From: Pagrus major
Taxonomy: Eukaryota; Chordata; Actinopteri; Spariformes; Sparidae
Length of the DNA: 64,000 nt
Reading direction: 5' to 3'
Assembly (NCBI RefSeq): GCF_040436345.1
Contig: NC_133230.1
Coordinates: 13,030,197-13,094,196, forward strand
The notes under the pieces are model-generated. The model searched no databases, was not told the DNA's origin, and was given only the letters and a program-made list of their open reading frames with translations. This document shows positions 1-64,000 of the stretch, in pieces (position 1 is the first letter of the stretch; each line of letters opens with the position of its first letter). A program made the position numbers and the translations under genes.

Positions 1-3000
1 TGAAAAGCTACAGAAGGTAACAGGTATGGTATTTATTTACAAACAACATTAGCATTGTAGCTCAAGCTAGTTACCTGTTAACTGGCTAAATTTGGTAGCT
101 TAATTTGCTAGCTTAAAAGAGGAAGGTGTATGTGATATGTCTTATCTGCATGAGTAGATGCTGACAAAGGTCATTTGAACTGTCCCTTTAATATAAAAGA
201 TATTGATTAATGCAGCTTTAATAGCTTTTCTGCTGAAAGAATGAAGAAGATGACACATCTGACCAGAAACCGGATGCCAGCTTTCAGTTTTTGTTGCTAA
301 ATTTATCTTTTTTTTTGTCTCTTTAACTCTTAAAGCGGTCGTCACACTTGTGTTTTGGCCGGATCAGCAGTTCAAGCCTTGCAGAGTGTGTTCACGACTG
401 TTAACTCAGAGCTGCCACTTTACTGTAACCGCCTTCAGCGTGGAGCTTAATAACCTCCCTCGTGGTAACCTGTGTTTATTTACATCATGTGGCTCGCTCT
501 GCCGTTGCTATATCATGAAGATGACCTCACGATGATGTCATGGCCGAGGAAGTGAAACTCCCTGACTACGGCTTCAGTCACAACAAAACACGCCTGAGCT
601 ATTTTCTTTTCCGTCTCGTAGAAAAGCTTTTTTCTCGGCACCTGCCATTAAAAACGGTTCAAAACTCTCCCCTCTGTTCCCGCCGCCTCACCTTTGACCT
701 CGGTGTTAGTATCAACCTTGAGCCGGCGGAGAGAGAGGAAGAGGAAAAAGTGAATAATAGATGATCCATATATGATTCATGCTTGGCTCTGGTTTATGTC
801 TGTGTGACTGGGTAACCCACTTCTTTGTGGTTAAAAGCTCCTCTTGAGATCTCTGCTGTTTGCAGTGGAGTAACATCCTGTCGCCTGGCCCTCGTCATCC
901 TGACTGAGTCTGCTTTAGCTTTTATCTTCAGACGCTCTGTAGTACTTTTATAATACTTTTAGTAGCCTTTCCTGTTCCTGCCCTGAGTTCAGACACAGGA
1001 AATCAAGAAAATGCTCCTTCTTGCTGGTGTTCACCCTTAAAAACCAGCATCTTGTGTCCGGATCGGTCCAAGTTTTGGTTGTTTGGAAGCAGAAAATAGG
1101 TCATATGGGTTTTCTATCAAATAAAAAGCTCTTGTATGTGTAACATTTGTGATTTTTGGACTTTTTCAAGGCATTATCGCGGTATATCCCCACCGGCGCA
1201 AAAATGTCTAAATAAAAGTGGAGATAAAGTCAAAGAAACAAACAGTTGCATCACACAGAGACTTGTGAAACAAAGGACAGAGAAGAAAAGCAAACCGTGA
1301 TCTACAGGAACAATGAGTCTCACTGCAGCTTGTTTATTTGTCTCTTCACCGCAGACCACCAGACTCCCTCAGAAACTGACCACTTACACTAATCACAGAC
1401 GGTCTTTACTTTTCCTTTATTTAACTACTTTTCAAGTGAGACCTGGTCGAGAGCACAGAGCGAACTCCTGTTCCCACGACGGATTCAGCTAATATGTGAC
1501 TCTGACAAAGAGCTCGGGAAGGTTCGATGGCGTTTTTGTGATGGAAACCTCGAACGCAAACATCAGAATCAAGTGTATCACGTATGCAGACCCCAGCTGC
1601 CCTGCCGCACTCTTGTTTTGGACTCATAAAGTAGGGCATAACTGCGTCTGGCTGACTCACGTTGACCTGGCAGCAGCAGAGGTGTGGTGACGGGCCGAGT
1701 TTAATCTCAGCTGGGGTCTGATTTCAGTGCAGCATGTTCAGCCCGGACGCAGCAACAAAATGAAGCTGGAGACATGAATTACCTTCGCCTATTAATATTA
1801 TATTGTTATCGTATCCTGGCTTTTGGATATCGTTATGTCCTGATGTGACACAAGTGTTGTCTCCTGGTTTTAAAGGCTGTGTTACAGTCAAGTGATGTCA
1901 TTTTCTGTCCCACTTTACCCAGTTAGTCATTATATCCACAGTGCTGATGGTCATTTATCAAAAATGTCATTGATTTATTGATGTATTTGGTAAAAAAAAA
2001 AACATTGTGGCATTTGATTCTGTCGCCCAGTCGTAGCATTTATGAACTGCTTTGGGGGAGATTTTAAAATGTCAAGATATATATTGTATATCGCAGTAAA
2101 CTGTACCCTACAAATATTGTAGTTTAAGGCCACATCGCCCGTCCCTATCTCGAGGAATAACTAAACCAGCAAGTTAAATTATGTGGAATTGGGAAAAAGT
2201 AGATCCCTTGACATGGGATAAATAGCTAGCAATCAAAGAGATCTTCATAATTGAAATATATACACCTTTCCCTTCCGACATGCAGCCTGTCCGCTCGCTT
2301 TAGCCCAAGTTTAACCCAACAGGAGCAGCTGCCGGCCAGTCAGGAGGCACAGCAACAGCCGAAGAGAGCGGTGTGTTTACTGGGGAAACTACAGCACCGC
2401 CGCCAAGCACCAGCGGACAAGCTGGAAATTTCTCCCTTTCAAGGCATTTATTTACACACATAGCAACGCAGAGACACCGTTGATATTTGTAAATACCCTG
2501 AGTTACCATATAGTCTTTAGTCTTTATGTTTTGGGGAATAGTGTTTAATTTTTAATGCACTTTTTGAATCCAGTATTGACGTCTTGACCCTTCACGAGGC
2601 AAAGCATGAAACATTAAAGCAGATTGATCCAGTTCTTCTTCTTGATAAATCACATGAAGGTTTCAGTTCTGTTTTCACCACAGCACGAACTCTGGGTTAC
2701 ATTAAATCAAAAAACATCAAATCTGGCAACCGGGAAGGTCTGTAACGTCAACACAAAGCCCTCCAGACGAGAGGCAAAACCCCTGATGACCAGGCTGCAG
2801 CCAGCATGCAGCCTGGTCTTCATCTTTCATCCTGAAGAAGAAAAAAGCTTTTCAAGGATGAATTTTGGAGCATAAAAGGGCAACAATGAGCTTCCAGCAG
2901 AGTCTCCACTGCTTGTGTGAGGGGAGAAGCAGAGTGGCGTCATCAGAGGAGACTGCAGAGGTAATCAATCGACTGGTGCGGCAGGAGACGCCGCATTTTT

Positions 3001-4214
3001 TAACTGATTCAAAAAAATAGCCGTCTGGAGGAGCAGAAAACATCTGATGCACCACATGACGCCGTCGAGTAAAGATTTTCTTCGCATGCACCGTCGTCAG
3101 ACCTGTTTTTAGTCCAGATCACACATGACTATTTCATTATATGTTTTGTTGTCCTGCCTTCAAGATTAAATGTGGTTGCAGTCGTCTGTGCTCTAATATT
3201 AGAGCCTGATGGTCCTGTGACTGAGACGTTGTGTGCTGAGTGACGTCTGTGTGTGATTGTGTGCACACACACTTCAAAGCGGGAGGACGGAGGGTGGGGG
3301 ACGCATCTGTTAGTGAGTCCCCTGGGGTCGGAGGAAGACATCAACACAAACATCCAGTACCTACTGCAAGGCAGTATGGGTAATGGACGGACAAGTACAG
3401 GACAGGAATTCAAAGAAAATCTCACAGTTACGGGGAATACTTTCCTGAAATGATACGAGACTTTGATGTGAGGTCGCCTATTTAACACTTATGATGAATT
3501 CAACTGATTTAATATCGATCGATCAATCTTTAATAGACAGCCAACGCCCGAGGAGGTGAAATCTGAGGGAGCTGCAGGATAAGAAATGAGGGGTTTTTGC
3601 CTCTGGGCCGAGCTAGAAAAAGGCCCTGAGGACACAATCAATACTCTGTATTCTGTGGACATCAAAGTGAATCTGCAGCTGAAATATTGAAGCTACGTTC
3701 AAGAGCAGAGCAGCAGAGATTTAATGTGACGGGTACCGGTAATTAGAGCTGGAGGTCGGACCTCAGAACTCGTCTGGTACTGACTGCAACACGTGTGCGT
3801 CAGCGTCGAGAATCGAATCCTACTCGGTCTTTCTGGCTCCTTTCCCTCACATTTCTTTTGTGTGTCTGTTTTTAATCATTAGGAAGGAGTGGCTGTCTCA
3901 CCTGCAGACAAAACTCAAGTGTTTCTGCAGGCACAGTGAAGCGACCGGGCTGGAAACAGAACGAGGTCAGCCCCGTCTGCCTCCTCATTAGCTCTCAAAC
4001 AGTCCCAGATGTGTAGGTGTTACTACAGCGACTGTAACGTATGAAATGTGAGATGACGGTTCCCTTTGTGACGCCCCTCTGCCTCACACCGTCATCTAAC
4101 AGGATTATGCTGCAAACAGGATTATTAATATCAATGACTTCTGCTTTTTTTTTTTGAGTGCGGGATACAGAGAGGAAACATGACTAACGTGTGCATACGC
4201 TCTCAGGAAGTTTC
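1..4214. other. Non-coding spacer, left end
   Basis: No supported gene. At 2,028-2,150, a stretch with CAAGATATATATTGTATATCGC and GGCCACATCGCCCGTCCCTA resembles a common fish repeat. Short frames on both strands match no family I recognise. Confidence 0.4.
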
Positions 4215-4620
4215 ATCCTTTTCCTTCTTTCTTACTCGGCAGCAGAGCGGAGCGTTTCCTCTCTGATCCTGAGCGAGCGGTTAGCGTCGCGGCTGTGATT
4301 TATAGCATCTGGTCGCAGAGATCGCTGACGTGGAGAGTGCGTGGGGGGGAAGAGAGCGCTCCTCCTCCACCTTCCTCCTCCTCCTTCTTCTTCTTCTTCA
4401 AGGATCCACTCAAACCACAACAACCCGCGTCAAACCTTCGACTCCCCAGTCCAGTTTCTGCAGAGTCATTCCAGCCGATCCCCCGTCCACGCCCAGCAAT
4501 CCCAGCGAGCGCTCTGCTCTTCCCACCCGCCATGTGCGAGCGCTCGAGCCCCCCGGGCCGAGACTCAGCTGGCAGAGCTGTGAGGAGTTGAGCCCCGTCT
4601 GACTGAAGCAGCTGAGAGGA
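4215..4620. other. GC-rich, pyrimidine-rich segment of unknown role
   Basis: It is CpG-dense relative to its surroundings, with a TCC/TTC-rich run at about 4,362-4,400. Frames overlap on both strands because of composition. No recognisable protein is encoded. It could be a promoter or leader of a transcript leaving the window. Confidence 0.25.
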
Positions 4621-7600
4621 GCTTTGTCTTTTTAGGTTTCTGAGTTTCAGTTTTGCAAACAGACACAGTGTTAAAAACTCGATTCAGAAAAAGCTCCTTT
4701 TAATTACTGTTGCTATATAAGCTGCAGTCGTTAGCTAGCTAATTAAGCTAACGGTACTATCTTAGCGACGTGAATAGGTTGAAACCACCGTCCCTGGCTG
4801 ACTTAAATGTTCCCAGCTGACTTGTTTTAAACAGAGAGTCATGTAAAATTGTTTTAAAAGCACTTAAATAAACAATATCACGCTAAAGTAAAGGCGCTAA
4901 AGCTAACAGGTTCCTGGCAAAGAGTCAACATCCTCATGTTCATGTTGAGGACCCCAGAATATTGCTATGTAGAGCTAATTGGCCCTCTAGTGATGTAAAG
5001 GAAAATGCAAGATCTGATTGTGATTTCATTTTAGTATTTGGCTGCTTCGCTAAGGCTAATTCGGCTGCGACGACGAACAAAAGGTAAAATATACTTGACT
5101 GTCTGTATTTTCGATAAATGTACGGGTACAAGAGAAACGGCTAAATGATGATGACGACTACAAAGTGTGTTTAGCAAACATAACCCTCAAACATTGGCTG
5201 AAAAGACTGAGCTGCTAACGTTAGCTTAAACTCTGACATAGCTTGTAGCCTAGCATCCAGGAAGAGGCCACATTCTTCTCAGTGGATTTGCTGGCTGTAA
5301 ACAGAGCTTTTTATTTAGCTATCATGCACCCACAAAATAATGTAGTATAAAGTATTTCTAAGTGTGATATATCAATTAAAATCTGGTTACAGCTTTGGAA
5401 ACGGTACAAAAATACCCGGATGTTATGCGCTAGAGACCAGGCCGGCTAATGTCCGGTTAACTTGAATGGGGATAGTCATTTTCGGGGGGGTTGTGACGTA
5501 AAAAAACAAAACATAGCCACCATTTTAATGCCGCTTCTTTCACTTCGTAAGCTTCAAAGACCGGTGCTCCTCCTGAGGGGCTTGGTTTCACGGCTCGGAA
5601 GTAACACTGGATTTGGTAGCTAGTAAGCTAGTCAGCTAGACACGCTAACGTTAGCAGCTGTCATTAGAGCAGACTGTTGAATTCATTGCTTAGATTTTTG
5701 CTCTAGTGTTTGTGGTTTTTGGACAGGCCGATACAGAAACAGCTCATCAACATTTTATTTAACTCTCTGAGACTTATGATAGTGGCAAATCAAAAAGCCG
5801 CCTGAAGAAGTTTTCTAGGCCAGAACCCCCCCATTTCCAGCCTGGCTGTGATGTTGAACGTGTGCCAAGAGCATAACGTCAGCATGACTGGGAAGCTCGC
5901 CGGCACAAAGGGAGTCCACGTCTCATGATTGCTTCCACAGAGGAGCGTTGAACTCCACACTCTGAGCTCGGTGCGGTGACGCTGCAGATACCAGAGGAAG
6001 AGCTGCACACAATTTAAAACTCCTTTCACAAACGAGCGCAGAGAGTTTTTCTGTCGGCATCGCACAAAAGGTGAATTGTTTTCCGGCGTGGTGCCACTCC
6101 TATTGTGAGCCGCAAAACAGTGCAGTCTTTGAACGTGTCGTGTCTTGGAGAGGCTTGGTTTTGACTCTGGCACTCGGAGGCTGCTCGCTGTGTTCCCTCA
6201 GAGAAAAACAATTTTCTGACACACGAGAAAAAGTCAGACTGAGCGGCGTAATGTCGCTGGTTATGACATAAAGAGATAAAGTCAAGAGGGTAACGTGTGT
6301 TTGTGTGTATGAGTGCAGGAGGGATTTAAATGGTATGGGGTCATGACCCCTCTGACTCACCAGGCTGTAAAAAATACAAACAATCCCTTCTTGGCTTTTT
6401 CTTCTCCGTCTATCTGTCTTTCTTTATTTTTAAGCACAATGAGACTCGCAGCTCTCAGAAAGGCGTCACAGAGAAAGAATGCTTCTGTTTATCTAACGCC
6501 CCGGCCTTTTTCGGCGTCTAGCATTCCCAGCTAACGTCACGTGTTGATCAGCCTGCTGCAGACGGGAGCTGTCTGTAAAAGGCCTGCGAACCAAAACATG
6601 CTCTGTTACACCGACGAGACAAAACTCTGATGATTAAACTGCACTTCAGGCGCGTAAAGACACAATTTAAAGCAAAAATAAAGGTGCACAACAACGATAA
6701 CGTTAATTTGTACCCGCTTCTCATAGCTGATACGGACAAGATTAAGATAATTTCACATTTTTGTCTTTTAAAAAGAAGTTCTTAACCTATATTTTAGGCA
6801 CAATATTAATATGTTGTGTTTTTCTTGCTTGACAATAACAAACATGGTGACGCCGGTCCTGTTTCGCGTGCTGCTCGGCTCGAGGCTGAGTCGCTGTGGT
6901 CAAAACAAAAACGAGGAAGCCTCGACGTTTTCCGGCTAACGCTAATTCACGTCATCATAAAAATATGTCAGCCGCCAGCCCACCTGTCGTTTCTACGATC
7001 CTTTTAACGTCACCATAGATAAGAAGGAAGTGAACCTCGCTAACCTCGGAGACCATTATACTTTAGCATAGCACGTGTGAGCTTCACAGAAAACAGGAAA
7101 GGTACCAAGATTCAGATTATCGGTCAGATAAATATCGTGCATCCCCTCGGAGAAGACAAATCTAACAGATCTGTGTCGAGATTGTAAAACTACCCTGGCG
7201 GATGTTATCGTTATCTGAACACTGATGTCAGTATCGGCCTCAGATGTCCCAGCATCCATCCGGCTGCTGCTGCTGCTCTTCTTCTAGTGTTCATGCAGAC
7301 TCCCACACATGCAGCGAGCAAGCACCATGACGGCCTGCCTGCCTCTGCGCTGATAAAAAGCTGCAGCAGACGTTTTCTCCCTCCATCCGATGCTCTCCAC
7401 CATCGAGTGGTGACGGGGGGGGGGAGGGCTGAACAGAAAGTCACCTTCCACCAGCACACAGGTCAAGGGGAGGGGAGGTGTGTGATGGAGGCTCGCCTTC
7501 TGTTTTAATAACGTGGTCGTATTCATGATGGTTTTTACAATCGCGTGGTGCGTTCAAGACGCCACAAATGAAGGCAGCACGATGTAGTGGTGGGAACCAT

Positions 7601-9246
7601 CGTTTTCAGGCGTGATGACGTGTCTGCAGCACGATAGTACCTCATTATTCTGCTGTTTTGACAACATTTCACCCTCAAGAAAGAAAAGATGGCAGCTTCC
7701 TCTCTCTGATTATACTTCAGTCATGACTCAAGTTCACATAAACAAGATCCAGAGTGAAAGGAGGTCAGATCCTCAGAAAACGGCTGCAGATACGCTAAAA
7801 ATAATTCAATCATGTTGTGATTATTTTGCCGGATACGATTCACGATTAGTGGGAATTACCATTTATGCATCATCGATTAAAATCATGATGATGTGATGTT
7901 TATTTATGTCTGTGTATCAAACAAACACGTCTTCTCACATCATTACAACATGATTTGTAGGCCAGGACGTCCCTGCAGCGCTACAGTACCTCTTCTTTTA
8001 TCCTTTAGCAAGAAGAAGAGCCATTTTTTTGCTGATATTTCAATTAATTGTGCAGCCAAGAGTGAAAAAAAGACCAGAAATACAGAAACTACCAACAAAA
8101 AAAATCATAAATATCCAAAGTGAGGCTGATTTTAGCGTAAACATCTTGTCTTTAATTCATATAAATCATTATAGTACGCGAGGAAACGTACTCTACTGTC
8201 AGGCTTTCGCTGACTTAAATCTGGGCTAGTGGAGCAGCTTTGAAGAGGCTCAGATGCAGATGTTGGGAGCTCTGCATCAGCCAGCTGAAGTGCCCTTGAG
8301 CAAGACTCCCCACAGCAGAGGCAGATAAAAGGAAATAAGGGTTTTTCCCCTGCGTGTATCTGGAGAACGGTTGCATGTTTGGCTGCGTGGGCCATCTTTT
8401 TTTTTTTTCACCACTGACGTGTTTGGTAATGGACACCACAGCTCAGTGCAGCAATTTCCAGGATATCTGCTGGTCAGGCAACCCGCTGACTGCTGGTGTG
8501 GAGGAATTATAGGAGGTTGCCAGGTTTTTAAAAAGAAAGGATAATTACATTTTTATGATTTTTTTTTGTGTGTGTGTGTGTGTGTGTGTGTGGGGGGGGG
8601 GGTGATGTGTTGCATTGCTGCAGCTGTTGACTTTAAAGGCGCATTTCATAAACTACACTTTCATTATGACTGAAAAAAAAAGATTAAAGGAGAAATGACA
8701 CAATTTATAATCAGAACCTTAAACCCTGATGTCACCTTAATTCTCCTGTAAACCTTTTTCATGACCTATTTTTTTTTTTCCCCTGTTGACAGTAAAGATT
8801 ACTCACATTTGTCAGTAAGTGTCAGCTTCTCCTCCAAATGATGTCCCAGCTCTTTATAATCCATTGTTTCCATTCAGGCGGATCTCAGTCCCTCTCCAGT
8901 CGCTGTCATTCCTCAGAGTCGCTACGAGTACAGGAGATGAAACTCCCGGTACAGCTCGCCCCAAACACGCCCTTTGTAAAATCCAAACCCGGAGCGAGGC
9001 AGCAAGAAAAAAGTAGGCACTAAAAAAAATAACGTGGGACTGAAACAGGGTCCGACTGGAAACAGCTGGGAACGTTTCAAATCTTTAGGAAAATTAAGAA
9101 ATCTTGTTTAAAATGTCAGGATTAAGAGGAGTCGGTCCGGTCCGGAGGGTGTTCAGAGGAAAATCTACAGTGCGGGAATAAAAAAAAAAAACAAAAAAAA
9201 AACAGGAGCTTCATGAGTCCTGTGAGCCGCCGTCAAGTCAGGAGGA
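4621..9246. other. Non-coding spacer
   Basis: Rich in GCTAGC/GCTAACGTTAGC-type fish repeat fragments (about 4,730-5,660). An ACGATTCACGATTAGTGGGA-type repeat lies at about 7,560-7,890. No exons recognised. Confidence 0.4.
8567..8602. repeat. (TG)n microsatellite followed by a G-run
   Basis: About 13 TG dinucleotides run directly into about ten G residues, with a T-run just before. Confidence 0.9.
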
Positions 9247-9267
9247 ACCGGAAGTACAACTTCCGGT
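9247..9267. promoter_or_regulatory. Palindromic double ETS site
   Basis: ACCGGAAGT, then ACA, then ACTTCCGGT: two perfect ETS (GABPA-type) cores facing each other with a 3-base spacer. It lies about 900 bases upstream of the CpG-rich exon-like region at 10.1-10.5 kb. The function is inferred from the motif only. Confidence 0.4.
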
Positions 9268-9390
9268 AAGACATTTCAGAATAAAACGAATCCATACTTA
9301 TGCCATGTTTTGATAAGAGCACTACTAAACAAGATAAGTTATAGATAAAAATGTCAAACAGAACAAGCAAAAATAGAGTAATATAAAGAT

Positions 9391-9440
9391 AAAGTAATAA
9401 TAATAATAATAAGAAAAATAATAATAAAAATAATAATAAA
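9391..9440. repeat. (AAT)n-rich simple repeat
   Basis: Runs of AAT interrupted by AAAA. It creates a long hydrophobic-looking minus-strand frame of Leu/Phe/Ile that should not be taken as a gene. Confidence 0.85.
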
Positions 9441-10139
9441 ATTAAAAACACTATGTACCTTTTACTTACAGATATGAACAAGGAGGACAATTGCACCTAA
9501 TATATACCTCAGTTTGCACATAATGTAGCATGGCTTCATCACTGTGGGTGTTTTCTTATCATTATATTTCTTGTTTCCATTTTATTTTGTTTGTTTGCTT
9601 TTGTGTTTTGTATGTGTCGTATAAGCTACTGGATGTCTGTCTATCTGTTTATCCATCCATCTATCCATCCACGTGTGTAGCAGTGTACTTTGGAAATAAA
9701 TAAAAGTTGCCTGGAGACAATCTGATTGCAGCACAGGATACAAGCATGAATTGCACAGGAATGTAAATATGTGATAGCTGTGGTGTTGAGATAATGGGTT
9801 ATGGTGACAGAGAGACGACAGCGGTATTACAATGTATGTGGTGTTTGAGTTACAGAGTCTGACAGCAGTCTCGTGCAGTGATCAAAAATAGGGTTTTCCA
9901 GAGATTTCAACTGCATTTTTCTCTGCGTTTGCTTTGGATGGAGGCTTGGAGACACCTGACCAAGTAGGCTGAGCTATCTCCATGACAACTGAGAAAACCA
10001 TCCACAAGTAGCAAGTAAATGGACCTCAAAGAAACGTCAACAAACACCAATGTTCACACAGTAGAATTACTTCGTACATATATTATTATGAAACATAAAT
10101 ATTGTGTTAATCATGGCTCCATTTTAACTCGACCGCGTT

Positions 10140-10484
10140 TTATTTTGAAGGCACAGTAGCTCCTCTTCCGGTTACAGCCTCGTCTTCGCCCTCGCTAGCT
10201 TGACGTCACCGATCGCAGCGAAAAACCGCATGCCGGCCAAATGGACGACACCAACTGTTTCGCGAGGGAAGAAACTAACTTAGCCGCCAAACACCAGATC
10301 AAATAATACACCTGAGACGTTTTAAAAAGGTGAAACAACACATTTAAAACATTTTAAAGGCCTCTGGCGGTTTTAGCCACCGTAAAAAAGATGGTAGTGT
10401 CCTCTGAAGTCTGGGGCGCCATGAATGGTTTGACCCATCAGATGATTTCCAGCAGCTGAAATCAGCCCTGCTGCCTGGACCGAG
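10140..10484 (+). promoter_or_regulatory. Orphan promoter and first-exon candidate
   Basis: A CpG-rich island in AT-rich surroundings holds CTTCCGG (ETS) at about 10,166 and a full CRE, TGACGTCA, at about 10,201. It ends in a perfect donor, GAG|GTGAGT, after 10,484. An ATG at about 10,391 opens only about 22 codons before a stop. This looks like the promoter and leader exon of a plus-strand transcript, possibly a non-coding RNA or a gene whose later exons were not recognised. Confidence 0.4.
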
Positions 10485-13400
10485 GTGAGTTGTCATTACA
10501 GAGTATTAAACGGACTGTATGAGTAATTACAGCAATTACTCATGCTTAATTAACAGTTTGTAACAGGGAAAGGCATTTTTTAGTTCAATGACAGGTCATC
10601 CATTATGTAAAAATGCTTTATATTATGATATTAATGTCATCAAGATGCAAAAGGCCTTTGTTATCACAGGAAAACATGAAATCTCACTGGAATACTAATT
10701 TTTAAAAAAGTGTTTTTTAAATTTCTCTATAATCCTACCAATGCATAGACCAAAGATCATATGCACATTGTTCAAAAAGCCTGATTTCCTCAGGAATATT
10801 AAGTCAAATGTTGCACACTACATCATCTTTCTAGTGACAGGGCATTATCTGCCTGCACGCTGCTCACGGCGTTGTTGATAACAACCTTATTAGCGATTGA
10901 TACGACCTTCCTGCCACTGCAGGAGACAGATGAGGTCAGTCTTCCAGGAGGAAATCTGCTGCCAAGTCTTATCTGATAACGAGAGGAGCAGCAGGATGAC
11001 AAAATAAAGAAACTGAAAGGATGAAATGTATACGACACCATGGGACATTCGAGCCCACTCCAGAACCACCTGAATATGACAGTTATTGAATCATTTAGAT
11101 GATGACATTATTGTCAATTTTCAATATGACTTCTTCTCCTATAGACGAGGACAAAAGAGGGAAACGCTGCTCCTCCTGGGTTGAGGAGGAGTCTCATTCA
11201 TTTTTTAAAAGAGGCCTTTTATAAATAGTCTGACCAGAATCACACCGCCTGCGCTTTTTTTGGTCATTTGGATAAAAAATTCAGATTAATTATACATGAG
11301 GTCGTCTGTGTTTATCATCGTTTCTTCTCTTCAGTCTGCAGGATGTAAAGGATGGAGACTAAGTAGAAATATATGTTCAAAAAATTCACTTAACGTTCAC
11401 TTTAAACTCTTCGGAGGAGCAGGATAGATAATCTAACATGATGTCAGAGCTATGCTAAATGCTAAAAGGCCAAATGTACAGTATGTGAGCGTTACCACAG
11501 AGATAAAATATGCATGACCCACTTAGCTTAGTGAAGACACTAAAGACTTCACAGACTTCAGGACTCTAACCACTCGGGTTGCGGCCGATGCTAGAGACTT
11601 CCTGACATCAAGATCGTTCACTGGAGTTGGTCGACCTTTTTTTTTTTCCATCTCTTTCCTATTCCCTTTAGTTCAAACTTCAATCCAACATGCCAGGAAA
11701 AAACTTAAATTTCTCATGTCCAAAGACTACCCCTCTAGAGTAATTCTTTCTTCACGGATGCTAAAGATAGCCTGTGGTGTGCCGAAACACAGCTAATCGA
11801 TCCACCGGCCGCCCTGCGACACATGAAAGTTGAAGAGAAGCAGCTCCGGCGGGACTAATGGAGTTGGATCTGGTCTGATGGTGCCTGGGAGGGAGCGAGC
11901 GGCTCTGTTGTTGAGTCTGGAGTCTGCGGTGATAAATGATTCGTTGATGCGGTAATGAGATTTGAAAATGAGATGGCAGGAAATGTAATACAGCGTCGGA
12001 GGGGGAGAAAGGCAGGCAGCGATCAATAAACCTCACATCTCTTGGTCGTGGAAAAGACGGACAGATGGATGAAGTTAATGTGTTTCCGTGTTTGCCACCG
12101 CAGACTCTATTTTTATTTGTTTAGAGGCGTATAATGACACTGATCACACAGTAAACTTGTTGTTTTTTCGAGAATATGTTGCTCCTGTAAGTCAGACGAG
12201 GGGTTGAAAGGCTTTAACCGCAAAATAAATAAATTGCTTAATATATTAAAGTGCCTCTTGCTCAGTGAACGGCCTCTTTGTTGTTGCACTGGTGGTTTTC
12301 CAGACACAGATAACAGTGTGTCAAAACATTTCAGTTCCCCCCAGGTCTCTCTCACATCTGTCTACAGTCTACTGCACAACGTCTGCAGACAGCCACGCTC
12401 TCTGTAAAAGGTTCCAGGTAATTTATTCATCGTTATACAACACGAAAGTTTGTAAACTCCTTCATGTTACGCATATTAGGGAACATATATACAGTTATTG
12501 ATATAGAAATATGCATCAACATGTAGTGCGTCTGTTGAATCTGCGTCAGGGTGAATGTAAACAGCAGCAACAAGATGATGATAATGTGGTCGGCAAACAC
12601 TGTCCATCATCTCCGACTGTGTGTGAGCACCAAGCATCAATAATGTAAACACAGAGTCCACCTCTCCTCGTCCAGCTGTAGTCCTGTAGTCGAGTGCAAC
12701 AGCTCGATCCGAGATGTTGTGGTGGAGACGGGTCTTTGTGGGCACGACAGTCTCTGATATCATGTTTTGCCAGCCCCATTTTGTCCATTTCCTTTTCCTG
12801 TGACCAAACATTAGCCTGCTCTGAGTTCAAAACACCCGCTCTCTTCTCCGATGATGATGACAGTGTTTCTGCCATAGCAAGGCGTTTAAGGACACGTATA
12901 AGAAAATAATAAGACTAAGAGTGTGCAGCCATGTTATCTGCTCTGAGATGCTCAAGGAGGATCAGCAGTGGCTTTGGGCTAAATGCTGACATGCTGATGT
13001 TCAGCAGGTACAATGTTTACTATGTTCCTGTTCTTGGATTTAAGAGCATGACAGCTCGGGATCATGAAAGTTAAGACAGTTCATCATTAAGGGGTATATG
13101 AATGTGTTCACAAAGTTTTATTGCAATCTATGCAATAGTTGTTGAGATTTTCACACTAAAAAATGCAAAATTGCCAACCTAATTATGGCAGTAAAGGAAA
13201 AATCATTGTCTGGGCACCATGAATGTAATAATTTCATGGCAATCTGTCCGTCAGTTGTTGGCAGTCTGGCAGTCAACTGACCCACAATGTCTTTCCTAAA
13301 GCTGCTAACATGCTGAAAAAACAAAATAAGATGGACAAACCTGAAAGAAAAATCCTCAACAGCTCTCCTCCTATATTTAAACCATCATGCTCTGATTCTC

Positions 13401-16325
13401 AAGGACTCTGTAAACACACCATGTGTCTTAAAACCCTTTTTAACCTCAAGACTTATGAAATTACAGCAGAACAAATTGTACCTGATGTGCTGCCAAGCAA
13501 CAGACATAAGCTCAAGTTGACATAAGCTCTTCGCTCTGATGCAGGCAGCATCACTTTGGCAAAACAAATTAGTTTTATAGGATCCCTCAGACTGTTATTG
13601 GTGTCATTTACAGACAAATCTAACCAATCACACCAGGTTAGAGCGCTCAAATGGATGAATAAGTTCAGATCGATGCACGTGTCTTTGAACATTTTCCTTC
13701 ACCAAAGAGTTTTGTCAATGAGACTTCCTTTGAGGGAGTGCATGTCCATACTTGCCTGCACCTGACAGAGACATAGGGAGGTTCAGAGAGCCTCCCATAA
13801 ACCCATAGAGGCATGCAGATAATTGCCCTTCCTACACACAACCACAAAAGCACGACAAAAAAGGCTACCAACAAAAAAAAAGCCTGCAGTTACACTTAAA
13901 ACATTCGTCTGGATCCTCCCTGCGCGTTTGACCAGAGGGGAGTGCACATTTCTGTCTGCAAAAGGGGAGTTATAAAATGCTCTTTTCATTGTAAAAGCCC
14001 TCAAGTACACAATGGTTTGGTTTTACAGGGCGAGTACACATATTTGGAGAGCACACTGCTGCAGTCAGAGTCTGAATATAACCACAGCTGCTACAGTGTG
14101 GGAGGAAAGCATGTCTGCAGTTGGTGAGCAGAGCTGGGGGAAAAATCTCCAAGTGATTTCCCCTCGGAGCAGATGACACTGTGGCCTGAACTGGATCGCA
14201 TCCTTTGTCTTTGCAGATGGAAATAAACATGAAGTATAAATAATAACTCTTGGGCCACCATTTTGTTTTATTCTGTCATTTTAGCTGCGTCTGGTGAACA
14301 CAAATCACCACGTCCATGTTTGAAACTGCTTTACAGAGTGAAAACACTAGTTTTAAAGGTGCAATATGAAGAATTTTAGTTTCAAACTTTCAGAAATTAA
14401 CTAAAATCATCAACAGAAAGTGAAAAAATACCAGTGTTGCAGAGATATCTACTGAAGTTAGCATGCTTACCAGCTAACCCCAGATCTGAAAACCTCTTTA
14501 AGCTCCTGTGCTAGCGACGTAAAAGCCAACACTCCCCTGGTAATGAGCTACCAAGCTAACAGTAGCTAACCTCATGGATGTATAAACAGAATACAGTTAG
14601 CAGCAGTTTCTCAGGTGATATAACAACCATTTGGCACATCAGGTTACCTGGCCGTCAAATAAATGTCTTTTTTACTCTTTTTGGTCCTTTTTACACTTCT
14701 GTTTTTGTGCAGGTTAGTCAAAGAAGTAATAATGTATTCATTAGTGAGCTTTAGAGGTGCTAGTCCTTGGCTTTTGTTACACAGAGCCAATTAACCATCT
14801 CCCCTTGAGTCCAGTTTTTACGCTAAGTTACAGCTAAGCTAACCGGTTACTGGCTCATATTTAAACCTGCAATAACCGATTTTTTGGCCACTTGAGGTCA
14901 GTGGGAACACAATATTGACATATCATCACCTGGGGACCAAGTCCAGTTCTAGCTAGTGCCTGGTCGAGGGCACTGACAGGAGAATTAACCTAGCATGCAT
15001 GTTTTAGTGGTGGAGGAAACCGGAGCACCTGGATGAAACCCAGCCTGGTTTACCTAACTCGCCAGCACACAGTTGCTTATTTACACATCCAGCAGTTCCA
15101 GTTGGTGCTGAGCAGGTAGTGTAGTGTTTTTTAGAGCCTTATCACTGAAAACAGCTGCTTGCTGCTGGGAAAACGACACTATGAAAGCAGAGAGAGTGAC
15201 CCAGAACAGTAAGGTTGAAGCTGGGCAGCTAAATATTGAGCTGAAACTCACCACAAAGCTCTGCAGAGCTTAAGGGAGCTGCAGATTTGGGTTTTGAAGT
15301 GTTGTAGCCACTGATCCAACAATATAACATCTGATAAAAGGGAGTGACTGATGTGTCCATTTGTCTCTGGGGTTGAACACCATCCCTGCCTCATGCCCAG
15401 TCAGTCACATTGCTCACATACAGAGTCACACTCCACCCCTCTGTCTGCCCTCTGGCAGTTGGCACAGTGGTGTCATCTCAAGCTCTCAGCTGTTGCTGTG
15501 GCGTACCACTGACTGGACCAGCAGCTGTTGGGGACTGCAGCAGCAGCAACCCTCACTGCTCTATCATCTCCTGCAGAGAGCATCAGGAAACTGGGGTGAG
15601 GATGAAACATATGGCTTTTGGAGTGTTTTGGTGTTTCCCTTACGTACTGATTATGACTCGTCCTCCTCAACAGTCTCTCACTGGCCTGCTTAAACATAGA
15701 AACAGACTAAATGATTGCAAACATTTTTAGTTTTCATCCTTTCTTTCTCAGTGAATGCTGAAAAACGTCACAGATACAGGAACCCATTTACATTTAAAGA
15801 TGGAGAGACAGACCGCTCCTTGCAGAGAAGCATTTTGATACAGATAATCAGTTTGTGTGGGTGGAAATTTTTTATTTATCTGCAGTGCAGGTTTCCTCGA
15901 CAGCTTCAAACAGAAATCCAGACTCCGGAGACGTTGTAAATGAAGGACTGCTTCGGCAAAATTTGTGGATTAAAGAAACCTGGAGAAAGAGAGAGAAAGT
16001 TCAACTTAACACTTTCACACTTGCTATCACAGGAGGAGGATATGTACAGATTAGTTGCAGCTAAGCATGATTACTTTGCTCTACAGGAACAAGAATATTA
16101 ATATGCAGATAAACAGGGACATTTAAAAAGTGGGATTTAAAGAGTCAAAGCTAAAATCCGAGGCAGATTCCAGGAGTTACTTTATGATTAAATGTTGTCA
16201 TAAAATTTTTATGCGCACCTACTTTCCCTTCCCCCGCCTCATTTACATATACAGTATTAAAGTCAGCAATTTCCTACATTCTCCACACTCAATTTGAAAC
16301 AGCCCCCGCAAGTAAGCAGGGATGC
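10485..16325. other. Non-coding spacer upstream of the stpg1 3' end
   Basis: Apart from the LINE fragment, it contains interspersed repeat pieces. These include GGTGCAATATGAAGAATTTT at about 14,358, GCATGTTTTAGTGG and GGAGGAAACCGGAGCACCTG at 14,997-15,030, and CATGCTGATGTTCAGCAGGT at about 12,990. No convincing exons. Confidence 0.4.
12520..12875 (-). pseudogene. Degenerate LINE (non-LTR retrotransposon) endonuclease fragment
   Basis: On the minus strand, TRRGGLCVYIIDAWCSH in one frame is followed in a second frame by VCRPHYHHLVAAVYIHPDA. The pair recalls the RGGGLCVY...AWC...KCRPFY...TAVYIPP block of the apurinic-like endonuclease domain at the start of fish LINE ORF2 proteins. At least one frameshift separates the halves and no reverse transcriptase domain follows, so this is a dead 5' fragment. 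The clade (L2, Rex or other) was not resolved. Confidence 0.65.
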
Positions 16326-16328
16326 AAA

Positions 16329-16361
16329 TTTATTGCCAACGTAGTCTAATCCCAATTTATT
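16329..16361 (-). terminator. stpg1 polyadenylation signals
   Basis: Two AATAAA hexamers on the minus strand (TTTATT at 16356-16361 and 16329-16334) lie 50-85 bases beyond the predicted stop codon. They support the 16666-16411 exon being the last one in at least some transcripts. Confidence 0.5.
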
Positions 16362-16410
16362 TATTTAAAACTGTACAAATGAGCATGTGACTACAATGAG
16401 CAACCAACAA

Positions 16411-18194
16411 CTAAAATGTCCTGTAAAATGTATGTTTTCTATGTTTTATGTACTGGATTTGTTTATTTTTATTACCTGGACCTGGCTTTATGTCGGCCCG
16501 TGAGCGTTGGGGTATCCTTTTAGCTCTGGATGCAGACGCAGCAGTGGGCATGGGACGCTTAGTCGGGCCGTTAAAACTCCCTATGTAGTACTGCCAAGGG
16601 CCTGGTAAGGGAGGGAACTTAGGAACGATGAGAGGAGGCGCAGATATCGATAAATAATATCCCTTCCTGAAACACAGTTAACAGAATTGACATTGTTAAA
16701 CAACAGAAAAGAAATGAATGAACACAAACCCAAAGCCACAAATATGTGAGTGTTAACTCACGGCAGGATGGTCTTCTTCTCCGGTGGAGGGGTCTGATGT
16801 GGACTGTAGGCTCCTGGGCCCGGTACATGGTGGTCCACAGGAGGAGGGATTCTCTGAGTTTTTGATTTGAAGGGCGACACGATGGCCTTGCCTTGGCCAT
16901 TGTCTCTCACTTCATAGTGACCTTCAACAGATTTAGGATGTGAGAGTACAACTAAGTTAAATCCAATTATTAGGAAATCTTTTTCTGCTTTATGTTCCCT
17001 AAAAAAAGGTTTTCATATTGATACTGATATATCTTCCCTTATAAGTCCTTAATGGTTGCTTATTAGAACAAATAACACTATATAAATGTTAATCATAGTA
17101 TCATAAACATGTTTATTGTAGATTATATGACATTTAAAAGCGCTGAAAAGAAATTTTGTTAACATTTTTTGACACTGAAGAACGTCAACAACAGCCTCAT
17201 CAGTTTCCCATCACTGGATAATAAAGGATCCATTAACTTTAATTCGTTGTGTTCTTGTTTTACCTACTAAGTTCGCTTATCAAAAGGACCATAATATACA
17301 GCACTGGTTAAAGGGATATTATGCATGACTTTACATAGAGAACTTAAAGATATAGAAGGTAATAATTACATGGTGATGGCACATTATCGTTTGGGTAAAA
17401 AGAGTAGCGTCCGGTTTTTGACAGGAAAGCCGATGTACCGACGACCGAGGAGGATCTCTTTGGTGTCCTGCCACGGCTGACCTGTCCACGCAGAAGAAAC
17501 AAAAAGATGAACATTTACTACAGGAAGCACAACACAGTCCCAGAAGTCTCGTATAATTCACATACGCACATCACACTGATTGGGGGCTGGAGTTTCGTGC
17601 TTCGGACCAAAGTTATACTTGTCTGCGAAGAAGCTCTGTAGGTTGTACGCATTTGGTCCTGGCCGGCTTCTGTGTGGGTTATTGGAAGGTCTGGCAGCCT
17701 ATTGAATGGATGAGGATGAAAACCATTTTAATATACGCCCTTGTCGGTAGGGTTCATCCTCTGTGGACCGCGAACGCCTTGACCTGACCTTGGGTGGAAC
17801 GAAGCCCGCGGTGCCTTTCTTTGAGAAGGACGGACTTTGGACTTCAGCGCTGGAGACGCAGTCATAACTGCCCGGTCCTGGATTTTCATTCTGAAAACAA
17901 CAAATAATCTACATCACATTCGTTTTGCGCTGTCGGTTATATTTAGCTGTTAATTTAATTTATTAAGGATTTACCAGACGGTCTCGTGAAGGAAATCTCT
18001 TCGCTTGAGAAGAAAAGCCCTTCTTCTCTTGATGTTTTATAGCCACTCTTTGGTGTTTTGATGGTATTAAAGCTGGACTATTATCTGCTGTCAGATCAAA
18101 AGAACATTAATATATATATATTTTTTTATTTTAAGATAAATAAATAATGAAAATAAGTGGACTCACTGTTATTAAACCGGTACACGTTCCCCAT
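16411..18194 (-). CDS. stpg1: Sperm-tail PG-rich repeat-containing protein 1 (STPG1/MAPO2-like)
   Basis: Seven coding exons, read on the minus strand: 18194-18167, 18087-17975, 17890-17789, 17698-17577, 17476-17370, 16921-16762 and 16666-16411. They join in frame to about 295 residues. The product carries SHIPPO/STPG repeats built on Pro-Gly-Pro: NENPGPGSYD near the N-terminus, SRPGPNAYN, HVPGPGAYSP and LPGPWQYY. EKKGFSSQAKRF and PFKSKTQR resemble human STPG1 as I remember it. The family is linked to the axoneme and sperm flagellum; human STPG1 (MAPO2) is also named for a role in O6-methylguanine-induced apoptosis. The gene lies head-to-head with meaf6. The start in exon 1 (MGNVYRFNN) was chosen because it precedes a good donor and joins exon 2 without a stop. 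Two points are uncertain. Exon 6 could begin about 30 bases earlier at another acceptor. The last exon reads through a donor-like GTAATA after PGPG, so the true C-terminus may lie in an unseen exon. Confidence 0.8.
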
Positions 18195-18370
18195 GGTTCA
18201 GCTGGATATCAGTTAAGAGTTTCTGTTGCCATGGCGACTGTAACACAGGGTGCCCGGCTCTCACTTCCTGTTGTCTCTTGGCGCCATCTGTCGGCAAAAT
18301 GGCGGCCCGTCGGTCGCTCTATACCAACCCGCCTCTGTTTTGTTTCTAGGTTTAGAAAGCTACATCCATC
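18195..18370. promoter_or_regulatory. Bidirectional stpg1/meaf6 promoter
   Basis: Only about 176 bases separate the two divergent start codons. The stretch holds a near-palindromic RFX X-box, GTTGCC-AT-GGCGAC, at 18225-18238. It also holds an ETS-like ACTTCCTG at about 18262, and YY1-type motifs: AAAATGGCGGC at 18296-18306 on plus and GCGCCATCT at about 18281, which is AGATGGCGC on minus. No TATA box is apparent. RFX sites mark ciliary genes and ETS/YY1 sites mark ubiquitous ones, which fits the two genes. Promoter activity is inferred. Confidence 0.7.
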
Positions 18371-22186
<3,816 letters not shown>

Positions 22187-22608
22187 CAAAGACGACTGGA
22201 ACACTTGGACACATGATGAAACGTGAAGAGAAACACAGGATTTCTGGACTTTGTGAACTTTTTCTGCATTTTTTTTTTTTTTTCCTCCGAGTTGTCATAT
22301 TTGAGCCTGTACTGTGCGTATTGCTTGAAACATTCCCCCCCTGCCACCTACCTTTTGGTCACGGTTAAGATTTTTGACCTACCAATCAAGTAGAAATATG
22401 GTGTTGCATGTTACTTGAGGCCTGTTGAGGCCAAGCTCCAGTAACACACCATCTTGTATAGTGTTAAAAAAAAAAGATTGTATTTATTATGTAGATCATT
22501 TTCATGTTTCCATTGTGAGAAAGATTTGCTTTTTTGTTAAGCGTCATATGGTCATTTAACCCTCGAATACCCCGGATTCTTTTATTACATGGTTTGTTTT
22601 TCAGAAAA

Positions 22609-22614
22609 AATAAA
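22609..22614 (+). terminator. meaf6 polyadenylation signal
   Basis: AATAAA about 420 bases after the stop codon, following a T-rich 3' UTR. It is the best-placed hexamer for the gene's end. Confidence 0.6.
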
Positions 22615-22619
22615 AATAC

Positions 22620-25600
22620 CAGTAACGTGAATATGTTTTTTGTTTTTTTATTAAATGTTAGTAGAGGCGGTGCTTTGCATCAGTCATCGCAGCAGCTAGG
22701 GGCTTGTTTGATGTTGTGAATTGGCTCACACAAAATCTTTGTTTCTTTTTGGCAGCGAAACTTTGACGTTGACCATTTGTTCCCACACATGTGATCCATA
22801 AAAAGCCATATGATGGAACAGTCCAAATATCAGTGTTTACCTAACTATTATAGAGAACAGCAAGCACATTCTCTCCTGACAGTTCTCTCAGTTTATGAAA
22901 ATAGTTAAATAAACAAGCCGCTCAGAGCACAAGCCAATGACAGCATCATGTTTACACAGTGTCGTCTGGCTTTTATCAGCTGCAAACTGGAATATCTCGT
23001 GCTTTTTTTTTAACAAGTGGATTATTAAAACACGAGGAAAGTTGCTTCTTTAACAAAACGTTTGTGAAAGTTAAAGCTTTTAACTTGTTTGTCATCCACA
23101 TGCAGTCGGCATGCAGTATCCGAACTTTTCACTAGGCAGCGCCAAAGCACATGGTTGGTTTTACTGTAAATAATGACATAAAAGGTCGGATACTTTATAT
23201 TTCCATGTTTATTCACTTGTTCAGTTGGGCATTTAAACCCGCTGCCAAAGTTTTTTGTATAAATACAATGTAATAATTCTTTTTATTGAATGTATGTAGA
23301 CAAACTTGTAACAAATACACAAAAATTGGAGTGCAATTTGTGCCATCATGTCAATGATTATAGACGATATAACGATAACAGAACTTTTAATTATAGCACA
23401 TTTCATGCAAAAAGATCTAACACAATGTTCCTCACAAAAGATTAAGGCACTGAAAGAACAATTTCTCAACAATTTTTCATTTGTAACTCAATGACTACAC
23501 TCCCAATCATCAGTCAAGAAGATCAACACCGCTCTTGTTAATGTCCGTCAACATATGAAGCATTAATACTGGAGACAGTTTGTTCTCTTTAAAGGTGACG
23601 GTCAATAAAACCACAACTTGTTATAACATTTCGGTTTGTGTATATATTACACAAACATGACTTTTAGAAGTGCTCCTTGGAGGATGTTTCACCTCGTTTC
23701 CACCTTATTCCAGCCGAGCATTACATAAGCTACTGTAGTTTCGTATTTAACAGACAAGACATTAAAGTCGTATCAATCAGCGAGACATCAGATAAGCAGA
23801 TTTTCCTGAATGTCAAACTATTTCTTTAAAGCTGTCTCAGTGAGCCAAACGCTCTGCGTTTCCTGAATTGGATCCAAAACACATATATTTTAAAGTTCCC
23901 TTCAGAGTAATCCAAAACTGGAAGTACTTGAATGTTTCTATGAGTAGCACATTAGTCACAAGTGGTCTGAAACATCACCGCATGGGGGGATTGGAGACGG
24001 GCGCCCCGAGGAAGCAGAGCTGCTGACAAACATATGATGGAGAGACTGGCTGGGATGAGTCCGACCCTGGAATGCACTCCTCGGTTTCATCCCGCTCCAC
24101 CACAGCTCACAGAGTCACATTTCATCAGCTATGAATGACACAATGACCGTGTTTTTATTGTTTCTCTAGCAGGCAGTTGTTGGGCCATTGGTCCACCATT
24201 TTGTACTGAAATATTGCATCTAAAGGATGTATTGCAGTGAAATTTGGCAGACATTCATGGTCTCAGGAGGATGAATCCTAAGGACTTTGGTGATCTCATA
24301 AGTTTCTATACATACCCCAACTTTTCCTTTTGCACCAGTGAGGCTGACCTAATTGTTTTTTTTAGTGAACTTTCTGAACAATTGGATGCACTGCTATGAA
24401 TTTTGTGCACTCGTGGTCCCAGGAGGATGAACCCTAATGACTTTGGTGATCTTATATACCGTAAATAAAGTCCACTGATCCACCAACCTTTCCTTGAGCA
24501 TTAAATCGATGTATCGCTATGAAATTTGGCACAGACATTCATGTTCCCAAGAGGAACCATCCTACTGAAGTGAGTCTCTGAGTTTCATCTATAGTGTCAT
24601 TTTGTTTTGTGTGAAACCACGACATCGTCTCGCACAATATACATCAATAACACCAACATGGCCATCAGCTGGCAAAGAAAAAATATGAAATTAACGAATG
24701 TAGCGTCATTTTGAGCATGTTAGCATGCTGATGTAAGCTTTAAGCTCAAAGTACAGACTAGCAGAGCTGCAAGAATGGCTTTAAATTCTTCAGGATTTTA
24801 CTTTCTTCACTACTTTGTTGCTCTAAGAAGCAGATATCATTTTGAGAGGTGTTGCTTCACAAGTAGGTTTCCCCGGTGTCTTCACTTGTCTACCTGTGTG
24901 TGATTCATAGCTAATGACAGTGCACTGAGCTTTAACACACGCTGGGAGACATTCTGCACATTTTCTCCCAGTGGCATTATTTCCTCGTCTCCTCCCACGT
25001 CTGCTTTCAGCCGTCCGACACATAGATACTGTCGAGGCCGTGACTGAGACCAGGTTACATGACTCACTCACAAGTCACATTCAAAACTGCTCAACATCAC
25101 CGGCTACGTCATGCGTTTTGGCTGGAAACTCACCCTCACACCAGAATACATTCCACACATTTAACTTTAGGGTGTGTGAGTAATGAGGCATGAATGTACA
25201 ATATGTGTTTCACCACTTAACAGCAAAATCTTTGTTTCATTTCCTGCCACTCCAGGAAATTATCTGGAAAGAATTGACCAAGGCGAACTTTAATTGCGCT
25301 GCTTTGGAGCCAAACAGGATTCCAGAAGTTAAACTTAAATGAGTCAACTGTACAGTGTTTTACGTCATTTCTTGTATTTTTGAGTCCAGATTTGTGATTT
25401 ACCGCAAATTTGGAAAGTGCAAACTGTAGTGTGGGGCTTAAAGGAATCTGGTTTGCTGCCAAATGCTCTTGAGTTTGACTCTTAACATGCAAATGTTTCC
25501 CTTTAGGACAATCAGTATCCAAAAGTGGATCACGATGGCTCTCTGGAGGAAGCTCCCTGATCGTAATGAGTGATCTCGTTGAGTTGTTGAAAACCAGCAT

Positions 25601-28600
25601 GTGCGTTCAGTCAAGTGTCAGTCCCACGAAGAGAAAACAGCAGCTTTGAATAATGATTCCTTCAACAGAAAGTGGACTTGATTTCAATCTTTCTGACCTT
25701 TTACTGGAAACGAGTAACTAATCTAGTGTGATGTTTGTCATTTCTTGGTGTTGTTACAACTCCCTGATGAAGGCCAGTCAGCGTATGATTAAAAACATTG
25801 GAGTTGTGTTTATATCTTCTGTTCAACTCGCCTCAAATATTGTTAAGATATACAGTAGATTCTTAAAAAGGGACTATTTAAGAACGTGAAACGAAAGCTC
25901 ATCTTGAACAAATGATCTAGAAACACCTAAAGTAAGTAAGTAAGTACTTCACCGGACACAGACTGGAGAAACTGGAGAGTTTCTCCAGTTGTTTCCGGCT
26001 TTTGGGGCAACTGGACAAACTCCATATGGTTTCTAACAGTGCAGGTTTTGCAGATGTTTAAAGTTATCCAAAATGTTTGCTACAATCCTAATACAGTGGA
26101 CTTTTATTGGATTTCCTTTGTATTGCTTACAGCTTTGGAAAAATTAACGGGAACAAACAAAGCGCAGAAGAACATAGCTGATAAACCACAGATGTCCCTG
26201 TCAACAGTTTCATTGGAACTTTATTAACAAATAGTCTCTAGGTCAGTGGATTAAACAAAGTAACAGGGACACAGTTGACGTTTAGAGCTGTGAGCACCAT
26301 AAAAAAATTAATTTCCATTTTATTGGTACAGAGACAATCACTGACAAACAAGGAGTGGACGTAGCCACCGTCACATCAACCGTTGGTTTGTTGAGCACTG
26401 CTTGAAGGTTGAAGTTTGGCATTTTGGCTGTTTGGAGCCCAAAGTGATTATATATAGATGAGAAGATGCAGCTGGGGAGGAACAAGGGATGGATCAGGTA
26501 CCATCAGCATAGCAAATGTTAAATTATCAGCTAACGCTTGGACCAGCTAGCTAGCTAGGTTGCACCCGTCATTCACGTTAACGGTGATATTAATTTGGAT
26601 TCTAATGGAGGCCATCATTTATAAAATTATCATTATGCTGTATTGAAGAAGACTTGTTACTAATGATTGAGACCATAAACTCATGTGAGAAGTAGGGTGA
26701 TTTTTCATAAGTTTATATATAATCAGACAGCCTTTGCAACCAGTGGAGTTGCACCCAGCTGGCCTTTAGCACAAATGCACGTTTAAGGCACTTCTGATTG
26801 GCTTTACTTTTCAGACATGGAGGTTACATCCACTTCTTTTAAACAGTCTTTGTATAGAGGCAGACAGAGAGCACGAATATCTGAAAACCAGGGACGAAAA
26901 AACCAAAATGATCAGCCTGGCTCGAGCAAGTGACAAATGTGTTTTTGTAATTTAAGCTAAGTGACCCTCTTTAGAATATTCCTCATCAATCAAAAGCTAC
27001 AACGGGCTAAATCCCACAGAAACAGAGAGCGCTTTGAGCTGGCTAATGCTCAAATGTAAATTCCTGTAGATACTAAAGACCTGAGACGACTTTTAAGAAA
27101 TATTCAGACTGAATACTGTTGAAGCTGCAGGGTCTTGAGCGAGGCGTAGCCCCCTTTCCTTCTTCTGTGGTCTGTCAGTCAGAGTAATGTCGTCTAATTA
27201 CTTTAACAGCCTCCACCAGCGGGATCCAGCCGAGTTCGAGTCCCCGGCCCCCTCGGAGGGCCGAGCGGGATGACGTGAAATCTTAAATATTCACTGAGGA
27301 GCTTGGACCCCCATCCTGCCTCCTCCTCCGCCTCCTCCTGGGACCAAACAAGACTGATCTCCTTCATCCCCGCAAACAAGGTCAAAAATATTTCAGGAAG
27401 AGTCATGGGAACGAGCTCAAACAAATAACAGCGCCACATGGACCTTTTATATTTCATCTGGAGTTGATCTTGTGATCAGATTTTTAACAGGGTATAAAGA
27501 ACAGACTTGTTGCGGCAAGTCAACACTTTTACACTCGGTCATAAATGATGATCAAAAGCAGGAAGTAACAGGGATGTATATCACTTCTTGACAGCTACAT
27601 TTCTCAGTTTATGGGGGAGTTGCAGGGGCCCGGAGTGAGAAGAGAGCTCGTATTTTCACATTAGTGCCTGTCAGGACCAAATATACAGTATATATACTTA
27701 ATCTTTCATCATTTTTCATTGTATTTGTTTTTAAATGTGATTAAATAATCATCTGAAAGTCTTCTACAGCTGTTTTCAAGATAAAAAAATAAACTTTTAA
27801 AAGTGTCATACTGTTCCAATGAGAATGCCACTTGATTTCTGTCTATTTAAGATATTTTCGAGACGCTTTAAAGCTAGAAAAAGCAAGTAAAATGTATTTT
27901 AGTTCGCATCAAGACCATAGGAACAAACATACCATACGCCAAAATCACTTTCATGGAGTCGATCGTCTCAGCTGGTTTCCCTGATCCCTCCTCCTGACAT
28001 GGACACTAGCCTGGCATGGCCTCCATATAAACACAATCAGTGCAGATCAGCACAGAGGTTGTGAACTGTAAATATTTATGTAGATTACTGCAGTAACAGT
28101 AAGGGAAAGTTTATGGGAGTACCCACAGAAAACCATCCCTGTTTTTGCTCCTTTTTAAAGGTGCAGTGCGTCTGGTTTACGGGGATCTATCAACAGAATT
28201 GGAATATAATTAGTTACGAGTGAAAAATCTCGACAGCTGCTGAGTTGTATCAGTCCCTGTTGTGTAGTACGTGCTATCTTTTTTATTTTGGCTGCATTTC
28301 AAAACCCCTCTGGAGTGATTGCAGTGGATTCAGATCACCTGTGCGCAGGGTGGGGAGACCGGCTCCTGATTAATGAACGACAGCAGCTTGGGGCATTCCC
28401 CTCCCAGCTGATCAGGGTGTGGCGACGCCCTTATTGTGAAGGCTTAAGAGAGGTGGGGGGAAAGGCACCCAGGGTGGACTCGCTCCTGTTCTGATTCTGT
28501 CCATGACAAACTGCAGACCCAGTCCCCTTGATTGTGAACCAGAAACTCTGGTCAGTTTAGGCCCCATTGAGATTTCTTTGCTGCCCAAATGTTTCTAGTT

Positions 28601-29270
28601 GAGGGAAATTGTGTGATAGTCACCCTTCAACCAACCTAAGCCCCTATACACCTTTAGTTTCCCCATTTTATTTCATTGGGGACTTGAGAAGTTGCCGTTT
28701 TCAGTTTCATTATCCCCTGAAGAGGCATCTTTTGATTATTATCCAAGTATTTGGCATTTCCTGTAAATACATATATATTTTTTGTTTATATTTTTATGTG
28801 GGTTGGGACTGGTTTGTAAGCATTTTACTGCCAGTACCGCCACATAATGGATTGTCATGACACTCATGTTTCCTTCAGGAGGAACTGTAATACCTTTGCT
28901 GATCCCCTCACTATTTTTGAGGTGTCCAGTACTTTGTTTGTTGACCAAATAACTGCAAAACTACAGTAACTCCGTCAGCTTCAGGTGCTGAAATTTGTTA
29001 GTCTCATGGAGTGGTACTGCGTGCACAACCGGCCATATGTAATTAATGGAAAAAGCAGTACAACTCCACGTATTGCGCTGAAAAGTCATAGGTAGAAAAA
29101 CGGATCATACCACCAGAAAACAGTGTTTTTTTGCTGGCGAAACATTTGTAGCGACCATCTCGACATTATTGGTAGCTTACAGTGTAAAACATAAGAAGAA
29201 AAACACTAAAATAGACAGAAGAACAGCACAGGCTAACTGACTATTCATTAATTTACACACAACTCTTTGT
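22620..29270. repeat. Intergenic spacer with diverged interspersed repeats
   Basis: No exon was recognised between meaf6 and fhl3. The clearest structure is 24,180-24,570. There a unit with a GGCAGACATTCATGGT-type core followed by AGGAGGATGAA(T/C)CCTAA recurs about three times, at roughly 24,237, 24,395 and 24,518. Related fragments are seen at 13,190-13,260, 28,855-28,905 and, inverted, 44,530-44,620, so this is an interspersed family. A fragment beginning TTTTAAAGGTGCAGTG at about 28,156 resembles the end of the element at 43,552. The rest is AT-rich with stop codons in all frames. Confidence 0.5.
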
Positions 29271-29281
29271 TTTAGGACATT

Positions 29282-29287
29282 TTTATT
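29282..29287 (-). terminator. fhl3 polyadenylation signal (candidate)
   Basis: Minus-strand AATAAA (TTTATT on plus) about 555 bases past the fhl3 stop codon; the first well-placed hexamer downstream. Confidence 0.45.
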
Positions 29288-29841
29288 GCATGTATACGAG
29301 TAAAGACTGTTTTAAGCTGAAAAGAAAACAAAATATACATTTTTCCAACAGTTAATTTTCAGCAAATAAAGTTCATACAGTATAAGACAAGCAGTGGAGG
29401 AAGAAGCTTACTATAAAGTGGAAGCTTTTTAAAGTATATAAAGTATAAATATGTTTGCCTTAGCAGAGGTCATAACATTCAAATTTTGGTTCTATCTAGC
29501 AGTCATGAAAGCAAAGTGTTGTAAAATGGTTTGAAACAGTTTAATTTAAAGTTTTACATGTTTCTTTGATGTGCAAAACATAAAAAATAAAGAAAAACAA
29601 AGTCGTACACACACACAAAACGAGACACTCCTGCCGAATTTATACAAACATTTCAACGTGCCGAAAGCTGACGAGAGTTTTGAGTTGTAAATACTGAGCT
29701 TTGTTTCAGCTTTTACACCGTGAGTGAGTTAGTTAATGCTGCAGTGTTCATGTGCGAGGCTGAGGTTTTTTTTAGAAGTTTGTCTGCTGGTATCGGTCAG
29801 CAGTGTTTTGATGTTTGCAGGTGTAGTCGGTCGGTTGGCGG

Positions 29842-32800
29842 TCAGTCGTCGTTGTTGCAGTCTGTACACAGGATCTGGTCGCGGTCGGGGAAGAAGCCGG
29901 AGCCCACCAGCGACACGGAGCAGCGCGAACACTTGAAGCACGGCTGGTGCCACTGCCGCTCCTCAAAAGAGACGTACTTCCCATCTCCAAACCCTGAGAG
30001 ACACAAACACAACACATGAGCAACTAATGAAGGAATGTTTTACTAGAGGCGGAAAATAAAAGTTAATAACGGCCTCAAAAACACTGCGGAAATGACACAA
30101 ATGAATTCAAGATAACATCAGCAGCTGGCAGAAACTAAAAGAAAACACTGCCAGCTCCGTCGACCTGCTGGTATTCATGTTCATAGCTGTGGTGAAAAAA
30201 AGCATTTAATTCAAAATCTCATTTAACTGTGAAGTTTCTTTAAAAAACATCAGATAAGGAAGTTTTTATCTGTTTTCAGCATCTTTTAAATGAAGTGTTT
30301 GTTTTTTCAACCCTGAGCAAACTCTTTCAGGATGGTTGTCATTTGTGTTGCCAGGTTGGAGCTACACACTCGTCAGAACGGCAATAATTCATGTTTTCAT
30401 AATGACAATGTATTAAATTAAATGTCTTTGTGTGAAAGGGATCGCTCGCTGATGAACCAACAGAGAATTATGACCTGAATCGGCAGTTTAACAGCAAATT
30501 TAAGTGAATTTTTTAGCCGTCCAGCTTTTTGCTCTCTCTTCCACAGACCAAGCAGTTCTGACCATTTTAGTGTATTTCTGTCCTTTTTCCTCAGTTGGTG
30601 TTTTCTTTTCTTTTGAAAATGGTGGTCTGGTGGTTCTGTTTCTGGAGGCTTTGTTTGTTAATTTTGTTTATGTGTCTTTTCTTAGTTTAGAAAGGGAAGT
30701 TCTGGTTGTGGCTGGCCCCAGACTTCCCTTGTCTTTTTTGTTTTTTTCCATTTTGGCCTCCAGACTCTCATAGTTTTGGTTAATTGTGGTATTGTTTGGA
30801 GGCAACTGTGTGTTTTGTTCCGGCTGTAACACTGCTGGAAGAAAGTGGAGCATTTAACAGCTAAAGAGCCGGAGCTCAGGAGGTGGTGGAGACCAAAAAC
30901 AGAGCTAAAAGAGTGTAAATATTGGATTTTCATTTATCAGATGATGATTAAAAAATGCTTGTTCACTTCAAAGCAGTTAACTGGCGAAACCCAACTATAC
31001 GTGGCTTTTATTGTGAAGGGATCTCTTTTGACAATAGGAGCCAACTACACAACACAGGATATATGCAAACCCCACAGGAAGGATCAGGGCCAAGATTTAA
31101 AAACCGGAGTCAACTGACTGCCGACACCTCGTCTGTTGGAGATAATTGTTTTGGCATTTAACTGATAGTAGATAGACAAGAACGACAGGAATCAACGGGA
31201 GACGATAAACAACAGAGAATCCCAAACAAGACTGAACCAGGGCTTTACTGTTCACCAACAGACATCAGCTCTGGAGAATTCACTCGGCGGCTGTGTTCAC
31301 GTCACTGACCTGTGATGGCCGTGTTGCAGCCGGCACACTTTTTGGCGTACAGGCTGCTGAAACACTTGACGCAGTACGGACTGTCTCCCTGCGAGGTGAA
31401 GGGTTGACCAGCCAGAGGAGCTTTGCAGCCCGTGCAGACAAAACACTCCTTGTGCCACACCTCGTCCTTGTAGGTCACCCCTCCTTTAGTCAGAGCCTGC
31501 AGGACACAAATACAAACACATATAAGCGGTTACATTTTGTGTAATGCCTGGTTTTTACTGCTGACGGCATGGCTTTTTCTATTGACTTTCAGATTTTCTA
31601 CCATATTTATCCTATAATCTGACTATAATCTCCTGGATGTTAAAATAACATGTTAAATGGTGTTAACATGACATGTATGTTGATGAGAAAATCTCTCTCT
31701 CTCTCTCTATGCTATCTACTGAGTGCCATTTTATTTTTTCAAATATGTTTTCATTGATTTATGTTTATTTTTTATATTTTCTACTGGGCTCCACTGTAAC
31801 AAATGATGTCCTGTCCTTGCACATTCTTCGATTTGCTTTTCTTTCTCTATTTTTTACTGCTTTTATCGTGGATGATGACGCTTAACTTGACACTTCATCA
31901 ACTAAATGATCCACTGGAGTAGTCGTCCGCGGATTCAAAATATCGAGAGTAACTGTTGGTTGCAGACCCTCGTGCTGTATGTGAGGCCTGGTTCACCTTT
32001 TTGCAGTGGCTGCACTGAGGAGCGACCCTGCCCTCGTAGCACGGCACACAGTAGTAGTTGTTTTTGTCTGGGATGAAGGCCTCGGCACCGATCGGCTTCT
32101 CACAGCCGTGACAAGTAAAACAGTCCTCGTGCCACGCGGCACCGTCGTACTCCAACATCTTCGATCCTGCCAGAGAAGAAGAAAGTGTTTGTGATTGTTT
32201 GTTTGTTGATGTCTTCTCTGACATTTAAAGAACCGTGTGTCACTTCCTTTGATCTCTGCCCTACTGTGCCGTAACTACAAGCCGCAAAGAAATCTGATAG
32301 CGTTCACACGCACACCGAGAAGACCAAAAAGTGATGATTCAGTCCGACAGCTCAACCTGTTCTTACACAGCCCTCCTGGAGTATACAATTACGTCAGCTT
32401 ATCTTGCATCTAAACAATCTGACAAGCCGCAACAAAGCTGACATACACATGGCTGCACAGCATCCTAAAAAAAACAACCTTTTCTCAGAAACACACGCTT
32501 CACTTCAGAGGTTTATAAAATCTAGGAGCCGGTTATGCTCGTGAATCGGACATCAGATCCTTTAATCACTGTTCTTGTTTTACGACTTTTGGGGCCTGAA
32601 ACGCAGCCCGGAGGCATGACGGTGTTTTGAACTTGAACTCTAGGACGGAGGAGCTGCGTTTAAAGGCTGAACAGAAACTGAAGAGAAACGACTGCTCGGT
32701 TCAGAAAAGAACTGGTGAGTTATAGTATCCCACACTACCCACAGGCCCGGGTAATTTTCAGTCATCCGACACCGCTGCTGCTCTCGTGATGTCACAGTGC

Positions 32801-34312
32801 CCCAGAGCTTGAAAGCCCTGCTGGGAGATATTTTCAGCAGAGCAAGGAAACAATCATTCTGTCACATCTAAGCTGTCACACCCCGGTTAACAAAACCTCA
32901 TTAGCGTCTTTATCCCTGCAAAGGACAGGGTGTGAACTTTTTCAGTGATTGCTCAAGAATTTGTCCTCGAGGAGCTCCGTGAACTCGGTGTTGGAGGGTA
33001 AAAAAAAAAAAAAGTTGTCGCTACCTGGCATGACTATCTTGTCGCAGGCGGCGCACTTGGAGGAGAACTCGTTGCAGTAGCAGTCGCTGCACACCAGAGC
33101 GTCGCCCTGGCTGGTGAAGGGCTCGTCCGCCAGAGAGCGGTCGCAGCGGAAACAGCGAAAACAGTGCGAGTGGTAATGTCTGTTCTCGTAGAAGAGCTCC
33201 TGGAGGAAGAGGAGAGGGTCAGAGTGAGCGTTGTGAAAGCAGTCACGCTTAAAAAATGGTGCTGTGATAACAACTGACAAGGTATTTCATAGAAACATAA
33301 CCAAAAACCATGCGACGCTGTGCTTGTGTGTGTCTCAAAGCTCAGCTAAAATACTCGACTTGTTCCTTTGAGATGTGTGATATTAAGAAAAATATCAAAT
33401 AATGCCACCTTTATCCTGTAACAGTGAATAATACAGGAACTCCCCGAACAATAAGTTAATAAAAACACTTGATGTTATCGTTCCTTGCAGGGAGTTTCTC
33501 TATTTTCAGCCCCCCATCTGCTCGGAGGTCAGAGGTCACGGTCGACCACAGGATTCAGTTTCCTGCACAGGGACACTTAAGAGTTTTGGATGTTTGGCGA
33601 CACGGAGGGTCTAAACTCAAAGTTTCCTACTTGCCGCGACACCCTGCTGTCCTCCAAACAAAGTTCTTGTTCTGTCCTTTCCTTCATCGTTATTTTCTTA
33701 ATAAATCAGAATAACCCACTTTGCGATTTTTCTTTTTCGAACAGCTGCTTGTGTTCCAGTTCATCTGCAGTTCAGGCGAGCTCTGTGATAAATGGCTCCA
33801 TTGAAACCGTGGGGTGAAAAACTTACATTTGAGGCGTGGGGTTTCACGTTAAAAGAAACAAGTAAACCGAGGGGCTGAGAAGGATGAAGGATGGATGTTG
33901 TTATGTCTTGTGCGGAGGAGGGACGGCCAAAGCAAGCAGGAGCGTAATTTACAGCCGGTCCCTCACAGGGAGGCCATAATTCACTGCGTCTGTGGGTGTT
34001 TCCTTCACTACAGTGTTTTTAATTTTTAACTAACTACAGCTTTTAGGAAACTTAGAGGGGATTACGGATAATTTGATGTTCCTTAAGCGGAGTTATGTTT
34101 TCCAGGAATTCCAGCTGGTTTGTGAAAGGAGCTCCTCCCGTACGAGTCGAGCTCACCTTGGCATTATGACCGATGATTTCTTTACATTCCTGGCAGGTGT
34201 TGGCGTACAGGCGGTCGTAGCAGGGGATGCAGTGAGGCTTTTCCTCCACCTGGATGTATTTGCGTCCGCTCAGGGACTCCTTGCAGTTTTTGCAGTCGAA
34301 CTGGTCACTCAT
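29842..34312 (-). CDS. fhl3: Four and a half LIM domains protein 3
   Basis: Five coding exons on the minus strand: 34312-34157, 33199-33025, 32166-31997, 31496-31310 and 29993-29842. They total 840 bases, or 279 residues plus stop; human FHL3 has 280. The N-terminal half-LIM (MSDQFDCKNCKESL, zinc-binding Cys pairs) is followed by four complete LIM domains whose Cys/His ligands are visible, for example HCFRCFRCDRSLADEPFT, WHEDCFTCHGCEKPIG, WHKECFVCTGCKAPLAG and WHQPCFKCSRCSVSLVG. The protein ends in DCNNDD. SLADEPFT in LIM1 and KIVMPGS match FHL3 better than FHL1 or FHL2 as remembered. FHL proteins are cofactor scaffolds in nucleus and focal adhesions; FHL3 is enriched in muscle. Human FHL3 shares 1p34.3 with MEAF6 and RRAGC, which supports the call. 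An acceptor lies at 34335, 23 bases before the ATG, so the leader starts in an upstream exon. Which teleost duplicate (a or b) this is was not decided. Confidence 0.93.
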
Positions 34313-37194
34313 GATGTCTTCCTCTGGCCGACCTCCTGCAAAAACAGAGGATTCACAGGCACCGTTTAGCGTTCGCTATCAGCAAGAAGACAGCGCAGGA
34401 AGGAGGAGGAGAAGGAGGGAGATTAGCAAGACAGGGAGAGAAAGCAGGATGACGGGAGGCTGACAAGTTGTAGATATACAGCTGGGAAATAAATACCAAC
34501 AGAGAGACAAAAATGGGAGGACAAAAAAACATTTTAGGACACTTTACAGGATACGTTACAACTAAAAAACACACTGAAAACACAGAGTACCAGACCTCGA
34601 ATCAAACATTAAGAGCTGTAAAAAGAGTTCAGAGGAACTTCTTGAACGCAGATCCTTCCAGGCACGGATGTGTTTGGGAGTTTCAAATACAGTCCAGGTT
34701 CACTGCTTATTCCTGGAGAGTGGGAACAGGAGGTTTGTCGTCAGAGGAACGGAGGTCGTGGGAGGGAGTGTGGCAGCGAAGAGGAGCTGGTTATGGAGGG
34801 CTTTGTGAGTTAAGACAAACAACCTGATTCCTGGAAATTTATGTAAAATCATCCTAAAACGCTTGTCCCAAGTCTTGCCCAAAGCAAATTCAAAGCAGGC
34901 ATTGGTTTGGGCGCTTTTCAAAGCTTTCTAAGCTGATTTTTTTCCCACAAGCTGTCAGAAGCTCTTGAAGGAGGAGTTTGAACACACTGAATTATTTATT
35001 TATTTATTTTGCTTAAATATTTTCATGCAAAAATGCTGTAACAGATGACCTGCAACTGCCCCTATTAGCTGGAGAACACAGTGGGTCCACATCATATAGT
35101 CGTCTATGGTCCAAGTTCAAATTGAATAACAGTATCATTCAAAATGAACTCCTAACACTTTTAGGAAATATCCAGGCACCTGGCAAAAAAAAATGCCATT
35201 TTGTGACCTCAATGACCACGTTTAAGAGTTACAGGAGCAAAAACTCATTATAGTTCCTTATTTCCTTGTTTACAATAACTTTGTGCATTTAAAATAGTAA
35301 AAAAAGAAAAAGTGATTAGGTGGAAAAACAGCTTATTCAAAGTACAAAACTACATAAACTTGAATAATTTCTAAAGTTTATGGCTTTAAAACTGTAATAA
35401 ACTATATATTACAGGATTTGAAATCTCATTGGCTACATGATGCATCAATCATCCGGAGGCTGGCGTGTAAGTGAATCAGGAGCGAGGAGAAAGAAGTGCG
35501 TCACTGGTCTATATGATCACTCATTGGCTGTTGTGGGCTCTAGGGCGGGCTTAGGAGCTCCTCTCTGCGAATCTGAGTACACTTTGTGTGCGTTGATACA
35601 GTTAGCAGGTGTTATTTGGTGGAAATAGACTTGAGACAAAGTCGAGTACCATCTAGTTCGATTATAGTCCAGAAAATGCAGACATCTCTACAGCTCGACA
35701 ACTCACACCAAAACAATCCAGATGGATAAATCGCACTACAGGTAAAAGAGGAAACGTGGATTTTTGATCTGAGAGGAGAAGGAGGTTGTTGGTGAAACTG
35801 CCCCACAGAATAATTTACAATCCTTCTTAGAATAACTTTCAACATGTAAGAAACGGAGACTGTTGACTTAAAGACATCGGGCTGCAGTTGACGGTTAAAT
35901 ATTGTTCAAAATGTTTCTCATCCAGAAAGTTTTCCCTGGCAGCAGAGAAAGGGCTGAGTGAACACTTTGACTCAAGAGTTATAGTCCCGTTGATGTAACT
36001 GCTTCTCCTGTTTCATCATCACTCACTAATAAGTGAAAGCTCGTCCCTCCCCTCCTCCTCATTCTTGTACCAAACCCCCCGCGGCGGTTTGGCATTGAGA
36101 AAGAGCAACGAAACAATATTAATTGTTGGGGAGCTGAAGTGAACACTGTTCTCTGTTTCAAAGGCTCTCAGGGGCTTTTCATCTGCGTTTGGCTCGAGTT
36201 TCTTCCTTTTGTGCACAGCTTTCTCTTAAAGGCATAACTTTCCCTTGTTATCAGTGACCAACATCAAGATGTTTTATTGCTGCAACGTTTTTCTTTTTTT
36301 TTTTTTTCCTACGACAGCTGTGAACGTTTCACAGGGATGATTATATCTGGCTCAGAATATTACATAATCCTCTCCCAAAGTCACCTTTAGCCCAAACATC
36401 AAGCAGTTTACAGGTTTTACTTGTATTTGATCAAATAAAACTGGCCTTTTGTTTCAGAGAACAACAGAAACAACATCTCCCAGGACACTTTTTAAATCAG
36501 CAGGATTTCCTCTGAAAGCTGGAGCGTATACTTTCTCATAAAAAATCTTTTAATCTTTCAAATCTCAGTTGCCTCGTTACGGAGCTTTTTATGTCTTGGC
36601 TGGCTGCACGACACTAAACACAATCCCACTGGGGAAATTGGGTTTGCTCTCTCTAAATTAGTTCCATATTAATTCAAAGCGTATCTTTGTCATCTGTTAT
36701 CATATCGACTGTGAAGATGAATATTTATGTCTTAGCTCATCAGTGACCCAACCAGTCTCGGGATAGATTTGGTTTTGGTTGTTTTAGCTGAAGATGTAGC
36801 GTGTAATCGAAAGCTACACGTCAGCAAGCAAGACATGAGAATGAGAAAACAACAGGGTGCTAAATAACAAGACAAGACATGGTTTTGTCATAAGATGTAC
36901 ATTTATAAAGTTTGTTTATATGACAACAGCAGTTATATCTCAGTGTTTATTTACTGAAATATAATCATTGTTTATTGGTGCTTCAGTCATTGAACGAGTC
37001 AGACAGGCCTGTTTTTGACTGATGGTTAAGCTGATGACAGACATCGCCTCTTTCAAATTTATGTTATGAAGTCTGATCTGACGATTCAAAATGACAAATA
37101 TCACCGCTGTAACATGACTATCGCAGCGTACCAGAAACAGATATAGCGGACCTTTTTCGGACGTTCTCAGCTTGGTTAGGTTTAGGAAAACATA

Positions 37195-37830
37195 CAGGTT
37201 TGTGTTAAAATAAACCTACATGACCTTCATACTGGACCCAAACAGCTGACCTGTTCGCTCGACCCGACCATCCATCCCCGACCTCCTACCTCTGTCGACT
37301 TTCTCACTCTTTTACTGCTCCGCCTGACTTCCTCCTTTACAGTCGTAATAATTACTACAGCCACCAGAGGGCCCCGCCTAACAAGAAACACAAATATAGG
37401 TTGAAATAAGCTCCTTTCGCAGTCGAACTATATGGTCGCTTTTCTGATGAGGACGGCCTGTTTTGTTTGTACCCTCTCCCTTTTTTAAGAGTCACTTTTG
37501 TTTTCTTTTATTTTGTTAATTGTTCTTTAATTAGTTATTGTAATATATTGACTTATATTGCATGCTGCTGTTTATATTGTAGAAAACCTAATTAAAAAGT
37601 TCTGTTCAAGTTCATTCAGCCCTCGACTGTGAAAGCAGCTCATTACTTCCCATATTTATGTTTCTTAGACGAGGACCTCTAGTGGCCATAGTAATTTTTA
37701 CAGCGGCAAAGGAGGAAGTCAGGTTACATTGTATAAAGACGACAAAGTCCACATAGGGAGGAGGTCGCGGATGGATGATTGAGTTAAACAAACACAGGAC
37801 TTTAATCTAGGAGATTACCGTTTGTGATTT
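37195..37830. repeat. Inverted pair of a diverged interspersed repeat
   Basis: The left arm at about 37,265-37,410 (ATCCATCC-CGACCTCCT, TGACTTCCTCCTTT, AATTACTA and GCCACCAGAGG in order) recurs inverted at about 37,640-37,780 (CCTCTAGTGGCC, TAATTTTTA, AAAGGAGGAAGTCA, AGGAGGTCGCGGATGGATGA). The left flank (TTAGGTTTAGGAAAACATACAGG) is also typical of a fish repeat. It is probably one element with inverted arms. Confidence 0.6.
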
Positions 37831-38974
37831 ATTACCAACGCAAGTTGACCCACCTGTGAGCAAACAATGAAAGTCCAGTACACCAGATTTAAGTTTGAGT
37901 ATCGTGTTGGGTTTATCGCAGATCTGTCGACAGCCAGTGGTTGTTTAAATGTACTGACTCATCAGCAGCCTCTTAAAAAACGACCTGATGCATCTCAAGA
38001 GCCTTATCCTAAATAAACGATGTGATTAATAGTTTGATGAGCAGAGGAAGAACAGGTGGAAATAAAGCCGGGGCACACAGACAATAACATCATCCAGGCC
38101 ATTATGACTGAGCACAGCGAGGCATTAGCAGGCTATGTGACCCCATGTTCTGCAGCAGCGAAGGGAAATGAGCGAGGAAATGAAGTGTGGGAGGTTAAAA
38201 TACCCTCCTGCTGAACAGTTAAGACAAAGCAGGCCGGGGCTCACAGAGATATACACAGAGTGGATGAAGATCGTGGATAAGACTCCAGAGTTTGCTGTAT
38301 GTTCATGCTCAGGATCACAACGTCTGGAACATTTACAAAGGCAGACACTGAAGTATTTCACTTGGAAACAGTCATTGTTTATAATTTTTTCCACCCTATT
38401 TTGGGCACAGAGTGGCTTTGACATGTTTCTACAATGTCAGAAAAGAGGAGGTGGGTTCAACAAAGTGCAGCTGAGAAAACGTTCAGCCTCCCTGAGAGAT
38501 CGAGGGAATAGATTCACATTCAGCCGCTCCTTTTAGACCTTTCTGTCACGCTTTAGGTCGTCACTGGACTCTGACCGATCACAGAGTTTGCTACATCCCA
38601 TGGCTAATTCTGCCGGAGATGATCGAAATATCAACAACAAACACGCTTAAAACAGGAAAGTAACGAAACGATTTAACTACGTAGCCGACTCAACCACCGA
38701 TCGCACCAAAATCAAGAAATAAATGATAAAATAAATAAATCTGAGCAGCTCAACAACATCAGGCAGGCGTGATATGACGCCGTGTGGAGGATGGAACAAG
38801 ACAGCGTCGCATACGGCAGGTAACAGAGACCCGTCTGGTGGAATAAAGGGGTAATTTGCATTGTTTGACCTCATTTTACCTTGTTGTGTCATGGAAGGGC
38901 AAAAAAGGAGAAGCTAGATGACCGAGCAGAAAGACAAACGTCAGGGAAACGGAGACACAAATGAAAAAGGAAGT

Positions 38975-39232
38975 AGTCCGGAAGCCCGGAGACGTTATTT
39001 ACACCCTCGATGCACAGTTGAAGGGGTTTGTGCTAACGCTTTTAGCTTAGCAGCTACAGTGAAGTAGATGTAGAAGGGTCTTTTCAAATCAGTTTGGGAA
39101 ACTCGTGGCTTCTGTAGACTTTAATTACGCCACTAACGTTTTAAAACAAGTCACCATCTACTTCAGTAGTTTAGGAGAATGCTGTAATGCTGTTTTGCTG
39201 TGAAGGGCGAGTAGATGACGACTGAATTGTCA
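38975..39232. mobile_element. Partial, diverged copy of the ppt1-intron-8 MITE
   Basis: Shares GACGTTATTTACACCC-like sequence, TCTTTTCAAATCA(G/C)TTTGGGA, GGCTTCTG(T/G)AGACTT and the end GAGTAGATGACGACTGAATT with the element at 62,819-63,240, in the same orientation. The left end is missing. Confidence 0.6.
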
Positions 39233-41746
39233 TCTTCAAGTTACATTTAAAATAATACCTTTACAATTAGTTATTAATTAATTAAATGCTTTATTTCTCT
39301 TCCTGTGACCCTTGGGGCCTCTCGTCGCTGTGGTTTGTTAAGAAGCTGGTAACAGTCAGAAGAAGGTCTTAGCGCTGCAGAAAGCTTTCAGTTTCACAGG
39401 TACAGCTCTTCATGCTTTGTAACCTCCAAGTATCTGCATCTGGTCTGTCGAGGAGTCGTCTTTGAAAAGAGCAGTTTACATTCCTGGCGTCTGACTGCGA
39501 TCAAACATTTTGTGTCGAATAACCAATGATGCAGCAATTTCAGATAAACATAAAAAAAGAATAAACACAGTCTGCTCTCAGTCACGTCCTGAAACTCCCT
39601 CTCCTCCCTGTCCTCCTCCTCCACGGCTCTTGTTTGGAGACTTCTTCTCCATGTTAGCACGACCGCTGAGGACATCCCTCATGCTTGCACATCCCTCCCT
39701 GCAGATAACGGCACCGCTTCCTCTTCAAGGGCATCGAGCCGGGTCAACAAAACAAGGCGGAAAAACCAAACTGACACGAGAAACATCACATCCTACGTCT
39801 GTTTTCTGTCAGATTTGCTGTGGAAATCGGCCCAACTTCCCTCCTAAAACGTCTGAAGAGGTTCGGGGGTTTCTATTCTCGTCCATCCAACGTCTGCGAT
39901 GAATGCGGTGATAGAACAATGGTTTTCCTTCCGGACATAGTCTGCAGGTTTTCAGCTTTATGTTTCTCTTCCTGAGCCGAAACATCTGCGAGCACAGCCT
40001 GTGGTCTCCAGCTGTTTGTCTGTCATCAAATCCAATTCCAGGAGGGAATTCTTGCGGGACCGGTGCCAGAACACAACAGCGTCTAATTAAACTCCATCAT
40101 TGTTGGAACCAATATTTTATGGTTCCTATAGGACGGTCCATTATAGCTTTTATAGTCAGCGATACAAGAGGCCAGTATGGTAAGACTCTCGAGGGAGAGA
40201 AGTAAATATATAAAAACAATTTGTTATGTTTATATTTTTTGATAGTTATGCCGCTAAATGTATCAAAAAATTTATCAAACCCAAAGATCGGTGGTGAGGT
40301 TGTTTAATTTGGTCGCATGTCGTTACGACGTCCAAGGAAACATCAGATGATTCGTTAGAAAGTGAAGAAGGAAGTCAGTCAGTCATCTGTCGAATATATT
40401 TTCATCGGCAATGGCAATAACTCCCATGATCCCACGCTACCTCACAACGTCATCAAACTACGCTTCTTGTTTTCATTGTTTTGATTGAGAGACCCTAGAA
40501 AACATGGCCTCCAGTGCATTTAAGGCCCCGAATCCAAGATGTCTCAACTTTTCAGAAAGACGCTGGTGACATCACCGCCACTTTCTTCTTTCTCCTGGCC
40601 CAGGTGATAATATTCACCGTATGTTTGTCTCCTATGCACCCACATCCTCCTCACTCTGATGTCCTGATGTCAAATAAAAAACAAACGTACACTAAGCCAC
40701 AGAGGGGCGGTGTCGATCATACAGCAGCGGTTGTCAAGATACTGTTGTAAGAGAGACGAGACGCTTGTGAAGCACGGACACTTGCCCTAAGTATGAAGTA
40801 GAGCCAGGAGGCCATTAGCTTAGCATAGCTTAGCATAAAGACTGAAAGCAGGAGAATTGTCTAGTCAAATATCTTACATCTGACTAGAGAAGTTGGAAAT
40901 GGCACTGGCGAAGAGGCGATGAGAGGTGAAGGAGAAGGAAACACGGCGCTAAATGGGTAAAATTTAGGATACTACAGCGTCAGGCTCAAACGGCTCTGTT
41001 TCTCTTCTCCTGCACTGATTCGCTTAGCTGATCAGCCAATCATAAATTTAGCTTCAATGTGCCTGATTGGACGCACCACCAGAATTTAGCTGCATTCAGA
41101 CCACCTGAAGTCAGGTAGATGATCTTTAAAGTGAATTATGTCGGTGCTAAAACTACAATAGTGATTAAATTTCATTATTAAGTTTTCATTAGCTCGTTTA
41201 AATCCCAGGAGCCGTTATTTGCGTCCATACATCTCAGTTTAATGTCACGACTGACTGTCGAGCAGCTGTTCATTTTCACACCGTCCCGTCTGACATTAAT
41301 AGTCTAAGAAACACTGACTCACATGTTGTCAGCGACCTGTTTGAGAGGCGTTCGCGTTACTCTACAGGTGTCCTCTTGGTCCAGATCCAGGAATACTTGT
41401 CACCCCTGTTCTCCTCCTTAATCCAAACAGTCATCCATCCTGTCTAAGTACTCTCTCTCTAGTAACACGGCTGCTGAAACTATTTAAACCCACAATTCAC
41501 CTTGATGAGTGGACACGTTGAATGCCTCGCAGATACACCGTCTGTCCCGGAGACAGATTTACCGGAGTCACTTGGCGCGGAGAGCTTTGAAGCAGCGGCC
41601 AAATGGCAACATGTCTCCCAGGAATCAGCCACCGGGCCTCCTGTCTCATGTCCCTTCATGGCTCGCTGCTGTTGTTTCACTCCTCAACGACCTGACAGTT
41701 TCTTACGACCGGAGCCAGGAACTCTGCGAGCCGTGAGAGCCGCCGC

Positions 41747-41748
<2 letters not shown>

Positions 41749-41781
<33 letters not shown>
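41749..41781. repeat. (CTG)11 trinucleotide repeat
   Basis: Eleven uninterrupted CTG units preceded by a short GCC run. No gene model covers it; on plus it could be read as a Leu, Ala or Cys run, but no exon was recognised. Confidence 0.9.
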
Positions 41782-41782
<1 letters not shown>

Positions 41783-43551
41783 GTGTTAGTGTTTATTTTC
41801 CCAGTGCAGGAATTTAGACTTGTGTCTGAGGTTTACAAACCAGATTATTCCGTGATGAAAACCGCTGTCACACGTAATAAAATCTGCTAGAACAAATATG
41901 TAGGTAAGTGTTAAATCTGTCACGGACACAAAATATCAATTCATGCTTTATAAAACAGACTCAGGGCCTTTTTTGGGGGGGTGACGTAACAGGCACCTGA
42001 ATCTGTTTTAAGAAAGACTTTTTTCATTTTCTCTCTGGTGCTTGAGCTTACAAACACCAATTTCTCATTGACTCCTATGAAAGAACTGAGACTGTAAGTG
42101 AGTAAAAAACAAAAACAGTTGATAACAGCACAATAAAACGTGAACAATGATGCCAGCAAAGTTACTCTAAATTGTCCAAATGTTTGAATTAGTGATCTTT
42201 GGAGGTGTTTGCACGGAGCCAGCCTCGCTGTTAACCCGTGTGTCCAGCCTTCATGCTAAGCTAAGCTAAGCTAATTGCCTCCTGGTTCCTGTTTGGGCAG
42301 TAAAAGTGGCTAACAAAGTGGATTTTTAGGCATGCAGTCCCTTCTCTTTCGCTGGTCTACCCTCATTGAAGAACCCAAAACTGTGTGCGCCTCCACTTGA
42401 AACAAAGTTGGTTTTTAATTACCACCCCACTTTCACCGTTTACTCCCCATGAAATGGATTACGGGTTCCTGAACGGGCCTCTGAAGGCTCAGAACAGGCC
42501 TCATATTGTGCGACTGCTGGGTTGCGTAACCCTGGATTTGAGGAGGTGAATGAGAATATTGACAGCGGGCACAATAACGCCGTGTGGACGAACAACGGAG
42601 GAGCCCTGCAGCCGTGGAGGGAAAGTGACACCCTCATGGTTGCAAAAACTGTTACAGAACAAAAAAAAAAAAAAGAAAGAAAACAAGACGGGTCTCTTAT
42701 GGCTGTCAGATGACTGTGCTGCCTTTCATCCCGCAGTACAAAGACGCTCAATGTGGTGTGGCTTCCTGCAGATCACAAGGCCAATTTCAGCTGCACGCAC
42801 ACAAATCAAAATGAACACACATTGTAGGTTTTGTTGCCGCTGATTAGAGATCTCGTCGGGATGAATCGCTTCTCCCTTTTTACAAACAATGACCGTACTC
42901 TGAGTTTACTGAGTTGGCAGATCTGCGTAAATGTTCGTCCTTATTAGGTTAAGTCAGTGTCAAAGATTGAAATGTTATTCAACAACGAGGCTTCGCTGTG
43001 ATTTATAGTGTCGTTTATTATCTGTTCAGAAACCAGAACATGACCGGTGTTAATGTGACAAATAAACTGACATATTGAGAAGATAGCATGAAGTGTGCAG
43101 GGTGTTTTTTGTAAGGCGAGCTTTAATTTAACCGTAACACGATCAGTATCATTGCATATCAGTGACACACACCCTGTTAACACTCTTACAGCCCGTATCG
43201 TCAGAGAATCAAACACCTTTTTAAAGGCTGAGTACGTGTCTGGGTTTGTTTTATGAGTCTCCAGATGGCTGTTTGTTTATCCAGTCGAACAATGTGGGCC
43301 GCAGCTGCAGTTTCACCTCCACTAAACTGACAAACAGCCAGACGACAAGCAAACAAGTCACCACCGTGACGAAACTTCATCACACAGTGGCAAAGCAGAT
43401 GCAGTAGTTCACAACTTTTGGGGGTCAGGAGCCCCACCAGGGGTCGTGAGATGATTGCTGAGGCACCAAATGAGAAAAGCTTTTGAACTTTTCTCAGATT
43501 TCTGTTTAAATACTTTCTAGTTTTGCTTCTTCTGACCTCTAAAATGCTCGA

Positions 43552-43837
43552 TTTAAAGGTGCACTGTGTAGTTTTGAAGATCTAAACAAGCTGAATAAAC
43601 AAACTGACCTTAAAGAACAACACAGTTTCATTACTTTGTTTACATTTGGCGGACCCTGCCACCTTTCTAGCTTCAAACAGTGTTCTGGGGACCTTATTTT
43701 CCTCTGAGAACAGCTGGTTTATTCAGTTAGAGAACATATACATATATCTGAGTTTGTATTATCACCTTATAAATGTTGTAGATATTAAAATTCTGAGTTT
43801 GAATTTCTTTTCCAAAACTACATAGTGCTCCTTTAAT
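43552..43837. mobile_element. MITE-like element with ~24-bp terminal inverted repeats
   Basis: The left end (TTTAAAGGTGCACTGTGTAG, then TTTTG) and the right end (CAAAACTACATAGTGCTCCT, then TTAA) are inverted copies with few mismatches, 285 bp apart. There is no coding capacity. End-like fragments (TTTTAAAGGTGCA) occur at about 14,354 and 28,156, so it is a family rather than a chance palindrome. Confidence 0.75.
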
Positions 43838-45199
43838 GCCTCTATAATTTCTTCATGATTTCCTTGGAAAGAAACTAATGTAAACGTCAAGACAAGTAGC
43901 AAGAGAGTCGACTGTTTTTAGTCAAAAAAGTCAAGAAGAAACTTTCACGCTCAGTTTGTTCTTCGTGTTTGTTGAATAAAATGCTTGCCTGTTGTCCAAA
44001 ATGCCCATTTTTGCATGTTCAGTTGTAATATGTCGAGCACAGTACGTCGCTGAGTTGTAATGTTGTATTTATTTAACTATAGACAAAAGAAGAATTTACA
44101 AAAGGACAATACACAAAACTAACTAATGAGGTAAGATGTTTTGTAGGAGGCACAACGTTTCATTTCATCAGTTGTAAGAACTGAACACTGTCTTTATTTT
44201 TTTCTTTCCATAATTTGTTCCAAATTACATCATTTTTTTATTAGAAAATTCCTAGAAAACTATTCAGTAATTGAAAACCGGTGACAACAGTAAACTTACT
44301 TGGACACATAACGTCTACAGCCGTGCCAGCAACTCTGTGAGGCTTTACTTCGAGCTAAACGCTAAAGGTAGCATGCTAACAGGCTCACCACGACACTGTT
44401 AGCATGCCGATGTTTAGCAGGTATAATGCAAAGTGGCCTACAACTAAGGCTGATGTCGTTAGTCATCATAAAATGTAGGTGACACAAATTAAATTTGAGC
44501 TTTTTTTTGGTGCTTGAAGTAAAAGTGTGGGATCATCAGGATTCATCCTCTGGGGATCACGAATGTGTGTGATGAATGTGCCGCCAACGCATCCAGTAGT
44601 TGTTGAGATGTTTCAGTTTGCCCCAAAATGGTGAACGGATCAGCAGAAGCACTGGCTAAAAATATATTCAAATTTTAAACATTTTTTTATGCTTACAAAA
44701 TGAATTAAAGTAGAATAGTTAGATTGATAAGATAATAATCAAGTGCAGTCATCAAGTGTCTTCAATTTAAGGATCTTTAGTGAAGTTACTTTTGGCAGCG
44801 TCGTCGTTGCACTTGGATGCGAACGCTGACCGAAACAAATAAACAGTCGGCCTGATCTGAAATACTGACGACGACTGTCCAAAACAAATACACAAGTAAA
44901 CATATTTTCCCATCAGCAGCCAGCTGGCATCGGGCAGGTCACGACCCGGGTGTTAATGGTAACAAATGTTTGTTTTCTGATAGACTGCTGGGCCGACTGT
45001 CTCTGGTTCATGTTTGCGGCTGGATTTATTGATTCTGAGCTTAATCGTCGTGTGGAAGAGATCCAGGAATCGTTTGACAAGTCATTGAACTGTTGATCTA
45101 AATTAAACTGTTACACCAGCAGGACGTGCCACTTTACTCCTGATAAAATGGACATTTACTCCAAAGTTAAGCAAAAACAGTAGACAAATTATGGCTAAA

Positions 45200-46090
45200 G
45201 TGGTTAGACATTTCGGGGAATACACTAGCTTTCTTTCCCAGAGTCAGACAAGATGATTGATACCCCTTTCGTGTCTGTACGGAAAAAATAAGTTACCAAA
45301 AAGCGAGCAGCAACGGCTTTAGCTTAGCATAAAAACTCAAAACAGGTGGGAACAGCTAGCCTAGCTCTGTCCAAGATAACACAATCTGTCTACCAAGACC
45401 TCTAAGCTCACTGTAGCTTGTTTTTTTAGTCCAAACAAAAACAGAAATGTAAAAATGACAATTTTTGTTTTTAGGAATTGAGGCGATCGATGCTCCTGGC
45501 TACTGTTCGCCATGAAACACACTAGTTTTAGCATCCAACACCACAAATTCTTGTTAAACATATAAGAAATACACGTATTGGCTTTCTTTCCCAGAGTTAG
45601 ATGAGAAGATTGATTCCACTTTCATGTCTGTACGGTAAAAATAGCCTAACTTACAAAAAAAAGCAAACATTGGCTGGTTAGCTCAGCTTAGCATAGCAAA
45701 AAGACTCAAAACAAGCAGGTAGAGCTAGCATGGCTAAAATCTGTCTAACACCTCCAAAACTCACTGATTAACACGTTATATCTTGTTTGTTTTAATCCGA
45801 ACTAAAACAGAAATGTAAAAAATTTTGATTTACGGTTTTAGATGGAGACGAGAAGTAGCCTAACCCCTCCCGCCAAGAAATTAGCTAGTTTTGGCTAACA
45901 CCGCTAACGCCACAAGTTGTTTTTAGATTTTTATCTGGTTACTGATTAAACATACAGGATAGCGAATACTCGTTTGTAGGCTTTAGATGTATTTTTGGAC
46001 TCAAGCTAGACATTTCCCCTGGCTTTCATTGTGCTAAGTTAAGCTAATCGCCAGCTAGCTCTAGCTTCACGCTTTCACTAGCCTGACTGG
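45200..46090. repeat. Two tandem copies of a fish interspersed repeat
   Basis: Copy 1 (about 45,215-45,560) and copy 2 (about 45,577-46,090) share, in order, CTTTCTTTCCCAGAGT(C/T)AGA, TGTCTGTACGG, AGCTTAGCAT, AGACTCAAAACA-like sequence and AAAACAGAAATGTAAAAA. Only copy 2 keeps the 3' part ending in GCTAAGTTAAGCTAATCGCC. Short pieces of the same family are at 40,815-40,870, 42,252-42,300 and 52,040-52,080. Confidence 0.65.
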
Positions 46091-47755
46091 AAATGTCACT
46101 AGCCAAGAATTAGCTCCTCTGTCATCCCTTTAAACAGAAAAATCTAAGATATAACACATTAATTAGCGCTTTAGCTGTGAGCAGAGCCGGCTACAGGCTA
46201 GCTGTGTCCCCTTGTTTCCACTTTTTATGCTAGCAAGCTTAACGGCTGCTGCCTCCTGCTTCATATTTGGTTAAAAGTGGTTCGAATAGTTTCATCTAGT
46301 CGGCTAAATCACAGCACTTCCCTAAAATATCAGCCTGCTCCTCTTAAACTCTTCCCAGGCTGTGCAGCAGGGAATGGGAAATGGAAAAGACAGTGACTGA
46401 CTCGTGATGAGACCGTCAGTCGCTCCTCGACAATCCAAATGAAATCATCTTCCTCTAAACTGTGTTATTTGCCTCTGGCTCGCCTCCAGCGATTGTGCAC
46501 ACAGACTCAAACCTTCGCCCAACACAAGTATTTCAGAAGGAATGCGACTGTGGTCGAAACGTGGCAAAATCACGCGGTTGCAACTCTGAAGAAGAAGAAA
46601 AAAAAAAAAATTTCTTTCCGCCCTCTGTTTTAAAAAAAAAAAAAGGGGGACAAAAGTCAGGAATTCCTCTCTGTGTGACACAAAACAATAAATGCACCCA
46701 CAAACACACACAAACACACACGTTTACTTCAATGCAACCAGAGCTGGATTGTCTCAATTGAACGTACTAATTTCACCCTAATGGATCGGAACATGATGGT
46801 GGTGTGTGCGGTGATGGAAACTATGAGCGGTGCCGGAGGAGCAGGGGGGGTGGTGGTGGGTTTGAGTCTCCAGAACAACATCTAGCAATCTGAAGGGAGA
46901 CATGACATCACTCTGACTCTACGGGACCGAATGGCTTGTTAACATGCCTCCAAATTAATAATAATAAAAAAGCACATGACAGTTTTTATTCTTCAGATCA
47001 TGAAGCCTAATTGAAACATTAAAGCAAAGGGATTGTTTCCTCAAAGCTCTCCTTGTTCTTCTGCTCATAAATCCTACTTGCAGCTCTTAATCGCAGTATC
47101 GGTTACTCACTTTGGAGCCCGTTCGGGCCCCCGGCCCCCCAAAATAACAGCCACTATTTCCTCACTCTGAAGAAAGGACATCCTCTCTGGTCCATCCTGG
47201 ATGTCGGGGGTCAAATATTTGACTTTTTTAACTTCACGAGCTCAATAAAGTCTTTATTTGTTGCCACACGCGCCCAAGTCGTCACTTAAACTTTATTGAT
47301 GCATTTCAAGTAATTTAGGGACAAACTTTAGGTTGCCAGGTTGTGAAAAATCCCACAAAGACATGTCTTTTAATATGGTAATGATGCAGGTATAAATGTA
47401 ATGAACAATCTGGTCTGTGGTTGTTGGAAATAAAAGGATTTCTGCACCTTTTTTCAAGATTTCTCATTAATGGCATTCGACACATCTATAAACCTTTAAT
47501 AAAACCATTATTAACCATAATTTCAGAGTGGTGTGGTTTATTTTAAAGCCTCAAAGCGTGTAAAAGATATTCAAAAATGCCGTTTTGCAGCAGGTGAGCA
47601 CAGGTGAGGATCCGTGCAAGCTGTCAGTGCAGCAAACACTCGAGCTTCAGGAGATTAATCTAATGAAAACTCACCAAAACACACTTTAAATCACTTATCG
47701 TCTACTTTTTCACACTACAAAGCTCAAACATCAGTCACTTCAGCTGTGATCCTAC

Positions 47756-47840
47756 CTCTCTGTGCTCATCAGCAGCCTGTGGAGACGCTCACAGGAGACT
47801 CTCTGCAGCTTGTGCTCTCGTGCTGCTCTCCTGTATAATA
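47756..47840 (-). promoter_or_regulatory. Candidate fhl3 leader exon and TATA-type promoter
   Basis: On the minus strand a TATTATA-like box (plus TATAATA at 47834-47840) lies about 80 bases before a good donor, GAGAG|GTAGG, with the exon ending at 47756. The stretch between has many stops but no long frame, as expected of a leader. It lies 13.4 kb upstream of the fhl3 acceptor at 34335, and no other minus-strand gene is seen in between. GC-rich GAGGGGCGGTG and CAGCTG E-boxes are nearby. The link to fhl3 is inferred only. Confidence 0.3.
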
Positions 47841-48224
47841 TGACAGATAATTAAATCCTCCTCGTGCACTCCTGCAAGCCGAGAGCTGACGGCTTTCCAC
47901 TGACTGAAGCATGTGTGTGCGTCTGGTGCGTAAAAAACCAACCCACCCCCCTCCAAACACCGCCCCTCTCTGTTTCCACTCCCTCGGTTTTCTTCTCTGT
48001 CACCTTGTGTGGAGTTCAGGCTGACAGAAGGTGGACGCACTCTGTGTTTCTTGGATGTAATTGAATATTTTAAATACACGTTGGACGTCGAGCTTCCAGC
48101 TGCTGATGTGAAACCGCTCTATTATCTCTTTAAATGGAAAATCCCTGTAATATTCTCACAGTAGGAGCTGTTTAATGTGCACCGTAGCATTTTTAACTCA
48201 CATGATGTAACAATAAGTGTTAAA

Positions 48225-48845
48225 GTTTTAAAGCATTTATTATTGTTTATACACAGAAACTAACTTTACATGTGTTTTAAGCATTTATGAGCAGTTCATA
48301 CATGCGTTCAGTGATTTATACAGCGATTATTAGATTAAAAACAAACCTTACAGTGAGTTTTATAGCATTTATGAATGTTTATAAAGCACCTAACTGTTTT
48401 TACGTGTTATAAAAGCTGTTTATAGACATGAACAAACGTACAATTCATATTGAAGTGTTTATTAATTGTTTATAAAAGCACTTTTTTACATGTAATTAAG
48501 CATTAATTAACGTTTATACACATATTCAAATCTAACAGTGCTTAGTACAGCAATTATTAAGTGTTCATACACACAAATAAACCTTATGGTAAGTTATAAA
48601 GCATTTACCAACTGTTTACACATGTTAAAAGGCATTTATTAATTGTTTATACACAAAAACTGACCTTACATGTGTTATACAGCATTTATAAAGCACTGTA
48701 TTTACATATTGTAAAGCATTTGTGAACACGCTTGACTCTTACATGTGTTATAAGGCATGTATTAACATTTATAAAGCACTTATAGCTGTTTTTACATGTT
48801 ATAAAGCATTTATTAACGTGCATTCACCTCACTAAACACGCATCA
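48225..48845. repeat. Highly diverged tandem repeat
   Basis: A loose unit of roughly 55-65 bases built on TAAAGCATTTATTAA, TGTTTATACACA and CTTACATGTGTTATA recurs some ten times. Units differ by many substitutions and small indels. It is AT-rich and non-coding, and reads like an old minisatellite. Confidence 0.7.
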
Positions 48846-49519
48846 TTCACATGTGGTGTTTAAAACTTGGGTTAATATCTAATATCTTCAGTATTTAATT
48901 TACATTACACCATCTACCATCTGTTGCCACCTATCCACACAGATGAGGATGCTGAGCAGCACTTTTTGAACTCCACACTAAACTCTGCATTGTCTTTCGC
49001 TCTCACGTCTCGAGTTTCTTCTGCGTTTTCTCGGCTGCGTTAAGTTTTCTGCGGTCAGGAGCAAACTGCAGGGTCTCAGAGAGCAAGATATCATTTTCCC
49101 TCTCATTGACCTCCATTTTCCACAGCGGTGAGCAGGAGGTCTGGGGACGATTAGAGGCTTCAGCTGTGGCTCCATCCTGCCACTACCCATTAAGTCGGGA
49201 TGCACACTACTACATGTGGATCTGATGTGATGAAGGACTTCAACTCATGTGTGCGGCATCTGTGAGCTTATTTGCAGGACCTGCTGATGGATCTCAGAAC
49301 TTCATGGTGGAGGAGTTTATAGCAAATATGAACTGAGGAGGGAAAATCTTCAACATCGTCTAGAAATGTTAAGATATTTACATGTGGATGTGCTGCCACC
49401 TGCTGCTCACACCTGTTAGTTACAGGTCCAGTTGTGGGTGAAGCTCAGAAAACTTTAATCATCACAATGTTTTAGGGATTGTGTCCCTATGGAAGATCAT
49501 TCCCATGGAAGATCATTTC

Positions 49520-50143
49520 TACGGAAGCCCTACAGGGCCATGCATTCATACGCTTTATTTCCTCCGTTTTCCCGTGATAACGAGTTAATTTCATTTGTTT
49601 TCTCGAGATCTCGAGTTATTATCTCGAAATAACAACTGCAGGAAACATCATTCAGTGTAGCAATGTCAGAGGAGCAGGAGCATATCGATCACCGCGTCAA
49701 ATATCTTTTCAATCAAGGCCTGACACAGGCTGAAATAGCATTATGCCTTGCTATTACAGATAATATACACATTAGTGTGCGTAATCTAAAAAGACGGTTA
49801 GCAAGGCTTCAGCTGTATCGGCGGTGCAATCTAAGTGAGCCTGATGTCGTCGTTAACTACATAGCTGACCAGCTACGAGGTCCCGGGCGTCTCCATAATC
49901 TCAGGCCTATCATATCACAGTCATTATCTTGAGATCTCAAATTAATTGTATTGTTATCTCGGGAAAACAAAGTTTCGTTATCTCGAGATCTCGAATTAAT
50001 TATCCCGTTATCTCGGGAAAACGGCAGTTGTTATTTCGAGATAATAACTCGAGATCTCGAGAAAACAAATGAAATTAACTTGTTATCACGGGAAAACGGA
50101 GGAAATAAAATGTGTGAATGCGTGGCCCTTTAGGGCTTCCGTA
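49520..50143. mobile_element. DNA transposon derivative with ~119-bp terminal inverted repeats
   Basis: Near-perfect inverted repeats bound the element: left 49520-49638, right 50024-50143, about six mismatches over the arm. The outer end reads TACGGAAGCCCTA on both sides. TA is found at both borders, so a TA target duplication is likely. Each arm contains the palindrome CTCGAGATCTCGAG. The inside holds an 89-codon frame (49663-49932) and, from 49922, two more motif units. At 624 bp with a short frame, this looks like an internally deleted relative of a larger element. The clade was not determined. Confidence 0.85.
49663..49932 (+). pseudogene. Truncated transposase-like N-terminal (HTH) fragment, 89 codons
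   Basis: This frame lies wholly inside the inverted-repeat element. The residue pattern FNQGLTQAEIALCLAI followed by VRNLKRRLARLQL looks like a helix-turn-helix of the type that opens a family of uncharacterised fish integrase/DDE-core proteins, judged from memory. The next recognisable part is VVVNYIADQLRGPGRLH. The frame then leaves the family pattern (NLRPIISQSLS) and ends in a TGA within a subterminal TTATCTTGAGATCTC motif. That suggests an internal deletion joined it to the right end and removed the catalytic core. It could not catalyse transposition itself; whether it is expressed is unknown. Confidence 0.6.
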
Positions 50144-50681
50144 CATTTCCGCCTATTGGAAAAAGTTATTTTTTTCATTTTTAAGTGTGTTTTCATAGTT
50201 AGAAGGTAATAATTTGTTTAATTGTCACGACTTAGTATCATAATATGTCTTAATTATGGGCCAGTTTCTGAAAATTAGATTATTAGCAACAGTCAGACAG
50301 ACACTTCATAAATATGACCTATATGGAAACCCAATCATGCCATTTTATTTAATTATGAAGTGTTTATTCATAATTATGACTTAGCAGATCATAAATCTAA
50401 AAAAATCTCTATGAAATTCTGACATATTTTAGTATAGTTGTGTGAGAAAATGTCATTATAAAAAGTAGATAATTAACTAACATATCTCAGATAAATGTTT
50501 ATTATAATTATGACTTATTATATCAACAAAAAAAAAGTTTTTCTCTAAATGATTAGCTCATAACTCTTAAAATCACGAGATGCTACTTGAGGACGAGAGT
50601 TAATAAAGATGGATTTGTATTTTGTCTTCCGTATAAATAAAGCTTCAGTTGAGCGTGACTCAGCAAAAATACGAAACATAT

Positions 50682-50687
50682 TTTATT
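50682..50687 (-). terminator. rragc polyadenylation signal (candidate)
   Basis: Minus-strand AATAAA (TTTATT on plus), about 690 bases past the rragc stop codon. The 50,690-51,371 stretch between is probably the 3' UTR. Confidence 0.45.
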
Positions 50688-51371
50688 AAGAATTATGTAC
50701 AATAATAAAAACAAATCATCAAAGTCCGTGAAATATTACTCAGGTCGCACTGAAAAAGCTACAAACTCAACCTGTGGAGTAAATTTGGTCGAAGTCGTCC
50801 GTCAGCGTCGTGGCAGGTTGTTTCTTCCAGACTCCATTAGGACCAACATGCCGTCCTCCTCTCTGTTGATCAACCAAGGCTCTAATGGTGTAACTGGCAC
50901 GGTTCTGGTCCCGTGGAGATCCTGAGCAGAGCGCCGGTCGCTGGTCGCATGAGTCATTATCAACAGAAAACACGCCGAAGGACAAACACGCAGCTTTTTC
51001 CTCTTCATACGGGGGATTAAATCCACTTACAGCACTCAATATTTCACCATAAAATGAGCAGGAAGATGAAGGAAGTTTGTACCCTTGTAGAGTGTAAAGT
51101 CTTTTACTGGAAATACAGTTCGGACTCGAGTCCAAGGAGTATTTTTATGTTGGAAAGTACACAGAATCAACTGGCCAAGAAGGTAAACATGGCTGACAGA
51201 CATTTCACTACCGATTAATGTGCATAAAGTAGGAACTACTGTTGAGTCTTTTTGGCATATGTCACCTGTAACAGCACGACAGGTGGACAGACGTTGATGG
51301 ATGTGTGCTTTCGTATTATTTTTCCACATTGTCCAACAAGTCACACTTGTCCATTGTCTCATCGTGGCCCT

Positions 51372-54300
51372 TCAAGCCAAAGCATTTCCGTTCATGGCGG
51401 CGTACTTCAGGCCCGACAGGTTGTTGCTGCTGGACGAGCTGACGTCTTGTGGCGAGGTGCCGACTTCAAACACTTCGTGGATGGCTTTCCGGAAACAGTG
51501 GAAGTTGTACTCTATCAAACCTTAAAAAAAAGAAAGAAATAAGACTTTAAATGTAAAGTATAGTGTCCAAAGCCCTGTTTGCATGGGACTAGTATTACAT
51601 GGGGATCTCAAGTATTTTGTAATAATCACAGAGGACTTCTGTGATCATGTCTGTAATTTGTAAAGTAAAAAAATCCACCGCAAATTACCGACAATATTCC
51701 ACCGAGCACAGAGGTCATGACATAATATGAGGTTGGGTTAGGAGCAACACAAGATTGTCAGATATTTAAGCGCAGCCACAGAGCGTCTGTTGATCTCAAT
51801 GAGCTGCAAATGTGTATTTATGCTGGTAACACGTGCAGAAAGTGGGGAAAACAACTGTTGACTGTATCATTAACGTGGCTGCTGGAGAACAGACTCATAG
51901 CTCCTAAAACACAGCCTTGACTTCATGTCTGAGGGATATTGTCAGTGAAATAATCTCATTCAGGTAAGATAAGAAGGTCAATGCCACTCTTTACACCACT
52001 CTGTAATCTGTATGCAAAATATGAAGCTACAGCCAACAGCAGGTGAGCTTAGCTTAGCATAAAGACTATTTCGTGACTGGTTGCCTGTCAGCTTCACTGT
52101 AACAACAGTCCTTGAGAAAGCGACTGTACCTGACAAATAAATAATGTTTTTGCCGTTTCATGTAGGCTACTCAATGCTCGCTTTTTGATCCCATGTTTTT
52201 TGTTGCTGTGTTTCTGCTGCTTTGTTTCACTCTGCAAACAAACACATCAAAATGTTGTTTTTAAACTCAAGTTTAAATATTCTCTGTGCCATCATCTCTA
52301 AGTCAGCAAACAACAAAACTGCATCAGATCAATCTGAGAACGACATGTACCACTTTGCTGATTGTTTCCAGATTAAATGACGTGTTTTCTCAAGATGATG
52401 TGAAACGATGTGTAGCAGCTTTTGAAGTATGTTTTCTCTCGTTTTGTGGGCGTTTCAGAGCTCTTATCAAATCATCAGTCACATTTATAAACCCCGCCAT
52501 ATGAAAAAGAAAGTGTACTTGTGTAACACGACAGGGTGTCTCCGTTTAAACAAACATTTTGCTTTGTTTTGTTGGAGCTTAAAGTCACTAAAACCCTTTT
52601 CAGACCCGTGCTGCACAGTTATAGGTCTATACTGTGTCTTATTACGGCCATACTCATGATGTGAAAGTCCTAATTTATATATTTTTCTGTTTCTCTTGTC
52701 AGACAACTGAATGATTATAAAATATCATTTGATTCTGTGTCATAAATACGACCTAATACAAGTATTAAGTAGCATAAAGTACCTCAGTTTGTACTGAAGT
52801 AAAGAACTTGAATAAATCGAGTAAGTTTCAATCTGCAGAATAACTTCTGAGCCAGCAGCTTCACACTTGAATGAGACATTTAGTACATCCTGTGTAATCA
52901 AACCTGTCTAACAAATGCCAACTTTACCCTTTTAGACGATCTGAAACTACCCACCTTTCCTCTCGAAGCTCTCCTCTCTGAGGATGCAGACGAGAGCGAG
53001 GAACTTTGTGACCTCTTTCAAATAAAGCACTGTAGTGTTGTTCAGCTTGATGATAGCCAAAGACTCCTTGTCATAGGCGCAGCCGCTGCCATCCGGCATG
53101 AGCCTGCCAAGAGGGAGACGACAGAAAGACACTTTAAAACGTCGCAAAAAGAAGGATACAATCACTGCCAACACTCAGACTATAAATCTTCTCACCCGTA
53201 AATGCAGGAGACGTCGATGACCACATCGATCATGTCGCAGCAGAGCTCGTAGGACTGCATGTCCACAGGAGAGCTGTCCGTGGCGATGTAAATCTTGCTA
53301 ACAACATCGAACAGGAAGGCTTTCTCGATCCCTGAATGCTGCAAAACATTAAAAAAAAAGAGATTTATTAGAGAAGGTTAAGAAAAGACACTTCTTTCTG
53401 TAGTTAAACAATGTAAATAAAATGAAACAACGTACAGAGATGAAAATGTTCAAAAGGTTCTCCAGCGTCGGTAACTGAGGAATGAGCTTCTGGACGACTT
53501 TACTGAAGGCCTCGAATATGGAGTGGTCGTAGATGCTGGTTAAGTAGAAGCTGAGGAGGGAAAGGAGAGAAGAGTAAAGACACTGAAAACAATAAAACAA
53601 CAAAAAAACAAAGTCACCAAATAAGTAAAAGCCTAAAATCTCAGCGCGAATACTACAAGACTAGTGATGTCATGTCTGCTTCCTGTGAGGATGAAACAAT
53701 ATACAGATCCAACCGTTCCACAGTGATTAAATCTCAGCACATAATTCAAAATGTAATAAAAAAGATATGCCTCTACATGTTGTCATTTTATATAAACTAT
53801 TTATCCAATGGATTTATACAAAATGTGCTACATCATGATGGGATTTTGGTTGTATCGAACAGCCGTTAGCTGACAGAGTCAAACAGAGTCTTTTCTCAAG
53901 GTGGACAAACCCCCAAACCAACTGTGATGGAAACTGAGAGCAGTATGACCAGTTTCTGTTCAGTGTTCTGAGGCTCTCAGCTCCGCTTCTGAATGTCAAT
54001 GAAGTCGGCCGAATTGCTTTTGAAGCAGATGCTGGTAAACCAGATGTTCTCACTTCACAGACACAAACACATGAGCCTTATAGGTAAAACATGAGGCTCA
54101 TGGAAGCTGTTTTATGGAAGAGGTAAGAGTGGTGCTCTGTCTATAGATAATAAGAAAAGGATACACCACAAGCATATTGCAAATTAAAGCACTAAAGTAT
54201 TAATACGTGTCTCTTGTTAGCAGCTAATTGCTGACCTGAGGTGAAGCTTCTCCAGGCTGGCATCTGCCAGATCATCGTTGGCCCTCTGGTGAATGTCTCT

Positions 54301-55894
54301 TTGTGTTTCTATTTTGTGGTCATCAGACAGGCCGTCGACTTTGTGGATGAACACCTCAAAGTTGATGTCTGGATTCACTTTGTAGGCTCTGGACACAGTG
54401 AGGTGTAACCGCCCGAGAGCCTCGACGTAGTCATCCTAAAAACATGACAAATTCAGCACAGGGAAAGGTCGATGTGTTGATTGATCTCACACAGAAGACC
54501 TTTAAAGCCTGAAATGCGAGCTTCAGTTTAAACTACCTGAGCGTCAATGACAAAGATCAAAGCGCCGGTTCCCTTGAAGATCATCTCGCTGTCAAACGTG
54601 GGGTCGAAGAAGTCCACCTGGCCGGGGAAGTCCCAGATCTGGAAGTTGACGAAGGAGCTGCTGGAGATGTCGTCCTTGTAGATTTTGTTGGTGCTCTCGA
54701 GGAACAGCGTCTCGTTGGGAGACATCTTGTGAAATACAACCTGGACAGACAGAGAAGCACGAGGATTATTGTCTCGGTTCAATGTCTTCCTGATTCACAG
54801 GCTTCATTCTCCGAGTCTACATTTTGTAATTCTACTTCTGATACCTCTCAGATCGACTTCATGTGTCCATCCTGAAGACAGATCTCTCCTCTATTGTTTT
54901 CAAGGAGGTTATAGTTTCGCTCATGTCTGTTTGTTGGTTTGTCAGCAGGATTACGCAAAAACTACTGAACAAACTTCTGTGAAACTCTGAGGGAGGATGG
55001 GTCTAGGCCCAGAATAGACGCCATTAACTTTTGGTGCGGATTTGTGAATTTCTCAGGGAATATAATAATAATTCATGGGTCTTCATGGAATAAAACAACA
55101 CATCAGCCATATTTAGGTGACTGGTATCTATGAGTGAGTACAAAAAGGGACTGCTGGGCCTCGGCGCTCTACTGAGAGTCAATCGAGTTTTATATTGTCT
55201 TATTTTTATTTTCTAAATATTCTTTTTTAGTTTAAGCACAGAATAAACACATGTCATTTTAAGAAAGGTCTTTTGGCTCAGTTACCTGTTTATTAAGTGC
55301 AGCGAGCCACAAATAATGCGGTCTAATACAACAGCCCTGCACTCGGTCCCATCTCTTCGTGAAGATTGTTTTTGCTGAATGTGCTTCAGAAAGGCTCTGA
55401 CTCAACTTAACTGAAATTTTAGGGGGTTTTTTTTGGAGTTGCTGTTCAACTTTATTATGACATACTAGTTTAGGGAAGTGTTTCTATTATTGTGACCAGC
55501 CCATTTTTATCAATGAAGCTAGTTTAAATAGTAGAAACACCTCCCAGTGTGAGGCAACAACATACAAGAGCACAAGGAATCACAGCTTTCTATATTTTCA
55601 GGTTGAACCAACATCATTAAAGGCTTAAAAGGAGCCATTTACTGCAGGACTGTTGTCATGTAACTACACAGGTGTGTTTCAGGTTAGCTTGGCAGCCCCT
55701 TTCAGGTGACTTACCTTCTGTATTGACGACTTTCCACTCCTCCTCAGTCCCATCAGCAGGATCCTCGGTTTGTCAGCTGATGCGGAGCTCTCCTCCATGT
55801 CAGGCTCCTCCACCCCGTAACCAAAACTTTTAGGAAACGACCCCACAACATCGTAGCTCCCCGCTAACGCAGGCTCCTCGTACTGAATAGACAT
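51372..55894 (-). CDS. rragc: Ras-related GTP-binding protein C (RagC GTPase)
   Basis: Seven coding exons on the minus strand: 55894-55715, 54740-54537, 54435-54236, 53550-53436, 53338-53196, 53103-52955 and 51520-51372. They total 1,140 bases, or 379 residues plus stop. The G1 P-loop GLRRSGKSS is at residues 49-57, G3 WDFPGQ at about 96-101 and G4 HKVD at about 159-162. A roadblock-type C-terminal domain follows. [16 protein letters not shown] and [15 protein letters not shown] favour RagC over RagD. RagC pairs with RagA or RagB on the lysosome, binds Ragulator and recruits mTORC1 when amino acids are present. The protein is about 20 residues shorter than human RagC (399). The gap falls in the low-complexity N-terminus, and the last 30 residues also differ from human (Ser-rich, ending in NALA). 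The gene is divergent from ppt1. Confidence 0.96.
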
Positions 55895-56356
55895 CCTGCA
55901 CGCTACAACCTGGCCCTGCTCCCTCCTTGAAGGCTTAAAATCCGCGTCTGAACTTTGATTTTAAGCGGCTGAATAATCCGCACAGGAATGTTGTTGTCGA
56001 TTCTCTCCACAACGAGCTAGCATGGCAAGCTAATTAGTTAGCTAGCAAGCCCGAGCGCGGCGTTTATACGTTAAAAAGCCATGTCGGGCGGTGACGTATC
56101 CGCGTGGGATTTAAAATGAAAAACGTCAAGATGCTAAACAATCATAATATCGGCAGAGAGATGGTTAAATCGGGCTAGAAAACAGAGGCGAGGTTACTGA
56201 AAGAAAAAAAAAAAAGGGTAGTCACAAGTTGGACACTTCCGCCCCCCCCGGCTGCTAACCACGCCCCTTCACGCTGATTGGCTGTTCGCTTCTAAACATA
56301 ATCACGTGACGCGCAGTCCAACGAGACAGAACCCGGAAGAGCCGCGCACAGAGACA
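55895..56356. promoter_or_regulatory. Shared rragc/ppt1 bidirectional promoter
   Basis: About 460 bases lie between the rragc start codon and the donor (ACA|GTGAGT at 56356) of a ppt1 leader exon. The region is GC-rich. It has a CRE-like TGACGTA at 56092-56098, a GC-rich box (CCACGCCCC) at about 56259 and an inverted CCAAT box (ATTGG) near 56277. It also has ATCACGTGAC at 56301-56310 and an ETS motif CCGGAAG at 56333-56339. ATCACGTGAC matches the CLEAR consensus GTCACGTGAC at nine of ten positions. TFEB/TFE3 bind CLEAR sites in lysosomal genes. No TATA box is apparent. Confidence 0.75.
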
Positions 56357-57624
56357 GTGAGTAATGTTTGGGGGAAATTTAGGACAATTTCAAACATTAT
56401 TTAGGCTTTTCTCATTCAAAATATATTAATTTTGAGAATGTGTTCTTGATTTTTAACCTTCTAAATGGCGTAAAAATGCTCCTGCGCATTTCAAAACGTG
56501 TTTAGTCACTGATTTATTACATGTTGTGCGTGTTGAGTAGTTAGTTAGCTTGTTCAGGCTAATTTCCATAGGATTCATTGAAAGCATCTTTATCTCGTGT
56601 TTGTTCAAAGTCTGCGCTTCTCATCTGTTTTGTTGTTGCTGTGCTGTTATTTTTAAGACAGTGTCCATGAGGTTATAATGAAGTGAAAGCTGCCGAGAGC
56701 AGGAAATGCACACAGCTTAATTTCTGTTTCTCACATGACTGTAAACAGATGTCTGTTGATGATTTAACTATTTTTATTACATTTTACACAAGTGTTGTTA
56801 AAAGTCCTCTAAAGTCACACTAAAAATAAGGATGTAATGTTAGAATGAAATATTCATGAAAAGTCTGAAAGTATCTGATATTAAATGTGCTTCAGTATCA
56901 AATAAAAATAAATATAAAATATGAAAATAATTCAGCATTTTTCTGTTTATTGGAATCAGTGTTTTTAAAAAAAAATGTTTATTTATCTGATTGCTGATCA
57001 AATAAATCAATTTAAAATGTGCTCCCATGGCTCTGATGCATCATGCAATCATAAAAGTAACTATTAATTAAAGTCTGTAAATAAATATAGTCATTACAAA
57101 GTCAAATATATGGTGCCAAAAAGTACCAGAGTGGACATTTAAAGTAGCAGAAAATGGAAACTACTCAAGTAAAGTGCCTTTAAAATTGTACAGTACTTGA
57201 ATAAATGTGTTAGTGACAATAAAAGTTTAAAGGTTTGCCAAAAGCTACCTGTATAACTACACAACAAACCTTATTTTATTAAAGTGAATGTTGAAGAAAA
57301 AGTCTACATCTGTAAACTAAAAACAACAGAAACAATAATAAAGAGAGAGGTTACACAGAATACTCGGGGCTGAGGTGAGAGATTAAAATACTCTGTTTGT
57401 TGTTTACGTTCAGTGATGTTTTTCTTATGCTACATTGAATTTTATTCCAAGTTTTGGTACATAGCAAAGCAAATATATCATAAGCTGCACTTGATGTTTA
57501 CATACATACGTTATGTTTCTGGTTACTAGCCCAAGTCTTGTAGTTATGTCCTGACGAGATGATATAAAGTGAAGATAGAAAAGGTGATTATATTATATAT
57601 TTTGTATTTATTTTAGGGTCCAGG

Positions 57625-63460
<5,836 letters not shown>

Positions 63461-63830
63461 AACACTCCCACTAAGTCATCTCAGAGTGAATATAACAGAC
63501 AACAAGTGAAGTTTCTGGAGCAATATGATGAAAATTAAGAGCAAACAAGCTTAATAACCGGAGCCGAGATGCAGAGAGCACATGATTCATTCCTTTTGCA
63601 CTGCATCAGTCGTCGCATGATGATAGTTTTTGTGATGCTTTGTTAATTTTAGCAGCTAATTTATAAGCGGGTCTACTTTGTTTTACTAACACTAGAATAT
63701 AAGTGTTGTTTCTAATGTGAATTCTTCTGATTAGGTCAAAATTATTGTCAGAAATTTTCACTTAATTTTTTCACTTTTTTTCTGTTCTAACTTGCCAACG
63801 AACCTCATTTAACATCATCTGTACATATTA

Positions 63831-63836
63831 AATAAA
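63831..63836 (+). terminator. ppt1 polyadenylation signal
   Basis: AATAAA 370 bases after the ppt1 stop codon, followed by an A-rich run. It is the first hexamer downstream. Confidence 0.65.
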
Positions 63837-63856
63837 GACAAAACAAAAAAAAGATG

Positions 63857-64000
63857 TTTTATTGCAACATTTTTTTAATGATATCTCCAGTACTAATGAG
63901 CAGAATTCTGATTTTTGGACCCAAAAAAAAACAAAATGAAAGAGGTAAAAGAAAGACGACAGAAAAGAAAATACAGCGAAGAGCTTCATCGTGAAGATGT
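63857..64000 (-). other. Possible 3' end of a convergent minus-strand gene
   Basis: A minus-strand AATAAAA (TTTTATT at 63857-63863) lies about 20 bases past the ppt1 signal. It suggests that a convergent transcript ends here. In the human genome CAP1 is the tail-to-tail neighbour of PPT1, so cap1 is a reasonable guess, but no coding sequence is in view. Confidence 0.25.

What the first reader, a model, noticed from the sequence alone, without database searches (positions are those of the whole stretch)
56301..56310. CLEAR-like TFEB site in a promoter shared by two lysosomal genes
ATCACGTGAC matches the CLEAR consensus GTCACGTGAC at nine of ten positions. It sits in the 460-bp gap between rragc (lysosomal mTORC1 recruiter) and ppt1 (lysosomal hydrolase). 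One site could co-control the nutrient sensor and a lysosomal enzyme, which would be a compact feedback arrangement. TFEB binding to CLEAR sites and control of Rag GTPase genes by TFEB-family factors are established; use of this site is inference.
Basis: partly seen in the sequence, partly recalled or inferred. Interest (0 to 1): 0.7.

Follow-up and report, generated by a model that had tools for sequence, protein, structure and literature searches.

The report
Promoter E-box between rragc and ppt1
A short DNA motif of the kind bound by lysosome-controlling regulators really does sit in a CpG-rich promoter between two lysosome-related fish genes, but the evidence points more to an ordinary control element of one of them (ppt1) than to a shared feedback switch.

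Summary
The motif is real: ATCACGTGAC at 56301-56310, the only TCACGTGA in the window, inside a CpG-rich block upstream of rragc (- strand) and ppt1 (+ strand). The "460-bp gap" is conditional: the start codons are 1,730 bp apart, and 460 bp holds only if ppt1 has an untranslated first exon ending at a moderate splice donor at 56357. By local simulation the octamer is unlikely in that interval (P about 0.003; 0.015 between start codons), but the motif was picked post hoc and the 10-mer is not enriched genome-wide (1,555 against 1,496 for the reversed control). ppt1 was found only here, while rragc has a second copy on C17, head-to-head with mycbp and without CACGTG in about 2.7 kb upstream. 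rragd lacks TCACGTGA in the 8.3 kb examined. The element thus does not track with Rag genes and lies closer to ppt1. Best reading: an E-box of the ppt1 promoter that MiT/TFE or USF-type factors could bind; an effect on rragc is possible but unsupported. Teleost conservation, start sites and binding could not be tested. Candidate new member of a known kind; modest interest.

The parts
56301..56310 (.). E-box / CLEAR-like element ATCACGTGAC (near-palindrome)
55801..56550 (.). CpG-rich block (approximate limits): 200-bp bins over 55801-56400 hold 11-15 CpG, observed/expected 0.97-1.45, GC 0.46-0.52; CpG is 0 in the bins over 56701-57200
56277..56281 (-). CCAAT box (inverted), 20 bp from the E-box octamer; putative NF-Y site
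   Evidence: motif match only
56333..56339 (+). ETS-like CCGGAAG, 22 bp beyond the 10-mer
   Evidence: motif match only
56259..56266 (+). KLF/SP-like CCACGCCC
   Evidence: motif match only
55715..55894 (-). rragc first coding exon (start codon ends at 55894; donor begins at 55714)
54537..54749 (-). rragc second coding exon (range of the protein match)
56311..56356 (+). end of a putative untranslated ppt1 exon 1 (start unknown); donor at 56357
   Evidence: prediction with recalled splice weights, no transcript evidence
57617..57739 (+). ppt1 first coding exon (ATG at 57625; predicted acceptor just before 57617; donor at 57740)
58385..58510 (+). ppt1 second coding exon (range of the protein match)
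60447..60584 (+). ppt1 third coding exon (range of the protein match; Palm_thioest)

Best explanation
The site is a promoter-proximal CACGTG E-box in a CpG-rich region that also holds an inverted CCAAT box and an ETS-like site, and it most likely works chiefly for ppt1. The proposed mechanism (inferred) is that bHLH-zipper dimers, MiT/TFE proteins when nuclear and perhaps USF otherwise, bind it just upstream of or within a short untranslated first exon of ppt1 and raise transcription of this lysosomal hydrolase. rragc, whose start codon is about 400 bp away on the other strand, shares the CpG-rich region and may be affected incidentally. Shown: motif, both genes, CpG-rich block, lack of CACGTG at the other rragc copy and of TCACGTGA at rragd. 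Inferred: ppt1 exon 1, factor identity, activity.
For: Only TCACGTGA in the window, in a CpG-rich block; local chance P 0.003-0.02. Of 20 other genomic copies of the 10-mer sampled from 100 listed, 1 lies in an equally CpG-rich 600 bp. The site is 47 bp before the only + strand donor of score 4 or more found between 56000 and 56550. ppt1 was found only here in this genome, while the rragc copy on C17, which has mycbp beside it, has no CACGTG in about 2.7 kb upstream. TCACGTGA is the consensus bound by MITF, TFEB and TFE3 in a melanoma study (PMC12828906, passages). CLEAR elements are in most cases within 200 bp of the start site of lysosomal genes (PMC6003119, passages).
Against: No transcript, start-site or binding data. 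The untranslated ppt1 exon rests on a moderate donor score from recalled weights; two donors further right score higher (9.9 at 57375, 8.3 at 57584). That PPT1 is a direct TFEB target was not stated in any passage I saw, and one review's list of example CLEAR genes does not name it (PMC6335712, passages); I recall it from the CLEAR-network literature. CLEAR promoters often carry several sites (recalled); here there is one. The 10-mer is not enriched in the genome. Loss on C17 instead of gain on C16 would explain the paralogue difference equally well. I could not test whether the promoter lies in a repeat.
Confidence: 0.4

Rival explanations
1. One reading: one CLEAR site drives both rragc and ppt1 in response to TFEB/TFE3, forming a nutrient-sensing feedback loop.
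For: Divergent genes around one CpG-rich block. A summary by the authors of the mammalian work says that TFEB overexpression raises RagC transcript levels, less than RagD (PMC6551658, passages). The C17 rragc promoter has a degenerate GTCACCTGAC 304 bp upstream of its start codon (chance 0.013-0.015), which could be a decayed relative of an older site. A review says that Ppt1 deficiency lowers mTORC1 expression and its move to the lysosome (PMC8888908, passages), so the two genes do act on one pathway.
Against: C17 rragc has no CACGTG in about 2.7 kb upstream, and the two promoters do not align better than shuffles (38 of 200 shuffles reach the score). rragd, the stronger mammalian target, lacks TCACGTGA in 8.3 kb. 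The site is 407 bp from the rragc start codon.
Confidence: 0.2
2. A generic E-box used by USF1/2, MAX or BHLHE40 for basal activity, with no lysosomal or nutrient logic.
For: A human promoter study describes a class of active promoters dominated by USF with CACGTG, where MAX and BHLHE40 also bind (PMC6238301, passages). USF1/2 are close partners of NF-Y in ENCODE data (PMC7793273, passages).
Against: The CCAAT spacing here is 20 bp, not the 10-12 bp reported for USF and MITF; the human promoter study finds that E-box and CCAAT motifs tend not to occur in the same promoter. TCACGTGA also fits MiT/TFE, so sequence cannot separate them.
Confidence: 0.25
3. Chance: an unused E-box in a CpG-rich promoter.
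For: No genome-wide enrichment of the 10-mer or of the CCAAT plus E-box pair as a whole (322 against 365 for the reversed control). CACGTG alone has P about 0.07 in 460 bp of this composition. The motif was picked post hoc from 64 kb.
Against: The full octamer has local P 0.003-0.015 and lies close to the putative ppt1 exon end.
Confidence: 0.15

Closest known systems
CLEAR element (GTCACGTGAC) of the TFEB/MiT-TFE network
   Same: Nine of ten bases, including the whole TCACGTGA core; CpG-rich stretch upstream of a lysosomal hydrolase gene
   Different: Single site; start site unmapped; binding and conservation untested; ppt1 start codon 1.3 kb away
MiT/TFE response element of the mammalian RRAGD promoter (PMC6551658, passages)
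   Same: Same motif class; a Rag GTPase gene within reach
   Different: Here it lies beside rragc and not rragd; this fish's rragd lacks TCACGTGA in the 8.3 kb examined; no CACGTG at the second rragc copy
USF / NF-Y E-box plus CCAAT promoters
   Same: CACGTG plus CCAAT in a CpG-rich promoter, with the E-box on the 5' side of the CCAAT
   Different: 20-bp spacing instead of 10-12 bp
rragc-mycbp head-to-head pair (C17 copy; also the human neighbour, recalled)
   Same: rragc divergent from a neighbour, with CpG-dense sequence at its first exon and upstream
   Different: The partner is ppt1 in this window; no CACGTG in the C17 pair

Membership tests
CLEAR element | 10-base palindrome GTCACGTGAC | tested here: met
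   9 of 10 bases, TCACGTGA core 8 of 8
CLEAR element | In most cases within 200 bp of the transcription start | tested here: inconclusive
   47 bp from a putative ppt1 donor; 407 bp from the rragc start codon; no start-site data
CLEAR element | Promoter of a lysosomal or autophagy gene | tested here: met
   ppt1 identified; rragc identified
CLEAR element | Bound by and responsive to TFEB/TFE3 | not testable with these tools
   needs ChIP, CUT&RUN or reporter data
CLEAR element | Conserved in orthologous promoters | not testable with these tools
   the genome tool states that this genome has no relatives here
Rag-gene TFEB target (RRAGC/D type) | CLEAR-type site shared by related Rag C/D genes of the genome | tested here: not met
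   C17 rragc without CACGTG, rragd without TCACGTGA, in the stretches examined
Bidirectional CpG promoter | Divergent genes with start sites under 1 kb apart over a CpG-rich block | tested here: inconclusive
   divergent genes and CpG-rich block met; start codons 1,730 bp apart; start-site distance depends on a predicted exon
NF-Y plus USF/MITF composite | CCAAT and E-box 10-12 bp apart | tested here: not met
   20 bp between ATTGG and TCACGTGA (published spacing)

The most novel reading that the evidence does not exclude
After the teleost genome duplication one rragc copy lost mycbp as its divergent neighbour and came to share a CpG-rich promoter with ppt1; through the ppt1 E-box that copy became a TFEB-responsive Rag gene, while the other copy (and rragd) did not, so that the feedback from TFEB to mTORC1 runs through a different Rag gene in this fish lineage than in mammals.
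Probability: 0.1. Interest if true: 0.55.

Novelty: new member of a known kind. Interest (0 to 1): 0.3.

Why it matters
If the site works in both directions it would link the supply of a lysosomal enzyme to a nutrient sensor through one short switch, and the two rragc copies (one beside ppt1 with the E-box, one beside mycbp without it) give a built-in comparison for testing it in one animal. If it serves only ppt1 it is a fish instance of the known CLEAR network.

Tried and rejected
I did not scan viral contigs or genome contigs (viral and prokaryote collections).

Conserved promoter between the two rragc copies: rejected; local alignment score 97.5 against a shuffled mean of 89.4, reached by 38 of 200 shuffles. 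The GTCACCTGAC on C17 is kept only as a lead.

Canonical NF-Y plus USF/MITF composite: rejected on spacing (20 bp).

Genome-wide motif enrichment: none for the 10-mer (1,555 against 1,496) nor for ATTGG-N10-30-TCACGTGA (322 against 365).

Positive controls at other lysosomal promoters: attempted and not obtained. PF14845 (hexosaminidase N-terminal domain) gave no match in this genome (2 of 2 candidates scored); PF01992, PF12971 and PF02089 searches did not complete. A count of mycbp copies, a search for copies of the promoter DNA and a pattern of E-box plus ETS site did not complete. A housekeeping-promoter control set was planned and not run. So there is no lysosomal or housekeeping promoter base rate here.

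Printed account of an rragc-ppt1 shared promoter: paper searches. The titles and starts of abstracts that were listed do not describe one; one search listed 20 of 34 papers. I opened 11 papers in all, each as passages only; the papers (PPT1 among lysosomal genes in two disease data sets) gave nothing that I used.

Full report
What is there. ATCACGTGAC lies at 56301-56310. It is the only TCACGTGA in the 64-kb window (0.69 expected in the whole window by dinucleotide-preserving shuffles) and the only match to GTCACGTGAC with at most one mismatch (1.01 expected). Of 9 CACGTG in the window (8.7 expected), this is the only one with T before and A after it.

The genes. The - strand gene to the left is rragc: its joined first two coding exons match PDB chains of Ras-related GTP-binding protein C at E 6.9e-60, and protein D less well (4.5e-49, a shorter chain). 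The + strand gene to the right is ppt1: PDB palmitoyl-protein thioesterase 1, E 7.3e-42, and Pfam Palm_thioest on a third coding exon. The rragc start codon ends at 55894 and the ppt1 ATG is at 57625, so the gap between start codons is 1,730 bp. A scan of 56000-57610 with recalled splice weights finds that donor (score 6.8) as the only + strand donor of score 4 or more before 56550; two donors further right score higher (9.9 at 57375, 8.3 at 57584). For comparison the rragc exon-1 donor scores 12.5 and the ppt1 coding-exon donor 8.7. The acceptor before 57617 scores 4.2, beside others of 4.7 (56662) and 4.1 (57414) (all). The shared promoter is therefore plausible, not shown.

The setting. CpG observed/expected is 0.97-1.45 in the 200-bp bins over 55801-56400 and 0 in the bins over 56701-57200. 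The block holds an inverted CCAAT (56277-56281), a KLF/SP-like CCACGCCC (56259), two CRE-like TGACGT (56092 +, 56123 -) and an ETS-like CCGGAAG (56333). These are motif matches only. The CCAAT to E-box spacing is 20 bp; an analysis of ENCODE data reports 10-12 bp for NF-Y with USF1/2 and MITF (PMC7793273, passages).

Chance. First-order Markov simulations (4,000 each) trained on the local sequence give P = 0.003 for TCACGTGA and 0.008 for CLEAR with at most one mismatch in the 460-bp interval, 0.015 and 0.020 between the start codons, and 0.069 for CACGTG alone in the 460 bp. These are uncorrected for post-hoc choice. Genome-wide (786 Mb, 25 contigs) the exact 10-mer occurs 1,555 times against 1,496 for the reversed control. 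I fetched 20 of the 100 listed places (all on contig C1; I left out the first 17, which include tandem copies, and a pair near 3.17 Mb, and took the next 20 in order): 1 of 20 has at least as many CpG in 600 bp as the window site (32), and 2 of 20 have observed/expected of 1 or more. So most of the sampled copies are not in CpG-dense sequence.

Paralogues as a natural comparison. A protein search of the genome gives 5 matches (5 of 5 candidates scored): the two window exons, two exons on C17 and one on C5. On C17 there is a second rragc copy (exon matches 96% and 74% identical). About 1.1 kb from its start codon, on the other strand, begins an exon reading MTHYR, followed by exons that join to a protein matching PDB c-Myc-binding protein at E 3.9e-4; a flagellar-associated protein chain scores better, at 5.7e-12. 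I read this as mycbp, the neighbour of RRAGC in human (recalled). A study of vertebrate akirin neighbourhoods, of which rragc is a member in several vertebrate classes, reports double conserved synteny in teleosts (PMC2660306, passages), which fits C16 and C17 being products of the teleost duplication (inference). A ppt1 protein search gives 3 matches, all on C16 in this window (3 of 3 candidates scored). In L034 and L038 (about 2.7 kb upstream of the C17 rragc start codon) there is no CACGTG. The nearest is GTCACCTGAC, 304 bp upstream of the start codon, one base off CLEAR but in the core; the chance of a match with at most one mismatch there is 0.013-0.015. The two rragc promoters do not align above shuffles (38 of 200 reach the score), so I do not claim that this is the same site decayed. 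The C5 match (87% identical) I read as rragd from its residues (recalled): 8,267 bp around it, including a likely first exon (L039:3700, inferred), hold no TCACGTGA and one CACGTG, downstream of the matched exon.

Reading. The element does not follow the Rag genes. It is present where ppt1 is and absent at the rragc copy beside mycbp. This is one comparison in one genome, and loss on C17 is an equal possibility; but together with the distances (47 bp to the putative ppt1 donor, 407 bp to the rragc start codon) it favours ppt1 as the main client. The factor cannot be told from sequence. TCACGTGA is the shared consensus of MITF, TFEB and TFE3 (PMC12828906, passages), while USF, MAX and BHLHE40 occupy CACGTG promoters in human cells (PMC6238301, passages).

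What is known. CLEAR elements (GTCACGTGAC, in most cases within 200 bp of the start site) are described in PMC6003119 (passages). TFEB control of RagD, with lesser rises in RagC and FLCN transcripts, is summarised by its authors in PMC6551658 (passages). Zebrafish have two orthologues, rragca and rragcb, and a paper whose title says that TFEB overexpression ameliorates RagC S75Y cardiomyopathy used an rragca knock-in (PMC8197163, title and start of abstract, passages, 12 of 16 places shown); the passages that I saw do not discuss the rragc promoter. A review states that Ppt1 deficiency lowers mTORC1 expression and lysosomal translocation (PMC8888908, passages). I saw no statement in print that TFEB binds PPT1; one review's examples of CLEAR genes do not name it (PMC6335712, passages). 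I recall it from the CLEAR-network literature.

Limits. No other fish sequence was reached, there are no transcript or binding data here, and positive-control promoters could not be gathered (see Tried and rejected). The verdict therefore rests on motif, context, local chance and one paralogue comparison.

Noticed in passing
L034 and L038 (G000:C17:23685687-23690100): The second rragc copy is head-to-head with mycbp, whereas the window copy is head-to-head with ppt1: divergent partners differ between the two copies.
   Followed up: partly
genome-wide pattern ATTGG-N10-30-TCACGTGA (first 100 of 322 places): Among the 100 listed places, 30 have a spacing of 10 or 11 bp, against about 9.5 expected if even, resembling the published NF-Y with USF/MITF spacing of 10-12 bp; some of these look like copies of a repeat (ATTGGCTGAGTAGCATCACGTGA and variants).
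   Followed up: partly
G000:C3:12022264-12022301: A symmetrical double module, ATTGG to E-box in both directions around a single TCACGTGA.
   Followed up: no
window 56731-56739: An M-box-like TCACATGAC lies 430 bp beyond the E-box, inside the putative ppt1 intron 1.
   Followed up: no
window 58623 and 58657: Two CACGTG within 34 bp, downstream of the second ppt1 coding exon match (58385-58510).
   Followed up: no
window 31898-34375 (-): LIM-domain exons with an FHL2/3 N-terminal LIM match, probably an fhl3-type gene further along the - strand side of rragc.
   Followed up: partly
window 49633-49932 (+): A 99-aa open frame (containing MSEEQEHIDHRVKYLFNQGLTQAEIALCLAI) that looks like a helix-turn-helix start of a transposon-derived gene (recalled impression); no Pfam match at E 0.01.
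   Followed up: partly
G000:C1:335528-335768: The 10-mer recurs at steps of 21 bp or multiples, so some of the 1,555 genome copies sit in tandem repeats.
   Followed up: no
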